This document shows, in pieces, positions 1-64,000 of a stretch of DNA of 64,000 bases. Numbering within the stretch: the stretch's first letter is position 1; each line of letters opens with the position of its first letter. The position numbers were made by a program, and so were the translations under genes. Origin of the DNA: Anaerolineales bacterium. GTDB lineage: Bacteria; Chloroflexota; Anaerolineae; Anaerolineales; UBA11579. Where the stretch lies: assembly GCA_019454165.1 (NCBI GenBank), contig CP075367.1:829971-893970 (forward strand). The letters run 5' to 3'. Under the pieces are notes generated by a model that was not told where the DNA came from, ran no database searches, and saw only the letters and a program-made list of their open reading frames with translations.

Positions 1-753
1 CAGGTAGGCCTCGATCACCTGCGGATTGCTTTGAATGTCCTTGGGCAAGCCTTCGGCGATCTTGGCGCCGTAGTCCAGCACCGTGATCTGCTCGCTGATG
101 CCCATCACTACGCGCATGTCGTGCTCGATCAGCATGATGGTGATGCCCAGCGTGTCACGCAGGTCTCGGATGAACTTGGTCAGATCGGCGGTTTCGTTGG
201 GGTTCATGCCTGCGGTCGGCTCGTCCAGCAGCAGCATCTTGGGCTTGGTGGCCAGGGCGCGGGCGATCTCCAGACGGCGCTGAGCGCCGTAGGGCAGGTT
301 GCGGGCCAGCGAGTCGCCCAGGCCGCGCAGGCCTACGAAGTTGAGCAGGCGGCGGGCTTCCTCAGCCGCGGCGGCTTCCTCTTCCTTGAAGCGCTTGGTA
401 CGCACGACTGCATCCACCAGGTTGGTGTGCAGGTGCACATGCTCGCCCACCAAAATGTTCTCGATCGAGGTCATGTTGGAGAACAGGCGAATGTTCTGGT
501 ACGTGCGCGCCATGCCAGCGCGGGTGATCAGGTCAGGGCGCAGGTTGTGGGTGGGGTTGCCCTCGAAGAGAATCTCACCTTTATCGATCTTGTAGAAGCC
601 GGTGACGCAGTTGAAGAAGGTGGTCTTGCCCGCGCCGTTGGGGCCGATCACGGAGCTGATGCTGTTCTCCTTGATGTCCAGGCTCAGGTCATTTACGGCC
701 ACCAGGCCGCCGAAGATCTTGGATACGTTCTTTGCAGACAGGATGTTTGTCAT
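1..753 (-). CDS. livG: Branched-chain amino acid ABC transporter, ATP-binding protein LivG (3' end cut off)
   Basis: Cytoplasmic ATPase that powers uptake through the LivH/LivM permease pair. The 251 visible codons start at the ATG at 753 and run off the left edge, so only a few C-terminal residues are missing compared with the usual ~255 aa. Walker A GPNGAGKT lies at residues 37-44, the signature is PYGAQRRLEIARAL, and Walker B is MLLLDEPTAGMNP, the LivG form of the motif. It follows livM by 19 nt, making it the fourth gene of the livKHM operon; a livF would be expected beyond the edge. The start is supported by homologous N-terminal spacing to Walker A. Substrate specificity (amino acid, urea or other) cannot be read from the ATPase. 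Confidence 0.93.
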   Translation of the reverse strand, partial: MTNILSAKNVSKIFGGLVAVNDLSLDIKENSISSVIGPNGAGKTTFFNCVTGFYKIDKGEILFEGNPTHNLRPDLITRAGMARTYQNIRLFSNMTSIENILVGEHVHLHTNLVDAVVRTKRFKEEEAAAAEEARRLLNFVGLRGLGDSLARNLPYGAQRRLEIARALATKPKMLLLDEPTAGMNPNETADLTKFIRDLRDTLGITIMLIEHDMRVVMGISEQITVLDYGAKIAEGLPKDIQSNPQVIEAYL

Positions 754-772
754 GGTCGTTTCCGTTCCGGCG

Positions 773-2422
<1,650 letters not shown>

Positions 2423-2432
2423 GTTTCAACCT

Positions 2433-3494
2433 CTACGCTTTCTTTTCTTTCAGACGCTCGCCCACAATGCCTTGCGGGCGGAAGATGAGCACCAACACCA
2501 ACATGGTGAAGGCGATCACATCCTTGAGCTGGTTGAAGGCCGGAATGCCAAGGCTCTGCAGGAACAGGCTGGGGCCGAGGGATTCAAACAAGCCGAGGAA
2601 CAGGCCACCCACGGCGGCGCCCGGAATGCTGCCGATGCCGCCCAGCACCGCAGCCGTAAAGGCTTTGATGCCCGGGATGAAGCCCATGAAAAAGTGCACC
2701 TGGTGGAACACCAGCGCATACAGCATGCCGGCCACGCCGGCCATGGCCGCGCCAGTGGCAAAGGTGAGGCTGATGGTGCGGTTGACGTTGATGCCCATCA
2801 GGGCGGCCACGTCTTTGTTCTCGGCCACGGCGCGGATGGCTTTGCCGGGGCGAGTGCTGGTGATGAAGAAGTTCAAGCCCACCAGCACCACCAGGGTGAC
2901 AAAGATCACCAGAACGTGGGATTTGAGCACAAAAGTATGCAGGAAGGGCACCGTGCCCTCCAGCTGCGGAATGTCAGGGAAGGGGATCACTTGCGAGCCA
3001 AACAGGCCGCGGAAGTAATACTGCCAGAAGAATGAGGCGCCGATGGCAGTGATCAGCGGCATCAGGCGGGGTGCGTGGCGCAGTGGCCGGTAGGCGATGC
3101 GCTCGGTCAGCAGCGAGATCGCGATGGAGATCAGGATGGAGCACAGTGCGATCAGCAGCAGGCTGGGGATGGGATGGGAAGCCAGATAGCCTGCCCGCGC
3201 CAACGGAATGGCCACCGCGGAGGTTGAAGCAAAAATACCTGACATAAAAAATTCGCCGTGTGCAAAGTTGATCATTTGCAGCACGCCGTATACCAGGGTG
3301 TAACCAATGGCGATCAGAGCATACATACTGCCCTGGGCAATGCCAAAGATGATGAAGTCTTCCCAATTGCGCAACGTATAGGGGTTGCTCAAAATGGTTT
3401 TGACCGTGCCGATCAAGATCACCGCCACAATTGCGGCGCGCACGATCCAAAGGAACAGATCAATAAAATCAAGTTTACGAAGGCGGTCTCTCAT
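2433..3494 (-). CDS. livH: Branched-chain amino acid ABC transporter permease LivH
   Basis: Inner-membrane permease subunit, 353 aa, partner of LivM. Family features are GIAQGSMYALIAIGYTLVYG followed by NFAHGEFFMSG near residue 80, and the ATPase-coupling loop VAENKDVAALMGINVNRT near residue 230. The protein has about eight hydrophobic segments and a ~40-residue N-terminal extension before the first typical helix. It lies between livK (94 nt upstream, with a strong hairpin in the gap) and livM (10 nt downstream). The ATG at 3494 gives a basic, membrane-proximal N terminus. Confidence 0.94.
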   Translation of the reverse strand: MRDRLRKLDFIDLFLWIVRAAIVAVILIGTVKTILSNPYTLRNWEDFIIFGIAQGSMYALIAIGYTLVYGVLQMINFAHGEFFMSGIFASTSAVAIPLARAGYLASHPIPSLLLIALCSILISIAISLLTERIAYRPLRHAPRLMPLITAIGASFFWQYYFRGLFGSQVIPFPDIPQLEGTVPFLHTFVLKSHVLVIFVTLVVLVGLNFFITSTRPGKAIRAVAENKDVAALMGINVNRTISLTFATGAAMAGVAGMLYALVFHQVHFFMGFIPGIKAFTAAVLGGIGSIPGAAVGGLFLGLFESLGPSLFLQSLGIPAFNQLKDVIAFTMLVLVLIFRPQGIVGERLKEKKA

Positions 3495-3521
3495 GCGTCT
3501 TGCTCCGGCGTAGGTACTAGA

Positions 3522-3550
3522 GGCCCAGGGCTTGCGCCCTGGGCCTTTTT
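3522..3550 (+). terminator. Strong GC hairpin plus T run in the livK-livH gap
   Basis: A perfect 10-bp stem (GGCCCAGGGC / GCCCTGGGCC) with a TTGC loop is followed by five T on the plus strand. The liv genes are on the minus strand, where the T run precedes the hairpin, so it is not a standard terminator for them. It is better placed as a 3' stabilising or attenuating stem that would keep livK mRNA more abundant than the permease mRNA, or as a terminator for antisense transcription. Confidence 0.6.
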
Positions 3551-3588
3551 GTTACAACGAAAAGCTTCGCTCGAAAGCCGTGCGAGAC

Positions 3589-4809
3589 TTACGGCCAGAT
3601 GGCGACGTAGTCGCCGCTCTGGATCTCGTACACAGCGATCTTGGGATCAGCGCAGTCACCGTACTCATTGCAGGTGAGGCTGCCGGTGATGCCAGCAAAA
3701 CCGCTGGTGGCATACAGACAGTCACGCAGATCCTGGCGACCGATCAACAGGGCGCCATCGCTCTGCTTGGCGACTTCCTCGATGCAGGCGAACACCATGT
3801 TGGTGGCGTCGAACGCATGGGCGTGGAAGACGGACAGCGGGGCGCTACCAAAGTTGCTCTGGTAGGCGGCGGCGAAGTTGGTGTAGGTGTCGCCGGAGAA
3901 AGCCAGATCCGGGCCGGAGAAGTACATACCGGCGGAAGCGGAACCGATGGCCTCAGCGGCAGCGGCCGAGAAGCAGCCGTCAGCGGCACCGCGGACGGCG
4001 TCTTCCAGACCGGCAACTTCCAGGGACTGGGTGGCCAGGTGGGCGCACTCAGCGGTGAAGACGGGGAAGAACAGGAACTCAGGAGCACCACCAGCGCTAG
4101 CAGCGATGGAGGTCAGCACCGGGCGCATGTCCGTGTCACCCACGTTCACAGCGGTGAAAGCGACAACCGTGCCGCCCTCAGCCTCGAAGGCCTCGCGGAA
4201 CGCATTGGCCAGACCCTCGGTGTACGGGTCACCATCGTGGATGGCGGCGGCCGTGGTCAGACCCAGGGTGTTGTAGGCAAAGTCAGCCATGGCAGCGCCC
4301 TGAACCTTGTCGTTGTGGGCGGTGCGCAGGTAACCGGGCTTCCAGGCCTGAGCCGGGTCCGTCAGGGACGGAGCGGTGTTGGACGGGGAAACCACAGCGT
4401 AGCCGGCGTCAGAGGCAATCTGGGCCAGAGGTACACCAGCGCCGGAGCAGCTGGTACCGATGATGGCGACGATGCTGGGGTCAGAAACGATCTTCTGACC
4501 AGCGGTCTGACCGCCTTCAGCGGAGCAGCCGTCATCCTCAGCCTGCAGCTCGACCGGGTGGCCGAGAACATCGCCCTTGAACTCAATGGCGATCTCGACA
4601 CCGTGCTGGGAGTCCAGACCCAGGTCAGCGTTGGGGCCGGAGATAACCAGGGCGGAAGCAATGCGGATGGGGGCACCCGCGGCAACTTCCACACAACCGA
4701 TCTCGTCCGTACATTCAAAAGCAGCAGAAGAAGCTCCGCCACCGCCACAAGCGGCCAGCACCAAGCCGGCTACCAGAACGGCGATCAAAGCCAAGAAACG
4801 CTTCGACAT
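3589..4809 (-). CDS. livK: Branched-chain amino acid ABC transporter substrate-binding lipoprotein
   Basis: Extracytoplasmic periplasmic-binding-fold type I receptor, 406 aa, which delivers substrate to LivHM. The ATG at 4809 was chosen because it has GGAGGA just upstream and gives a lipoprotein signal peptide ending LVLAAC, with the acylated Cys at residue 21. The longer frame from 4938 adds an untypical basic N terminus. Mature features include RIASALVISGPNADLG, the GTSCSGAGVPLAQIASDAG segment that contacts ligand in this family, and VVSPSNTAPSL. First gene of the liv operon. The ligand is not determinable here; branched-chain amino acids are the family default. Confidence 0.92.
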   Translation of the reverse strand: MSKRFLALIAVLVAGLVLAACGGGGASSAAFECTDEIGCVEVAAGAPIRIASALVISGPNADLGLDSQHGVEIAIEFKGDVLGHPVELQAEDDGCSAEGGQTAGQKIVSDPSIVAIIGTSCSGAGVPLAQIASDAGYAVVSPSNTAPSLTDPAQAWKPGYLRTAHNDKVQGAAMADFAYNTLGLTTAAAIHDGDPYTEGLANAFREAFEAEGGTVVAFTAVNVGDTDMRPVLTSIAASAGGAPEFLFFPVFTAECAHLATQSLEVAGLEDAVRGAADGCFSAAAAEAIGSASAGMYFSGPDLAFSGDTYTNFAAAYQSNFGSAPLSVFHAHAFDATNMVFACIEEVAKQSDGALLIGRQDLRDCLYATSGFAGITGSLTCNEYGDCADPKIAVYEIQSGDYVAIWP

Positions 4810-7177
<2,368 letters not shown>

Positions 7178-7189
7178 CCTGGAGGAAAC

Positions 7190-7570
7190 ATGGCCTACAA
7201 ACCTGAGAACTACACGGACCTGTCGCCTTATCTGATCGTGGATGACCCCAAGGGTCTGATCGCGTTCATGGAGAAAGCCCTGAGCGGCACGACCAAACAG
7301 GTCTTCGAGAACGAAGGCCGCGTGGTGCATGCCGAAGTGCAGCTGGGCGACTCGATCGTCATGCTGTCCGGCGCCAACGAGCAGTTCCCGGCGGTCAAAA
7401 GCGTGCTGCACCTGTATGTGGCGGATGTGGATGCCAGCTTCGCACGTTGCATCGAGGCCGGTGGCGTAGAGTTCCACCCGCCGCAGCAGAACCCCGGCGA
7501 ATCTGACCGACGCGGCACCTTCACTGACCCGTTCGGCAACATGTGGTCGGTGAGCACCAAGGTTAGCTAA
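7190..7570 (+). CDS. VOC-fold (glyoxalase/PhnB-like) small protein
   Basis: A soluble 126-aa protein with the two beta-alpha-beta-beta-beta repeats of the vicinal oxygen chelate superfamily. Visible features are the opening LSPYLIVDDPKGLIAFMEKAL, a VVHAEVQLGDSIVMLSG strand with a candidate metal His, LYVADVDASFARCIEAGG, and the closing GTFTDPFGNMWSVST, which is typical of PhnB/YdeM-like members. It begins 12 nt after gyrB with GGAGG upstream and ends at an intrinsic terminator, so it is probably a gyrB transcript passenger. The substrate cannot be inferred. Confidence 0.85.
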   Translation: MAYKPENYTDLSPYLIVDDPKGLIAFMEKALSGTTKQVFENEGRVVHAEVQLGDSIVMLSGANEQFPAVKSVLHLYVADVDASFARCIEAGGVEFHPPQQNPGESDRRGTFTDPFGNMWSVSTKVS

Positions 7571-7575
7571 CCAAA

Positions 7576-7605
7576 AGAGCGCCGCAGTTGCGGCGCTCTT
7601 TTTTT
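7576..7605 (+). terminator. Rho-independent terminator after the gyrB/VOC unit
   Basis: An 11-bp stem (AGAGCGCCGCA / TGCGGCGCTCT) with a GT loop is followed by a run of seven T. A nearly identical stem recurs at 61703-61735. Confidence 0.92.
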
Positions 7606-7619
7606 GCTGAGCCGCCGCA

Positions 7620-7625
7620 TATAAT
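7620..7625 (+). promoter_or_regulatory. TATAAT -10 box six nt before folD ATG
   Basis: A perfect TATAAT ends 6 nt before the start codon, with no Shine-Dalgarno sequence. Transcription would begin at or next to the ATG, predicting a leaderless mRNA. The -35 region overlaps the preceding terminator. Confidence 0.6.
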
Positions 7626-7631
7626 CAGCTC

Positions 7632-8507
7632 ATGACTGCAACCATCCTTGACGGCAAAGCCATCGCTGCCAGCCTGCGCGCCGAGATCGCCACGCACGTG
7701 GCCGCCCGGGCCGCGGCGCCCGGGCTGGCCACCGTGCTGGTGGGCGACGACCCGGCTTCGGCCGTGTATGTGCGCAACAAGCACAAAGCCTGCGCCGAGG
7801 TCGGCATGCACTCGATCGGCATCCAGCTGCCGGCGGCCACGAGCCAGGCCGAGCTGCTGGGGGTGGTAGCGGAACTGAACGCCCGGGCGGATGTGCACGG
7901 GATCCTGGTGCAGCTGCCGCTGCCCGCTCACATCGATGCGCTGGCGGTGATCTCGGCCATTGATGTGCATAAAGATGTAGATTGCCTGCACCCTGAGAAC
8001 GTGGGCCTGCTGGCTCAAAAAGGCCGAGAGCCGCGTTTTGCGCCCTGCACGCCAGCGGGGGTGATGCATATTCTGCAGGTGGCCAACATCCCGCTGGCCG
8101 GCGCTAATGCAGTGGTGCTGGGGCGTTCCAATATTGTGGGTATGCCGCTCTCGCTGCTGCTGGTGCGGGCAGATGCCACCGTTACCATCGCGCACTCACG
8201 CACAGGTGACCTGCCGGCGGTGTGCCGCGCGGCGGATGTGCTGGTGGCCGCGGTAGGCGTGCCCGAGATGGTGCGCGCCGACTGGGTCAAACCCGGCGCT
8301 ACGGTCATAGACGTGGGCATCAACCGCATCGCCGATCCGGCTGCCAAAAGCGGCAGCCGCCTGGTAGGCGATGTAGCTTACGCCGAGGTGGCTGGGCGGG
8401 CGGGCGCCATCACGCCCGTGCCGGGCGGGGTGGGGCCGATGACCATCGCCATGCTGCTCAGCAATACCTTGCGGGCAGCCGAAGCAGAAATAAAAGAGCC
8501 GCGTTAG
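7632..8507 (+). CDS. folD: Bifunctional methylenetetrahydrofolate dehydrogenase / methenyltetrahydrofolate cyclohydrolase
   Basis: Cytosolic enzyme of one-carbon metabolism, 291 aa. It interconverts 5,10-methylene-THF, 5,10-methenyl-THF and 10-formyl-THF using NAD(P). Motifs: [14 protein letters not shown] with the catalytic Lys, [30 protein letters not shown], the dinucleotide-binding [12 protein letters not shown], and the closing [12 protein letters not shown]. The length is normal. It appears monocistronic with a leaderless-type promoter. Its stop codon lies in the loop of a terminator shared with the convergent mrpG, and the two genes overlap by 4 nt. Confidence 0.97.
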
Positions 8508-8518
8508 CGGCTCTTTTT
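8495..8518. terminator. Bidirectional terminator shared by folD and mrpG
   Basis: An AGAGCCGC / GCGGCTCT stem with a GTTA loop has A-rich sequence on its left and a T run on its right, so it can act in both directions. The stop codons of both convergent genes (TAG at 8505-8507, TAA at 8504-8506 on the minus strand) fall in and beside the loop. Confidence 0.85.
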
Positions 8519-8872
8519 CTTTCGCTTGGCGGGCTTGCGCGCTCTGCGCGGCCCGCTTTCCATTTCATTGAACCTGAGGCTCAGCTTGGCCGAGGGTGAA
8601 GCTACTTTGTAGGCCGCCCGCGTCAATGCCGTGGTGGCGATGGGGCCGGTGATGAAGAACAGCACCACCAGAACCATCATGCGTGCAAAATAATCCGGGT
8701 AATACACACCGGCGGCGAGCATCAGCCCGCTGATGCCTAGGGTGCTGGCTTTGCCAAAGCCATGCATGCGCATGAATACATCCGGCAGGTTGAGCACGCC
8801 GGCGCTGCTTATCAGCATGATCAGCACACCGATCCCGGCCGCTATCAAAGTGATGATTTCGCGTAGTTCCAT
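8504..8872 (-). CDS. mrpG: Mrp cation/proton antiporter subunit G
   Basis: Small membrane subunit (122 aa) of the multi-subunit Na+(Li+, K+)/H+ antiporter. It has three hydrophobic segments with the MrpG/MnhG/PhaG pattern: [38 protein letters not shown] and [17 protein letters not shown]. The tail is basic ([12 protein letters not shown]). It is the last gene of the mrpABCDEFG operon, 9 nt after mrpF, with GAGGAA before the ATG. It acts only as part of the complex in the cytoplasmic membrane. Confidence 0.93.
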
Positions 8873-8881
8873 TCGTTCCTC

Positions 8882-9157
8882 TTACTCGCCGTCGCGAGCC
8901 TGCTCCAGGTAGCGGGCCACCAACACGGTGCCCAGGAAGCCCAGCACAGCCGCCACCATGGCAATATCCAGCAGCATGGGTGCAGCGTGGCGTATGGCGA
9001 TCAGGGCCACCATGCCCACCGCGTGCAGCGCGATCAGATCGAAGGCCAGGGCGCGGTTGGGCACATCCGGCCCTTTGATGAGGCGGATCGTGCCGAGCAC
9101 AAAAGAGACCGTCAGCACGATCAGCAGAATTTCCAGGCCCAGGTCAAACCAGTTCAT
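8882..9157 (-). CDS. mrpF: Mrp cation/proton antiporter subunit F
   Basis: Membrane subunit of 91 aa with three hydrophobic segments and the family segment IKGPDVPNRALAFDLIALHAVG. The ATG at 9157 is preceded by GGAGG at a good distance; a GTG at 9172 in the same frame would add five residues but lies over that Shine-Dalgarno. The start overlaps the end of mrpE by 14 nt, which suggests translational coupling. Part of the Mrp complex. Confidence 0.92.
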   Translation of the reverse strand: MNWFDLGLEILLIVLTVSFVLGTIRLIKGPDVPNRALAFDLIALHAVGMVALIAIRHAAPMLLDIAMVAAVLGFLGTVLVARYLEQARDGE

Positions 9158-9665
9158 GTTCCCAGCCTCCACGGGTTACTAACGACAGCCGGCGCTCGAA
9201 GGTGTCCTTGATCTCGTAGCGGAACGCATCGGCATCTTCCACAAAAAAGCTGTGGATGTAGACCACGTTGCGGCCGCTCTTGTCGGGCCGCAGATCAATG
9301 CTGACTGTGCCGGGGGTGAGCGTGATCATGGTCACCAGGACCGTGATCTCGAAATCTGTATCCAGGGTCAGCGGCACGGCCACGATGCCCGGCTTGAATT
9401 CCAGCTTGGGGTGCAGGATCCACCAGGTCAGCTTGGCGTTGCTTAGCACGATCTCCCAGGCAGTAAAGAGTAGGAAGGAAATCAGCCACCAGGTACGTTG
9501 TCTGTAACTGCGGTAATAAATCGACAATGCCACTAGCCCCAGAACAAAGCCGATGAGCAGATCGGCCGCGCCATACACCGGGAAGAAGATGTACCAGAAG
9601 ATAGCCAGACTGATGTTGACCAGCAGCAGGCCGATGACTTCCTGGTTTTCGTATTTCTTCGGCAT
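9144..9665 (-). CDS. mrpE: Mrp cation/proton antiporter subunit E
   Basis: Membrane subunit of 173 aa. The ATG at 9665 has AGGAGGAA upstream; the open frame continues further upstream only as an antisense-like shadow of mrpD. It shows the MrpE features IGLLLVNISLAIFWYIF, NAKLTWWILHPKLEFKPGIV and the TLTPGTVSIDL segment near residue 120, followed by a soluble C-terminal domain. It sits 11 nt after mrpD and overlaps mrpF. Confidence 0.92.
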   Translation of the reverse strand: MPKKYENQEVIGLLLVNISLAIFWYIFFPVYGAADLLIGFVLGLVALSIYYRSYRQRTWWLISFLLFTAWEIVLSNAKLTWWILHPKLEFKPGIVAVPLTLDTDFEITVLVTMITLTPGTVSIDLRPDKSGRNVVYIHSFFVEDADAFRYEIKDTFERRLSLVTRGGWEHELV

Positions 9666-9676
9666 CGTTCCTCCTG

Positions 9677-11242
9677 CTAATGGTCCATGCTCACGGGTGC
9701 GATCACGTCCGTGGGCGCTACCGCTTCGATGTAACCGGCCCGGTCGATCAGTTGGTCCGCTGCGGTTTGTGACCAGCGGATGAAGGTATCGCTGAAGATG
9801 CCCATGCCAAGACTGATCACGACCAAGATGATGATGGGCGCCAGGGTAAAGCCGTAGATCGGGCGGCGCGGTGGGGGCAGCACATCTTCGTGCTGCTTGC
9901 CGGCAAAACCCTTCTGCCACAGGCGCACCATGCTCATCAGCGTCAGCGCGCTCACGAGCAGGCTCACGCCGGCGATCATCCAGTGCTGCGAGTCCAGGGC
10001 GGCTTGCAGCAAGCCCAGCTTGCTCACAAAGCCGCTGGAAGGCGGGATGCCGGCCAGCGAGAAGGCCGCCACGAAGAAGACGGCCGCCAGGAGCGGGAAG
10101 CGTTTGACCAGCCCGCCCAGATAGCCTTCCTTGAGTTGGCCGGTGCCCATGGTCAGCTCGGCCGCGCCGCCGGCCATCAGCAGGGCGGTCTTCACGATCA
10201 TATGGTGCATGATGTAAAAAATGCCAGCCGCCAGGCCGAAGCCGATCGCCAGTTGGTTGCCGCTGCTGGCCAGGCCCAAGCCCATGACCATGTAGCCCAC
10301 CTGGCTGATGATATGGAAGCTGAGCACGCGCCGGATGGTGTTGACCGCCATCGCCCCGAACACCCCAGCCAGCATGGTGAGCCCGGCGATGCCGAGCAGC
10401 AGCGGCTGCCACGCCTGCAACAGGTCCGGGAACAGCAGGGTAAACACGCGGAACAGGGCGTAGATGCCCACCTTGGTCAGCAAGCCGCCGAAGATGGCCG
10501 TGACGGCCGGGTGGGGCGTGTGGTAACTGGCCGGCAGCCAGAAGAACAGCGGGAACAAGCCCGCCTTGCTGCCGTAGGCGATCAGCAGCATGCCGGCCAC
10601 GATGATGCGCAGGGTCAGCGGGGCGGCCTCCATGCGCACGGCCAGGTGCGCCAGGTTGAGCGTGCCCAGCGTGCCGTACACCACGCCGGCAGTGGTCAGG
10701 AACACGGTCGAGGCCAGCAGGTTGAGCACCACATAGCGCAGGCCGCCGTTCACCTGGCCTGGGCGGCCGCCCAGGCTCAGCAGCACGAAGCTGGCCATCA
10801 GCAAGACTTCAAAGAAGACATAAAGATTGAACAGATCGCCTGCCAGGAAGGCGCCGTTGACGCCCATCAGCAGGAACAGCAGCAACGGGTGAAAGTTGAG
10901 CCCCTCGCGCTGGTCCAGCGTGCCGATGGCATACAGCACGATCGTCACCATCAGCACCGCGGTCAGTGTGAGCATGATCGCGCTTAGCGCGTCGGCCACC
11001 AGGGTGATGCCGAATGGCGCCTGCCACAGGCCGGCGTACAGCACCATGCGCTGGTCCTGGATCGTGGTGGTGTACAGCAGCAGCAGGGCCACGCCCAGGT
11101 TGAGCACGCTGGCGATCAGCGCCAAATTGCGCTGGATACGCATTTGGCGCAGGTTCACCCGCGTGGCCGCCAGCAGCGAGCTGGCCGCGAACAGCAGTGG
11201 GATGACGACCGGGGCGGCCAGCCAGTTTGCGTTGATGTTCAT
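9677..11242 (-). CDS. mrpD: Mrp cation/proton antiporter subunit D (antiporter-like)
   Basis: A 521-aa antiporter-like subunit related to NuoM/NuoN of complex I, with about 14 transmembrane helices. Key region: GSKAGLFPLFFWLPASYHTPHPAVTAIFGGLLTKVGIYALFR, with the conserved Lys residues in helices 7 and 8 of the proton path. The ATG at 11242 overlaps the mrpC stop as ATGA, so the longer frame from 11299 is not needed. Together with MrpA it forms the ion-translocating core. Confidence 0.94.
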   Translation of the reverse strand: MNINANWLAAPVVIPLLFAASSLLAATRVNLRQMRIQRNLALIASVLNLGVALLLLYTTTIQDQRMVLYAGLWQAPFGITLVADALSAIMLTLTAVLMVTIVLYAIGTLDQREGLNFHPLLLFLLMGVNGAFLAGDLFNLYVFFEVLLMASFVLLSLGGRPGQVNGGLRYVVLNLLASTVFLTTAGVVYGTLGTLNLAHLAVRMEAAPLTLRIIVAGMLLIAYGSKAGLFPLFFWLPASYHTPHPAVTAIFGGLLTKVGIYALFRVFTLLFPDLLQAWQPLLLGIAGLTMLAGVFGAMAVNTIRRVLSFHIISQVGYMVMGLGLASSGNQLAIGFGLAAGIFYIMHHMIVKTALLMAGGAAELTMGTGQLKEGYLGGLVKRFPLLAAVFFVAAFSLAGIPPSSGFVSKLGLLQAALDSQHWMIAGVSLLVSALTLMSMVRLWQKGFAGKQHEDVLPPPRRPIYGFTLAPIIILVVISLGMGIFSDTFIRWSQTAADQLIDRAGYIEAVAPTDVIAPVSMDH

Positions 11243-11700
11243 CGGCGGGTCCTTTTCGGCTTGCGTAGTTCGCGTTTCAGCACCACGTCCTCGAGCCACT
11301 CATAGTCTTCGTCCACCGCTTCGAGCGCGGCGGCTGGCTCCATCGCGAACGGGTCATCGACCCGGTCGGTGCAGCTTTCCACCGCCTCCAGCGAATTGCG
11401 GCGGTGCAGCAGTGCGATCAGGAAGGCCACAATGCCGAAGCTGATCACGATGGCGGTCAGGATCAGCGCCTGCGGCAGCGGGTCTACGAATTGGCTGATG
11501 TCGCCGCTGAAGGCGGCTTTATCCACAATGATGGGCGGCTGGCCGCGGTGGCTGACGCTGGTGCCGAACACCAGCAAGTTGACCGCATGAGTGAACAAGC
11601 CCAGGCCGATCACCATGCGCACCGGGTTGCGTTGCAGCAACAGGTAGGTGGCGCTGGCCATCAGCACAGCTACTAGAGTGGCGAAGACCAGCGCGATCAT
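11239..11700 (-). CDS. mrpC: Mrp cation/proton antiporter subunit C (NuoK-like)
   Basis: A NuoK-like membrane subunit of 153 aa. Three helices carry the family pattern NPVRMVIGLGLFTHAVNLLVFG and VDPLPQALILTAIVISFGIVAFLIAL. A ~35-residue acidic and basic cytoplasmic tail makes it longer than the usual ~115 aa. It overlaps mrpB and mrpD by ATGA on both sides, as expected for a tightly coupled operon. Confidence 0.94.
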   Translation of the reverse strand: MIALVFATLVAVLMASATYLLLQRNPVRMVIGLGLFTHAVNLLVFGTSVSHRGQPPIIVDKAAFSGDISQFVDPLPQALILTAIVISFGIVAFLIALLHRRNSLEAVESCTDRVDDPFAMEPAAALEAVDEDYEWLEDVVLKRELRKPKRTRR

Positions 11701-12125
11701 CTGGCAGCTCCTTCTGCCGGACGGCTGAGCTCCAGCAAGTATGAGGTAACGAAAGCGCTCACGACGAGAAAGACGCCGATGTCAAACGTGGTCGGCGAGC
11801 CGAACTCCAGCTCAAAGCTGCCCAGACTCAACTTCCACCAGACGCCCTGGAAGAAGACGCCGTTGTTGCCGATGCCGGTCAAAGCTGAGAGCAGGGCGAT
11901 CAGCAAACCCACGCCCATCGCCGGCTGCAGGTAAATGCCGATCAGCTTGCGCACAAAGCTGTCGCCGCGCGCCAGGATCTGCATCAGGAAGGCGGTAGCC
12001 ACCACCAAGCCGGCGATGAAGCCGCCGCCGGGCGCATTGTGGCCGGCCAGCAGAAACACCACCGCCAGCAGCAGTAGCACCGGGGTCAGAATGCGGTCAA
12101 GTAATGCAAGATAGAGCTCAGGCAT
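11697..12125 (-). CDS. mrpB: Mrp cation/proton antiporter subunit B
   Basis: Membrane subunit of 142 aa with the MnhB-domain pattern: LFLLAGHNAPGGGFIAGLV near residue 20-40, then a helix ending in the LEFGSPTTFDIGVFLVV motif. Four hydrophobic segments. It overlaps the end of mrpA by 8 nt and mrpC by 4 nt. Confidence 0.94.
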   Translation of the reverse strand: MPELYLALLDRILTPVLLLLAVVFLLAGHNAPGGGFIAGLVVATAFLMQILARGDSFVRKLIGIYLQPAMGVGLLIALLSALTGIGNNGVFFQGVWWKLSLGSFELEFGSPTTFDIGVFLVVSAFVTSYLLELSRPAEGAAR

Positions 12126-14472
12126 CGTAGGGCTCCTCGAAATCTTCCTCGGCCTCGATCGGGCGCATGCGTGAGGCCCGCAGCAGGGCGTAACCGCCCA
12201 GGGCCGCCACGACCATCACGGTGATCTCGCCCAGCGTATCGAAGCCGCGGAAATCCACCAGGATGACGTTGACGATGTTGCCGCCGTGGGCTGCAGTGGC
12301 GTTGAGCGAGAAGAAATCGCTGATCAGCGGGAACAGCGGCTCGCCCGCTGCCACCAGGGCCATGCCAAAGCCCCAAACACCCACCGCGAGGCTGATGAGC
12401 AGATACTTCATGGAGCGATGTTTGGGTTGTTTGGGGTACGCGTGATGAGGGATGCGGTAGAACACAAGCACGAGCAGCACCAGGGTCAGCACCTCGACCA
12501 GGAACTGGGTCAGGGCCAGATCGGGCGCTGAGAAGAAGACATAGATCAGCAGCACCACCACGCCCACCAGACCCAGGCTGATGATCGCGCTCAGGCGGCT
12601 TTGCGCCCGGGCGATCGCCAGCGTGGCCACGATGGCCAGGGTGGGCAGCACCACTTCGTAGAAGGTGGGGACTGCATTCCAGTCAATCCGCAGGTCTGCC
12701 ACCAGGTTGAGGCTGAAGGCGTAGATTACAAAGCCGGCCGCGGCCAGCAGGGGGATACTGATCTGGGTGGGGAAGGATGAGCCCTGCAAGGTGCGCGTGC
12801 TCCAGCCAGCCAACCCATACAGCCCGTCCACCAGGCCGTCGAAGACGCGGGCGCCGCTGACCTGGATGCCGGACGCGAACAGCTTGCGCACCCGCTCGCG
12901 CTGCGTGAAGAGCAGCACGCCGAGAGCGATCGCCAGCAGGCTGGTCAGGAAGATCGGCGTCCAGCCGTGCCACAGCGCCAGGTGCAGTTCCGCCGGTGCG
13001 GCGGTGATGGCCGCCACCGGGGCGGCGAATAGCGTGTTCTCGATGGCGGTCAGGAAGAATGGGATCGCCGCGCCCACCAATGTGAGCACGAGTACCGGCA
13101 GCACGAACAAGGCCGAAGGCGCATGCTCGATCTTGGCCGCCTTGAGCGCAGGTTTGCGCCGCAGGAAGGCCTCGCAGATAATGATCAGGCTGTAGGCTAC
13201 GAACAGCGCACCGGAGATCACTGTTGCGGCCAGGCCGGCCCAGCCGATCTGGGTTTGGCCGGATTCAATGAGTGCAAAGAAATTTTCCAGCAGCAGTTCC
13301 TTGGCCAGGAAGCCAAACGTGGGGATCAAGCCAGCCATCGAGATGGCCGCCAGGATGGCGGCCGCGCCCACCAGCGGCAGGCTGCGCGCCAGCCCGGCCA
13401 GCTTGCGAATGTCACGCGTGCCGGTGGCATGGTCCACGATGCCGGCCACCATGAACAGCGGCCCTTTGTACAGCGCATGCGCCAGGATACCCACCGCGGC
13501 CGCAACCGTCGCCAGCTTGACGTCAAAGGCGAGCAACATCACCAGCACGCCCAGTTGACTCACCGTGGCGTAGGCCAGGATGGCTTTCAGGTCATAGTGG
13601 CGCAGGGCGATCACTGCGCCCAGCAGCATGGTGATGCCGCCCACGATGAACAGCGCCCAGAACCACAGCGGGCTTTCGGCCAAGGCTGGGTGCAACCGCG
13701 CCAGCAGGTACACGCCGGCTTTCACCATCGTGGCCGAGTGCAAATAAGCGCTGGCCGGCGTTGGCGCCGCCATGGCGCCGGGCAGCCAGAAGTGGAACGG
13801 GAACTGGGCCGACTTGGTGAACGCGCCCAGCAACACCAGCCCCAGCATGGGCGCGAACAGTGCATGCCCGGTGAAGGTGCTAGGCGGTAGCGCCAGCAAG
13901 CCGCTGATGGAGTAGGTGCCGGCCATCTGGCCCAGCAGCACGAAGCCGCCCAGCATGGCCAGGGCGCCGATGCCGGTCACCACCAGGGCGCGGCGGGCGC
14001 CTTCGAGCGCGTTGGAGTCGGTCAGTTTGAAGGAGATCAGCAGATAGCTGGTGATGCTGGTGCCTTCCCAGAACACGAACAGCGCCAGCAGGTTATCGGC
14101 CCACACCAGCCCCAGCATGCTGGCCATGAAAAGAAACAGCAGCGCGTAGAAGCGGCCCAGTGTGCTGGCCTTCTCGAAGTAGTAGCCGGCGTACACGGCG
14201 ATGGCTGTGCCCATGCCGGCAATGATGAGACCAAAGAACAGGCCCAGCCCATCCAGCCGCAAGTCCAGTGCCAGGCCAAGCGCTTGCGACCAGCTGTAGT
14301 GCTCGTTCAGCGCGATGCCCTGGCTCACCGGGCCAAGCTGGCCCAGCAGCCAGGCGGTGACGGCGGCTGGCGCCATGGCGGCCAGCCAGCCGGCATGGCG
14401 CCAGCGGTGCGGCCGCAGCAGCCACAGGATGGGGCCGCTAACGGCCAGGAGGGCGAGTAGGTTTGTCAGCAT
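12118..14472 (-). CDS. mrpA: Mrp cation/proton antiporter subunit A (large, NuoL-like plus MrpB-like tail)
   Basis: The largest subunit, 784 aa. The N-terminal ~500 residues are NuoL/ND5-like, with VFWEGTSITSYLLI and the proton-path segment TKSAQFPFHFWLPGAMAAPT followed by ASAYLHSATMVKAGVYLLAR. The C-terminal part contains the MbhD/MrpB-like helices seen in MrpA, with FSAPDLALTQFLVEVLTLVL, VDFRGFDTLGEITVM and a short acidic tail. As in the known family, MrpA and MrpD provide the two ion-translocating modules. It is the first gene of the operon; a TACAAT box six nt before the ATG suggests a leaderless transcript. Confidence 0.95.
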   Translation of the reverse strand: MLTNLLALLAVSGPILWLLRPHRWRHAGWLAAMAPAAVTAWLLGQLGPVSQGIALNEHYSWSQALGLALDLRLDGLGLFFGLIIAGMGTAIAVYAGYYFEKASTLGRFYALLFLFMASMLGLVWADNLLALFVFWEGTSITSYLLISFKLTDSNALEGARRALVVTGIGALAMLGGFVLLGQMAGTYSISGLLALPPSTFTGHALFAPMLGLVLLGAFTKSAQFPFHFWLPGAMAAPTPASAYLHSATMVKAGVYLLARLHPALAESPLWFWALFIVGGITMLLGAVIALRHYDLKAILAYATVSQLGVLVMLLAFDVKLATVAAAVGILAHALYKGPLFMVAGIVDHATGTRDIRKLAGLARSLPLVGAAAILAAISMAGLIPTFGFLAKELLLENFFALIESGQTQIGWAGLAATVISGALFVAYSLIIICEAFLRRKPALKAAKIEHAPSALFVLPVLVLTLVGAAIPFFLTAIENTLFAAPVAAITAAPAELHLALWHGWTPIFLTSLLAIALGVLLFTQRERVRKLFASGIQVSGARVFDGLVDGLYGLAGWSTRTLQGSSFPTQISIPLLAAAGFVIYAFSLNLVADLRIDWNAVPTFYEVVLPTLAIVATLAIARAQSRLSAIISLGLVGVVVLLIYVFFSAPDLALTQFLVEVLTLVLLVLVFYRIPHHAYPKQPKHRSMKYLLISLAVGVWGFGMALVAAGEPLFPLISDFFSLNATAAHGGNIVNVILVDFRGFDTLGEITVMVVAALGGYALLRASRMRPIEAEEDFEEPYDA

Positions 14473-14478
14473 GCTTCC

Positions 14479-14484
14479 ATTGTA
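14479..14484 (-). promoter_or_regulatory. TACAAT -10 box six nt before mrpA ATG
   Basis: TACAAT on the minus strand is separated from the ATG by GGAAGC only, the same geometry as at folD and other genes here, so the mrp operon mRNA is predicted to be leaderless or nearly so. No good -35 is visible. Confidence 0.5.
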
Positions 14485-14708
14485 GGGTAGCTCGCAGGTG
14501 GCGCCGCCCCCGAAGTGGGCGGCTTCACAACGAATGTAGTCCCTGCCTTTTCTATATGAGATTGGCTGCGCCCAAAGTGCGGGCGTCCATCAAACAACAA
14601 GGCCGCCCGGCGATACTCGGCGGAAAGTGTCCCTCTGGGGCACAGTACGTCAGTAAAACGTCGTGGCGGCCTTGCCAACGGTGACGATTGGTTGGGTAAC
14701 GAGCTAAT
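14485..14708. other. Spacer with strong nested secondary structure between mrpA and the amidohydrolase
   Basis: About 220 bp without a gene. At 14505-14523 a GCCGCCC / GGGCGGC hairpin can form. Around 14599-14673 an outer stem AAGGCCGCC / GGCGGCCTT encloses at least two further hairpins, including GTGTCCC / GGGGCAC at 14628-14643 and ACG-CGT pairs after it. This has the shape of a multi-branch RNA, on either strand. It was not recognised as a known riboswitch or housekeeping RNA. Confidence 0.4.
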
Positions 14709-14726
14709 AAGTGAAATCAATCACTT
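14709..14726. promoter_or_regulatory. 18-bp operator-like palindrome
   Basis: AAGTGA and TCACTT flank a 6-nt AATCAA centre (6-bp arms). It lies 87 nt upstream of the amidohydrolase ATG. Its size and placement resemble a binding site for a GntR- or MarR-type dimer. The regulator is unknown. Confidence 0.4.
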
Positions 14727-14812
14727 GTTGCTATGCTAACAAACCCACTACCGCTTTGTCAAGCAGAGCTGTATTTGCCGCAATGCGGCCCGTGCCTTAT
14801 GATTGCCTTCCT

Positions 14813-16198
14813 ATGAGCACACTTTTGGTACGCAATGCCACGTTGATGGCCACGATGGATGAGCAACGCCGCGAGCTCAAAGACGCCGGCCTCTTCATCC
14901 GGGATGGCTTCATTGAACAAGTTGGCCCCACGGATGAACTGCCCACCCAGGCAGACGAGGTGCTCGATCTACGCGGTCACATCCTGTTGCCCGGCCTGGT
15001 CAATACCCACCATCACTTCGTCCAGATCCTGACCCGGGCCGTGCCGGCCGCCCAGAACGTCAACCTGTTCAACTGGCTCACCACCCTGTACCCCATCTGG
15101 GCTCGCCTTACGCCGGATGACGTGAAAGTTGCCACCCGCACTGCGCTGGCCGAGCTGGCCCTCTCCGGCTGCACCACCGCCTCAGACCATCTGTACATCT
15201 ATCCCAATGGCGCCCGGCTGGACGACCAGATCGAGGCCGCGCTGCAAATGGGCCTGCGCCTGCAAGCCTCGCGCGGCTCGATGACCCTCGGCGAGAGCCA
15301 GGGCGGGCTGCCGCCCGACAGCGTCGTGGAAACCGACGCCCAGGTGCTGGCCGAGAGCCGCCGCCTGGTCGAAACCTATCACGACCCCAAGCCCGGCGCG
15401 CTCATTCAAGTCGTGCTGGCGCCGTGCTCACCCTTCAATGTTTCGCCGGACCTGATGCGCGAGACGGCCAAGCTGGCCCGCCACTATGGTGTGCACATGC
15501 ACACCCACCTGGCCGAGACGCAGGATGAGGAGCAATACACGCAGCAGCACTACGGCATGCGCCCGGTGGCCTGGATGGAAACGATGGACTGGCTCGGGCC
15601 GGATGTTTGGTACGCCCACTCGGTGCATGTCAATGATGCTGAGATCGCTCAGTACGCCCAGCACAACTGCGGCGTGGCCCACTGTCCCTCGTCGAACATG
15701 CGCCTGGCCTCCGGCATCCCGCCCGTGCTCAAGATGCTCAATGCCGGCGTGCGCGTGGGTTTGGGCGTGGATGGCTCGGCCAGCAACGACAGCTCGCACC
15801 TGCTGGCCGAGGTGCGCCAGGCCATGCTGCTGGCCCGCCTGGATGCCGGGCTGCGCGGCGCCTCGCTCTCCGGCGAGGATGCCCCGCCGCTGATGACCGC
15901 CCGCACCGCGCTGGAGCTGGCCACCCGCGGCGGTGCGGCCGTGCTGGGCCGCACCGACATCGGTTCGCTGGAAGTTGGCAAGTGCGCCGACTTCTTCGCC
16001 GTCGATCTCCATCAGCTCGGCTATGCCGGCGCACTGCATGACCCGCTGGCCGCCCTCGTCTTCTGTGCCCCGGTGCAGGCTGACTACACCGTGGTCGGCG
16101 GCCGCTTTATTGTGAAAGAGGGCGAGCTGCAAACCGCTGACCTGCCCGTGTTGGTAGAGCAGCACAACCAGGCCGCCATGCGCCTGGTCAATGGTTAG
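14813..16198 (+). CDS. Amidohydrolase, 8-oxoguanine deaminase / hydroxyatrazine hydrolase-like
   Basis: Cytosolic metal-dependent deaminase or hydrolase of the amidohydrolase superfamily, 461 aa from the ATG at 14813. The N-terminal beta-sandwich starts LLVRNATLMATMDE. Metal ligands appear in GLVNTHHHFVQILTRA (about residue 66), MHTHLAET and WYAHSVHV, and in GVDGSASNDSSHLLAEVRQA, where the Asp closes the site. HCPSSNMRLASGIPP and the LFNWLTTLYPIWARL stretch resemble 8-oxoguanine deaminases and TrzN/AtzB relatives. It overlaps a carbamate kinase gene, which suggests purine or nitrogen-heterocycle catabolism. The exact substrate is inferred, not proven. Confidence 0.85.
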   Translation: MSTLLVRNATLMATMDEQRRELKDAGLFIRDGFIEQVGPTDELPTQADEVLDLRGHILLPGLVNTHHHFVQILTRAVPAAQNVNLFNWLTTLYPIWARLTPDDVKVATRTALAELALSGCTTASDHLYIYPNGARLDDQIEAALQMGLRLQASRGSMTLGESQGGLPPDSVVETDAQVLAESRRLVETYHDPKPGALIQVVLAPCSPFNVSPDLMRETAKLARHYGVHMHTHLAETQDEEQYTQQHYGMRPVAWMETMDWLGPDVWYAHSVHVNDAEIAQYAQHNCGVAHCPSSNMRLASGIPPVLKMLNAGVRVGLGVDGSASNDSSHLLAEVRQAMLLARLDAGLRGASLSGEDAPPLMTARTALELATRGGAAVLGRTDIGSLEVGKCADFFAVDLHQLGYAGALHDPLAALVFCAPVQADYTVVGGRFIVKEGELQTADLPVLVEQHNQAAMRLVNG

Positions 16199-16199
16199 T

Positions 16200-17138
16200 A
16201 TGGTGCGCAAGATCGCCGTAGTGGCCGTGGGCGGCAACGCCCTCATCCAGCAAAAGGGTAAAGAAAGTATTGCCGACCAATACGCCGCGGCCAGCCAGAC
16301 CATGGGCTATGTGGCCGAAATGATCCAGGATGGCTGGGATGTTGTCGTGACCCACGGCAACGGCCCGCAGGTCGGCTTCGCCCTGCGCCGCTCCGAGCTG
16401 GCGGCGGCGGAGCTGCCGCCTGTGCCGCTGGACTATTGCGGCGCCGAGACTCAGGGCTGGATCGGCTACATGTTCCAAAAAGCGCTCAATAATGTCTTCG
16501 CCCAACGCGGCATCGCCAAGCATGCTGCCACGGTGGTGACCCAGTGCCTGGTGGACGCGGCTGACCCCGCCTTTGCCCAGCCGACCAAGCCCATCGGCTC
16601 CTTTGTGGACGAGGCAATCGCCGAGCAGCTGCGCGCTCAGGGCAAGCACGTGATCGAAGATGCCGGCCGCGGCTGGCGCGAGGTCGTCGCTTCCCCGCAG
16701 CCGAAAGAGATCGTCGAGGCGCCTGCCATCAAGCAGCTCATCGAGAGGGGCTTCATGGTGGTGGCCTGCGGCGGCGGCGGCATCCCTGTTGTCAAGGAGG
16801 GTGGCGAGCTTAAAGGCGTGCCCGCCGTGATCGACAAAGACTTTGCCTCCAGCCTGCTGGCGGGCGAAATTGGCGCTGAACTGCTGCTCATTTCCACTGG
16901 AGTAGAGCAGGTGGCTCTGCACTACAACACGCCCCAGCAGCGCTGGCTGGACCGCATGACGGTGGCCGAGGCCAAGCAATATATAGAAGAGGGCCACTTC
17001 GCCGCCGGCAGCATGCTGCCCAAGATCCAGGCCGCCGTGCGCTTCCTGGAGGCGGGTGGGGCGCAGGCGCTGATCACAGACCCGCCCAATATCGCCCGCG
17101 CCCTGCGCGGCGAAACCGGCACCTGGCTGGGCCACTAG
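16200..17138 (+). CDS. arcC: Carbamate kinase
   Basis: Amino-acid-kinase-fold enzyme, 312 aa, which transfers phosphate between carbamoyl phosphate and ADP, normally the ATP-forming last step of arginine, agmatine or allantoin/oxamate catabolism. Motifs: VVAVGGNALIQ at the N terminus, VTHGNGPQVGF, PLDYCGAETQGWIGY, VVACGGGGIPVVKEGG and IDKDFASSLLA. The ATG at 16200 gives the usual short N terminus; an in-frame ATG at 16191, inside the upstream gene, would add three residues. No arginine deiminase or ornithine carbamoyltransferase is nearby, and the partner is the amidohydrolase, so a purine/ureide route is more likely. Confidence 0.93.
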   Translation: MVRKIAVVAVGGNALIQQKGKESIADQYAAASQTMGYVAEMIQDGWDVVVTHGNGPQVGFALRRSELAAAELPPVPLDYCGAETQGWIGYMFQKALNNVFAQRGIAKHAATVVTQCLVDAADPAFAQPTKPIGSFVDEAIAEQLRAQGKHVIEDAGRGWREVVASPQPKEIVEAPAIKQLIERGFMVVACGGGGIPVVKEGGELKGVPAVIDKDFASSLLAGEIGAELLLISTGVEQVALHYNTPQQRWLDRMTVAEAKQYIEEGHFAAGSMLPKIQAAVRFLEAGGAQALITDPPNIARALRGETGTWLGH

Positions 17139-17207
17139 CCCCGCGCAGGATGCAGGTTTGCGGGTTTAATCGCATAATTCATTCACGAAAGCGATGCTGA
17201 CTGCCTG

Positions 17208-18152
17208 ATGGCCCCCACCTATTCGATCGTGGTTCCCTTGTTCAACGAGTCCGCCAGCTTGCCGGAGTTCATTGCCCGCACTACTGCGGTGATGGAAAAG
17301 ACCGGCGAGCCGTGGGAACTCATCATGGTGGATGACGGCTCGCGTGACAACACGGCCGAGATCCTGCTGCAGCACGCCACTGCCGCCGACAATATCCGGC
17401 CGGTGCTGTTCGCCCGCAACTTCGGCCACCAGATCGCCGTCACCGCCGGCATGGACTATGCCCGCGGCGCGGCCATCATCCTGATCGATGCTGATCTGCA
17501 AGACCCACCCGAAGTCATCCCCGAGCTGATCGCCAAGTGGCGGGAAGGCTTCGAGGTGGTGTATGCCGTGCGCCGCCAGCGTGAGGGCGAGAGCTTCTTC
17601 AAGAAGTTCACCGCGTCCGCCTTCTATCGCCTGATCAATCGCATCACCGATATCGAGATCCCGCTCGACACCGGCGATTTTCGTCTGATGGATCGCAAAG
17701 TAGTGGATGTGCTCAACCGCATGCGAGAGCACCATCGCTTCCTGCGCGGCATGTCGGCCTGGGTCGGCTTCCGCCAGATCGGCGTGCCGTATGACCGCGC
17801 CGCCCGCTTCGCCGGCGAGACCAACTACACCGTTGGCCGCATGGTCAAGCTGGCCTTGACCGCCATCACAGGCTTCTCGTTCTTCCCGCTGCAAGTGTCT
17901 ACGTATGTGGGTTTCGTCTCGGCTGCGCTGGCCTTGCTCGCCATCCCGCTCGTTATCGTGCTGCGCGTGATGGGCAGCCAGGCCTTCACGGGCCAGGCCA
18001 CCGCGCTGATCGCGGTGCTGTTCTTCGGCGGCGTGCAGCTCATCTCGCTCGGTATCGTGGGCGAGTACATCGGCCGCCTGTACGACGAAGTGCGCGGCCG
18101 CCCGCTGTATATCTTGCGCAACAATCCAGACGAACCGGTCAAGAAGCGTTAG
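17208..18152 (+). CDS. Family 2 glycosyltransferase, polyprenyl-phosphate type (DPM1/ArnC/GtrB-like)
   Basis: Membrane-bound GT-A enzyme of 314 aa that would transfer a sugar from a nucleotide sugar to a polyprenyl phosphate on the cytoplasmic face. Catalytic domain: SIVVPLFNESASLPEF, IMVDDGSRDNT, IDADLQDPPEVIP (the metal-binding DxD region) and DTGDFRLMDRKVVD. It is followed by two C-terminal transmembrane helices (about residues 225-285) and an EYIGRLYDEVRGRPLY tail typical of the GtrB/ArnC group. It has its own 69-nt spacer after arcC. Donor sugar and final glycan are unknown. Confidence 0.9.
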   Translation: MAPTYSIVVPLFNESASLPEFIARTTAVMEKTGEPWELIMVDDGSRDNTAEILLQHATAADNIRPVLFARNFGHQIAVTAGMDYARGAAIILIDADLQDPPEVIPELIAKWREGFEVVYAVRRQREGESFFKKFTASAFYRLINRITDIEIPLDTGDFRLMDRKVVDVLNRMREHHRFLRGMSAWVGFRQIGVPYDRAARFAGETNYTVGRMVKLALTAITGFSFFPLQVSTYVGFVSAALALLAIPLVIVLRVMGSQAFTGQATALIAVLFFGGVQLISLGIVGEYIGRLYDEVRGRPLYILRNNPDEPVKKR

Positions 18153-18530
18153 TTAGCTATCAGCTGTAAGCTGTCAGCCATAAGCCCCACGTCATTGCGA
18201 GAGCGATATGCGTATCTGTTTGTCATTCCGAACGAGGCCGAAGGCCGAGGAGGAATCCGTTCAGAGCTGATTTGAGCTGTGCCAGATATGTTGGGGCACA
18301 AACTAGCAGAATACGGATTCCTCGCTTCGCTCGGAATGACAAGTCTTCTATGCTTAGGGCGCTGCGCCGCTACATACGTCGTGTGTCGTCATCCTGAGCG
18401 GTAGGCACATCCACACCAGACCGCCGAAGCCGGACCAGCGAAGGATCCACCCGAGCCATAGCTTCTGCATACAGCCTGGCCTACACGGCCAAGCCCTTCT
18501 GCAAGGCTACAATAGCAGGCATCCTTGCAT
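18153..18530. repeat. Intergenic repeat region
   Basis: No gene. It contains fragments of several dispersed families: a 121-bp palindromic element (18221-18341), a short GTCATTGCGAGAGCGATATG piece, and a family-2 arm with the CATCCTGAGCGG ... CCACACCAGACCG signature near 18389-18450. A TACAAT hexamer at 18509-18514 could be the -10 for the next operon. Confidence 0.7.
18221..18341. repeat. Palindromic dispersed element, copy A (121 bp)
   Basis: Begins TGTCATTCCGAACGAGG and ends CCTCGCTTCGCTCGGAATGACA, which are inverted ends. The interior includes GAGGAGGAATCCGT on the left and ACGGATTCCTC on the right, with a central CAGATATGTTGG. The same architecture recurs at 48040-48171 and 48386-48517. 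Confidence 0.8.
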
Positions 18531-19112
18531 ATGCCTCAGCTTCCCTTGCCCACTGACCTCGTCCTCGTTTGCATCCTGCCCAGCCCGCGTGATATGGAGA
18601 TCGCCCGCACGCTGGGTTGGTATCGCATCCCGCTGGTCAGCGGCCCGCACATCATCGCCGCTGACCACTTGGCCTTCTACCAGCCGGCCAGCTTCGGCAG
18701 CCGCAAATGGTGCATCGAATACACCGCGCCCCTGGCCGGCTATGAGCTCGTGCTGCGCCGTGACCTGTTCAAGGACGAGCCTGACCACCCCCGCGCCATG
18801 AACGAGTACTACAAAATGCAGCTCGGCAGCCTGCAGGCGCTGCCGCGCTCCATCCCGGCCGGCGAGTGGAAACGCATTACCTTCTTCTACACCACCGGCG
18901 AGCTGCTGCAGGCTGCCAACACCATCGCTGACCTGCAGGTACCCTCCGAGCAGCGCGGCGTGCTGTACCGCTCGATCCGCGAGAAAGCCATCGCCGAGCA
19001 GGGCTACGACACCCGCGCCACGCCGGACTTGCCGGTGGATCTGGACATGCTGGCGCTCTTTGCCATCCGCGAGAGCGGCGAGATGTATTTCGGCACGGAC
19101 GAGGCCGCCTGA
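18531..19112 (+). CDS. Uncharacterised soluble protein, possible truncated DUF559-associated N-terminal domain
   Basis: A 193-aa protein of no firmly known function; ATG at 18531 (a TTG two codons earlier is less likely). No signal peptide or membrane helix. It has a WYRIPL motif near residue 27, then DHLAFYQPASFG, a tyrosine-rich IEYTAPLAGYELVLRRDLF segment, EYYKMQLGSLQALP, and WKRITFFYTTGELLQAAN. From memory this pattern resembles the N-terminal part of proteins that carry a DUF559/VSR-like nuclease at their C terminus, a domain absent here; this was not checked. It overlaps the next gene by one base (TGATG) and so is the first gene of the membrane-complex operon. Confidence 0.6.
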   Translation: MPQLPLPTDLVLVCILPSPRDMEIARTLGWYRIPLVSGPHIIAADHLAFYQPASFGSRKWCIEYTAPLAGYELVLRRDLFKDEPDHPRAMNEYYKMQLGSLQALPRSIPAGEWKRITFFYTTGELLQAANTIADLQVPSEQRGVLYRSIREKAIAEQGYDTRATPDLPVDLDMLALFAIRESGEMYFGTDEAA

Positions 19113-20620
19113 TGCTGGTGCTGTTGCCGGTCGTGCTGCTGATCGTTACGCTGCTGGCCCTGGTGGGCCTGCAGCGCTGGCGGCCCGCCTTCAAGTCGTA
19201 CTGGTTCGTGGCCATGGGCGGCGCCCTGGCCGCCGCCCTGGTGGTGCTGGGCCTGCGCTTCAGTTTGCCGCAGGCGGCCAGCTTCCCCGGCTGGCGCCTC
19301 GCTGAAGGCTTGGAGTTCCCCTTCACCCTCGTGCTCGACCAGCACTCCTGGCCGCTGGCCTTGACCTTGCTGGTTCTGTTGTTGGCGCATCTGCTCGGCA
19401 GCGTGCGCCGCGCTTCGGGCGTGAGCTGGCCCATTTGGATGCCCGCCTTGGCTGCGGCCGGAGCGGGTTTACTGGCGATCACCGCTGGCGATCTCCTGGC
19501 CGCCGCGCTCACCCTGTTCCTGCTGGATATCCTGCTGTACGCCTTGCACAGTTCGGTTGCCCCTGAAGGACGGGCGGCCGCGCTGCTGGAGCAGTTTGCC
19601 TTCAATGCGGGCAGCGTGCTGCTGGTGCTGGCCGCCTGGGCCACACCGCCTTCGTACGCCGGCCTGGCGGCCATCTTCCTGATTGCCGCAGGCGCCATGC
19701 GCCTGGCGGTGGCCTCTGGCCCGCACGAGGGTACCAGCCAGCCCATGCCGGCCTTCGTTGGCATGCTGCGGGCCGCGCCCCTGGCGGCGACCCTCGCCTT
19801 GCTGCAGCGTGGCCAGCCTCTTAGCGGGATCATGTTGCATATTGGATTGTTCGTCACCTTGCTGGTGGTGTTGCGAGCGGGGCTGCGCAGCCTTTCGGTA
19901 GATGCACCGGTGCATAGCCTGTATCAGTGTCTGGCTGCGTTGGCGCTGGCCGCCGCTATGGCAGGTGCACCGTCAGGCGTTCTGGCTTTTGGCCTCATGC
20001 TTTTATTCGCCAACGGCATCGTGCGGTTGGCTGCCCGTTATCCACGCGCCCGCCTGCCTTTGCTTGCAGCGGCTGCCTTGCTGCTGTGTGGCCTATGGTT
20101 CACGGCTACACAGGGCATAGGCGGGCTATATATCGCCCCGGTAAGCCCATTGGTGTTCGTCTTTTTGCCGGTACATGCGATAGCGCTGCTGGCTTTGCTG
20201 CAACGCTCTACTGAGCCGGTGCAGCCTCCCGAGCCGGATGAACCCTGGACGCTGGCCGTCGAAAGCATCGGCACGGCGTTGCCCGCAGCCATGCTGCTGG
20301 TCTTGGGCCTGCTGCTGCCCACAGCCGGGCAAGGCCCGCTGTGGGCAGGCCCCGTTGTGCTGGGTTTGCTGGCCGTGTTCTGGGTTGCCCGGCGCCAACT
20401 GCAGCGCAGCGGGCGCAGCCTGCTGCCGCCGCACCTGCGCTTGCCGCAGGTCCAACCGCCGGCGGCCCGCCGCGTGGCGGCGGCCCTCTCGACCGCACTG
20501 GGCGGCGGGCTGCGCCTCTTCAGTAGTTTGCTGGAGGGCGAAGCCGGCCTGTTGTGGGCTCTGCTGGTGATCGCCTTGCTGATCTCGATCGCTTCACAAA
20601 GTGGGTTGGCAGGCGGATGA
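19112..20620 (+). CDS. Degenerate antiporter/NADH dehydrogenase-like membrane protein (HyfB/NuoL-N-like)
   Basis: A very hydrophobic 502-aa protein with about 13-14 helices. Size, topology and gene order (large, HyfE-like, large) resemble the antiporter-like subunits of complex I, Mrp and group-4 hydrogenases. However, the usual proton-path stretch seen in MrpA and MrpD of this window (KSAQFPFHFWLP, ATMVKAG) is replaced here by VASGPHEGTSQPMPAFVGML, without the key lysines in place. It starts one base inside the previous stop and overlaps the next gene by ATGA. Function is inferred only; it may be a structural homologue rather than an ion pump. Confidence 0.6.
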   Translation: MLVLLPVVLLIVTLLALVGLQRWRPAFKSYWFVAMGGALAAALVVLGLRFSLPQAASFPGWRLAEGLEFPFTLVLDQHSWPLALTLLVLLLAHLLGSVRRASGVSWPIWMPALAAAGAGLLAITAGDLLAAALTLFLLDILLYALHSSVAPEGRAAALLEQFAFNAGSVLLVLAAWATPPSYAGLAAIFLIAAGAMRLAVASGPHEGTSQPMPAFVGMLRAAPLAATLALLQRGQPLSGIMLHIGLFVTLLVVLRAGLRSLSVDAPVHSLYQCLAALALAAAMAGAPSGVLAFGLMLLFANGIVRLAARYPRARLPLLAAAALLLCGLWFTATQGIGGLYIAPVSPLVFVFLPVHAIALLALLQRSTEPVQPPEPDEPWTLAVESIGTALPAAMLLVLGLLLPTAGQGPLWAGPVVLGLLAVFWVARRQLQRSGRSLLPPHLRLPQVQPPAARRVAAALSTALGGGLRLFSSLLEGEAGLLWALLVIALLISIASQSGLAGG

Positions 20621-21207
20621 GCGACTTTACTGGAACCTTCGTCGTTTTGCTTTTGCTGATCACCGCGCTGTACATGCTGGTGAATCAGGATTGGCGCTGG
20701 GCCATCGCTGCGCTCGGCATTCAATACATCTGGGCCTTCCTGCTGGTGATCCCATCCTGGCCGGCCGAGTTGGCCGTGGTCAAGCTGGTCACTGGCTGGA
20801 TCGCCGCTACCGTGCTTGGCCTGACCCGCCTCAACCTGCCGGAGACGCCGCCAGCAAGCGGCAGCGTGCCTTCCGGCATCGCCTTCCGCTTGCTGGCGGC
20901 GGGCCTGGTGGTGCTGCTGGTGCTGGGCGCGGCCCCGCGCCTGGCCGAGTGGTCGCGCGCCTTTGACATTTACCAGGCCTGGGGCGGCCTGCTGCTGATC
21001 GGCATCGGCCTCATGCAGATCGCTCTGCGCTCCGGCTTTTTCCGCAGCGCGCTGGGGCTACTTACCTTGTTCGCCGGGTTTGAGATCCTGTATGCCGCGG
21101 TCGAAGCCTCGACCCTGGTGACGGGTCTGCTGGCCGCCGTGAACCTGGGCATCGCCCTGGTGGCTTCGTATCTGCTGACCGCGCCCACGCTGGAGGCTGA
21201 GGAATGA
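20617..21207 (+). CDS. HyfE/NuoK-like membrane protein
   Basis: A 196-aa protein with six or seven predicted helices; ATG at 20617 overlaps the previous stop. The C-terminal half (FFRSALGLLTLFAGFEILYA ... LAAVNLGIALVASYLL) resembles the two-helix core of HyfE/MrpC/NuoK subunits, and its place between two antiporter-like genes is that of hyfE. It overlaps the next gene by ATGA. The family call is tentative and rests on topology plus context. Confidence 0.55.
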   Translation: MSDFTGTFVVLLLLITALYMLVNQDWRWAIAALGIQYIWAFLLVIPSWPAELAVVKLVTGWIAATVLGLTRLNLPETPPASGSVPSGIAFRLLAAGLVVLLVLGAAPRLAEWSRAFDIYQAWGGLLLIGIGLMQIALRSGFFRSALGLLTLFAGFEILYAAVEASTLVTGLLAAVNLGIALVASYLLTAPTLEAEE

Positions 21208-22622
21208 GCTCCGCTCTCCTGTGGGTCGTGCTGCCCATCGCCGCCGGCGCGCTCATGCTGCTGTATCGCCGCAAAGACGACACGCCGTTGTATCTTGCTC
21301 TGGGCCTGAGCGCGGTGCTCACCTGGATCGCCTGGCAATTCCCGATCGATGTGGTGTTGCAGCTCGGCTCGGTCTCGTTCGAGATCACGCCTACCTTGGT
21401 GGTGCTTGGCCGCAACTTCACCCTCGGCGAGACGCAGCGTTTGCTGCTCACGTTCATGTATGCAGCCCAAACCTTCTGGCTGCTGGGCGCCTTTATCACG
21501 CGGCCCGGGCGGCTGTTTCCCGGCCTGTCATTGATCGCGGTGGGCTTGTTCATGGCGGCGCTGGCCGTGCAGCCGTTCCTGTATGCCGCCCTGCTGCTGG
21601 CGGCCGCCGTGCTGGTGTGGGTGCCGCTGCTGGTGCCCGCCGGCCGGCAGCCGGGCCGTGGCGTGCAGCGCGCCATCGTATTCAATCTGTTTGCGGTGCC
21701 ATTTATCTTGTTCACCGGCTGGCTGCTGACCGGCGTGGAAGCTACGCCCGGTAACTTCGGTTTAGTGCTGCGCGCTGGTTTGTTGCTGGCGCTGGGTTTC
21801 AGCTTCCTGCTGGCCGTGTTCCCCTTCCACAGCTGGATGCCGATGCTGGCCCAGGAGACCCATCCATATGCGCTGGGTTTCCTGATGTTCTTCCTACCCT
21901 CGGTCTCTTCGCTGTTCCTGCTGAGCCTGATCGAGCGTTACGTCTGGCTGCGAGAGAACCCGGCGGTCTTCCAGGTCCTGCTGGCCGCCGGCAGCCTGGG
22001 CGTGCTGCTGGGGGGTGCGTGGGCCTCGCAGCAGCGCCACCTCGGCCGCCTGCTGGCCTTCGCCTGCATGGTTGCCACCGGCGGCCTGCTGCAGGCCATT
22101 GGCCTGGGGGATGCCACCGGTTTGCATACCTTCTTCGCCTTGCTGCTGCCGCAGGCCTGGGTGCTGTGGGCCCTCTCGGCCTGCCTGGCTGTGCTGGCCC
22201 GCCATACGCCCAGCCTGCAACTGGAGGAGCTCGGCCCGGCCTTGCGCCAGCACCCCTTGCTGGCCTTCACCAGCGTAGCCGGCCTGTTCGCCCTGGCCGG
22301 GCTGCCGCTGCTCGGCCCGTTTGCGGCCCACCTGGCGATCTGGAGCGGGCTGGGTTTGCAATCCGTCGCTCTGCTGGTGCTCTCTCTGTTGGGCAGCCTG
22401 GGTCTGCTGGCAGCCGGCTTGCGCCTGCTCTACGCCTGGCTCAGCGCGCCGGCCCCGGCTCCACAGAGGGGCGAACCTCAGGCCCGCGGCGATTTTGCCA
22501 ACCCCTACATCTGGGCTTTCTTCATCATTTGGGGCGTTACCCTGCTGGGCTACGGGCTTTTGCCCTCATTTTTGGCCCCGGTGCAGCGCCTGGTTCTCAT
22601 GTTTCCCCAATTACTCCAATAA
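21204..22622 (+). CDS. Antiporter-like membrane protein (HyfF/NuoM-N-like), degenerate
   Basis: A 472-aa protein with about 13-14 helices. AVFPFHSWMPMLAQETHPYA corresponds to the FPFHxWLPxAxxxAPT signature of NuoL/M/N and Mrp antiporter subunits, but the second half of the signature and the lysine of the following helix are not conserved. It closes the 18531-22622 operon. No hydrogenase, quinone-binding NuoH or peripheral-arm genes are nearby. The complex formed with the two preceding proteins cannot be named. Confidence 0.65.
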   Translation: MSSALLWVVLPIAAGALMLLYRRKDDTPLYLALGLSAVLTWIAWQFPIDVVLQLGSVSFEITPTLVVLGRNFTLGETQRLLLTFMYAAQTFWLLGAFITRPGRLFPGLSLIAVGLFMAALAVQPFLYAALLLAAAVLVWVPLLVPAGRQPGRGVQRAIVFNLFAVPFILFTGWLLTGVEATPGNFGLVLRAGLLLALGFSFLLAVFPFHSWMPMLAQETHPYALGFLMFFLPSVSSLFLLSLIERYVWLRENPAVFQVLLAAGSLGVLLGGAWASQQRHLGRLLAFACMVATGGLLQAIGLGDATGLHTFFALLLPQAWVLWALSACLAVLARHTPSLQLEELGPALRQHPLLAFTSVAGLFALAGLPLLGPFAAHLAIWSGLGLQSVALLVLSLLGSLGLLAAGLRLLYAWLSAPAPAPQRGEPQARGDFANPYIWAFFIIWGVTLLGYGLLPSFLAPVQRLVLMFPQLLQ

Positions 22623-22633
22623 TTGTCCGAAGC

Positions 22634-22639
22634 TATAAT
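22634..22639 (+). promoter_or_regulatory. TATAAT -10 box seven nt before the coiled-coil gene
   Basis: A perfect TATAAT, then seven nt, then the ATG at 22647. No Shine-Dalgarno. Another candidate leaderless start. Confidence 0.55.
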
Positions 22640-22646
22640 CACCGCC

Positions 22647-23813
22647 ATGGAAAAAGAGCAGCTTGAAAAGAAGGTGCAGTGGCTGGACGAAGAACGCCGC
22701 AAAGCCATTGCCGAAAATGCAGAGTTGAAAAAGCGCCTGGAGGTGCTGGAGCGCAGCCTATTGCGCTCGCAGAAGACCAGCGCCAACCGCTCCGAAAGTA
22801 AGGCCAAAGTAAAGTCCCTGGCTGACCAGGTGGCCGAGCTGGAGACTGAACTCAAAAGCCAGGGTAGCCAATTCAAAGAGCAGATCTTGGAGATCAGCAC
22901 CCAGCGCAAAGCGCAGGATAAGACCCTGGCGCAGGAGCAAAAAGGCATTGCCAAGGTGCTGGATGACTTCCGCAAAGAGATCAGCGACCTGCAGGCGCTG
23001 CGCAAGGGGCTGAACGAGCAATCCCAAACTGTGCTGAAGCTCAGTGGCACCGTGGAACGCCTCGAAGAAGCCGTGACCGAGGTGGAGCGCGGCGAAGAGC
23101 AGCGCGCCAAGATCGCCAAGAATATTGAAAAGAACAGCCAGCAGGACATCAAGCGCCTGACCGAAATGCACGCCGAGGTGGCCGCCCTCATTACCCGCCT
23201 GGATACGGCCGCCAAGCGCACCGAACTGATCCTGGACGGGCAGCGCAAGGTGGATAAGCGCGTGGACGAAGTTTTCGAGGCCGAGGAACAGCGCAAGCAG
23301 GCTCAGGTGGTTTTCCTGGAGCAGGCCGGCGTGCAAGAGGAAGAGCGCAAGCGCACCATGAAAGAGTGGGGCAAGCGCTTTGAGCTCGTCGAAGAGCAGT
23401 CCAACTCGCTCATGCGCCATCTCAAAGAACTGGAAACTACCGACCTGGCCGTCAAGCGCGCCCAACGCTCCTTTGATGAGCTGGTCGAGAAGATCAACCG
23501 CCGCGTCAACGAGCTGAGCGAGATCCAGCGCTTGGGCGAGCAGCGCTTCCGCCAGGAATGGTCCACCTTCCAGGCGGATTCCCAGAAGCGCTGGGCTAAC
23601 TTCACCCTGACGAACGAGGAGCAGCTGCGTGAAGAGACGCGCCAGCGTGAGAAGCTGGTGGACCAGATCACTGCGCTGGAGGACAATCTGCGCGAAGTGC
23701 AGGACACGCTGCAGCACTTCACTGATCAGTCAGAGCGCAATTTGCAAACCATCCTCGAGATGGCGCGTGATGCGCTGGCCGAGAACGAGCGCTTCATCAG
23801 CAACCAGCGGTAA
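22647..23813 (+). CDS. Long coiled-coil protein of unknown function
   Basis: A 388-aa cytosolic protein almost entirely of alpha-helical heptads, rich in Glu, Lys, Gln and Arg from EKEQLEKKVQWLDEERRKAI onward, with no signal peptide or membrane segment. The ATG at 22647 is preferred over an upstream TTG because it directly follows a TATAAT box. It is similar in texture to SMC-arm or apolipoprotein-like coiled coils and common as a hypothetical in Anaerolineae. It follows the membrane operon but has its own promoter. A structural or scaffold role is only a guess. Confidence 0.8.
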   Translation: MEKEQLEKKVQWLDEERRKAIAENAELKKRLEVLERSLLRSQKTSANRSESKAKVKSLADQVAELETELKSQGSQFKEQILEISTQRKAQDKTLAQEQKGIAKVLDDFRKEISDLQALRKGLNEQSQTVLKLSGTVERLEEAVTEVERGEEQRAKIAKNIEKNSQQDIKRLTEMHAEVAALITRLDTAAKRTELILDGQRKVDKRVDEVFEAEEQRKQAQVVFLEQAGVQEEERKRTMKEWGKRFELVEEQSNSLMRHLKELETTDLAVKRAQRSFDELVEKINRRVNELSEIQRLGEQRFRQEWSTFQADSQKRWANFTLTNEEQLREETRQREKLVDQITALEDNLREVQDTLQHFTDQSERNLQTILEMARDALAENERFISNQR

Positions 23814-24686
23814 GCCTAGTGCGGCTCCGCATAGTTGGTTGATCCATTTCCCGTTGGGATGAATTCAGTATTGAATCAAAGGGGCGGGTCTCAGACCCGC
23901 CCCTACACAAATATCGTCCCATTCTGACCGGGTTTGATAGTACACACCAGACCGCCTCAACACCGTGTCATTCTGACCGGTCTGTCAGTCCACACCAGAG
24001 CGCCTGTTGTGCATCCCGAGCGCAGCGAGGGATCCTCGTTCGGCGCCTAACGAACCCAAGCGCAGCATAGAAGACTCGCCAGTAAGGATCCTTCGCTGGA
24101 TGTGTGTCGGTGGTCTGGTGTGCCTCTATCTACCCGCTCAGGATGACACGAATGAAAGTTGCTGCCCTCGTGCCATCCCTCAGCCCCGTGTCATTCTGAC
24201 CGGGTTTGTCAGTCCACACCAGATCGCCGAACCCAGACCAGGGAAGAATCCATGCTGACCTATTTTCCAAGCAGCGCGTACCCTCTATGCGCAGTATGCT
24301 GCGCCCTTGTTGCTCAAGCGCAGCATAGAAGACGTGCCAATAAAGATCCTTCGCTGGATGTGTGTCGGTGGTCTGGTGTGCCTCTATCTACCCGCTCAGG
24401 ATGACACGAATGAAAGTTGCTGCCTTCGTGCCATCCCTCAACCCCGTGTCATTCTGACCGGGTTTGTCAGTCCACACCAGATCGCCGAACCCAGACCAGG
24501 GAAGAATCCTCGCTGGCTAATCTTCCAAGCAGCGCGTGGATTTACATGCGCAGTATGCTGCGCCCTTTTACTCAGGCGCAACATAGAAGGCGTGCCAATA
24601 AGGATCCTTCGCTGGTGGTGTGTTGGCGGTCTGGTGTCGCTGTAGCTACCCGCTCAGGATGACACGAATGAAAGAAGGCGTGCAGC
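23814..24686. repeat. Repeat-dense region between the coiled-coil gene and parB
   Basis: About 870 bp without a credible gene. It opens with a GGGGCGGGTC / GACCCGCCCC hairpin (23881-23903). It then holds family-2 repeat arms and a tandem array with an exact 258-bp period. The small plus-strand ORFs in it are repeat translations (for example LYLPAQDDTNES occurring twice) and are not genes. Confidence 0.85.
24060..24665. repeat. Tandem array with 258-bp period
   Basis: The landmark CTTCGCTGG occurs at 24091, 24349 and 24607, exactly 258 bp apart. GTGTCATTCTGAC occurs at 24188 and 24446, again 258 bp apart. About 2.3 units are present, with the first two nearly identical and the third diverged. 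An older partial unit begins near 23965. Each unit is itself made of inverted family-2 arms. Confidence 0.85.
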
Positions 24687-25535
24687 CTAGCGCTTGCGCA
24701 TCAGCCGGGTCACCAGGCTGTCCAGCTCTTCATCGGAGTAATAAAACACAGTAATGCGCCCGCCCTTGCGGCTGTGCTGCAAATTCACCTTGGTGCCCAG
24801 CGCATCGCGCAGCTCGTCCTGCAGGTTGCGGATCTCGGCGCTCTGGCCAGCCTTGCTGGCCTTCTTGGGCTTCACGCCGCGCAGCTTGCGCACCAGCTCT
24901 TCGGTCTGGCGCACGCTCAGGCTCTGGCCCACCACCGTGCGCAGCGCCGCGTTCTGCGCCTGCGCCGTGTCCAGGCTCTTGATGGCGCGGGCGTGGCCCT
25001 CGCTGATGTCTTCGTTCAGCAGGGCTTTCTTGACCGCCTCGCTCAGCTCCAGCAGGCCCAGGGTGTTGGTGATCGCCACGCGGCTCTTGCCCACCCGGCG
25101 GGCGATCTCCTCGTGTGACATGTTGAACTCGTTATGCAGCTGCAAGTACGCTTCGGCCGACTCAAGCGGGTTGAGGTCTTCGCGCTGCACGTTCTCGACC
25201 AGGGCCAGCTCCACCAGGTCCTGGTCGTCGGCCTCGCGCGGCACCACCGGCACCGTGGCCAGGCCGGCCAGCTTGGCGGCCTGCAGGCGGCGCTCACCGG
25301 CGATCAGCGTAAACTTCCCACCGCCCTCGTCCTTGACGATCAGCGGCTGGATGACCCCATAGGTGCGGATCGAATCAGCCAGCTCGGCCAGCTGCTCCTT
25401 GGCAAAGTGCGTGCGGGGTTGATGCGGGTTGGGGCGGATGGCCGAAACGGCGACCTGCTGCACATCACTGGGCTTGATGGCGCTCTCGGACGGAATGAGC
25501 GAGTCAAGCCCGCGGCCCAGACGAGATTTCTTCAT
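24687..25535 (-). CDS. parB: Chromosome-partitioning protein ParB
   Basis: CTPase and centromere-binding protein of the ParABS system, 282 aa. The N terminus MKKSRLGRGLDSLI is the ParA-contacting peptide. The ParB/Srx domain has IRPNPHQPR and IAGERRLQAAKLAGL, the nucleotide and clamp motifs, with VENVQREDLNPLESAEAY. The helix-turn-helix is HEEIARRVGKSRVAITNTLGLLEL near residue 140-165. The ATG at 25535 directly follows the parA stop; an ATG at 25544 would overlap it by 8 nt and add three residues. No parS-like TGTTNCACGTGAAACA was seen in the window. Confidence 0.95.
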   Translation of the reverse strand: MKKSRLGRGLDSLIPSESAIKPSDVQQVAVSAIRPNPHQPRTHFAKEQLAELADSIRTYGVIQPLIVKDEGGGKFTLIAGERRLQAAKLAGLATVPVVPREADDQDLVELALVENVQREDLNPLESAEAYLQLHNEFNMSHEEIARRVGKSRVAITNTLGLLELSEAVKKALLNEDISEGHARAIKSLDTAQAQNAALRTVVGQSLSVRQTEELVRKLRGVKPKKASKAGQSAEIRNLQDELRDALGTKVNLQHSRKGGRITVFYYSDEELDSLVTRLMRKR

Positions 25536-25536
25536 G

Positions 25537-26325
25537 TCACGCATTCACGGCAACCTGCACGCCGTCTCCTTCCAGCAGTTCCTGCGCCAGCTCGCGGTGC
25601 GCCTCAGCGCCCGGCGAGTTGGGGAAATAGGCAATGATCGGTAGGCCATGCGATGGCGCTTCGGCCAGGCGGATGTTGCGCGGAATGACTGCCTTGAAGG
25701 TCTCATCCTTGAAGTGGCTGCGCACCTGGCTCACCACTTCGTCCGAGAGGCGCGTGCGGTTGTCGTACATTGTCAGCAGTACGCCGCGCACGCGCAGGCG
25801 CGGGAACAGCGCCTTGCGCACCCGCTCGATGGTGCTGAGCAGCATGCTCAGCCCCTCGAGCGCCAGGTACTCGCACTGCACGGGGATGATGATGCCGTCT
25901 TGCGCCGCCACCATCCCGTTGAGGGTCAGCAGGCCCAGCGAAGGCGGGCAGTCGATCAATATGTAGTCGTATTTGTCTTTGAGCGGGGCCAGCGCCTCGC
26001 GCAGCTTGTTCTCACGGGCCAGCTCGTTCACCAGCTCCACCTCAGCCCCGGCCAGCGCCGGGCTGGCCGGCAGCAGCGAGAGCTTGAGCTCAGGGCTGAT
26101 CAATATGCTCTCAGCCGCTGAACGCAGGCCCATGATGGCTTCGTAAGTTCCGCTCTTGACCTCGGCCTTGTCGATGCCCAGGCACGAGGTGGCGTTGGCC
26201 TGGGGGTCAAGGTCTACCAGCAACACGCGCTGCCCAAAGTGGGCCAGGTAGGCGCCCAGGTTGATGGTGGTCGTGGTCTTGCCCACGCCGCCTTTTTGAT
26301 TTACGAGAGTGTAGATGCGCGCCAT
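25537..26325 (-). CDS. parA: Chromosome-partitioning ATPase ParA (Soj)
   Basis: Deviant Walker-type ATPase of 262 aa that binds DNA as an ATP dimer and moves ParB complexes. NQKGGVGKTTTTINLG at residues 9-24 is the Walker A with the signature Lys, DLDPQANATSCLG is the switch region, and YDYILIDCPPSLGLLT is Walker B. The start overlaps the stop of the PfkB gene by one base. parA-parB order and the tight spacing are standard for a chromosomal partition operon. Confidence 0.96.
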   Translation of the reverse strand: MARIYTLVNQKGGVGKTTTTINLGAYLAHFGQRVLLVDLDPQANATSCLGIDKAEVKSGTYEAIMGLRSAAESILISPELKLSLLPASPALAGAEVELVNELARENKLREALAPLKDKYDYILIDCPPSLGLLTLNGMVAAQDGIIIPVQCEYLALEGLSMLLSTIERVRKALFPRLRVRGVLLTMYDNRTRLSDEVVSQVRSHFKDETFKAVIPRNIRLAEAPSHGLPIIAYFPNSPGAEAHRELAQELLEGDGVQVAVNA

Positions 26326-27176
26326 CAGGCTGCCGCCTCCGCCAGCAAGTCGTAGAGCTCGTCCTGGGTGGGAATGCCGGCCAGGCCGGGCCTCGTCACG
26401 GAGTGGGCGGCCACCTGGGCGGCCAGGGCCGCGGCCTGCAGCGGTTCGCCGCTGCGCTGTAGCTGCAGCAGGAAAGTGGCAGCGAACACATCGCCCGCGC
26501 CGGTGGGGTCAACTTCTTCGACCATCGGTGTATCGATGCGGGTCGCCTCGCCCTGGGTATACAAGGTCGCGCCGGCCTTGCCCTCGGTCACCAGCAGGAT
26601 CGGGCACAGGGCCGCCATGCTGTCAATGCGGGCCTGGTCGCCGCCTATATCTTCTAGTCCTAGAATACAAGCGTCCAGCCGGCTGAGCACCAGCTCAGCC
26701 TCTAGCCAGTCGGCGGGTTGCACGCGGCCGTCGGCGTCCCATTCGCGCAGCCAACCCTGCGGGGTGGCGCCGCGCAGCGCATCCGGATAGTAGCTGAGGA
26801 TGCGCGCGGAAACTTCCTGCGCCACCGGCGCCAGGTGCACGATGCCGGCGCTGCGCCAGGCTTCGGGCACATGATGAAAGTCGATCTCGGGCGCCTGGTG
26901 CAGAATGCGCTGGGTGCGTGCGCCGTCAGTGTAGGTATTCTCGAAACGGGTGCTGTGCTCGGCGCCGATGTTGAGGATGGCGATGCCCTCCAGCGCTTCG
27001 GCAGGCAGCTCTTCGCCCCAGGCGGTGAGGATGCCAGCCCGCAGGCCGAACGCACGCGCCGTCAGGGCCGCATAGGCGGCCGAGCCGCCGATGCGCGGCC
27101 CTGACGGCGTATCGTCGATGGTGATGTGCCCGATGGCCAGATAATCCACCGGCTCCATGCGCTTGTTGAAGAGCAT
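26325..27176 (-). CDS. PfkB-family carbohydrate kinase
   Basis: Ribokinase-fold kinase of 283 aa. An N-terminal VDYLAIGHITIDDTPSG strand and GGSAAYAALTARAFGLR substrate-lid region are followed by the C-terminal signature EEVDPTGAGDVFAATFLL, with the catalytic Asp at about residue 229. The sugar or nucleoside substrate cannot be told. It sits upstream of parA with a one-base overlap, so it may be co-transcribed with parAB. A TATAAT box six nt before the ATG at 27176 supports this start; M7 is the alternative. Confidence 0.88.
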   Translation of the reverse strand: MLFNKRMEPVDYLAIGHITIDDTPSGPRIGGSAAYAALTARAFGLRAGILTAWGEELPAEALEGIAILNIGAEHSTRFENTYTDGARTQRILHQAPEIDFHHVPEAWRSAGIVHLAPVAQEVSARILSYYPDALRGATPQGWLREWDADGRVQPADWLEAELVLSRLDACILGLEDIGGDQARIDSMAALCPILLVTEGKAGATLYTQGEATRIDTPMVEEVDPTGAGDVFAATFLLQLQRSGEPLQAAALAAQVAAHSVTRPGLAGIPTQDELYDLLAEAAA

Positions 27177-27182
27177 GGCGGG

Positions 27183-27188
27183 ATTATA
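27183..27188 (-). promoter_or_regulatory. TATAAT -10 box six nt before the PfkB-parA-parB operon
   Basis: ATTATA on the plus strand reads TATAAT on the minus strand, six nt before the ATG and without a Shine-Dalgarno. The adjoining 35-bp palindrome covers the place of the -35 element. Confidence 0.55.
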
Positions 27189-27191
27189 TCG

Positions 27192-27226
27192 TTGACCAGC
27201 CGACTAATTATTAGTCGGCTGGTCAA
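27192..27226. promoter_or_regulatory. Perfect 35-bp palindrome (17-bp arms)
   Basis: TTGACCAGCCGACTAAT at 27192-27208, one central T, then its exact complement to 27226. It lies between the hydrolase stop (27231) and the PfkB -10 box. It lacks a U run on the minus strand, so it is either an unusual terminator for the hydrolase or an operator over the PfkB/parAB promoter. Confidence 0.7.
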
Positions 27227-27230
27227 TTAG

Positions 27231-28019
27231 TTAAATGCCGGTCAGAAAGCTTGCGACGATGCTGTTGAATTCGGTCGCCTGTTCCAGATTGGGCACATGC
27301 CCGGCCTGTGGAATGATGTGCAGTTGGCTGTTGGGGACGGCAGCTGCCATCGCTTCCGCTTCGCTCTTGGGGATCACCTGGTCTTCCTCGCCGTGCACCA
27401 CCAACGTGGGCACGCTGATCTGGCTCAGCAGCGGCGTCGAGTCCGGGCGATCACGCATGGCGGTCAGCGCCATCACCACGCCTTCGGTCGTAGCCCCGGC
27501 CATGATGGCTTTGAGCTCCTCGGCCGTCTGGGGCTGGGCCTTGTAGTTGCCAGGCGCCAGCAGCTTGGGAAACATGCCTTCGCCGGCAGGGGCCGGTCCT
27601 TGCTCCTGGGCCGTGGCGATGGCCTTGTCACGGTTGGCTTTGGCCTCGGCGCCATCCGCCCCGGCCCGGGTGGAAAGCAGCATCAGGCCGCGCAGGCGCT
27701 GCGGGTACAGGCGGGCGATCGCCAGGGCAATGTAGCCGCCCATGGAAAGCCCGCCTACCACCGCCGGGCCGCTGATGCCGTGGGCATCCAGCACGGCCAT
27801 GCAGGCATGGGCCAGCTCGTCTACGGAGTGGGGCGGGGGCGCGGCCGGGCTGCTGCCGAAGCCCGGCAGGTCAGGCGCCAGGATTTGGCCTGCATCGGCC
27901 AGCCCGTGCAGCTGGGGCTGCCACATGCGGCTGGTGAAGGGGAAGCCGTGGATGAGCAGCACCGGGCTGCCAGTACCGCTGCTTTGTACGTGCAAAGGGG
28001 GGATTTTTGTGTCAGTCAT
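27231..28019 (-). CDS. Alpha/beta-fold hydrolase
   Basis: A soluble 262-aa hydrolase. HGFPFTSRMW forms the oxyanion-hole strand, GLSMGG contains the nucleophile Ser (about residue 93), GEEDQVIP the acidic residue, and AGHVPNLE the catalytic His. It belongs to the broad BioH/3-oxoadipate enol-lactonase group; the exact ester or lactone substrate is unknown. Apparently monocistronic, and convergent with nothing; it is followed by the 35-bp palindrome. Confidence 0.88.
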   Translation of the reverse strand: MTDTKIPPLHVQSSGTGSPVLLIHGFPFTSRMWQPQLHGLADAGQILAPDLPGFGSSPAAPPPHSVDELAHACMAVLDAHGISGPAVVGGLSMGGYIALAIARLYPQRLRGLMLLSTRAGADGAEAKANRDKAIATAQEQGPAPAGEGMFPKLLAPGNYKAQPQTAEELKAIMAGATTEGVVMALTAMRDRPDSTPLLSQISVPTLVVHGEEDQVIPKSEAEAMAAAVPNSQLHIIPQAGHVPNLEQATEFNSIVASFLTGI

Positions 28020-28091
28020 GCCGAAAGTGTAAGCTATTTTGCCAAAAAATCAAAAATCGCACTAAAAATATAAGAATTTATAAATTGGGTA

Positions 28092-28120
28092 TTGACAAAA
28101 TCTAAAGTCAAGTTTATTAT
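28092..28120 (+). promoter_or_regulatory. Consensus promoter TTGACA-N17-TATTAT
   Basis: TTGACA at 28092-28097 and TATTAT at 28115-28120 with a 17-bp spacer, in an AT-rich island (28020-28198) that contrasts strongly with the surrounding GC-rich genes. It drives the leader peptide and efflux genes. Confidence 0.85.
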
Positions 28121-28130
28121 TCCTGCAATT

Positions 28131-28136
28131 AAGGAG
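28131..28136 (+). promoter_or_regulatory. Shine-Dalgarno AAGGAG of the leader peptide
   Basis: AAGGAG is placed 6 nt before the ATG at 28143, one of the strongest ribosome-binding sites in the window, on a 13-codon ORF. This is what marks the ORF as translated. Confidence 0.8.
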
Positions 28137-28142
28137 CTAAAA

Positions 28143-28184
28143 ATGTTTATTTCTTTTCTTTCTCGTTTTAAATTCTTCTTCTAA
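28143..28184 (+). CDS. 13-aa leader peptide (Phe-rich) upstream of efflux pumps
   Basis: The short ORF reads MFISFLSRFKFFF and stops at TAA 28182-28184, with six Phe in 13 residues. It has a consensus promoter and a strong Shine-Dalgarno. It ends 14 nt before the MFS gene, and its stop codon merges with the weak AAAGG site of that gene. Such peptides upstream of macrolide, lincosamide or phenicol resistance genes make the ribosome stall when the drug is present and so free the downstream mRNA; an attenuator is known for the mef/mel operon. Here this is inference from layout. Amino-acid attenuation by Phe is the alternative, but the context is efflux. Confidence 0.7.
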   Translation: MFISFLSRFKFFF

Positions 28185-28198
28185 AGGCACTACGCTTC

Positions 28199-29470
28199 AT
28201 GATCCATTCAGAAACGCAGGCCCAAAAGGGCTGGCAGCGCCCCTTCTTCCAGGTGTGGATAGGGCAGGCGCTGTCACTCTTGGGCAGCCAGCTGGTCCAG
28301 TTCGCCCTGGTGTGGTACCTCACCCGTGAGACGGGTTCGGCTACCGTGCTGGCCACCGCTACGCTGGTGGCCATGCTGCCTAACATCGTGCTCGGCCCGC
28401 TGGCCGGCTCACTGGTGGACCGCGGCGTGCGCAAGCGCATCATGATCCTATCGGATGCGGGTATTGCCATCGCCACGCTGGTGCTGGCGGCCCTGTTCGC
28501 CTTCGATGTGGTGCAGATCTGGCACATCTACGTGCTGCTCGGCCTGCGCTCGCTGGGGCAGAGCTTCCACAGCCCGGCTTTCAGTGCTTCCACTTCGCTG
28601 ATGGTGCCAAAAGAGCACCTGCCGCGCATTCAGGGCGTCAATCAAATGCTCAACGGCGGGCTCAGCGTGGTGGCCGCGCCGCTAGGCGCCTTCCTGTTGG
28701 AGTTCCTGCCCACTCAGGGCGTGATGGCCATCGACGTGGTCACGGCCACGATCGCCATCCTTGCCGTGCTGCCGGTGCGTATTCCCCAGCCGGCCCCGAC
28801 GCAGGCCGAGGCCAAGCCCGGTTTCTGGGCTGATTTTCGCGACGGCTTTTCCTATGTCATTACCTGGCCGGGTCTGATGCTGTTGCTGGGCATGTCCATG
28901 CTCATCAATGTGCTCTTCAGCCCCGCCATTTCATTGTTGCCATTATTGGTCACCCAGCATTTTGAGCAGGGTGTGGTTCAGCTGGGCTGGCTGCAGGGCC
29001 TGTGGGGGCTGGGCATTGTGCTGGGCGGCGCGCTGCTGGGCGCGTGGGGCGGCTTCAAACGCCGCATCTACACTTCGCAGCTGGGGCTGCTCGGCCTTGG
29101 TCTGGCCTTCGGCCTGATGGGCTTGCTGCCGCCGAGCGGCTTCATGTTCGCGCTGGCCTGCACCTTGCTGGCCGGGCTGATGCTGCCGCTGTCCAACGGC
29201 GCGTTCTGGGCTGTGATGCAAGCCACAGTGGACCCCGCCCGCCAGGGCCGCGTGTTCTCGCTGGTCATCAGTCTGGCCAGCGCCATGGCGCCGGTGGGCT
29301 TGCTGTTGGCCGGCCCGCTGGTGGATACCTACGGCGTGCCGCTGTGGTATCTGGTGGCCGGCGGCATCTGTGTTGTGATGGGCGTGTTCGGTTTCCTGAT
29401 CCCCGCAGTACGCGATCTGGAAGATGGCCGCCCGGAGCCGGCTGGCGCAAAAGCCAAGAACCCGGCCTAG
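28199..29470 (+). CDS. MFS efflux transporter, MefA-like (DHA3 family), first copy
   Basis: A 12-helix inner-membrane transporter, 423 aa, predicted to export drugs using the proton gradient. The N terminus FFQVWIGQALSLLGSQLVQF and LTRETGSATVLATATLVAMLP, then GPLAGSLVDRGVRKRIMILSD (motif A of MFS), match macrolide-efflux MefA and relatives. The second half repeats the motif at GAWGGFKRRIYTSQL. QGRVFSLVISLASAMAPVGL is also typical. It follows the leader peptide by 14 nt and is 33 nt ahead of a paralogue. The substrate is unproven; macrolides are one possibility. Confidence 0.88.
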   Translation: MIHSETQAQKGWQRPFFQVWIGQALSLLGSQLVQFALVWYLTRETGSATVLATATLVAMLPNIVLGPLAGSLVDRGVRKRIMILSDAGIAIATLVLAALFAFDVVQIWHIYVLLGLRSLGQSFHSPAFSASTSLMVPKEHLPRIQGVNQMLNGGLSVVAAPLGAFLLEFLPTQGVMAIDVVTATIAILAVLPVRIPQPAPTQAEAKPGFWADFRDGFSYVITWPGLMLLLGMSMLINVLFSPAISLLPLLVTQHFEQGVVQLGWLQGLWGLGIVLGGALLGAWGGFKRRIYTSQLGLLGLGLAFGLMGLLPPSGFMFALACTLLAGLMLPLSNGAFWAVMQATVDPARQGRVFSLVISLASAMAPVGLLLAGPLVDTYGVPLWYLVAGGICVVMGVFGFLIPAVRDLEDGRPEPAGAKAKNPA

Positions 29471-29503
29471 TAGTACACGTACATGTAAGCATTGAGGAGA
29501 GAG

Positions 29504-30787
29504 ATGACAGAACAAGCAGATCCGTTAGAGCAACAAAACTGGCAACGCCGTTTCTTCACCATCTGGACGGGCCAGGCATTTTCCATTCTCGGCAGCCAGT
29601 TGGTCCAGTTCGCCCTGGTGTGGTACCTGACCCGTGAAACCGGCTCGGCGGTGGTGCTGACCACGGCCACCCTGGTAGCGCTGCTGCCGAGCATCTTCAT
29701 CGGCCCGCTGGCCGGCTCGTTCGTGGATCGCGGCAACCGCCGCCGCATCATGATGATCGCCGACACCAGCATTGCGTTGCTGACCCTGACCCTGGCGATC
29801 CTGTTCGCGCTGGATGTGGTCGAGATCTGGCACATCTATGTACTCATGTTCCTGCGTTCGCTGGGCGGCAGCTTCCACGGCCCGGCTATGGCGGCTTCGA
29901 CCTCGCTGATGGTGCCCAGGCGCCACCTGGCGCGCATCCAGGGCGTCAACCAGATGCTGGGCGGCGGCCTCAACATCATCGCCGCCCCGCTGGGCGCGCT
30001 GCTGCTGGAGCTGCTGCCGATGCAAGGCGTGCTGGCGGTGGACGTGGTGACCGCCATGCTGGCGGTGCTGCCGCTGTTCTTCTTCCAGGTGCCGCAGCCG
30101 GAGAAACCGGCGGCCGGCGCCGAGCCGACCAGCTTCTGGCAGGACTTCCGGGCGGGCTTCCGCTACGTTTTCCAATGGAAGGGACTGCTCATTATTCTGC
30201 TGATGGCGACCGCCATCAACTTCATGCTCACTCCGGCCGGAGCGCTCACGCCTTTGCTCATCACCAAGTATTTTCAGGGTGGGGTCAAGGACCTGGCGCT
30301 CTTCGATGCGGTGTTCAGCGTGGGCGTGATCGTTGGCGGCCTGGTGTTAGGCGCCTGGGGCGGCTTCAAGCGCCAGGTGGCCACTGTGCTGGTCGGCATC
30401 ATCGGCATCGGCCTGTTCTCGTTCGTGGTGGGGGTGGTGCCGCCCAATGCGTTCCTGTGGGCGGTGGCCAGCATGTTCGGCGTCGGCATTGCCGTGCCGG
30501 TCACCAATGGCTCGTTGGGCGCCATCTTCCAGACCGCCGTCGACCCTGGCATGCAGGGCCGCGTCTTCACCCTGATCGGCAGTGTGGCTACGGCCGCCTC
30601 GCCGATCAGCCTGATGCTCTCCGGCCCCTTGTCTGACCGTTTTGGCGTGCAGGCCTGGTACATGGCCGGCGGCCTGGTGTGCGCCCTCATCGGCGTGGCG
30701 GGCTTCTTCATGCGCCCGGTGATGAGCGTGGAGAAGGGCCACCCCAGCCAGCAGGCGGCTGCCGGCGAAGCCGCAACGGCCGGTTAA
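29504..30787 (+). CDS. MFS efflux transporter, MefA-like (DHA3 family), second copy
   Basis: A 427-aa, 12-helix paralogue of the preceding pump, with the same IWTGQAFSILGSQLVQFALV opening, VDRGNRRRIMMIADT motif A, GVNQMLGGGLNIIAAPLGAL and QGRVFTLIGSVATAASPISL. The ATG at 29504 is preceded by GAGGAG; an upstream TTG is not needed. Tandem duplication followed by divergence is evident. The two may work on different drugs. Co-transcription from 28092 is likely because the gap is only 33 nt. Confidence 0.88.
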   Translation: MTEQADPLEQQNWQRRFFTIWTGQAFSILGSQLVQFALVWYLTRETGSAVVLTTATLVALLPSIFIGPLAGSFVDRGNRRRIMMIADTSIALLTLTLAILFALDVVEIWHIYVLMFLRSLGGSFHGPAMAASTSLMVPRRHLARIQGVNQMLGGGLNIIAAPLGALLLELLPMQGVLAVDVVTAMLAVLPLFFFQVPQPEKPAAGAEPTSFWQDFRAGFRYVFQWKGLLIILLMATAINFMLTPAGALTPLLITKYFQGGVKDLALFDAVFSVGVIVGGLVLGAWGGFKRQVATVLVGIIGIGLFSFVVGVVPPNAFLWAVASMFGVGIAVPVTNGSLGAIFQTAVDPGMQGRVFTLIGSVATAASPISLMLSGPLSDRFGVQAWYMAGGLVCALIGVAGFFMRPVMSVEKGHPSQQAAAGEAATAG

Positions 30788-30883
30788 CAAATTCGTTTGG
30801 TTAGGCAGGTAAGGAATGCGGATACGCTTGCGTCAGTTGATTAGGAGCAAGTGATCTCTGCACTTCTCTCCTCCCTTGAGATC

Positions 30884-30913
30884 GCAAACGGGCGCGGCGA
30901 GGCGCCCGTTTGC
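30884..30913 (+). terminator. Hairpin after the efflux operon
   Basis: GCAAACGGGCGC pairs with GCGCCCGTTTGC across a 6-nt loop (12-bp stem). The sequence after it is only mildly T-rich, so it may terminate weakly. Confidence 0.55.
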
Positions 30914-30926
30914 GCGTTAAAAATCA

Positions 30927-30994
30927 ATCCACTGATGAACGCAGATAAAGCACATCTGGTTCATCCGATCTTGCATCTGTGTTTATCTGTGGAT
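30927..30994. repeat. Inverted repeat, CATCTGTGTTTATCTGTGG family
   Basis: The 20-nt arms at 30927-30946 and 30975-30994 match at 17 of 20 positions. Sequences of this type are common dispersed intergenic repeats in many bacteria. It ends at the miaB stop region, where it may act as a 3' stem. Confidence 0.7.
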
Positions 30995-30997
30995 ACT

Positions 30998-32359
30998 CTA
31001 CGAAACCGGGATCTGCTCAATACTGATCGGCAGCGCGGCCGGGCTGGGCAGCAGGCGGCCCTGCATTGACCACGGGCCGGTCCAGGTGATCTGCACCGGC
31101 AGCACCTGCCCGCGCAGGCTTGCATCGCTCTGCACGAAGACCAGCTTGTTGGTCTCCGTGCGCCCCTTCCAGCGCCCGCGCACTTCTTCTTCGAACAGCA
31201 CATGCGCCATCTCGCCCATGTAGCGGGCGTTGATCTCGGTCACTATCGCTTCCTGCTGGCGGTCGAGCACCTTCAGGCGGCGCATCTTCTCGTCCTCGGG
31301 CACATCGTCCACCATGCGGCGGGCGGCCACCGTGCCCTCGCGCGTGGAATAGCGCGCCAGGTGGGCCACATCCAGCTTGAGCTCGGCCAACAGTTGGCGC
31401 GTCCCCTCGAACTGGGCTTCGGTCTCGCCGGGGAAACCGACGATGATGTCGGTGGCGATCGAGACCTGCGGAATGATGCGGCGGATGCGGGTCACTAGGG
31501 CGCGGTACTCAGCCACCGTGTAGCCGCGCTTCATGTTGGCCAGCACTTCATCATCGCCGGCTTGCACCGGCACTTCAATATGCGGCATCACTTTCGGCAG
31601 GGCGGCCACCGTCTCCAGCAGCTCGTCGCTCATCCAGTTGGGGTGCGAGGTCAGGAAGCGGATGCGCTCGATGCCATCCACCTCGCTGACATGCCGCAGC
31701 AGGGCGGGCAGGTTCGGGCCATCCGGCACGTCTTTGCCGTAACGGTCCACGATCTGGCCCAGCAGGGTGACTTCCTTTACGCCCTGGGCGGCCAGCGAGC
31801 GGATCTCGGCCACGATCTCGCCCAGCGGGCGGCTGCGCTCGACCCCGCGGCGGTAGGGGATGATGCAGAAGGTGCAGGCATGCGAGCAGCCGTACACCAC
31901 CGGCACATGCGCGCTCACTAGGCTGCCGCGCTCCTCGGCGGGCAAAACAAGATTGCCGTCCATCAGCTCGAAGCGCTGCTGGGTGTCTTGCAATTCGATG
32001 TAGCGGCTGTCGTCCTGGGTCAGGTGCGCCACCAACGGGCCAGGGTCGGAGGGCGGCGAAAACACATCCACAAAGGGCAGGGCGGCGCGCAGCTTCTCCT
32101 GGCCTTTCACGCCCACCATGCAGCCCATCAGGTTGATGGTGACATCTGGCCGGGCTTGTTTGAGCGGCTTGAGCGAAGTGACCCGGCCCATCGCCTTGTC
32201 CTCGGCGCTCTGGCGCACCACGCAGGTGTTGAGCACGATGACCTGTGCATCCTCGATCACCGGCGTGGCCTGGTAGCCCAGCCGCTCGAGCGCAGAAGCC
32301 ACTCGCTGCGAGTCGGCCACGTTCATTTGGCAGCCTTCGGTCCAGATGTGGTATTTCAT
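30998..32359 (-). CDS. miaB: tRNA-2-methylthio-N6-dimethylallyladenosine synthase
   Basis: Radical SAM methylthiotransferase of 453 aa that adds the 2-methylthio group to i6A37 of tRNA. N-terminal MTTase domain cysteines are in TEGCQMNVADS, LNTCVVRQSAEDKAMGR and LMGCMVGVKG, ligands of the auxiliary cluster. The radical SAM motif is GCSHACTFCIIPYRRG. GFPGETEAQF and the C-terminal TRAM domain (RYMGEMAHVLFEEEVRGRWKGRT) complete the pattern. Length and domains are those of MiaB rather than MtaB or RimO. The ATG at 32359 follows a TATAAT box by 8 nt. Monocistronic. Confidence 0.95.
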   Translation of the reverse strand: MKYHIWTEGCQMNVADSQRVASALERLGYQATPVIEDAQVIVLNTCVVRQSAEDKAMGRVTSLKPLKQARPDVTINLMGCMVGVKGQEKLRAALPFVDVFSPPSDPGPLVAHLTQDDSRYIELQDTQQRFELMDGNLVLPAEERGSLVSAHVPVVYGCSHACTFCIIPYRRGVERSRPLGEIVAEIRSLAAQGVKEVTLLGQIVDRYGKDVPDGPNLPALLRHVSEVDGIERIRFLTSHPNWMSDELLETVAALPKVMPHIEVPVQAGDDEVLANMKRGYTVAEYRALVTRIRRIIPQVSIATDIIVGFPGETEAQFEGTRQLLAELKLDVAHLARYSTREGTVAARRMVDDVPEDEKMRRLKVLDRQQEAIVTEINARYMGEMAHVLFEEEVRGRWKGRTETNKLVFVQSDASLRGQVLPVQITWTGPWSMQGRLLPSPAALPISIEQIPVS

Positions 32360-32367
32360 GGAGGCTG

Positions 32368-32373
32368 ATTATA
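32368..32373 (-). promoter_or_regulatory. TATAAT -10 box eight nt before miaB ATG
   Basis: ATTATA on the plus strand reads TATAAT towards miaB and is 8 nt from the ATG, with no Shine-Dalgarno. A leaderless start is predicted. Confidence 0.55.
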
Positions 32374-32388
32374 GCCAAACTAGCCCAT

Positions 32389-32421
32389 CAAAAAAGACGC
32401 CTCGGATCCCGAGGCGTCTTT
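32389..32421 (-). terminator. Intrinsic terminator of the lipoprotein gene
   Basis: A 12-bp stem (AAGACGCCTCGG / CCGAGGCGTCTT) with a three-base loop is followed, on the minus strand, by a T run. It separates the lipoprotein gene from the miaB promoter. Confidence 0.85.
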
Positions 32422-32460
32422 GTGAGTGCGCAGCTTGCCTGCGCACGAAGCAATCCCAAG

Positions 32461-32877
32461 CTACTCGGCGTACAGGTCGAGCGTCACGGTGTAGTCGGCA
32501 TAGTCCACCGGCGCAGAGGCCAGCGGGTACGGGTTGACCTCCACCAGTGTGACGGTGAATTCGCCAACGTTGGTCACGTTGGTGTCACCGCTGCTCATAT
32601 CGCCCAGGGTCAGCACCACCACGCGGGTGTTGCTGCCCTCCTGGATCGCGAATTGCGCCTGCACAAAGCCGGAGCTCACGCAGATCGCGTCCGCAGGGCA
32701 GCGGCTGTCTTGCACGATCTCCACAAAGGTCAGTACCGAGCCGGACTGCACATCGTCCAGGCTCTCGCCCACGCGCATCTCCACCTGGCCGGCTTCGAAT
32801 ACGCGGTTGGGGGCGGCCGGGCTACAGGCGGCTGCCAGCAGCAGCAATGCGCTAAGCAAAACAATGCTTCGTTTCAT
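32461..32877 (-). CDS. Small exported lipoprotein of unknown function
   Basis: A 138-aa protein with a signal peptide ending LLLLAAACSP; the acylated Cys is at residue 18. The ATG at 32877 has GAGGAG upstream. The mature part is beta-rich, with the MRVGESLDDVQSG segment and DSRCPADAICVSSG, a two-Cys motif found in many small secreted bacterial proteins of unknown role (often CPxDxxCVWAG). Monocistronic with its own terminator. No function is assigned. Confidence 0.8.
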   Translation of the reverse strand: MKRSIVLLSALLLLAAACSPAAPNRVFEAGQVEMRVGESLDDVQSGSVLTFVEIVQDSRCPADAICVSSGFVQAQFAIQEGSNTRVVVLTLGDMSSGDTNVTNVGEFTVTLVEVNPYPLASAPVDYADYTVTLDLYAE

Positions 32878-32978
32878 ATGTGACTCCTCATTCATTATCT
32901 ACTATCCAAACGTTGTGCGCGCACCAAAGGTTCCGAATTCGCTCGGCCAACACTTAGTTTGTACTCAAGATAGCTGGA

Positions 32979-32984
32979 TACAAT
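32979..32984 (+). promoter_or_regulatory. TACAAT -10 box six nt before the C39-like peptidase ATG
   Basis: TACAAT, six nt, then ATG at 32991, with no Shine-Dalgarno. It has the same geometry as at mrpA. Confidence 0.5.
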
Positions 32985-32990
32985 CACCCA

Positions 32991-34196
32991 ATGCGTATTC
33001 GTAACATCGCTCTTGGATTGCTCGGCCTGGCTTTGCTGGCCGTACTCGTATATCAAATTCCTTCGGTGAAAGAGCGTTTGGAGTGGCGGCTGGATCTGGC
33101 GCAGATCTTTGTGCGCAGCCGCCTCAACCCCGTGGGCGAGCTGCCGCCGCCCCAGATCGCCCAGAGCAGCACGCAGCCCGCGCCCACGCATACCCCGCCG
33201 CCGCCCACCGCCACGCCCGAAGCCAGCCCCACGCCGCTGCCGGCCAGCGTGCTGCTGCCGCCGCCGGCCCACATCACCCAGGGCCCCAACAACTGCGGGC
33301 CGGCCACGCTGGCCATGTACCTGCGCTTCTATGGTTGGGATGGCGACCAGTACACCATTTCAGATGAGATCAAACCCGTTTCGGCTGACCGTAACGTAAA
33401 TGTAGACGAGCTCGACTACTACGTACGCACGCGGGCGGGCTGGCTCAACACGTTGTTTCGCGTCAACGGCAGCCTGGAGCTGATCAAGCAGCTGCTGGCC
33501 GCCGGCATCCCGGTCATGGTGGAAAAAGGCCACACCATCGAGATCGATTATTTGTTCAACGATGACTACTGGAACGGCCACTACGCGTTGGTGACCGGCT
33601 ACGACGATGCTACCGGTGAGTTCATCTTCCAGGACAGTTACAACGGGCCAGACCAGCGCATGGACTATGCGGAGTTCGATGTGTGGTGGCTGCATTTCAA
33701 CCGCGTCTACAACCTGGTCTACCGGCCTGACCAGGCGGCTGTTGTGGAGGCCATCCTGGGCTCCGATTGGGATGCGACCACCAACCGCCAGAATGCCCTG
33801 GCGGCTTCTGAACTGGAAGTGCAGCAGCAGCCAGACAATGCCTTTGCCTGGTTCAACCTGGGCATGAACCAGACCTATTTTGCTGATTACAACAATGCCG
33901 TCGTGTCGTTCGATCAGGCTCGCGTGATCGGCCTGCCCATGCGCATGCTGCGCTATCAGTTCGGCCCCTTTTTCGCCTACTATCACACCAACCGGCTCGA
34001 GGATCTGGAGCAGCTGGTCGACTACGCCCTGGTCATCACCCCCAACTCAGAGGATGTGCTGATCTGGCGCGGTTGGCTGTTCCACAAGCAGGGGGATGTG
34101 AATGGGGCCATCCAGCAGTTTCGCATTGCGCAGCAAGCCAACCCCAAGTCCTTCTACGTTGAGCAGGCGCTGACCTCGCTCGGCGTGCAGCCGTAG
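32991..34196 (+). CDS. Membrane-anchored C39-like cysteine peptidase with C-terminal TPR-like repeats
   Basis: A 401-aa protein with one N-terminal membrane anchor (residues 5-22) and a Pro/Thr-rich linker (about 50-95). The peptidase_C39_2-type domain shows QGPNNCGPATLAM (nucleophile Cys102), NGHYALVTGYDD (His197) and FIFQDSYNG (Asp215). The C-terminal ~150 residues form two or three TPR-like helical pairs (AWFNLGMNQTYFADYNNAVV, IWRGWLFHKQGDVNGAIQQF). The catalytic domain should face outside the cytoplasmic membrane. Not linked to a bacteriocin exporter, so the substrate is unknown. Confidence 0.85.
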   Translation: MRIRNIALGLLGLALLAVLVYQIPSVKERLEWRLDLAQIFVRSRLNPVGELPPPQIAQSSTQPAPTHTPPPPTATPEASPTPLPASVLLPPPAHITQGPNNCGPATLAMYLRFYGWDGDQYTISDEIKPVSADRNVNVDELDYYVRTRAGWLNTLFRVNGSLELIKQLLAAGIPVMVEKGHTIEIDYLFNDDYWNGHYALVTGYDDATGEFIFQDSYNGPDQRMDYAEFDVWWLHFNRVYNLVYRPDQAAVVEAILGSDWDATTNRQNALAASELEVQQQPDNAFAWFNLGMNQTYFADYNNAVVSFDQARVIGLPMRMLRYQFGPFFAYYHTNRLEDLEQLVDYALVITPNSEDVLIWRGWLFHKQGDVNGAIQQFRIAQQANPKSFYVEQALTSLGVQP

Positions 34197-34239
34197 AAAA
34201 TAGGCGCAGCCGCGCCCAGGCATTATTCGCTTATAGCGA

Positions 34240-36312
34240 TCAGTTGATTTCCAGCAGAACGGCTTGCACCGCGCGGCGGTAGCGGTAGTTGCCGCTGACG
34301 GCGTCAAAGCTTTCACAGGTGATGAGCGTGATCAGGTTATACGGGCTGTCACCCAGAGCGGTCAGGCTGCTGGGCAGCACCAGCTGGTTGCTGCGCACTT
34401 CGTAGACGTAGCTGTAGCCGTAGGCGGTAATGGTGAAGCGGTCGCCGTGCTGCAGGTCTTTGAGGTCATGGAACGGCCCCGGGCGGTTGTCTGCATTCCA
34501 TACATGCGCGGTGAGCACACTGTTGCCTTCCCAGGTGGGGAAGCTGGTGCCGTACAGATAGCCGGCCTGTGAAGACGACAGCCAGGATACATCCCAACCA
34601 TTGACGCCTTGCGGCACGCCAACAATATTGAGCTCCACGCCCAGTTTGGGAATGCTCAAAACAAGGTCTGAGGCAGCGTAGGCCAACGCAGCCGGCTGCT
34701 CGGCCAGCCGCGTCACGGCGCCAGGCGCAAAGCCGGTGGCCGGCAAGGCCAGCTGGCCCAGGGTGAACAAAGACAGCAGCCGGGTCTGTCCGCATACATA
34801 GCCTGCCAGGCTGGCTTCAGAGCCCAGGGCGGCAAAGTCCGCGCCGTTGTGGCGATGGTAGACCCGCTTGTTGGTCACACCATCCAGCGGCCGGATACAT
34901 ACCGTGAGCGGGGCAGCAAACGCGCTGAGCTCACCGCTGTCGCAGCGGATTGTGACGTCGAATACCACATCATCCAGCGTGAAGCCGAACATCTTGGAGC
35001 CGTCGTTCAGCTCCTCGATCTGCAGCAGGCAGCCGGTCTGTCCCGCCGGAATGGCTACCGCGGGCACGGAGACGAGAATGCGCCCCAAGGTCAGCGAAGT
35101 GTTGCCGGTCGTGCCGATCGGCGTGCTGACAAACTGCGTGGGCGTCGTGGGGGTTTGTGGCGGCGAAGATGGGATGAACATGGCGATGCCATCTGCATCC
35201 GGGTCGCCGCCGGCATTGCTGAAGTAGCCTGCAGCGTACAGCACGCCATCGTGCAGCGCGAAGTCCAGGGCCGGGTTGTTGAGTCCGCTGCCCGGGCCGC
35301 CCAGTGAAGACCACACGCCATTCTCGAACTTGGCCACATGATCGCCGTCGGGGTCCCCGCCCGCGTTGCTGAAGATGCCCCCGGCGTACAGCACGCCGTC
35401 GATCATGGCTACCTTGTACACATCACCATTCAATCCGGCGCCCAGCCAGCCCCATGTGCCGCTCTGCAGCTTGGCCACATAGTCCGGCCCGGGGCTCAAT
35501 GTGCCCGCGTCGGTGAACTCGCCGCCGATGTAGAGCGCGCCGCTGCTGAACTCCATGTCGTGCACGGTGAGCGACAACGCCGTGGAGGCTGAATTCAACG
35601 GCAGCCAGCTTGAGCCGTCGAACCGGCTGATGTAGTTGGCGTTCACATCCCCGCCGGCCGCGGGGAAATCTCCCGCCGCATACACAGAGCCGCCGGCGAA
35701 CTCAATATCCCGCACCGTAGCGCCCGTGCCGGTGCCCAGCGCGCTCCAGGTGCTGCCGTTGAACATGGCGATGTAACTGGCCGCCGCGATGCCGCCGGCG
35801 TTGATGAAATCACCGCCGGCGTACAGGTTGCCGCTGTTGATCTCAATATCGTGCACATGGTTGTTGAGGCCGGTGGTGGCGCCGTTGAGCGAAGACCACA
35901 CTGAGCCATCGAACTTGGCGATCGAATTGGCATTCGGGTCGCCGCCCACGTTGCTGAAGCTGCCACCTATATAGATGTAAGTGCCGTCGTAAGCGATCGT
36001 GCGCACCAGTGCGCCCACGCCCAGGCCGCTGCCCAGCGCCACCCAGTTGCCATTCTCTAGCTTGGCAATTCCATCCGCGTTCGAGTCGCCGCCCGCGTCG
36101 GTAAAGTCGCCGGCGATGTACAGGTCACCGTTGATGATCTCGATGTCGTGCACATCGCCGTTAAGGGGTGGGGTGCCGAGCGAGGTCCACGAGCCCGTGC
36201 CAGCGGCCAGGGGCGCGATGGCTGCGGCCGTGGACGGCGCGGCCGCAGCCGGCGTGGGCCACATGGAAGCGAATAGAGCAGACAGGATGAAAACTGTAAG
36301 CAGCTTGTGCAT
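34240..36312 (-). CDS. Secreted beta-propeller protein fused to a sortase domain, with internal LPATG motif
   Basis: A 690-aa protein. A signal peptide (MHKLLTVFILSALFASM..., cleavage near AAAA) is followed by seven ~45-50-residue repeats of the type LYAGGxFxxAGGDxxADxIAxF, as expected for a seven-bladed propeller. Next is a ~130-residue beta domain with two Cys, then LPATG at residues 523-527. The C-terminal sortase domain begins SIPKLGVELNIVGVP. It has TAHVWNADN with the catalytic His603, TLITCESF with Cys666, and YRYRRAV with the Arg near 679. All three catalytic residues of a sortase are present. The gene diverges from hrcA. A full paralogue lies at 51082-53289. Role inferred: self-attached or polymerising surface protein. 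Confidence 0.85.
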   Translation of the reverse strand: MHKLLTVFILSALFASMWPTPAAAAPSTAAAIAPLAAGTGSWTSLGTPPLNGDVHDIEIINGDLYIAGDFTDAGGDSNADGIAKLENGNWVALGSGLGVGALVRTIAYDGTYIYIGGSFSNVGGDPNANSIAKFDGSVWSSLNGATTGLNNHVHDIEINSGNLYAGGDFINAGGIAAASYIAMFNGSTWSALGTGTGATVRDIEFAGGSVYAAGDFPAAGGDVNANYISRFDGSSWLPLNSASTALSLTVHDMEFSSGALYIGGEFTDAGTLSPGPDYVAKLQSGTWGWLGAGLNGDVYKVAMIDGVLYAGGIFSNAGGDPDGDHVAKFENGVWSSLGGPGSGLNNPALDFALHDGVLYAAGYFSNAGGDPDADGIAMFIPSSPPQTPTTPTQFVSTPIGTTGNTSLTLGRILVSVPAVAIPAGQTGCLLQIEELNDGSKMFGFTLDDVVFDVTIRCDSGELSAFAAPLTVCIRPLDGVTNKRVYHRHNGADFAALGSEASLAGYVCGQTRLLSLFTLGQLALPATGFAPGAVTRLAEQPAALAYAASDLVLSIPKLGVELNIVGVPQGVNGWDVSWLSSSQAGYLYGTSFPTWEGNSVLTAHVWNADNRPGPFHDLKDLQHGDRFTITAYGYSYVYEVRSNQLVLPSSLTALGDSPYNLITLITCESFDAVSGNYRYRRAVQAVLLEIN

Positions 36313-36423
36313 AACGCCCCTGAAGCTTAGGATAGGGATTTCCTTCTCGGCGTCAACGACAAGAACCCGGCCCCTCCGCTATTAACCCTTTGTAAGAAAG
36401 GCTGGCAAGGGCCTTGTGTATTC

Positions 36424-36452
36424 TTGACTGGCCCGCTGGCGCTTGTTAAAAT
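36424..36452 (+). promoter_or_regulatory. Promoter of the hrcA-grpE-dnaK-dnaJ operon (TTGACT-N17-TAAAAT)
   Basis: TTGACT at 36424-36429 and TAAAAT at 36447-36452, with a 17-bp spacer. It is followed 15 nt later by CIRCE. The groES promoter has the same TTGACTGGC start. Confidence 0.85.
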
Positions 36453-36467
36453 GAGGGATACAGCACT

Positions 36468-36494
36468 TTAGCACTCTCGATACGAGAGTGCTAA
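36468..36494. promoter_or_regulatory. CIRCE operator upstream of hrcA
   Basis: TTAGCACTC, 9 nt (TCGATACGA), GAGTGCTAA: the perfect 9-9-9 HrcA-binding inverted repeat. It ends 11 nt before the hrcA ATG, so HrcA can repress its own operon. Confidence 0.97.
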
Positions 36495-36505
36495 AAATTG
36501 CAACA

Positions 36506-37552
36506 ATGACGACACAATCACTTAGCGAGCGCCAAAAGCTCATCCTGGGCCTGATCGTTCAGGATTACGTTGAAAGCACCCAGCCGGTTGGCTCCAAACG
36601 CCTGCTGGATCAGTACGCGCTGGATTTCAGCTCCGCCACCATCCGCAACGAGATGGCTGAGCTGACCGAGGCGGGCTACCTGCGCCAGCCGCACACCTCC
36701 GCGGGCCGCGTGCCCACCGAGGAAGGCTTCCGCTTCTTCGTCGGCGAGCTCATGGCCCGCCAGGAGCTGCCGGCTTCCCTGCGTCACACCATCAGCCACC
36801 AGTTCTACCAGGCGCGTCACGAGACGCAGCAGTGGATGAAGCTGGCCGCCTCTGTGCTGGCCACCCAGTCCCGCGCCGCCTCGCTCATCACCGCCCCGCA
36901 AACCCAATCCGCCCGCTTCAAGCACCTGGAGCTGATCCTCACCACCGGGCGTCAGGTGCTGATGGTGCTGGTGCTCGAGAACGGCCTGGTGCGCCAGCAG
37001 ATGCTGGCGCTCAAGGACGCCGTGGACCAGGAGCGCCTCAGCAGCCTGGCCGCCAAGCTCAACCAGCATCTGCGCGGCGTCACGCTTGAGAGCATGCAAG
37101 CCCCCGCGCCGGAGATGGGCGAGCTGGCCGGCGAGCTCTATAAGCTGGTGCGCGCCGAGCTGCAGAACACGCAGAGCCCGCTCACCGGTGAGGTGCTGCA
37201 GGACGGCCTGACCAACGTGCTGACCCAGCCAGAGTTCAGCGATGCCGACTCCGCCCAGCGCGCTCTGCGCGTTTTTGAGGAGCGCCCCATGCTGGCTGAC
37301 CTGCTGGCGCAGACTCTCATGAACAGCGAGATCGGCGGCGTGCAGGTGCTCATCGGCGGCGAAGGCCGCTGGGAAGAATTGAATGATTTCTCGCTGGTGC
37401 TGGCGCGCTACGGCACGCCCAATGCGGCCAGCGGATACCTGGGCGTACTTGGCCCCATCCGCATGTCGTACGGCCGCGCCGTCTCCACAGTGGATTACGT
37501 CGCTGGCCTGCTGAGCGGCATGATGGCCGAAACTATGAGTACGCAGGACTGA
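36506..37552 (+). CDS. hrcA: Heat-inducible transcription repressor HrcA
   Basis: Dimeric repressor of 348 aa that binds CIRCE and depends on GroEL for activity. The ATG at 36506 was chosen; the GTG at 36488 lies within the operator. The N-terminal winged helix is LSERQKLILGLIVQDYVEST through SSATIRNEMAELTEAGYL and QPHTSAGRVPTEEGFRFF. The GAF-like domain follows, ending VLGPIRMSYGRAVSTVDYVA. First gene of a standard hrcA-grpE-dnaK-dnaJ operon. Normal length (about 340-350 aa). Confidence 0.97.
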   Translation: MTTQSLSERQKLILGLIVQDYVESTQPVGSKRLLDQYALDFSSATIRNEMAELTEAGYLRQPHTSAGRVPTEEGFRFFVGELMARQELPASLRHTISHQFYQARHETQQWMKLAASVLATQSRAASLITAPQTQSARFKHLELILTTGRQVLMVLVLENGLVRQQMLALKDAVDQERLSSLAAKLNQHLRGVTLESMQAPAPEMGELAGELYKLVRAELQNTQSPLTGEVLQDGLTNVLTQPEFSDADSAQRALRVFEERPMLADLLAQTLMNSEIGGVQVLIGGEGRWEELNDFSLVLARYGTPNAASGYLGVLGPIRMSYGRAVSTVDYVAGLLSGMMAETMSTQD

Positions 37553-37559
37553 TAAGAGA

Positions 37560-38069
37560 ATGATGGACGAAACAACACACACACCCGAAGACACCCCGCA
37601 CAGCGAAACCGCTGCCGACCTGGGCCTGCAGCAGGAGCTGGCCTCCGCCCACGCCAAGGCCGCCGAGAATCTCGAAGGCTGGCAACGCGCCCAGGCCGAG
37701 TTCGCCAACTACAAAAAGCGCATGGCGCGTGACCAGGAGCTGCAAGAGGCCGAGGTGCGCGGCCGCGTCATCAAGCGCTACCTGGAAATTGTGGATGACC
37801 TGGAGCTGGCGCTCAAGAACATGCCCGCCGGCGACGAGTGGGGCCAGGGCATCGAGCTGATCTACCGCAAGCTGCTCAGCTTCCTGGAAGCCGAGGGCGT
37901 CACGCGGCTGGAGCCGCTAGGCCAGCCCTTCGACGCCAACCTGCACGAAGCGGTTGTGCAGGAAGACAGTGATGAACACGAGAGCGGCACCGTAACCGAG
38001 GTGCTGCGTACGGGCTACAGCCTGGGCGAGCGTGTGCTGCGCCCGGCCGCCGTCAAAGTTGCAAAATAG
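37560..38069 (+). CDS. grpE: Nucleotide exchange factor GrpE
   Basis: Cytosolic co-chaperone of 169 aa that releases ADP from DnaK. An acidic, Thr-rich N terminus is followed by a long helix (LQQELASAHAKAAENLEGWQ, FANYKKRMARDQE) and a C-terminal beta domain with QPFDANLHEAVVQEDSDEHE, GTVTEVLRTGYSLGERVLRP and AAVKVAK. It starts 7 nt after hrcA (two adjacent ATGs) and ends 22 nt before dnaK. Confidence 0.96.
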   Translation: MMDETTHTPEDTPHSETAADLGLQQELASAHAKAAENLEGWQRAQAEFANYKKRMARDQELQEAEVRGRVIKRYLEIVDDLELALKNMPAGDEWGQGIELIYRKLLSFLEAEGVTRLEPLGQPFDANLHEAVVQEDSDEHESGTVTEVLRTGYSLGERVLRPAAVKVAK

Positions 38070-38091
38070 CATTATTTGAGGAGATACAGAT

Positions 38092-39990
38092 ATGGCAAAG
38101 ATCATTGGTATTGACCTGGGCACCACCAACTCCGTCGGCGCTGTGATGGAAGGCGGCGAGCCGGTGGTCATCCCCACCGCCGAAGGCGAGCGCATCGTTC
38201 CCTCCGTCGTCGCCATCAACAAGAACGGCGAGCGTCTCGTCGGCCGCCCGGCCCGCAACCAGGCCGTGGTGAACCCCGAGAACACCATCTACTCCATCAA
38301 GCGTTTCATGGGCCGCAAGTTCGATGACGCCGAGACCTCCAAGGCGCTCGAGGTTGTGCCCTACAAGATCCACCAGGCTAGCAACGGCGGCATCGAAGTT
38401 GAGATGGCTGACAAGCGCTACACCCCGCCCGAGGTCTCGGCCATGATCCTGGCCAAGATCAAGGCGGATGCGGAAGCCTACCTGGGCGAACCCGTGACCC
38501 AGGCTGTCATCACTGTGCCGGCCTACTTCAACGATGCCCAGCGCAACGCCACCAAGGACGCCGGCAAGATCGCCGGTCTGGAAGTGCTGCGCATCATCAA
38601 TGAGCCGACCGCCTCCTCGCTGGCCTACGGCCTCGACAAGCAGAAGAACGAGATCATCGCCGTGTATGACCTCGGCGGTGGCACCTTTGATATTTCCATC
38701 CTGGATGTGGGCGATGGCGTCTTCCAGGTGCGCTCCACCAGTGGCGACACCTTCCTGGGCGGTGATGACTTTGACCAGCGCATCATTGACTGGCTGGCCG
38801 ATGATTTCAAGTCACAGAACGGGATTGACCTGCGCCAGGACCGCCAGTCTCTGCAGCGCCTCAAGGAAGCCGCCGAGAAAGCCAAGATCGAGCTTTCCTC
38901 GCTGCAACAGACCGAGATCAACTTGCCCTACATCACGGCCGATGCGGCCGGCCCCAAACATCTGGTCACCAAGCTGACCCGCGCCAAGCTCGAGCAGCTC
39001 ACCGAAGATCTCGTGGAGCGTACGCTGGGCCCGGTGCGCCAGGCGCTGAAGGATGCTGACCTCAAGCCGGCGGACATCAACGAAGTCGTGCTGGTGGGCG
39101 GTATGACCCGCATGCCGGCCGTGCAGGAAGCGGTCAAGAAGCTGTTCGGCAAAGACCCGCATAAGGGCGTCAATCCTGACGAAGTCGTCGCCGTGGGCGC
39201 CGCCATCCAGGCTGGCGTGCTGGGCGGCGATGTCAAAGACATCCTGCTGCTCGACGTGACTCCCCTGACCCTCTCCATCGAAACGCTGGGCGGCGTCGCC
39301 ACCCCGCTGATCGAGCGCAACACCACTATCCCCACCCGCAAGAGCCAGGTGTTCTCCACCGCGGCCGACAACCAGAATCAGGTGGAGATCAACGTGCTGC
39401 AGGGCGAACGCCCCATGGCGGTAGACAACAAGTCGCTTGGCAAGTTCGTGCTTGACGGCATTCCGCCCGCCCCGCGCGGCGTACCGCAGATCGAAGTGAC
39501 CTTTGATATCGATGCCAACGGCATCATCAACGTCACCGCCGCCGACAAGGCCACCAGCCGCAGCCAGCACATCACCATCACCGCCTCCTCCGGCCTTTCG
39601 GATGACGAGGTCGAGCGCATGCGCAAGGACGCCGAGTCCCACAAGGCCGAGGACGACAAGCGCAAGGAGCTGGTCGAAGCCCACAACACGGCCGATAGCG
39701 CCGTCTACACCGCCGAGAAGACCCTGAAAGATCTCGGCGACAAGGTGCCCGCCGCCAGCAAGCAGGAGATCGAAGACCTGATCGCCAAGACGCGTGCCAC
39801 CCTGGGCGGCGAGGATGCTGCCGCCATGAAGGCGGCCACCGAAGCCCTGATGGAGCGCTTGCAGAAGCTGGGCGCTGAAGCCTACCAGGGCGGTGCGGGC
39901 CCAGCCGCCGGCGATACCGGCGGTGACGCTGGCAGCAGCGGCCCCGCCGACGGCGAAGACGTCGTGGACGGCGAGTTCAAAGAAGCCTAG
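38092..39990 (+). CDS. dnaK: Chaperone protein DnaK (Hsp70)
   Basis: ATP-dependent chaperone of 632 aa. Nucleotide-binding motifs: [57 protein letters not shown] and [20 protein letters not shown]. The substrate-binding domain starts at the [17 protein letters not shown] linker, followed by the helical lid. The tail ends in [10 protein letters not shown], the usual EEVD-like bacterial end. GAGGAG precedes the ATG. The length is typical. Confidence 0.98.
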
Positions 39991-40001
39991 GACAAGTGAG
40001 G

Positions 40002-40074
40002 AGTGAGCAGTGTTGGGTGAGCAGGAAGCCCCTGTTCTCCCAGCCTGTTCACTGGTCACTCGTCACTGCTCACT
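40002..40074. repeat. Inverted repeat in the dnaK-dnaJ gap
   Basis: AGTGAGCAGTG at 40002-40012 pairs with CACTGCTCACT at 40064-40074. The right side holds further CACTGGTCACTCGTCACT steps. dnaJ starts four bases after the right arm without any Shine-Dalgarno. Related GTGAACAG/CTGTTTAC sequence recurs after trmD (45022-45088). Confidence 0.75.
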
Positions 40075-40077
40075 ACT

Positions 40078-41199
40078 ATGGCTGCAAAGCGTGATTATTA
40101 CGAAACACTAGGCGTTCCCCGCAACGCCACGGCGGAAGAGCTGAAAAGCGCCTTCCGCCGTTTGGCGCGCCAATACCACCCGGATGTCAACAAAGACCCC
40201 GGGGCCGAAGAGAAGTTCAAAGAGCTCAACGAAGCCTACGCCGTGCTCTCGGATGACCAAAAGCGCGCCGCCTATGACCGCTACGGCCACGCCGGCATGG
40301 ATGGCTTCGGCGGCATGCCTGACTTCACCAACATTGACCTCAGCGATCTGTTCGGCGAGATGTTCGGCTTCCCCTTCGGCGGCCGCCGCACGCGTGACCG
40401 CAATGCGCCCCAGCGCGGCGCCGATCTGCAATACAACCTGACCCTCGATTTTGAAGAGGCCGTCTTCGGTGTCGACAAGACCATCGAGTTCACGCGGGAC
40501 GAGATCTGCAGCCATTGCAGCGGAGACGGCGCCGAGCCCGGCAGCAAGAAGCACACCTGCTCCACCTGCGGTGGGGCAGGTGAGGTGCGCCGGGCGCGTG
40601 CCACCCTGCTGGGCAACATGATCCAGGTCACCACCTGCCCAGACTGCCGCGGCAGTGGTGAGCTGTATGACCACGCTTGCAAGGTCTGCAGCGGCCGCGG
40701 CCAGGAGCGCAAGCAGGTGCGGCGTGAGGTCAAGATCCCGGCCGGGGTCGACAGCGGCAACCAGGTGCGCCTGAACGGTGAAGGCCAACCGGGCGTCAAT
40801 GGCGGCCCGCAGGGCGACCTCTACGTGGCGCTCAACGTGCGCAACCACAAATTCTTCCACCGCCAGGACAACGACATCCTTCTGGATCTGGACATCAACA
40901 TCGCCCAGGCCACCCTCGGCGCCGAGGTGGAAGTGCCCACCGTGGACGGCCCGGCCATGCTGACTGTGCCGTCGGGCATCCAGCCCGGCAAGGTGCTGCG
41001 CATGCGCAGCAAAGGCGTGCCGCACCTGCGCGGCGGCGGCCGCGGCGACCAGATGGTGATGGTCAACGTAGCCATCCCCACCAAGCTCAACGCTGAGCAG
41101 CGCCAGTTGTTCGAGCAGCTGGCCGCCACCATGGGCACCGAGGTGCAGCCGCGCGAAAGCGGCTTCCTCGACAAGCTCAAAGACGCGCTGGGCGGTTAA
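40078..41199 (+). CDS. dnaJ: Chaperone protein DnaJ
   Basis: Type I J-protein co-chaperone of DnaK, 373 aa. The J domain has [20 protein letters not shown] with the HPD tripeptide in [10 protein letters not shown] Gly/Phe-rich stretch is followed by four zinc-finger CxxCxGxG motifs ([32 protein letters not shown]). The C-terminal peptide-binding domains end in [10 protein letters not shown]. Last gene of the hrcA operon; no Shine-Dalgarno is visible before the ATG at 40078. Confidence 0.97.
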
Positions 41200-41419
41200 C
41201 CTGCCGTACTCGGCAAACGGCATCCCCCTACGCCCCGTGTCATCCTGAGCGGGTGGGCACATCCACACCAGACCGCACCACTCCCCGTGTCATCCTGAGC
41301 GGGTAGGCATATCCACACCAGACCGCCGATGCACCACCAGCGAAGGATCCTTGCTGGCAAGTCTTCCGTGCAGTGCTGAGTTAGCCGCATGCGCAGTAGG
41401 ATCCAGTGGTGCGCCGTTA
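41200..41419. repeat. Intergenic region with family-2 repeat arms
   Basis: Two CGTGTCATCCTGAGCGGGT ... CCACACCAGACCG units lie head-to-tail (from about 41237 and 41286). The second, 41286-41350, is a near-exact reverse complement of 47926-47990. No gene is seen. Confidence 0.8.
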
Positions 41420-41450
41420 TGTCAAATTAACTTGACATTATGTCAAGTTA
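41420..41450. promoter_or_regulatory. Palindromic operator over the -35 of the small membrane-protein/Xre operon
   Basis: TAACTTGACA (41428-41437), TTA, TGTCAAGTTA (41441-41450) form a perfect palindrome with 10-bp arms. An extra half-site TGTCAAATTAA lies at 41420-41430. The -35 hexamer TTGACA is inside the left arm. Confidence 0.85.
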
Positions 41451-41460
41451 GCTGTATATT
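41432..41460 (+). promoter_or_regulatory. Consensus promoter TTGACA-N17-TATATT
   Basis: TTGACA at 41432-41437 and TATATT at 41455-41460, with a 17-bp spacer. It drives the 41480-42431 operon and is overlapped by the palindrome. Confidence 0.85.
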
Positions 41461-41479
41461 GGCTGTGGAGGTCAAAATC

Positions 41480-41854
41480 ATGAAATCTCTCAGCCCCAGC
41501 AAACAGCTTTTCGCTTCCCTGGCCACGTATGCGGCCCTCTTGGTGCTCAGCCTCATCGCGGCCAACCTGTTCCCTCAGTTCCGCCTGCCCATCATCCTGG
41601 TGCCGCTCATCCCCGGCTTCCTCATTGTGCTGTCCATGCTGGCGGCCATCCGCAGCATGGATGAGATGCAGCGCCGCATCCAGCTCGAGGCGCTGGGCTT
41701 CGCCTTCGCTGGCATGTTCATGCTGCTCGTCACCGAGTCGCTGCTGGCTGGCGCCCGTGGCCCGCAGCCGCCGCTGGGGCCGGGCGCCTATCTCTTGTAC
41801 ATGGCCATGATGTGGGCGGTCGGCCTGCTGGTTGCCCGCAGAAAATACGCCTAG
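41480..41854 (+). CDS. Small four-helix membrane protein (paralogue 1)
   Basis: A 124-aa protein with four predicted membrane helices. Between helices 2 and 3 is the hydrophilic motif MDEMQRRIQLEA, which is shared exactly by the next gene. The C terminus is VGLLVARRKYA. The ATG at 41480 has GGAGGT seven nt upstream. Function unknown; such proteins often accompany small Xre regulators in bacteria. It is the first gene of a three-gene operon with overlapping or close starts. Confidence 0.85.
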   Translation: MKSLSPSKQLFASLATYAALLVLSLIAANLFPQFRLPIILVPLIPGFLIVLSMLAAIRSMDEMQRRIQLEALGFAFAGMFMLLVTESLLAGARGPQPPLGPGAYLLYMAMMWAVGLLVARRKYA

Positions 41855-41859
41855 CCATC

Positions 41860-42234
41860 ATGAAGACCATCAATCCTCTGGAGAACTTCACCGCCGCCCT
41901 GGCGCTGTACGCTGGCTTGGTCGCCATCGTGGCGCTTGTCGTGCGCCAGGGCTGGCTACCCGGCTGGGAACTGGTGCTCAGCTTCCTGCTGCTGGCGCCG
42001 GGCCTGCTGCTCTTCCGCACCTTGCAGCGCAGTACCGCCGCCATGGATGAGATGCAGCGCCGCATCCAGCTCGAAGCGTTCCAGATGGCCTATGTCGGCA
42101 TCTTCCTGCTGCTGGTCACCGAGACCCTGCTCAGCACCGGCGGCACGCCGCCTTCGCACCCCGGCACCTACATTGCCTTCATGGCTGCCATGTGGCTGAT
42201 AGGGCTGGGACTCGCCCGCCGGAAATACGAATGA
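41860..42234 (+). CDS. Small four-helix membrane protein (paralogue 2)
   Basis: Also 124 aa with four helices and the same MDEMQRRIQLEA loop, ending LGLARRKYE, so a tandem duplicate of the preceding gene that has diverged elsewhere. It starts 5 nt after the first copy and overlaps the Xre gene by ATGA. The two may form a heteromer. Unknown function. Confidence 0.85.
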   Translation: MKTINPLENFTAALALYAGLVAIVALVVRQGWLPGWELVLSFLLLAPGLLLFRTLQRSTAAMDEMQRRIQLEAFQMAYVGIFLLLVTETLLSTGGTPPSHPGTYIAFMAAMWLIGLGLARRKYE

Positions 42235-42431
42235 AGAATCGCCTGAAGGTGTTGCGCGCCGAGCGGGATTGGTCGCAGGCGGAGCTTGCCGACCGCGCCA
42301 AGGTCTCGCGCCAGACCATCAATGCCATCGAGACCGGCAAGTACAACCCCAGCCTCGACCTGGCCTTTGCCCTGGCCGCCTTGTTCGATCTCAAGATCGA
42401 AGACATCTTCTCGCCAGAAGCCGAAAGTTAG
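42231..42431 (+). CDS. Small Xre-family helix-turn-helix regulator
   Basis: A 66-aa DNA-binding protein consisting only of an HTH_3 domain: MKNRLKVLRAERDWSQAELA, RAKVSRQTINAIETGKYNPS and LALAALF-like helices, ending DIFSPEAES. Members of this size usually repress their own operon as dimers. The 23-bp palindrome at 41428-41450 over the operon promoter is the natural candidate site. The ATGA overlap with the membrane gene suggests coupled translation. Confidence 0.92.
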   Translation: MKNRLKVLRAERDWSQAELADRAKVSRQTINAIETGKYNPSLDLAFALAALFDLKIEDIFSPEAES

Positions 42432-42457
42432 CACAAGCGGAATCTGTCGCACAGCGA

Positions 42458-42463
42458 TAGAAT
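42458..42463 (+). promoter_or_regulatory. TAGAAT -10 box six nt before the YdcF-like gene
   Basis: TAGAAT, six nt (CGCCGG), ATG at 42470, without a Shine-Dalgarno. Leaderless geometry. Confidence 0.5.
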
Positions 42464-42469
42464 CGCCGG

Positions 42470-43066
42470 ATGTTTCGTCGGCTGCTTCGTATCCTGCTCA
42501 TCGTCGCGCTGGTGCTCGGCATCCATTCCGTCGGCATGACCGCCCTGCGTATTCGCCAATATGCCCATGTAGATGAAACCCAGCCGGCGGATGTAGCCGT
42601 GGTGCTGGGCGCGGCCGCCTGGCGCAACCGGCCATCACCCGTGTTCGCCGAGCGCATCAACCACGCCATCGAGCTCTACAACCGCGGCCTTGTGCGCGCC
42701 ATCATCTTCACCGGCGGCTATGGGCGCAACCCGCAGATCGCCGATTCGGAGATCGCCCGTGACTACGCCATCCAGCGCGGCATTCCGACCTCCGTGATCT
42801 ACGTCGAGACCATTTCCACCAATACCGAAGAGAACCTCGCCGAAGCCGGCAAGCTGATGCAGGCCCTCGGTTTCACCAGCGGCCTGCTGATCAGCGACCC
42901 GCTGCATATGTACCGTGCCCAGCAGTTGGCCAACGAGCATGGGCTGGCGCTCTACTCGTCGCCTACGCCTACCAGCCGTTACCGCTCCACCGTCTCTCGC
43001 GTCGTCTTCACCCTGCGCGAAACCTATTCCATCTTCCTGCACTGGTGGGAAGCGGTGCGCAGTTGA
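42470..43066 (+). CDS. YdcF/SanA-like DUF218 protein
   Basis: A 198-aa protein with one N-terminal membrane helix and a DUF218 domain outside or at the membrane. Motifs: ADVAVVLGAAAW, ERINHAIELYNRGLVRAIIFTGG, SEIARDYAIQRGIP, STNTEENLAEAGKLM and LLISDPLHMYRAQQLANEHG. Family members (SanA, YdcF, ElyC) are linked to cell-envelope integrity or lipid-carrier metabolism; the reaction is unknown. It overlaps prmA by one base (TGATG). Confidence 0.88.
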   Translation: MFRRLLRILLIVALVLGIHSVGMTALRIRQYAHVDETQPADVAVVLGAAAWRNRPSPVFAERINHAIELYNRGLVRAIIFTGGYGRNPQIADSEIARDYAIQRGIPTSVIYVETISTNTEENLAEAGKLMQALGFTSGLLISDPLHMYRAQQLANEHGLALYSSPTPTSRYRSTVSRVVFTLRETYSIFLHWWEAVRS

Positions 43067-43992
43067 TGACCGCCTCCTGGTTACGTATCGCTCTTGAAGT
43101 TGACCCTGAGTTGGCCGAAGCCGTCTCCGAGGTTCTGGCGCGCCACATCCCCGGCGGCGTCGTGATCGAGAGCACCGCCATCCAGGCCAACGCCGAGGAC
43201 GAAGGCACTGTGATCGGTAACCTGCGCGTGCTCGGCTACATCCCGCACGATGAGCAGCTGGAGCAACGCCGCACCCAGATCGAGCAGGACCTGCGCTATC
43301 TGGCCCTCATCCAACCCATCCCGCAGCCGCAGTACGAGGGGGTGCAGGAGCAGAACTGGATGGAAGCCTGGAAGCAGCATTACAAGCCGCTCACCATCGG
43401 TGAGCGGCTGCATATCGTGCCGGCGTGGTACGCACTGCGTGATGCGGCCGCCGCCGGCGACCGCATCACTGTACGCATAGAGCCCGGCATGGCCTTCGGC
43501 ACCGGCGTGCATCCCACCACGCAGCTGTGCCTGCTGCTGGTCGAGCAGCACCTGCAGCCCGGCCAGACCGTGCTGGATATTGGCTGCGGATCGGCCATCC
43601 TGGCCATCGCTGCCATGAAACTAGGCGCCGCCCAAGCCGTGGCCGTGGACATTGACATCCAGGCGCTCGACAATGCCCGCTTGAACGCCGAGTTGAACGA
43701 GGTCGAGGTTGAGATCGGCCCTGGCTCGGTAGACGAGGTGCTGGCCGGCCAATACAGCCTGCGCTCTGCGCAGCTTGTCTTGGCCAACATCCTGGCCCCG
43801 GTGCTGGTGCGCCTGCTGGCCGCAGGCCTCGGCCGCCTGGTGGAACCGGGCGGCACCCTCGTGCTCTCCGGCATCCTCAATGACCAGGAGCCTGAGCTGC
43901 GCACCGTCCTGCAAGCGGCTGGCTTCCACATCCTCGCCGAGCAGCGCAGCGGCGATTGGCTGGCCCTTGCGGCGCAAGCCTCACCCCATTAA
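43066..43992 (+). CDS. prmA: Ribosomal protein L11 methyltransferase
   Basis: SAM-dependent methyltransferase of 308 aa that trimethylates ribosomal protein L11. The N-terminal domain begins WLRIALEVDPELAEAVSEVL, and QNWMEAWKQHYKPLTIGERL is a PrmA signature. The SAM site is VLDIGCGSAILAIAAMKLGA, followed by VDIDIQALDNARLNA, LVLANILAPVL and LVLSGILNDQ. The ATG at 43066 uses the TGATG overlap; the frame from 43045 only adds shadow residues. Confidence 0.94.
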   Translation: MTASWLRIALEVDPELAEAVSEVLARHIPGGVVIESTAIQANAEDEGTVIGNLRVLGYIPHDEQLEQRRTQIEQDLRYLALIQPIPQPQYEGVQEQNWMEAWKQHYKPLTIGERLHIVPAWYALRDAAAAGDRITVRIEPGMAFGTGVHPTTQLCLLLVEQHLQPGQTVLDIGCGSAILAIAAMKLGAAQAVAVDIDIQALDNARLNAELNEVEVEIGPGSVDEVLAGQYSLRSAQLVLANILAPVLVRLLAAGLGRLVEPGGTLVLSGILNDQEPELRTVLQAAGFHILAEQRSGDWLALAAQASPH

Positions 43993-44270
43993 TCTCCACA
44001 TTACTAACCTGCTTCATCCTCCCCCTCAGTAAATGGCAAGTGGCGCGGGTGACGACTAAAGAATCCTTTCCTAAACCTCGCGGAATCGCAGAGAATTCCA
44101 GCCTGAATACGAACCTGCACAAACGTCTGGGAGGGGGTCCAAGGGGGAACCACTTGGTTCCCCCTTGCGGGGTCACAGGGGCGGAGCCCCTGAAAAAGAG
44201 AAATAGCTTTTGGGATCACAGGTGAGTAAAACAAGCTCAGATAAACCCAAAACAATTCCACCCAAACTAG
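43993..44270. repeat. prmA-trmD spacer with two strong hairpins
   Basis: AAGGGGGAACCA / TGGTTCCCCCTT (44141-44166) and CAGGGGC GGA GCCCCTG (44076+100 = 44176-44192) form GC-rich hairpins in a GGGGTCCAAGGGGGAAC-type sequence known as a dispersed intergenic repeat class. No gene; short ORFs here lack family features. Confidence 0.6.
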
Positions 44271-44276
44271 TAGAAT
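44271..44276 (+). promoter_or_regulatory. TAGAAT -10 box seven nt before trmD ATG
   Basis: TAGAAT, seven nt, ATG at 44284. No Shine-Dalgarno. Confidence 0.5.
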
Positions 44277-44283
44277 CTTTTCG

Positions 44284-45027
44284 ATGCAAATAGACGTCTT
44301 CACCCTCTTCCCAGACCTCTTCCCCGCCTACCTCGAAGCCAGCATCCTCGGCCGTGCCCAGCAGGCAGGCCTGCTGGGCGTCGGCGTGCACAATATTCGC
44401 GACTACGCCACGGACAAGCACCAGGTCACCGATGACACTCCGTTCGGCGGGGGCGGGGGCATGGTGATGAAACCCGAGCCGATCTTCGCCGCGGTCGAGG
44501 CCGTGCTGGGTGTGCCGCCCGAGGGCGGCACACCCAGCACGCCCATCATCCTGCTCAGCCCGCAGGGCCGCGTCTTCACCCAGGCCGTGGCTCAAGAGCT
44601 GGCCCAGCACCCGCGCCTGGCCCTGATCTGCGGGCGCTACGAGGGCGTGGACGAGCGCGTGCGCCAGCACCTGGCCACCGACGAGATCTCGATCGGCGAT
44701 TTTGTGCTCACCGGCGGCGAGCTGCCCGCCCTGATGCTCATCGACGCAGTGGCGCGGAACCTGGCCGGCGTGCTCGGCCAGGCCGACGGCGCCCTGACCG
44801 ACTCTCACGCCACCGGCCTGCTCGAAGGCCCGCACTACACCCGCCCGGCCGAGTTCCGCGGCTGGGGTGTGCCCGAGGCCCTGCTCTCGGGCGACCATGC
44901 CCGCATTGCCCGCTGGCGCCGCCAGCAGGCCCTGCGGCGCACTGCCGAGCGCCGCCCGGACTTGCTGGAGCAGGCCCAACTCTCCGACGCGGATCGCAAG
45001 CTGCTGGAAGAAGACAGTGACGAGTGA
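44284..45027 (+). CDS. trmD: tRNA (guanine-37-N1)-methyltransferase
   Basis: SPOUT-class methyltransferase of 247 aa that makes m1G37 and so prevents +1 frameshifting. It starts [40 protein letters not shown] and [17 protein letters not shown] form the knot, and [20 protein letters not shown] the SAM-binding end; [20 protein letters not shown] and [20 protein letters not shown] contact tRNA. In most bacteria it sits with rimM/rplS; here it stands alone. Its stop codon lies in the left arm of an inverted repeat. Confidence 0.97.
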
Positions 45028-45088
45028 ACAGGGATCAGTGAACAGGCAGGGATCTGGCGCTTTCCTGCTCACTGCTCCCTGTTTACTC
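45022..45088. repeat. Inverted repeat at the end of trmD
   Basis: GAGTGAACAGGGA (45022-45034) pairs with TCCCTGTTTACTC (45076-45088) with one mismatch; inner AGTGAACAGG and CCTGCTCACT parts extend the pairing. It is related to the dnaK-dnaJ spacer repeat. Confidence 0.75.
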
Positions 45089-45127
45089 ATCCCCCACCTT
45101 CTCACTAATCCCTTAAGCGCCTACAGG

Positions 45128-45133
45128 TAAAAT
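45128..45133 (+). promoter_or_regulatory. TAAAAT -10 box seven nt before the first TPR gene
   Basis: TAAAAT, seven nt, ATG at 45141; no Shine-Dalgarno. Leaderless geometry. Confidence 0.5.
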
Positions 45134-45140
45134 CCTTTCC

Positions 45141-46337
45141 ATGTATCTGCGTGGTTCTCGCTGGCATATGCAACGCCAGCGCAAAAAGCGCCGCTCCAAC
45201 CCGGCGTTCATTGGCTTGTTGGTCATGCTGATTGCAGCGGGTATTTACTTTAACAACTACGTCGTCCCCACCATCCCGCTGCCGACCGCCGCTACGCCTA
45301 CGCCCACGCGTGACCCCGAGTCCTATATCTCTGCAGCCAAGACCGCCTTTGACGAAGGCAATTTGCTCAACTCCATCGAAGCCTACCAGCAGGCCATCCT
45401 GCTTTCCCCTGGCAATCCCTCTATCTATCTGGAGCTTGCCCGCGTGCAGGTGCTCTCCGGGCGCTACGAAGCCGCCCAGACCTCTGCTTCCAACGCGCTA
45501 CTGCTGAGCCCGGATAACCCCACAGGGCACGCCATCCTGGGCTGGACGCTGAACTACCTCGGTGACCGCGGCGGGGCGGCTGCCGCGCTGCAACGCGCCC
45601 TGCAGCTTGACCCCAACAGCGCGCTGGCCCACGCCTTCTACGCCGAGCACCTGGCCGACATGCAGGAGTATGAGCAGGCCGGCGAAGAATCCCGCATTGC
45701 GTTGCAGTTGGATAACACCCTGCTCGAGGTGCGCCGCGCCCGCGGCTACGTGCTCGAGACCACCGCCAATTACGAAGAGGCGGCTTTCGAGTACCAGCAG
45801 GCCATGGCGATCAATGACCGCATTGCCGGCCTGCATCTGGCGCTGGGCCGCACCTACCGCGCCCTGGAGCGTTACGACGACGCCATCGAGCAGTTCGTCA
45901 TCGCTGATTCGCTCAACCCAGCCGACCCGATCCCGAATACCCAGATCGGGCTCATTTACATCACCACCGGTGAATTCGGCCGCGCCGTGCAGGCCATGCT
46001 GCAGGCGGTGAGCGAGGACCCCGGCAACCCCATCCGCCACGGCAACCTGGGCGTGGCCTACTACCGCAACCGCCAACCGGTGGAGGCGATCGACGCCTTC
46101 ACCCTGGCCATCCGCGGCGGCATGACCGAGAATGGCGTAGCCGTGCAAGGCTTGCCGCTGGAATACGGCCAGGTGGCGGCCTTCTATTACATGTACGGCC
46201 TCTCGCTGGCGCGTGAAGGCCGCTGCCCCGAGGCGCTCCCCATCGCCCAAGGTTTGATCGCGGCGGTGCCCGAAGACCTGATCGCGGTCTCCAACGCCAA
46301 CGAAATGATCTCCATCTGCTCCGGGGGCGGCGGCTAG
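45141..46337 (+). CDS. Membrane-anchored TPR protein (1)
   Basis: A 398-aa protein with a basic N terminus (RWHMQRQRKKRRSNPAF), one membrane helix (about residues 28-47), a Thr/Pro linker and nine or so TPR units of 34 residues (SIEAYQQAILLSPGNPSIYL, AIEQFVIADSLNPADPIPNT and others), facing the outside. It ends with a Cys-containing segment and GGGG. Likely a scaffold for protein complexes; no partner is known. It is followed 2 nt later by a paralogue. Confidence 0.85.
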   Translation: MYLRGSRWHMQRQRKKRRSNPAFIGLLVMLIAAGIYFNNYVVPTIPLPTAATPTPTRDPESYISAAKTAFDEGNLLNSIEAYQQAILLSPGNPSIYLELARVQVLSGRYEAAQTSASNALLLSPDNPTGHAILGWTLNYLGDRGGAAAALQRALQLDPNSALAHAFYAEHLADMQEYEQAGEESRIALQLDNTLLEVRRARGYVLETTANYEEAAFEYQQAMAINDRIAGLHLALGRTYRALERYDDAIEQFVIADSLNPADPIPNTQIGLIYITTGEFGRAVQAMLQAVSEDPGNPIRHGNLGVAYYRNRQPVEAIDAFTLAIRGGMTENGVAVQGLPLEYGQVAAFYYMYGLSLAREGRCPEALPIAQGLIAAVPEDLIAVSNANEMISICSGGGG

Positions 46338-46339
46338 CC

Positions 46340-47674
46340 ATGCGCGTCCACAACCGGCGCTTTCTGTTCCACGATCCCGGCCGGCAATCCAACCCCTGGC
46401 GCCTGCTGCTGTGGGGCACCTTGATCCTGGTCGGCATCAGCACCTTGCGCGGCATCAGCGCGGGTGAGATCGAGCCGCTCTTCCTGCCCACCGCCACCGC
46501 CACCCGCAGCGCCACCTCGTATCGTGAAGAGGGCACCGCCTTCTTCAACGCCGGCAACCTGGATGCCGCCATCGGCGCCTACCAGGATGCGCTGGCGGTC
46601 AACCCCAGCGACTACGTCGGCTGGACCGAGCTGGCCCGCATCCAAACCTACTCAGCCAGCTTGCTGACCCAAGACCGCCGCCGCACGCGTATGGCCGAGG
46701 CGCGCCAGAGCATCGACACTGCGGTTGCCCTGGCCCCGCAAGACAGCATGGCCAATGCGGTCAAAGCCTTCGTGTACAACTGGAGCGGCAGCTCGGCCGC
46801 CAACGCGGCCGAGCGCCAGGCCTTCGTCTCCGAGGCCAGCACGGCCGCCATTCTGGCCGTGCAGCTCGACAACCGCAACGTGCTGGCCCAGGCCTACCAG
46901 GCCGAGATCCTGGTGGACCAGCAGCAGTATGACCAGGCCCAACAGCGCGCCCAACTGGCCATCTCGCTGGATCCGAATTCCCTGGATACCCGCCGCGTGT
47001 ACGCTTATGTGTTGGAAGCCAGCGGCGCCTACTCAGCGGCGATTGAGCAGTACCAACTCGCCGCCGAACTGGCCCCCAACCTCACGTTCTTGTATATCTC
47101 CATCGGCCAGAACTACAGGGTGCTTGGCTTGCACGACCAGGCACTAGAGTATTTTGATCGCGCTGCGACTATTAACAGTGGCTTGGGCGTCACTGATCCA
47201 CTTCCATACATTGCAATCGCAAAGACATATGCACGTGATGGTGAATTCTTTGCTGCGGCACGAAATGCTGAACAAGCTGTAACACTGGACCCAACCAATC
47301 CAGATTGGTATGGGCAACTTGGCGATATTTACTTTCGTTCGCGCAACTATGAGGGATCAATTCCTGTATTGCTTTGTGCGGTCAGGGGGTGCACGGCAGA
47401 AGAGAATGAAGGGTGGGGGGTGGCTGTGGTAGGCATGCCTCTTAGTGATACCACGCTACACTACTACAATACGTTTGGTTCAGTATTGGCAGCTCTGGAC
47501 TATTGTGAAGAGGCATTTCCAATCCTTGAAGCTGTTCGTGCTTCTTATTCCCACGATCAGATTAGCATGGCCATTGTGAATGAGAATTTTCAGGTGTGCG
47601 CCAACCTGGCCGCCCGCGCCTCGTCACAGGGCACGCCTACTCCCGTGCCGGCCGACGCCACCCCCACGCCGTAA
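46340..47674 (+). CDS. Membrane-anchored TPR protein (2), mosaic base composition
   Basis: A 444-aa paralogue of the preceding protein with a single N-terminal helix (about residues 21-36), TPR units and a Cys-containing C-terminal domain, ending in a Thr/Pro tail. From about 47110 to 47600 the codon use changes abruptly: about 49% GC by hand count of 47101-47580, versus about 65% just before, with many A/T-ending codons. It returns to the GC-rich type for the last 70 bases. The reading frame is intact. This suggests replacement of the C-terminal domain by recombination with a lower-GC relative. Function unknown. Confidence 0.83.
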   Translation: MRVHNRRFLFHDPGRQSNPWRLLLWGTLILVGISTLRGISAGEIEPLFLPTATATRSATSYREEGTAFFNAGNLDAAIGAYQDALAVNPSDYVGWTELARIQTYSASLLTQDRRRTRMAEARQSIDTAVALAPQDSMANAVKAFVYNWSGSSAANAAERQAFVSEASTAAILAVQLDNRNVLAQAYQAEILVDQQQYDQAQQRAQLAISLDPNSLDTRRVYAYVLEASGAYSAAIEQYQLAAELAPNLTFLYISIGQNYRVLGLHDQALEYFDRAATINSGLGVTDPLPYIAIAKTYARDGEFFAAARNAEQAVTLDPTNPDWYGQLGDIYFRSRNYEGSIPVLLCAVRGCTAEENEGWGVAVVGMPLSDTTLHYYNTFGSVLAALDYCEEAFPILEAVRASYSHDQISMAIVNENFQVCANLAARASSQGTPTPVPADATPTP

Positions 47675-48039
47675 AAAGTTATTATTGCGCGGAAGGGGTG
47701 GGGGCTAAAACTTATTACTAACAACTTTGACCCCGCTATGTACGTCGAGCTTCCGCAGCCTTGTGCTCACCACCTTCTATAACGCAGAACAATGTTGTGA
47801 ACAAGGGCAGGTCAAGCTGTTGGACAAGATGGGCTTGTGCGCGTGCCTTGTGCATCCCGAGCGCAGCGAGGATCCTTGCTGCGCGTATGGGTAACTCTGG
47901 CTCTGCAAAGAAGACCTGCCAGCGGGGATCCTTCGCTGGTGGTGCATCGGCGGTCTGGTATGGATGTGCCCACCCGCTCAGGATGACACGGAGTGGTGGC
48001 GCGGTCTGGTGTGGATGCTTGCGCAAAAGCCCTTCAGTT

Positions 48040-48171
48040 TGTCATTCCGAACGAGGCGAGCGCCATAGGCGCGGCCGAGGAGGAATCCGTTATGAGCCGG
48101 TTTGAGTTGTCACAGATATGTTGGCGCACAAACTGGCTGAATACGGATTCCTCGCTGCGCTCGGAATGACA
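48040..48171. repeat. Palindromic dispersed element, copy B (132 bp)
   Basis: Inverted ends TGTCATTCCGAACGAGG and CTGCGCTCGGAATGACA. It is almost identical to copy C 346 bp downstream and clearly related to copy A at 18221-18341. Confidence 0.85.
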
Positions 48172-48385
48172 AAGAGAGCGGCCCTCAGATGCCTTGTGCA
48201 TCCCGAGCGCAGCGAGGGATCCTTGCTACGGGTATAGGTAACTCTGGCGCAGCGTAGAAGACCTGCCAGCGAGGGATCCTTCGCTGGTGGGGCATCGGCG
48301 GTCTGGTGTGGATGTAATACCCGCTCAGGATGACACGGGGTGGTGGCGCGGTCTGGTGTGGATGCTTGCGCAAAGCCCTTCAGTT

Positions 48386-48517
48386 TGTCATTCCGAACGA
48401 AGCCAACGCCATAGGCGCGGCCGAGGAGGAATCCGTTATGAGCCGGTTTGAGTTGTCACAGATATGTTGGTGCACAAACTGGCTGAATACGGATTCCTCG
48501 CTGCGCTCGGAATGACA
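48386..48517. repeat. Palindromic dispersed element, copy C (132 bp)
   Basis: Same length and ends as copy B; differences are few (for example AAGCCAACGCC against AGGCGAGCGCC near the left end). There are no long ORFs in any copy. Confidence 0.85.
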
Positions 48518-48651
48518 CAGGGGCTTCCAAACTGCGTTCTTCTACGCTCCTAAGCATTCCTTTGTGCTCTTTGTGCCTTTGTGGTTTGCCTCTTTGCCTG
48601 CCGCCAACGTCAGAAAAATGTCAGAAATCGGCCCAGCACCTTGATACCCTC

Positions 48652-48680
48652 TTGACTGGCCTCCCCAAAGTGGTTATTAT
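48652..48680 (+). promoter_or_regulatory. Promoter of groES-groEL (TTGACT-N17-TATTAT)
   Basis: TTGACT at 48652-48657 and TATTAT at 48675-48680 with a 17-bp spacer; CIRCE follows 9 nt later. Confidence 0.87.
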
Positions 48681-48689
48681 CTGGCCGCT

Positions 48690-48716
48690 TTAGCACTCAT
48701 ATTGCTAGAGTGCTAA
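48690..48716. promoter_or_regulatory. CIRCE operator upstream of groES
   Basis: TTAGCACTC, ATATTGCTA, GAGTGCTAA: a perfect HrcA site over the expected transcription start. Confidence 0.97.
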
Positions 48717-48791
48717 GGGTGGGGCAGATATCTGTTTTGACCCCCACCCACAAATCGAACAACATCTTTTATCTGCTTTAGGAGGCATTGT

Positions 48792-49088
48792 ATGGCTCAG
48801 AATCTCAAACCGCTCGCCGACCGCGTCTTGGTGGAGCCCATTGAGGACGAGGAGATCACCCCAGGCGGCATTGTGCTGCCCGAGACCGCCAAGGAAAAAC
48901 CCCAGCGCGGCAAGATCCTCGCCACCGGCCCGGGTGGGCGCGATGAGGACGGCAAAGTGATCGCCATGGAAGTTGCAGTGGGTGACACGGTGCTGTTTGC
49001 CAAGTACGCCGGCACGGAGATCAAGGTAGAAGGCAAGAAGCTGATGATCTTGCGCCAGTCTGACCTGCTGGCAATCGTAGGCAAGTAA
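48792..49088 (+). CDS. groES: Co-chaperonin GroES
   Basis: A 98-aa heptameric lid of the GroEL chamber. [21 protein letters not shown] and [20 protein letters not shown] (mobile loop), then [26 protein letters not shown] precedes the ATG. First gene of the CIRCE-controlled groESL operon, 75 nt after CIRCE. Confidence 0.98.
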
Positions 49089-49135
49089 ACACACTGCCTT
49101 AATTTTCAAAAGATCAACCAGGAGAATTCAGATCT

Positions 49136-50773
49136 ATGGCAAAGCAACTCGTTTTTTCTGAAGAAGCACGCCGCCACCTGCTGCGCGGTGTGGACGCCGT
49201 GGCTGAGGCCGTGGTCACCACCCTCGGCCCCAAGGGCCGCAACGTGGCCCTCGACCGCAAGTTCGGCGCCCCCACCATCACGCACGACGGTGTGACGGTT
49301 GCCAAGGAAATTGAGCTGGAGAACCCGTTCGAGAACATGGGCGCCCAGCTGCTCAAGGAAGCCGCTTCCAAGACCAATGACATCGCCGGTGACGGCACCA
49401 CCACCAGCACCCTGCTGGCGCACGCCATCGTGACCGATGGCATGAAGAACCTGGCCGCGGGCGCCAATCCCATGCTGCTGAAGCGCGGCATTGAGGCCGC
49501 CACCAAGGCCGTCTCTGACGAGATCAAGAAGCAGGCGATCGAGATCAAGACCAAGGAAGACATTGCCAACGTGGCGTCTGTCTCGGCCCAGGACCGCACC
49601 ATTGGTGAGCTCATCTCCGAAGTGTTCGACAAGGTCGGCAACGACGGCGTCATCACCGTGGAAGACTCCCAGGGTCTGCAGTTCGAGACTGAGTATGTGG
49701 AAGGTATGCAGTTCGACCGCGGCTACCTCTCCGCCTACTTCGTCACCAACCCGGAGAGCATGGAAGCCGTCATTGACGACGCCCAGGTTCTGATCCACGA
49801 CAAGAAGATCAGCGCCGCCCAGGACATGGTGCCCCTGCTGGAGAAGCTGGTGCAGACCGGCAAGCGCAACCTGGTCATCATCGCTGAAGATGTGGACGGC
49901 GAAGCGCTGGCCACTCTGGTGCTGAACAAGCTGCGTGGCATGCTGAACGTGCTGGCCGTCAAAGCCCCCGGCTTTGGTGACCGCCGCAAGGCCATGCTGC
50001 AGGACATTGCTGTGCTGACCGGCGCCACCGTCATCTCCGAGGAAGTTGGCCGCAAGCTCGAATCGGCCACCCTGGAAGACCTGGGCCAGGCCGAGAAGGT
50101 CATCTCTGACAAGGACAACACCACCGTCATTGGCGGCAAGGGTGACGAGAAGGCCATCAAGGGCCGCATCGAAGAGATCCGCGTCGAGAAGGAGAACAGC
50201 ACCAGCGACTACGACAAAGAGAAGCTGGACGAGCGTCTGGCCAAGCTCTCCGGCGGTGTGGCCATCATCCGTGTTGGTGCCGCCACCGAGACCGAGCTGA
50301 AGGAAAAGAAGCACCGCGTCGAAGACGCCGTCTCCGCCACCCGCGCTGCCATTGAAGAAGGCATCGTGCCCGGTGGTGGTGTGGCCCTGCTGAATGCGCG
50401 TGCCGTGCTCGACAAGCTGAAGATCGCCGGCGAGGACGAGAAGGTGGGCGTGCAGATCGTGCGCCGCGCCCTCGAGCAGCCGCTGCGCCGCATCGCCCAG
50501 AACGCCGGCCAGGATGGCTCGGTGATCGTGGACGGTGTGCTGCGCAAGCACGAGGAGCTGAAGAGCAAGACCATCGGCTACGACGTGCTGGCTGAGGACT
50601 TTGTGGACATGGTAGAGAAGGGCTGGATCGACCCCGCCAAGGTGACTCGCGGCGCGCTCGAGAATGCCGCTTCGATCGCCGCCATGATCCTCACCACTGA
50701 GGCGCTCATCACCGACAAGCCTGAGGAGCATCCGGCCCCCGCCCCTGGCGGCGGCCACATGCCTGAGTACTAG
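49136..50773 (+). CDS. groEL: Chaperonin GroEL
   Basis: A 545-aa subunit of the 14-mer chaperonin. The equatorial nucleotide site is seen in [40 protein letters not shown] and [15 protein letters not shown]; the apical domain includes [15 protein letters not shown]; the closing ATP-binding part is [13 protein letters not shown]. The usual GGM-repeat tail is reduced to [11 protein letters not shown]. GroEL also activates HrcA in known systems. Starts 47 nt after groES with CAGGAG upstream. Confidence 0.98.
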
Positions 50774-50929
50774 CCAACGGCTTCGCCGTTGGCTCTGGCA
50801 AAGGCTACGCCTTTGCCGCGTAGTAGCCGGCGAACGCTTTTTTTGTTGAGCCTTTGGCGAAACTTCGTTTCGCCGCGAGACTTCGGTCAAGCAACAAGCG
50901 GCCCCGCACTACGTGCGGGGCCGCTTTTT
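50774..50929 (+). terminator. Series of four hairpins after groEL, the last an intrinsic terminator
   Basis: CCAACGGC-TTC-GCCGTTGG (50774-50792), GGCAAAGGC-TAC-GCCTTTGCC (50797-50817), a T7 run (50838-50844), GGCGAAAC-TTC-GTTTCGCC (50856-50874), and a 13-bp GC stem with TAC loop and T5 (50897-50929). Loops are TTC or TAC in all. The last is a clear terminator; the others may stabilise or slow the end of the mRNA. Confidence 0.85.
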
Positions 50930-51069
50930 CTCTTCCGCACACATCCCGGGTACCGGTAATTGCGGATGTTGCAAGGATCCGAGATTGAATGTATAACTAA
51001 GGTACTCCCTGCCGCCGGAGTCCTCTTCTAGTTTGTGGGGCTTTATTGGAAGACTGCAGGAAGACATTT

Positions 51070-51075
51070 GAGGAG
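51070..51075 (+). promoter_or_regulatory. Shine-Dalgarno GAGGAG placed before an ATT codon
   Basis: GAGGAG ends 6 nt before ATT at 51082. An in-frame TAA at 51076-51078 excludes any earlier start. This site decides the start of the second sortase fusion gene. Confidence 0.6.
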
Positions 51076-51081
51076 TAAAAA

Positions 51082-53289
51082 ATTCAGAAACTGTATTCTC
51101 CTGTTTTGCATATTGCCCTGACTTTGAGTCTACTGGCCGCTTGGCTGCCAACTCCAGCATCTGCGGCTACCTCCGCATCTGAAGGCGGATCTGATTCCCA
51201 ACCCTACTTACGCTCTGACGGCACTTTGGATGTGCCCGCTGGTTTCAGCGGCGGCTTCGATCTGAACGGCTGGGACGCGAGCCTGCATCCCAGCCGCGGC
51301 GTCCTGCTGCGCCCAAAGGCAGTTGGGGCGGGTGAGTGGGCCTCACTGGGCGGAGCGGGTACGGGATTAAATGGCACCGTATATGACATCGAGTTCCAGG
51401 GCGGGGTGCTCTACGCCGGAGGCTTTTTCACGGATGCCGGCGGTGACCCGGACGCCGATTACATTGCCAAGTTCAGCGGCGGGGTCTGGTCTTCGTTGGC
51501 TGGGCCAGGCAGCGGGCTTAACAACAGCGTGCACGACATTGAGTTTGATAGCGGAGTGCTCTACGCTGGAGGCCAGTTCACCGATGCGGGCGGCGACACG
51601 AACGCCGATCGCATTGCCAAGTTCAGCGGCGGGGTTTGGTCTTCGCTGGGCGGCGTGGGGCTGGGTAGCCCTGTAGAAGACATCGAGATCGATAGTGGGA
51701 TTGTCTACGTGGGTGGTTCCTTCACCAATGCTGGCGGCAATGCCAACGCCAATCACATTGCTCAGTTCGACGGGAGTGCCTGGTCCGCGCTGGGTGGTGG
51801 CTTGAACACCACGGTGCGCACTCTCGCGTTCAACGGCGGAGTGCTCTACGCTGGGGGAAGCTTCATCAATGCCGGCGGCGACCAGGACGCGGATCACATT
51901 GCCAAGTTCGACGGTGCATCCTGGTCTTCGTTGGGCGGGGCGGGCACTGGCTTGAGCAGCACCGTATATGACATCGAGTTTGACGGCGGGGTGCTCTACG
52001 CCGTGGGTGCTTTCACCGCTGCGGGCGGCAATGCGAATGCGGACCGCATCGCCCAGTTCAGCGGCGGGGTTTGGTCTTCGCTGGGCGGCGTGGGGCTGAG
52101 TGGCTTTACGTATGAGGTCGAAGTTGATGGCGGGGTCGTTTACGCCGGAGGCGCGTTTTCAGATACAGGCGGCGACCCCGACGCCGACGGCATTGCCCAA
52201 TTCAGCGGCGGGGTCTGGTCTGCCGTGGGCACGGGCCTCGGTACTGTACGCGATATTACATTCAACGCCGGAGCGCTCTACGCTGGGGGTGGTTTCACCG
52301 CTGCAGGCGGTGATCCTGACGCCGATAACATTGCCCAGTTCGCCTTGCCGGCAAGCGGCGGTGGCAGTAGTGGCAGCAGTGACAGCAGCGGTTCTTCCAT
52401 TAGCAAAGCCATCGTACCTAGCGGCGTCACCACGCTGGAGCTTGGGCGCATCATTGTTTCGGTGCTGGCCACGGCCATCCCGCCAGGGCAGACGGGCTGT
52501 GTGCTCACCATCCAGCAGTCAGCCGACAGCTCTGCGGTCTTCGGTTTCACCCTGGACGACACCGTATGGGATGTGAAAGTGCACTGCAATGGCAGCGAGC
52601 TGAGTATATTCTTTGACGCGTTGACTGTCTGTGTCCGCCCCGTGGATGGGGTGCTGGCCAACAAGAACGTATATCACAGCCACAACGCGGGCAGCTTCGA
52701 GCCGTTGTCGGGCGGCCAACTGAGCGGTTACGTTTGCGGGCAAACCCGCCTGCTCTCGCTGTTCACGCTGGGCCAGTTGGCGCTGCCCAATACTGGCTTT
52801 GCACCTGGCCGAGTCAGTACGCTGGCTGAGCAGCCCGCCGAAGCGGCCTATGCGGCCACGGACCTCTCGCTCAGCATTCCCAAGCTGGGCGTCGAGCTCA
52901 GTATCCTTGGAGTGCCGCAAAGCCCCAATGGCTGGGATGTGAGCTGGTTGCAAGCCAACCAGGCTGGCTACTTGTACGGCACCAGCTTTCCAACCTGGGA
53001 GGGCAACAGTGCCCTGACCGCGCATGTGTGGAATGCGGACAACACACCTGGGCCGTTCTATGAGCTCAAATCGCTGCAATACGGCGACCGCTTCACTGTC
53101 TCTGCTTACGGTTACACCTACACCTACGAGGTGCGCAGCAACCGCCTGATGTCACCGGGCAGCCTGGTGGCGCTCAACGATAGCCCGTACAACCTGATCA
53201 CGCTCATCACCTGCGAAAGCTTCAGCGAGCTGACCGGCGACTACCTGCACCGCCGTGCGGTGCAGGCAGTGCTGGTGGACGTGCAGTAG
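51082..53289 (+). CDS. Secreted beta-propeller protein fused to a sortase domain, with internal LPNTG motif (possible ATT start)
   Basis: Paralogue of the 34240-36312 protein, 735 aa if started at ATT 51082, which follows GAGGAG at the right distance. The start restores QKLYSPV before the signal helix, aligning with HKLLTVF of the paralogue. A TTG at 51106 is the fallback (727 aa). Seven LYAGGxFxxAGG repeats are followed by a Gly/Ser linker, the same Cys-containing beta domain, LPNTG at 568-572 and a sortase domain with TAHVWNADN (His648), TLITCESF (Cys711) and the Arg pair in HRRAVQAVL. The gene follows groEL after a terminator. An ATG-to-ATT change would lower expression; otherwise the frame is intact. 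Confidence 0.8.
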   Translation: MQKLYSPVLHIALTLSLLAAWLPTPASAATSASEGGSDSQPYLRSDGTLDVPAGFSGGFDLNGWDASLHPSRGVLLRPKAVGAGEWASLGGAGTGLNGTVYDIEFQGGVLYAGGFFTDAGGDPDADYIAKFSGGVWSSLAGPGSGLNNSVHDIEFDSGVLYAGGQFTDAGGDTNADRIAKFSGGVWSSLGGVGLGSPVEDIEIDSGIVYVGGSFTNAGGNANANHIAQFDGSAWSALGGGLNTTVRTLAFNGGVLYAGGSFINAGGDQDADHIAKFDGASWSSLGGAGTGLSSTVYDIEFDGGVLYAVGAFTAAGGNANADRIAQFSGGVWSSLGGVGLSGFTYEVEVDGGVVYAGGAFSDTGGDPDADGIAQFSGGVWSAVGTGLGTVRDITFNAGALYAGGGFTAAGGDPDADNIAQFALPASGGGSSGSSDSSGSSISKAIVPSGVTTLELGRIIVSVLATAIPPGQTGCVLTIQQSADSSAVFGFTLDDTVWDVKVHCNGSELSIFFDALTVCVRPVDGVLANKNVYHSHNAGSFEPLSGGQLSGYVCGQTRLLSLFTLGQLALPNTGFAPGRVSTLAEQPAEAAYAATDLSLSIPKLGVELSILGVPQSPNGWDVSWLQANQAGYLYGTSFPTWEGNSALTAHVWNADNTPGPFYELKSLQYGDRFTVSAYGYTYTYEVRSNRLMSPGSLVALNDSPYNLITLITCESFSELTGDYLHRRAVQAVLVDVQ

Positions 53290-53308
53290 CGCTCATCTGC
53301 GCCTCATC

Positions 53309-53335
53309 CCCGCCGCTTGTGTTGCAAGCGGCGGG
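53309..53335 (+). terminator. Hairpin after the second sortase gene
   Basis: CCCGCCGCTTG pairs with CAAGCGGCGGG over a TGTTG loop. There is no T run directly behind, so termination strength is uncertain. Confidence 0.6.
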
Positions 53336-53340
53336 CGTGC

Positions 53341-53463
53341 TATAATTGCAGCGTTATTTGAAATAACGGCCTCGCATTTGGCCTTTTCTGGATTTGCTAA
53401 CTACAACTAGCAGTACCTGATGAGATCATTACCCCGGCCGTGGTTCACGTGTCGGGGTTTTTT
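53341..53463 (+). ncRNA. Candidate ~110-nt leader or small RNA upstream of RNase J
   Basis: TATAAT at 53341-53346 would start transcription near 53353. The region folds into small hairpins (GTTATTTGAAATAAC; GGCC-TCGCATTT-GGCC; GCTA...TAGC). It ends at an intrinsic terminator: CCCCG, CGTG-GTT-CACG, CGGGG, then six T (53432-53463). It could be an attenuated 5' leader of rnj or a free small RNA. Family not recognised. Confidence 0.5.
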
Positions 53464-53543
53464 GTTGCAGTAGATCAAGTAACACAAAAATAGAAAGGGC
53501 AGGGCAGCGTTATCTTGCGCCCTGCAAGGTGTATTTAACGTTT

Positions 53544-55190
53544 ATGAGTAAGAAAGCTCAAAAATTGCGCATCATCCCGTTGGGGGGCCTGGGAGAGATC
53601 GGCAAGAATATGACCGTCTTCGAATACGGAGACGAAATTTTGGTCGTCGATACCGGCATCATGTTCCCGGAGAGCGACATGCTGGGGATAGATTACATCA
53701 TCCCTGACTTCAAGTACCTGCTGGACAAGCGGGACAAGGTCAAGGGCATCGTCATCACCCACGGGCATGAGGACCATACCGGCGCGATCCATCATGTGGT
53801 GGAGCAGATCAACGCGCCCATCTATGCCACCCCGCTGACCAAAGGCCTGCTTGAGGTCAAGCTGGCCCGCGGCGGGCAATCTGGCAAGGCCAAGGTCAAT
53901 GAGATCAAGGCTGGCGATACGGTGCAGATCGGCGTGTTCAAGGTGGAGTTCTGCCATGTGTGCCACTCCATCCCCGATTGTGTCGCCCTGGGCATCACCA
54001 CGCCGGCCGGCCTGGTGGTGCACACCGGCGACTACAAGCTGGACCATACTCCGGTGGATAACTGGCCGACCGACTACACCAAGCTGGCGGAGTTTGCCGG
54101 CCGGGGTGTGCTGGCCATGCTGGGCGACTCCACCAATGCCGACCGGGCTGGTTGGACGCCATCTGAGCGCGTCATCGAGCCGGCGTTTGACAAAGTGTTC
54201 CGTGAGGCCAAGGGCCGCATCCTGGTAGCCACGTTCGCCTCCCTGATCTCGCGCATCCAGCAGGTGGGCGAGGCCGCCTTGCGCCACGGGCGCAAGATGG
54301 CCTTCGTCGGCACCAGCATGCGCGAGAACGCCAAGATGGCCAAGCAGCTCGGCTACCTGGACCTGCCGGATGAGCTGCTGGTGCCGATCGACGAGGCGCT
54401 GCGCCTGCCGCCGCACGAGGTGGTGCTGATGTGCACCGGCTCGCAGGGCGAGCCGTCGAGCATCGTCGGCCGCCTGGCGTCTGGCACCAACCGCCAGTTC
54501 GATCTGCTGCCGACAGACACGGTGGTGCTGTCCTCGCATCCCATCCCGGGCAACGAGGAAAGTGTCTCGCGCACGATCAATAAGCTGTTCCAGCGCGGCG
54601 CGCATGTGGTCTACGACCCGGTGGAAGCCGTGCACGTCTCTGGCCACGCCAGCCAGGAAGAGATGAAGTTCATGTTGAACCTGGTCAAGCCCAAGTACCT
54701 GATCCCGGTGCACGGCGAACTGCGCCACCTGCACCAGCATGCCGCCATCGCCCAGAGCCTGGGTTACGCCAAGGACAACGTGGCGATCGTGGAGAACGGC
54801 CAGGTGATCGAGTTCAGCGCGGGCAAGATGTTCATGGGTGAGCGCATCCCCGGCGGGCATGTGTTCGTGGATGGCTCGAGCGTGGGCGATATTGGCCCGG
54901 CGGTCATGCGTGAGCGTGACGCCCTGGCCCGCGAGGGCTTTGTGCTGGTCAACCTGCGCATCAACCCGCAGACCCGCAAGCTGACCCGCGAGCCGGAGAT
55001 CATCACGCGTGGTTTTGTATACCAGCGCGAGTCGGACGAGCTGCTGGCGGAAACCCGCCGCCAGATCGAGAAGACCCTGGCCGAAGCCAATGGCGACCTG
55101 CAGCGCCAGCTGGAGAACAAGCTGCGCGATCATTTCTTTGATATGACCAAGCGCAAGCCGATGATCTTCGTAATGGTCAACTCCAACTAA
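53544..55190 (+). CDS. rnj: Ribonuclease J
   Basis: Metallo-beta-lactamase/beta-CASP nuclease of 548 aa with 5'-3' exo- and endoribonuclease activity in RNA decay and maturation. It begins KLRIIPLGGLGEIGKNMTVF. THGHEDHTGAI is the zinc site, followed by HTGDYKLDHTPV and GDSTNADRAGWTPSE. The beta-CASP motifs include MCTGSQGEPSS, SSHPIPGNE, VSGHASQEEMKFM and PKYLIPVHGE. The ATG at 53544 gives the standard MSKK start; a GTG at 53529 would add five residues. Preceded by a candidate attenuator. Confidence 0.96.
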   Translation: MSKKAQKLRIIPLGGLGEIGKNMTVFEYGDEILVVDTGIMFPESDMLGIDYIIPDFKYLLDKRDKVKGIVITHGHEDHTGAIHHVVEQINAPIYATPLTKGLLEVKLARGGQSGKAKVNEIKAGDTVQIGVFKVEFCHVCHSIPDCVALGITTPAGLVVHTGDYKLDHTPVDNWPTDYTKLAEFAGRGVLAMLGDSTNADRAGWTPSERVIEPAFDKVFREAKGRILVATFASLISRIQQVGEAALRHGRKMAFVGTSMRENAKMAKQLGYLDLPDELLVPIDEALRLPPHEVVLMCTGSQGEPSSIVGRLASGTNRQFDLLPTDTVVLSSHPIPGNEESVSRTINKLFQRGAHVVYDPVEAVHVSGHASQEEMKFMLNLVKPKYLIPVHGELRHLHQHAAIAQSLGYAKDNVAIVENGQVIEFSAGKMFMGERIPGGHVFVDGSSVGDIGPAVMRERDALAREGFVLVNLRINPQTRKLTREPEIITRGFVYQRESDELLAETRRQIEKTLAEANGDLQRQLENKLRDHFFDMTKRKPMIFVMVNSN

Positions 55191-55193
55191 ACA

Positions 55194-55227
55194 AAAAGCC
55201 CGCTGCGAAAGCAGCGGGCTTTTTTTA
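55194..55227. terminator. Bidirectional terminator between rnj and the LysM gene
   Basis: AGCCCGCTGC-GAAA-GCAGCGGGCT with five A before and eight T after, so it serves the plus-strand rnj and the convergent minus-strand LysM gene. Confidence 0.93.
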
Positions 55228-55242
55228 TTTATCGGCCAGAGC

Positions 55243-55956
55243 CTACGGTGTAGCCGAAGGCGAGGGGGTTACGGTGGGGATGGGGCCGCTGGTGCCTACC
55301 GGCGTGGGCGAGGGGCCGGGGGTGGCGGTGATCAGGCGCACGCGGATGGTGAGCAACTGGCCCACGAAGATGTTGTTGGCGTTGTCCAGATTGTTCTCAC
55401 GCAGGATGTCGGCCACCGTGCTCAGGAAGCGCTCAGCGATCAGGGCCAGCGAGTCGCCCGGCAGCACCAGGTACTGGATCTCGTCACCGAAACGCAGGTT
55501 CTCCGGCAGGGGGGTGGGCTCGGGGAAGGGCATATCCGGGTTGGGGATGACGATCTCCTGGCCGACGAGCAGCACGCTGCTGTTGTTGAGGCCGTTGAGG
55601 ATCATGATGACGATGTAGTCGACCCCAAATTGCTCCGCAATGCTGGAGATGGTGTCGCCCGATGCCACTGTGTAGAGGAAGGGCGCCGAGGCGGTAGGCG
55701 TGTTGGCGATGGGCGTCTCGGTGGGGATCTCGGTCACCGTGGGCGTGAGGCTGGGGGTGGGGGTGATGGTGGGGGTTGGCGTATCGCTGGGGAAGATGCC
55801 GCCAATGCCGCCGCCGGAGTACCAGCTGTAGGTGGTATAGCAGCCGCTGGCCAGCAACAACAAGGCCAGCAGGCCCAGGCCATAGGCAAAAACGTTCTTG
55901 CGCCCGCCGCGCCCCCTTCCACGAGTGAGTAGCCTGTAAGGTCCTTTTATGGTCAT
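55243..55956 (-). CDS. Membrane-anchored or lipoprotein with two LysM domains
   Basis: A 237-aa protein. A basic N terminus is followed by a hydrophobic stretch ending LLLLASGC (Cys39), either a lipobox or a plain anchor. A Thr/Pro linker leads to LysM 1 (YTVASGDTISSIAEQFGVDY, residues ~95-138) and LysM 2 (YLVLPGDSLALIAERFLSTV, ~160-205), then a Pro/Ser/Thr tail. LysM modules bind N-acetylglucosamine-containing polymers such as peptidoglycan. No catalytic domain is present. Monocistronic. Confidence 0.88.
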   Translation of the reverse strand: MTIKGPYRLLTRGRGRGGRKNVFAYGLGLLALLLLASGCYTTYSWYSGGGIGGIFPSDTPTPTITPTPSLTPTVTEIPTETPIANTPTASAPFLYTVASGDTISSIAEQFGVDYIVIMILNGLNNSSVLLVGQEIVIPNPDMPFPEPTPLPENLRFGDEIQYLVLPGDSLALIAERFLSTVADILRENNLDNANNIFVGQLLTIRVRLITATPGPSPTPVGTSGPIPTVTPSPSATP

Positions 55957-56100
55957 ACGTCTCCCAAAACAAATACCCGTTCGCCGCGCCAGAAGTGCGG
56001 TGTAGCAATGCTATGTTGTCTGGCGGCTATGGGTGTAACTAGATTCTACCCGAAGGCATAAGAAAAGAATGAGTGCTGAACTAGAGATCGGATAGCCCGG

Positions 56101-56448
56101 CTAGGGGCTGACGATGATGTGGCCGACCATGCCAGCCTCATCATGGCCGGGGATGCTGCAAATGAACTCGATCGTGGTGGCGTGGTCAATGGTGAAGGTG
56201 ACGATCTCGACATCCCCGGGGGAGAGCAGGACATCCATGTCGAGGGCCGGGATCCGCAGGGCATGGTCGAGCGCGCCGTGGTTGTAGAGGGTCAGCTCCA
56301 CGGGGCGGTTGGCCTGCACATGGAGCTCTTGCACATCCCAGTGGATATCGTGGGCGGTCAGGCTGATGCGCTGGGGCTCTGGCATGCAGGCGGCCAGCAG
56401 CAGGCTGAGCAGCGCAAGCAGGGTCAGGGTTTTGAGGGTCTTTTTCAT
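56101..56448 (-). CDS. Small cupredoxin lipoprotein
   Basis: A 115-aa protein with the lipobox LLLAACMP (Cys21), so it is exported and acylated. The plastocyanin-like fold ends in the type-1 copper pattern: His62 (LDHALRIP), Cys97 (EFICSIPGHDEAGM), His102 and Met107. It is likely a periplasmic electron carrier or copper-binding protein. Start at ATG 56448; an ATG at 56463 would overlap the preceding gene. It is the last gene of the ABC-AttH operon, starting one base after the upstream stop. Confidence 0.85.
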   Translation of the reverse strand: MKKTLKTLTLLALLSLLLAACMPEPQRISLTAHDIHWDVQELHVQANRPVELTLYNHGALDHALRIPALDMDVLLSPGDVEIVTFTIDHATTIEFICSIPGHDEAGMVGHIIVSP

Positions 56449-56449
56449 C

Positions 56450-57604
56450 TTAGAAGTCACCATTGAACGGCTCAGCGTAGCCGGTCAGCTCCACATAGCC
56501 GGAGCCGTTGACGGCCTGCCCGGCTTGGGTGCCGTGCAGTTGTACCGCGCCTTCCCAGTAGGTGAAGGTGTGGTTTAGCTCTTGGTCGCTGAGGTAGGGC
56601 GTGACCTCAAGCTCCAGATCGTGGGCAGGCAGGCTAATGCGCCAGCTGGCCGGGTACTCGGCGCCGGAGCGCGGGCTGCGCCACTGGCTGAGCGGGGTGA
56701 GCACGAAATCCTCGGCGAAGAGCTGGGTCGTGCTGCCATCCGGCGCCACCAGCGTGCCGCTGGAGCGCGGCGTGATGCTGCCGTCGGCGCGGCGCAGCTG
56801 GTACAGCATCAGCTCGTAGCCGCTATCCAGTTGGAGCGAGAACCAATCCCAGCCGATGATCTCGCTGGTCAGCACTGAAGTGCTGAACTCGTGGTCCTTC
56901 CAGCTCAGGCCGGCGACCTCGAAGATTTCGTCGCCAATCGTCAGGCTGCCCTGGCTGATCAGGCGGGTTTGGCTGTAGTAGTACGAGGCGTTGCCAGGCT
57001 CCTCGCCCTTGCGGCTGTAGCCACGGTCGCCCTGCAGGATGGGGCCTTTGGCGTCTTGCAGGCTGAGCTCGAGGCGCAGCCCCTCGTGGGCGGCGTAGAG
57101 GGTGAAGCGGTCTGGGCCGGCGGCTTCCACGCGCCAATCCTCCAGCCAGACCGCATATGGGGCGCCCTGGGCGCCGGCCAGCCCGGCCGCGCCGCGTGAG
57201 AAACGCTCCTGGGCATAAAAATCGCCGTTTTGCACGTCTGTGATGGTGAAGTGGGCCATGTAGACCTGGCCGGTAGCCCACTGGCTGCTGCGCGGCGGCA
57301 ATTGGGCCGGCGGCAGCAGGCCGCGGCGGAAGAAGGTGAGCTGGTAGCCAAAGTGGCGGCCGTCTGCGGTTTCCAGGTTGCCGGTGTAGTACCACCACTC
57401 GGTTTGGAAGTCAGGGTGGGGGCCGAAGTCTTCTGGGAAGCTGAACGTGCGCAGGCCTTCGGCGCGGGCAAAGCCTTCGATGACCTGGGGCGTGCTCTGC
57501 ACCGAGGCGTTAAGGTCTTCCGGCTTGGCTGGCGGACGGAAGGCGAAGTAAGCCACGGCAGCCAGGCCGGCAATGAGCAGGAGGATGGGTGCGAAGCGAC
57601 GCAT
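56450..57604 (-). CDS. AttH/CrtC-like secreted lipocalin-fold hydrolase
   Basis: A 384-aa exported protein with an N-terminal anchor (residues 5-22) and the COG5621/AttH pattern: HPDFQTEWWYYTGNLETADG near residue 65, FGYQLTFFRRGL, VYMAHFTITD, GLSWKDHEFSTS and GWDWFSLQLDSGYELMLYQL. AttH is named from the Agrobacterium att operon and is related to carotenoid 1,2-hydratase; its reaction is not known. It overlaps the permease gene by one base, matching the usual ABC-permease-AttH gene order. Confidence 0.87.
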   Translation of the reverse strand: MRRFAPILLLIAGLAAVAYFAFRPPAKPEDLNASVQSTPQVIEGFARAEGLRTFSFPEDFGPHPDFQTEWWYYTGNLETADGRHFGYQLTFFRRGLLPPAQLPPRSSQWATGQVYMAHFTITDVQNGDFYAQERFSRGAAGLAGAQGAPYAVWLEDWRVEAAGPDRFTLYAAHEGLRLELSLQDAKGPILQGDRGYSRKGEEPGNASYYYSQTRLISQGSLTIGDEIFEVAGLSWKDHEFSTSVLTSEIIGWDWFSLQLDSGYELMLYQLRRADGSITPRSSGTLVAPDGSTTQLFAEDFVLTPLSQWRSPRSGAEYPASWRISLPAHDLELEVTPYLSDQELNHTFTYWEGAVQLHGTQAGQAVNGSGYVELTGYAEPFNGDF

Positions 57605-60186
57605 CAGTCGAACCTCATGGCGTCTGCGGCGCTGCGGCGGCTGGCGCGCCAGGCTGGGTACAGGCCGGCCAGCAGCGCGGCGGCGATGGCCAGCAGCAGG
57701 GCTTCGATGAACGGCTGGCTTTCGAAGTGCAATTGCAGGGTCCAGCCAAACGAGCGGCGATTGATGAGGGTGAGCAACACCTGGGCTATGACCAAGCCCA
57801 TTGGCAGGGCCAGCAGCCCGGCCAGCGCGCCGATCAGCCCGGTCTCGAGCAGGGTCAGCGACCAGATCTGGCGCACGGTCAGGCCGATGGCTTTGAGGAT
57901 GCCCATCTGGCGCTGCTTCTCGAGCTGGAGCGAGAGCATGGCCGAGAGCACGCCCACGAAGGCCACGTTGGTGGTGATGAGTTGCAGCGCGCTGCTAATG
58001 AGGAAAGTGCGGTCGAACACGCTGAGGCTCTCGGCGCGCAGGGTGCTGTTGGAGCGAATGTGCAGCAGCTGCTGCGGGCTGAGCCCGCGTTGCAGCTCGG
58101 CCACCATGGCGTCTACATCCGTGCCGGTTGTGACGACGGCGGAGAAGGCCGTGACGCTTTGATCGCCCCAGATTTGGCGATAGTTCTCGAGCCACATGGT
58201 GATGTTGCCGCGGCTGGAGGTGTAATCACTGAATACCGCGGCAATGTGAAAGCCGCGCGGGCCGTCAGGCGTGTATAGCGTGATCTCGTCACCCAGGCCA
58301 AGCTCCAGGCGGTTGGCGAGCGGCTCAGAGATCATGACCGCCCCGTTCTGCACGGCCTGCCAGACTTCCTGGCCGCTGCCATCGGCTTCGTAGTAGACCT
58401 GTTCGTCGCCATCATTGGGGTTGTTGTTGGCGGCGATCATGAGCGGGCCGTAGGGCGAATCGACCATGACGTTGCGCAAATAGTAGGTGGCTTGGATGCC
58501 GGGCCAGGTTTCGAGGCGGCGCAAAGCGTCAGGGTCGATAGCTTCCTGCGGCTCGGAGAGGTTGGCGCCGGCCACCGAGCCGTAGACATCATTTTGCAGA
58601 ATGATCTCCATCCAGTTGACGACGCTGGCGCGGAAGCTGCTGACCATCAGGCTGCCGCCGATGGTGACGGCCACCGCCACCATGAGCGCGGCCATGGCTG
58701 GCGAAGTGCGGCTGGCCGAGGCCGAGACCTCACGCGGGGCCAGGCGCCCCAGCGGGCCGATGAGCGGCGCCAGGACGCGAGCCAGCAGCGGCATGCCGAC
58801 CTGCATGATGAACGGGGCCACCAAAGCGGCGCCGATGACCACACCGAACATGGCGCCGAAGCTGGGGATGAGCTGCAGATCGAGGCGGGCCAATGCAAAC
58901 GCTGAGGCGAGCGACAGCAGCGCGCCGACAATGCTGGCCTGCGCCAGCGTGCGGCGCGAGATGCTCTCGAGCTGCGAGCGGGAGAGGGTGCGGCGTGGCG
59001 GCGATTTGGCCGCCTCCCAGGCCGGGATGATGGCGGCCACCAGCGTGGCCAGCATGCCGAGCAGCGCGCCTTTGACCAGGCTCTGGGCCGGCAAGCTGAC
59101 CTCGCGCACGGTCATGGTGTAGAAGACATCATTGATGGTCTGCGAGACCATGGCCACCGAGCCGCGGCCCATCAGGATGCCGAGAGCCAGGCCGGCCAGC
59201 GAGCCGATCACACCCACCAGCAGCGCCTCGCCCAGCACGAGGGCAAAGATCTCACGGCTGCTGACGCCGAGGGCGCGCAGCGTGCCGAAGGACTGGCGGC
59301 GCTGCACGACCGAGAAGGTGACTGTGTTGTAGATGAGGAAGACGCCGACCACCAGGCCCAATAAACTGAGGGCGGTGATGTTGGTGCGGAAGGCGGCGGT
59401 CATCTGCTCGACGGATTGGTTGCGGCTTTCAGACTGCAGCACCACCGCGCCTTCCGGCAGGCGGCTCTCCAGGTCGGCGATGATGGCAGCGCGGTTCTGG
59501 CTGGGCAGGATCAGGTCGATGCGCTCCAGGCGGCCCAGGCGGCCGCTGAACTCCTGCACCGTGGCCAGGTCGGCCAGCAGCAAGCCCTGCAGGGCTTGCG
59601 CGCTCAGATTGTCACGCGGCTGTAGCAGGCCGGCCACCACCGCAGGCAGCGAGATGCCATTGATTTGCAGCTCCAGCGGGTCGCCTTGGCTTAGGTTGAA
59701 TTCACTCGCCATTTGGGTGGAGAGCAGCACCGCGCCGGGGATGGCGTAGAAGGCGCCCATGGCCGTGCTGGGGCTATCTTCGCCCGCATCGCCGGCGATG
59801 TAATTGCGGAACGGGCGCTCGGCGAACGGGTCAATGCCCATGAGCTGTAGGGGAGCATCGCCCAACTGCGGGGAGGTGACCAGCTGGCTGAGCACGGGCG
59901 CCATCGGCAGCTCCAGCCCGGCGGTGCGCAGGTCTACATAGACTTGCTCATCCAGGCCAAGGGGGCCGGCCGAAATGTAATGGGTGGCTTTGCCGGCCAC
60001 GGCTTCGGTGCTGAGCTCGAAGGCCTGGGCGGCGCTGGCGTTGGCAATATCCACACTGACCGCCACGCCCACGCCCATAGCGATGCCGATCAGCATCAGC
60101 AGGCTTTGCAGCGGGTGGGTCAGCAGGTAGCGCCCGGCAACCTTGAACAGACTCGGCGCCAGCAGCCCTCGGCTGCGGGCGCTCAT
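57604..60186 (-). CDS. FtsX-like ABC transporter permease (AttG/LolE/MacB-like, long form)
   Basis: An 860-aa permease with two FtsX domains of four helices each and two large extracytoplasmic MacB_PCD-like domains. Visible parts: [20 protein letters not shown] (helix 1), [20 protein letters not shown] and [20 protein letters not shown] (coupling helices before the FtsX cores), and the C-terminal [20 protein letters not shown]. It probably extracts or moves lipids or lipoproteins together with the ATPase encoded just upstream (4-nt overlap). Confidence 0.9.
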
Positions 60187-60881
60187 GGGCGGGCTGGCTC
60201 GCTGACCAGCTTGCCGTCGTGCATGCGCAAGATCCGGTCGGCCAGGCGAGCGTTGTCGAGGTTGTGGGTGGCCATCACCAGGTTCTTGCCGGCCTGGCGG
60301 GTGAGCTGCTCCAGCAGGGCCATGATGTGCGAGCCGGTCTCCTCGTCGAGGTTGCCGGTGGGCTCATCGGCCAGCACCAGCAGCGGGTCGTGCGAGAGGG
60401 CGCGGGCGATGGCGACGCGCTGCTGCTCGCCGCCGGACAGGCGGTCAGGGAAGGCGCCCTCGCGCCCGGCCAGGCCGACCTGGCCCAGCAGCTCACGGGA
60501 GCGCGCCTGGGCCTGCTTCAGCGGCGTGCCGCGCAGCTCGGCCGGCAGGGTGACGTTCTCGAGCACGGTCAGGGTGGGCAGCAGGTTGAAGAATTGGAAG
60601 ACGAAGCCAATGTGATTGCGGCGGAACAGGGTGCGCTCGGCCTCGCTCATGGCGACCAGGTTCTGGCCTTGCAACCAGATCTCGCCCTCGTCGGCCAGGT
60701 CGATGCCGCTGATCAGGTTGAGGAAGGTGCTCTTGCCGCTGCCAGAGGAGCCCAGCAGGGCCACGAATTCGCCGGGCTGGATCTCGAGATCGACCTGGCG
60801 CAGGATGGAGCGGCGTTGGCCGGCCTCCTGGTAGCTCTTGGAGAGGTTGTGGATACGAAGCAGCGAGTGGGGTGCGCTCAT
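60183..60881 (-). CDS. ABC transporter ATP-binding protein, LolD/MacB family
   Basis: A 232-aa ATPase. Walker [10 protein letters not shown] near residue 42, Q-loop [18 protein letters not shown], signature [15 protein letters not shown], Walker [18 protein letters not shown] and the H-loop [15 protein letters not shown]. The START at ATG 60881 ([10 protein letters not shown]) fits the family; the frame from 60944 adds an unlikely hydrophobic stretch. First gene of the ATPase-permease-AttH-cupredoxin operon. Confidence 0.93.
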
Positions 60882-61019
60882 AGCGTTTGTTAACAATATC
60901 ACAAACGAATAGCGAACGGCAAGCGCCAGCATCCGTAGGTACAATGGGGCGGCTTAACCTGGCAGATCCCCACGCTTGAGCTGAGAATACAGACGCACCG
61001 CAGAAAGGTATATGCGCGC

Positions 61020-61673
61020 ATGACAACCAAGGCTGCCCCGATGACCGAGACGGCTGCCAGCGAATCGCTGGTGGAGAAGCTGGAAGGCATCATCAAGACC
61101 ATTCCCGCCGGCCATGTGACATTGGCCAAGATCATGGACATCATCGGTAACGACAGCCTGATGTTGATCACCATCTTTCTGTCGCTGGTCTTTCTTATTC
61201 CGGTTTCCATCCCGGGGGTCAGCACCATCTTTGGCAGCGCCATCATGCTGATCGGCGTGTCGCTGCTGTTCAGCGACACGGTGTATCTGCCCAAGCGCAT
61301 CAAAGAGCGCCCGATTGCCAGCGAGAAGCTGGTCAAGGGCATGAACGGCGCGCTGACCTGGCTGCGGCGGTTGGAGAAGATCAGCAAGCCTGGGCGCATC
61401 CCCTGGCTGGCGACCGGCGCGCGTTTGTTCAACAAGCTGGGCTACATCTTGGCGGCCGGCCTGCTGATGATCCCGTTCGGCTTCGTGCCGTTCAGCAATA
61501 CCCTGCCGGCTATCGCCCTGATCTTCTTCGCGATCGGCGCCATTCAAAAGGACGGGCTAAGTATTTTGTTTGGCCACCTGATGAACGTTGCCACTATCAT
61601 TTACTTTACAATTTTGATCGCCGGCGGCGGTTGGACCATCGTTGAACTTTTGCGCCTCATGCAGGGTGGGTAG
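61020..61673 (+). CDS. ExoD-family membrane protein
   Basis: A 217-aa protein with four or five helices and the ExoD (exopolysaccharide synthesis) pattern: LMLITIFLSLVFLIPVSIPG, VSTIFGSAIMLIGVSLL, LPKRIKERPI, and MIPFGFVPFSNTLPAIALIF. ExoD is needed for normal exopolysaccharide and alkali tolerance in rhizobia; its biochemical role is not known. Monocistronic between the divergent ABC operon and the convergent gap. Confidence 0.9.
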   Translation: MTTKAAPMTETAASESLVEKLEGIIKTIPAGHVTLAKIMDIIGNDSLMLITIFLSLVFLIPVSIPGVSTIFGSAIMLIGVSLLFSDTVYLPKRIKERPIASEKLVKGMNGALTWLRRLEKISKPGRIPWLATGARLFNKLGYILAAGLLMIPFGFVPFSNTLPAIALIFFAIGAIQKDGLSILFGHLMNVATIIYFTILIAGGGWTIVELLRLMQGG

Positions 61674-61702
61674 CAGCTTCGGCTGCACGGCAGGTATGCA
61701 AA

Positions 61703-61735
61703 CAAAAAAGAGCGCCGCATTGCGGCGCTCTTTTT
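61703..61735. terminator. Bidirectional terminator between exoD-like gene and gap
   Basis: GAGCGCCGCA / TGCGGCGCTC stem with A-rich left and T-rich right flanks. The stem matches the one at 7576-7605. Confidence 0.93.
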
Positions 61736-61757
61736 GTGTTTGTATATCGGGTACAGC

Positions 61758-62765
61758 TTACTTCAGCGTGCCGGCGATCTCGCGGGCTTTGCGGATCATC
61801 TGATTTGTGTAGCCCCACTCATTGTCGTACCAGGCAAAGATCTTGACGAGGTTGCCGTCGACCACCTTGGTCATCTCCATGTCGATGATACAGGCATGCG
61901 GGTCGCCCACGATGTCGGAGGACACGATCTCGTCATTGGTCACGCGGATGATGCCCTTGTAGCGGCCCTGGGACTCTTCGGTGAGGATCTTGTTGATCTC
62001 CTCGGCGCTGGTGTTCTTCTCCGTCAGCATCACGATGTCTGAGACCGAGCCGACCGGTACGGGCACGCGTAGCGCCACGCCGTCAAACTTGCCCTTGTAC
62101 TGGGGCAGGGCCAGCGTGGTGGCCTTGGCCGCGCCGGTGGTGGCAGGCACGATGTTGGCGGCGGCGGCCCGGCCGCGGCGGAAGTCGCCGCCCTTGCCGC
62201 CGGGGCCGTCTACCAGGCCCTGGCCGGCGGTGTAGCCGTGCACAGTGGTCATGATCGCTTTCTGGATGCCCAGATGGCGGCCGATGACTTCCACCACCGG
62301 GGTCAGCGAGTTGGTGGTGCAACTGGCGCACGAGATGATGTTGGCATCCTCGTCAGAGGTGTTGACGCCAAACACCACCGTGGGCACATCGGCGCTCTTG
62401 GTGGGGGCGGAGATGATGACGTACTTGGCGCCGGCTTCAATGTGCTTGATGGCATCGGCCTTTTCGGTGAAGCGGCCGGTGCTCTCGATCACAATGTCCA
62501 CGCCCAGATCCTGCCAGGGCAGGGCGGCGGGATCCTTCTCGCTGAGGAACTGGAAGCTGTGCTTGTCGACGTGCAGGGTATTGCCCTCGGCGCGCACATC
62601 CTCGCCAAAGCGGCCGTACACGGTGTCGTACTTGATGAGATAGGCGATGTTCTCAGGCGAGGCGATGTCGTTGACCGCCACCACCTCCAGATTGTCATCC
62701 TCGAGGGCCAGGCGCAACGCAGCGCGCCCAATGCGCCCCAGACCATTAATAGCTACACGTGCCAT
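61758..62765 (-). CDS. gap: Glyceraldehyde-3-phosphate dehydrogenase, type I
   Basis: Glycolytic NAD-dependent enzyme of 335 aa. The Rossmann start is VAINGLGRIGRAALRLAL. VFGVNTSDEDANIISCASCT contains the catalytic Cys149 in SCTTNS, and MTTVHGYTAGQGLVDGPGGK the catalytic His. GRAAAANIVPATTGAAKA binds phosphate; the C terminus has WYDNEWGYTNQMI. The usual SCTTNCL is here SCTTNSL. GGAGGAA precedes the ATG. Monocistronic. Confidence 0.97.
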   Translation of the reverse strand: MARVAINGLGRIGRAALRLALEDDNLEVVAVNDIASPENIAYLIKYDTVYGRFGEDVRAEGNTLHVDKHSFQFLSEKDPAALPWQDLGVDIVIESTGRFTEKADAIKHIEAGAKYVIISAPTKSADVPTVVFGVNTSDEDANIISCASCTTNSLTPVVEVIGRHLGIQKAIMTTVHGYTAGQGLVDGPGGKGGDFRRGRAAAANIVPATTGAAKATTLALPQYKGKFDGVALRVPVPVGSVSDIVMLTEKNTSAEEINKILTEESQGRYKGIIRVTNDEIVSSDIVGDPHACIIDMEMTKVVDGNLVKIFAWYDNEWGYTNQMIRKAREIAGTLK

Positions 62766-62844
62766 TTGTTCCTCCGAAATTCAATGAATGCTGTGTGATT
62801 TTGAGGCAATTATAGTGCGCTTTGGAACGCCTCTCCTACTCCTT

Positions 62845-62922
62845 AACCACAAAGGCACAAAGACCACAAAGATGAAACTTTCTCAAAAGCCAGAGCTTTG
62901 TGACCTTTGTGTCTTTGTGGTT
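62845..62922. repeat. ACCACAAAG / CTTTGTGGT inverted repeat
   Basis: AACCACAAAGGCACAAAG on the left, GTGTCTTTGTGGTT on the right. A single arm of the same type lies at about 48558-48588. It is of the widespread CTTTGTGNCTTTGTGGT intergenic class. Confidence 0.75.
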
Positions 62923-62942
62923 CTTTTGTCAGGGACTGCCAT

Positions 62943-62961
62943 CTATTCCATGATGGAATAG
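62943..62961. promoter_or_regulatory. Perfect 19-bp palindrome, candidate PadR operator
   Basis: CTATTCCAT, G, ATGGAATAG. It ends 8 nt before the TATACT -10 box of the PadR gene and covers the -35 region, as expected for autoregulation. Confidence 0.75.
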
Positions 62962-62969
62962 AGTCGTGC

Positions 62970-62975
62970 TATACT
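62970..62975 (+). promoter_or_regulatory. TATACT -10 box six nt before the PadR gene
   Basis: TATACT, six nt, ATG at 62982. No Shine-Dalgarno; leaderless geometry. Confidence 0.55.
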
Positions 62976-62981
62976 GCGCGT

Positions 62982-63518
62982 ATGTCCATTCCAGTCCCTG
63001 ACGAAACCATCCTTGGCATCCTGGCGGCCGAGCCGCAACATGGCTACCAACTGCTGGCGCGCTTTCAGTCGAAAGCTGACCTGGGGCGAGTGTGGACCCT
63101 GAGCACCAGCCAACTGTATGCCGTGCTCAAGCGGCTGGAGACCGAGGGCTTGATCCGCGGCAAGACCGTGCAAAGCGGCGATGCCCCGCCGCGGCGCGAG
63201 TACAGCACGACGGCCGCCGGCCGCCGCCGGCTGGATGCCTGGCTGCAGACGCCGGCGCTCTCGGCCAGCGTGCGCCAGGTGCGGGTGCAGTTCATGAGCC
63301 GGCTGTACGTGGCGCGCCTGCTGGGCCAGCCCACGCAGGCGCTGGTGGACATGCAGCGCGCTGTGTGCGAGAAACAGCGCCGCCAGCTGCTGGCCGCCCG
63401 GGATGCTTCCGGCGAGATGGAAGAGCTTGTGCTGGATTTCGTGCTCGGCCAGTTGGATGCGGTGCTGGCCTGGCTGGACCGCTGTGAAGAGCGTGTGGCG
63501 CAGATCACCCCTGCATAA
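62982..63518 (+). CDS. PadR-family transcriptional regulator
   Basis: A 178-aa DNA-binding protein. The winged helix has ILGILAAEPQHGYQLLARFQ, WTLSTSQLYAVLKRLETEGL and a wing with PRREYSTTAAGRRRLDAWL, followed by the helical dimerisation domain. The ATG at 62982 follows the -10 box directly; the longer frame from 62907 runs through repeat DNA. It lies 20 nt before modA, so both may be one operon controlled by the palindrome at 62943. Confidence 0.93.
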   Translation: MSIPVPDETILGILAAEPQHGYQLLARFQSKADLGRVWTLSTSQLYAVLKRLETEGLIRGKTVQSGDAPPRREYSTTAAGRRRLDAWLQTPALSASVRQVRVQFMSRLYVARLLGQPTQALVDMQRAVCEKQRRQLLAARDASGEMEELVLDFVLGQLDAVLAWLDRCEERVAQITPA

Positions 63519-63538
63519 ATCTCATATTTAGGAGAACT

Positions 63539-64000
63539 ATGAAGAAGCTAGTGTTGTCTTTCGTTTTGCTGCCTGCCCTCTTGCTGGCGGGCTGCGGCGC
63601 GCCTGCGGTTGCGCCGACCGCCGATGTACCAGCGGTCACGACTGAACTTGTGGTGATGGCGGCCTCCTCGCTGACGGATGCGTTCAACGAGATCGCCGAG
63701 ACCTTCGAAGCCGCCAACAGCGGCGTGGATGTGCTGCCTAACTACGCGAGCTCATCTTCCCTGGCGACCCAGCTGGTGGAAGGCGCCCCGGCGGATATTT
63801 TCGCCTCGGCCAATTTTGCGCAGATGACGGTAGCCGCGGATGCGGGCCGCATTGAGGGCGAGCCCACGGCCTTCCTCACCAACCGCCTGACCATCATCGT
63901 GCCGGCTGACAACCCGGCGGGTATTGAGAGCTACCTCGACCTGGCCAACCCCGGCCTGGCGCTGGTGCTGGCCGCGCCCGAAGTGCCTGTACGCGATTAC
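63539..64000 (+). CDS. modA: Molybdate ABC transporter substrate-binding lipoprotein ModA (3' end cut off)
   Basis: 154 codons visible before the right edge. A signal peptide ends LLLAGC (acylated Cys19). The mature part has ELVVMAASSLTDAFNEIAET, the oxyanion-binding start of ModA, then ASSSSLATQLVEGAPADIFA and TAFLTNRLTIIVPADNP. AGGAG precedes the ATG at 63539. It should deliver molybdate or tungstate to ModBC, expected beyond the edge. Confidence 0.93.
   Translation, partial: MKKLVLSFVLLPALLLAGCGAPAVAPTADVPAVTTELVVMAASSLTDAFNEIAETFEAANSGVDVLPNYASSSSLATQLVEGAPADIFASANFAQMTVAADAGRIEGEPTAFLTNRLTIIVPADNPAGIESYLDLANPGLALVLAAPEVPVRDY

Follow-up and report, generated by a model that had tools for sequence, protein, structure and literature searches.

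Sortases are the enzymes which attach proteins to cell walls. Known sortases are separate, reusable and membrane-anchored, and they normally cut an LPxTG motif in other proteins, where this motif precedes a membrane helix and a basic tail. Some class C enzymes also carry a lid. D49-P50-Y51 anchors the lid of GBS SrtC1 (residues 44-55) next to the catalytic residues; the lid of S. pneumoniae SrtC1 contains D58-P59-W60 (PMC3166054). A GBS SrtC1 variant in which IPNTG takes the place of the lid, and which also bears C184A, crystallized with this motif disordered (PMC3166054). In sortase-tag expressed protein ligation (STEPL), a passenger, LPETG and a sortase are engineered into one chain, from which an added nucleophile frees the ligated passenger (PMC11561820). 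Within the open-licence literature on Chloroflexi or Anaerolineae sortases, self-processing or cis sortases and sortase domain fusions, we found no earlier description of fusions like those reported here.

The locus belongs to an Anaerolineales bacterium, whose phylum, the Chloroflexota, abounds in sludge and sediments. It lies in a 64,000-nucleotide stretch (hereafter the window) of contig CP075367.1 (assembly GCA_019454165.1). An open reading frame with an ATG start (34240..36312, minus strand, as are all its parts) encodes a protein of 690 aa, whose architecture was established from the frame and Pfam matches. Its hydrophobic N-terminus, followed by a stretch of small residues, is a predicted signal peptide (residues ~1-25, 36238..36312); this is the sole export signal and also the sole transmembrane-type helix. 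The passenger is a seven-bladed beta-propeller (residues 40-382, 35167..36195) with seven repeats of xGG type, six GG and one GT. It is matched by Pfam Rax2 (E=1.8e-7), and its model, built of repeated four-strand units, aligns with seven-bladed WD40-type propellers (VIA Z 26.8, rmsd 2.6, 271 aligned). There follows a Cys-containing beta domain (residues 394-520, 34753..35133; C428, C457, C472, C507), supported by modelled strands and common to close relatives in the alignment. The sorting motif LPATGF (residues 523-528, 34729..34746), recognized by its sequence and family conservation, has its predicted scissile bond at Thr526-Gly527. A linker of 21 residues (529-549, 34666..34728), poorly conserved in the family and of lower pLDDT, leads to the sortase domain at the extreme C-terminus (residues 550-689, 34246..34665), which is devoid of a transmembrane helix. 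This domain matches Sortase PF04203 at residues 552-685 (E=9.1e-19, 67.9 bits for a cut-off of 26.6), and its modelled fold agrees with solved sortases (VIA Z up to 18.1). The catalytic residues are His603 (34504..34506), Cys666 (34315..34317) and Arg679 (34276..34278). An earlier note on this DNA had picked out the seven repeats, the Cys domain, LPATG at 523-527 and the three catalytic residues, and all were recovered in the reading frame and alignment. It had also pointed out that LPATG directly precedes the enzyme; indeed, the 163 residues after LPATG consist of the linker and the sortase domain, with neither a hydrophobic helix before the C-terminus nor a positively charged tail. The convergent neighbour (32991..34196, plus strand) encodes a protein that is exported and combines a C39-peptidase-like region with TPR-like repeats.

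These properties echo those of LPXTG cell-wall-anchored proteins, which also display a signal peptide, a diverse extracellular passenger and LPxTG on the C-terminal side. The difference is that here the motif precedes a sortase domain, where the classical signal has a hydrophobic helix and a charged tail. With STEPL, the fusion shares the order of passenger, LPxTG, linker and sortase in one chain (PMC11561820). Yet STEPL is man-made whereas the fusion is natural, and self-cleavage of the latter is a prediction.

The window contains a second copy that the earlier note had missed, a paralogue of 727 aa (51106..53289, plus strand) with a propeller, a Cys domain, LPNTGF (52783..52800) and a sortase domain (52870..53277, PF04203 E 7.7e-17). 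A third fusion elsewhere in the source genome (G000) carries LPETGF behind a BNR-like passenger that differs from those of the window's two. According to a pattern search, these three fusions are the only secreted frames with LPxTGF in this genome. It also encodes two membrane-anchored sortases, both without motif. One of them, class E-like, adjoins a protein with IPITG, hydrophobic helix and tail (L002:402-1049 and 1201-1947; G000:C1 ~653420-654965), which shows that the ordinary sorting route is present too. Mur ligases are encoded as well, so that peptidoglycan precursors are made. In the near-identical genome ACE_CHL7, the open frame of the orthologue begins only in the Cys domain (L006:3755-4534), and its passenger frame looks broken, by frameshift or assembly error.

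The propeller-LPATG-sortase architecture is no single-gene curiosity and belongs to a large family. From Chloroflexota we gathered 138 passenger-motif-sortase fusions, the majority from the order Anaerolineales. Among 301 sampled Anaerolineales genomes, 183 have a match with E no higher than 1e-25, and about 155 of these score far beyond what ordinary sortases reach. In the phylum-wide sample, strong matches are confined to the same order, with the exception of L118, a passenger-less sequence from the same class which occupies the same place as L057 (see below). Among the relatives with names are the cultured Levilinea saccharolytica KIBI-1, whose fusion (L034) carries LPDTGFMPG, and a Thermoflexus MAG. 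The wider contig scan beyond Chloroflexota was queried with family-specific peptides only. A plasmid search gave one further fusion, the other matches being ordinary sortases of other bacteria. This fusion (L265, CP069395.1 73551-81260) resides on a 180 kb Chloroflexota plasmid, is directly followed by a heliorhodopsin gene and is annotated simply as 'DUF11 domain-containing protein'.

How strictly is the motif kept? In the 138 aligned members, Pro and Gly are invariant (138/138 each) and Thr is present in 136, replaced by Ser in 2; position 1 is Leu, Ile or Val in 129/138 and Phe follows Gly in 128/138. The catalytic residues display the same constancy, with His and Cys in 138/138 and Arg in 137/138. 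Among 62 representatives sharing less than 60% identity (mean 38.5%), the motif Pro, Thr and Gly are each found in 62/62, as are His and Cys, and Arg in 61/62. The earlier note had considered that LPxTG might be poorly conserved while the triad is kept; the motif turned out to be as conserved as the catalytic residues. On the other hand, the middle position x takes 15 different residues across the family, in the representatives neither x nor the positions immediately upstream of the motif exceed ~1.1 bits, and the stretch upstream and most of the linker vary. Since Pro, Thr and Gly are kept while x and the flanks vary, this is the profile to be expected from a sortase substrate and not from a structural segment.

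In every intact member the motif stands at one set position ahead of the sortase, while 70-aa stretches of the same passengers contain the xPx[TS]G form in 51 of 829 cases. This control rate, together with the invariance, rules out a chance motif. Ascertainment bias, in which the profile would favour motif-bearing rows, was checked as well. A search with a profile of the sortase core only, blind to the motif, gave the same conservation picture, and the rows lacking a motif were inspected individually. L196 has a frameshift right after LPSTGFRHG, in L042, L062, L135 and L138 the sortase is incomplete, being cut or broken, L057 is an open frame without passenger and L195 is cut off at a contig end. 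Two other members are unusual. In the NPLTGF fusion L137 (G458:C2:598209-598559), what seems to be an insertion element interrupts the sortase domain, and the frame ends before the catalytic Cys. In L095, a fusion of genome G303, the motif and linker are present as a tandem duplicate (LPSTGFRHGEVTQLPKQPAAPSLPSTGFRHGEVTQLPKQPAAK), resulting in two candidate cut sites.

Motif and membrane anchor are mutually exclusive in the compared sortases: those with a transmembrane helix have no motif, whereas fusions have the motif and no such helix. Sampled intact sortases without motif start with a strongly hydrophobic N-terminal helix, of hydropathy mostly above 1.9 (1.54 in one). Over 140 motif-bearing stretches, hydropathy reaches at most 1.68 in the 150 residues upstream of the motif (median 0.92) and 1.81 downstream (median 1.04). 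A tree of the sortase core (138 columns) places anchored sortases and motif-bearing fusions on opposite sides of its deepest fork, which is weakly supported (78). Rows without the motif that fall among the fusions are truncated, broken or without passenger; the long-branched lipoprotein L194 is placed unsurely. The latter (G530:C3:54874-55287) is a sortase without passenger or motif, with a lipoprotein-like signal (LLLLSGSSC, hydropathy 1.91). It comes from a genome with ~24 fusions, of which it is a possible trans-acting companion.

By sequence and fold, the fused enzyme is a sortase nearest to class C. S. agalactiae SrtC1 (3tbe, 3rbk) and S. pneumoniae SrtC1 (2w1j) are the top PDB profile matches, class C is the best NCBIfam subfamily, and fold comparison gives VIA Z 18.1, rmsd 2.6, 144 aligned and 24% identity. 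We do not file it as class C because it scores 45.5 bits for an NCBIfam cut-off of 160 and possesses neither the DP(W/F/Y) lid nor the anchor: it lies C-terminal to a large passenger, and the lid place holds LPxTGF. What class C enzymes and the fusion do share is a segment that precedes strand 1 and packs near the active site.

This arrangement is seen in the AlphaFold model of the motif-sortase part (30-row alignment, mean pLDDT 91.7). The earlier note had raised the possibility that LPATG is buried in a strand of the sortase fold; in the model the motif block is coil, with pLDDT ~93, followed by a linker at 88 then 74. Its position relative to the lid was read from the aligned residue ranges of the model. 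Alignments to lidded class C structures start at model residue 6-9 (first pairs, model-structure: 8-46 in 3tbe, 6-44 in 3rbk, 9-56 in 2w1j, 7-80 in 3o0p), which puts the motif over the lid region. Those to the lid mutant 3rbj, also of class C, and to enzymes of class A/E start, apart from a few exceptions, only at model residue 24-35. The model thus confidently packs the motif where the class C lid lies, a placement which may reflect AlphaFold's memory of class C lids. In the full-length model (11-row alignment) the sortase part folded poorly and docking was not displayed. The IPNTG lid mutant of GBS SrtC1 (3rbj, PMC3166054) similarly has a sorting motif in lid position. It differs by being engineered, with its catalytic Cys mutated, its motif disordered and no passenger. 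The fusion family has by nature what that mutant was built to carry, and constitutes a natural setting for the question of sortase lid function.

The passengers themselves are unrelated, ranging from subtilases and adhesins to propellers and ice-binding domains, with a mean column identity of 8%. Those of 57 members contain 53 Pfam families, foremost S8 subtilase, DUF11, PMP repeats and beta-helix. Within the same genomes, sortase modules 88-93% identical are borne by passengers without detectable similarity (e.g. L016/L017, L020/L021). The sortase module is thus portable and has been shuffled among passengers. Copy number varies from the three fusions of the source genome to ~24 in G530. In genomes G365 (97% complete) and G412 (92%), the single detected sortase is a fusion. 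In that of G365, an ice-binding-like domain is joined through a Thr/Pro-rich stalk to LPETGF and the sortase; its own LPxTGF is the sole one in frame in a secreted protein, the other pattern matches of this genome falling in short or unrelated frames. In G412, an MPGTGF match (L256) is followed by a hydrophobic stretch, but near the N-terminus of its frame and not at the C-terminal end. The search for partner substrates in these two genomes and the source genome covered proteins with the LPxTGF pattern.

We suppose that these proteins are probably self-sorting surface proteins: the fused sortase would cleave the Thr-Gly bond of its own motif, chiefly in cis, and hand the passenger over to an amine shared at the surface. 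After export via the signal peptide, the C-terminal sortase would fold and the LPxTGF strand upstream would thread into its own active-site groove, at the place of the class C lid. Cys666 would attack the Thr526-Gly527 bond, leaving a thioester between the passenger Thr and the enzyme. An amine common on the surface would resolve it, the likeliest candidate being a peptidoglycan stem peptide or lipid II, a plausible acceptor because the genome encodes Mur ligases. The passenger would end covalently attached while a sortase fragment of ~18 kDa, starting with GFAPG, would depart, the normal event being one turnover in cis. The sortase module would therefore stand in for the transmembrane-plus-tail sorting signal and could be joined to any passenger. 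Of the two outcomes imagined in the earlier note, self-cutting in cis is the best-supported reading, given one enzyme per passenger, ~24 copies in one genome and genomes in which the only sortase is a fusion. Cis action is favoured because an enzyme working in trans would not need so many copies, which is an argument and not a proof. Against self-sorting, we count the lack of a membrane anchor to keep the protein at the surface before transfer, the disorder of the motif in the GBS SrtC1 IPNTG crystal (PMC3166054) and the full-length model without docking.

The other outcome, fibres or propeller polymers, would require the fused sortase to work chiefly in trans, on other copies of the protein. 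Pilins are indeed polymerized by class C enzymes, structurally the nearest class, yet the propeller is one of many unrelated passengers, a good number of which are proteases or propellers, and no domain common to them could supply a common acceptor lysine. We therefore reject the polymer or pilus reading as a general explanation and regard predominant trans action between copies as very improbable. Cutting in trans by a separate housekeeping (class E-like) membrane sortase, with the fused domain as leftover or helper, is hardly credible: although two membrane-anchored sortases exist in the source genome, one of them adjoining an IPITG-helix-tail protein, none besides the fusion was detected in G365 and G412, and the fused domain perfectly keeps its own catalytic residues.

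Alternatively, the motif could be a lid that stays uncut, a substrate mimic closing the active site until other substrates are met, as does DP(W/F/Y) in class C pilus sortases. Its alignment with the lid region speaks for this, as does the fact that lids occupy the site and stabilize the enzyme (PMC3166054). Yet a lid does not require that Thr-Gly, the bond cut by sortases, be invariant with x left free, the source genome and G365 revealed no other secreted in-frame LPxTGF protein as target, and lidded class C enzymes serve several substrates instead of being dedicated to one passenger each. We consider this unlikely. Self-cutting could also proceed with water as nucleophile, releasing the passenger into the medium. 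The missing membrane anchor and the subtilases among passengers are in line with such a release; ice-binding, SdrD-like and DUF11 repeat passengers, on the contrary, are typical of surface-attached proteins, and an acceptor should exist since peptidoglycan precursors are made. Hydrolytic release thus seems quite unlikely.

If self-sorting is true, a substrate carrying its own enzyme would constitute a one-gene, portable module for covalent display and the natural counterpart of an engineered protein-ligation tool. With x unconstrained and Phe after the cut, the family would also be a source of new ligation enzymes. For Anaerolineales, we rather favour the existence of a display route in which exported proteins carry a single-use sortase whose lid is its substrate and are transferred in cis to the cell surface, the module having spread over unrelated passengers, ~24 in one genome, and being apparently the only sortase in some species. 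Such a route would explain how many large Chloroflexota surface proteins attach without a classical sorting signal.
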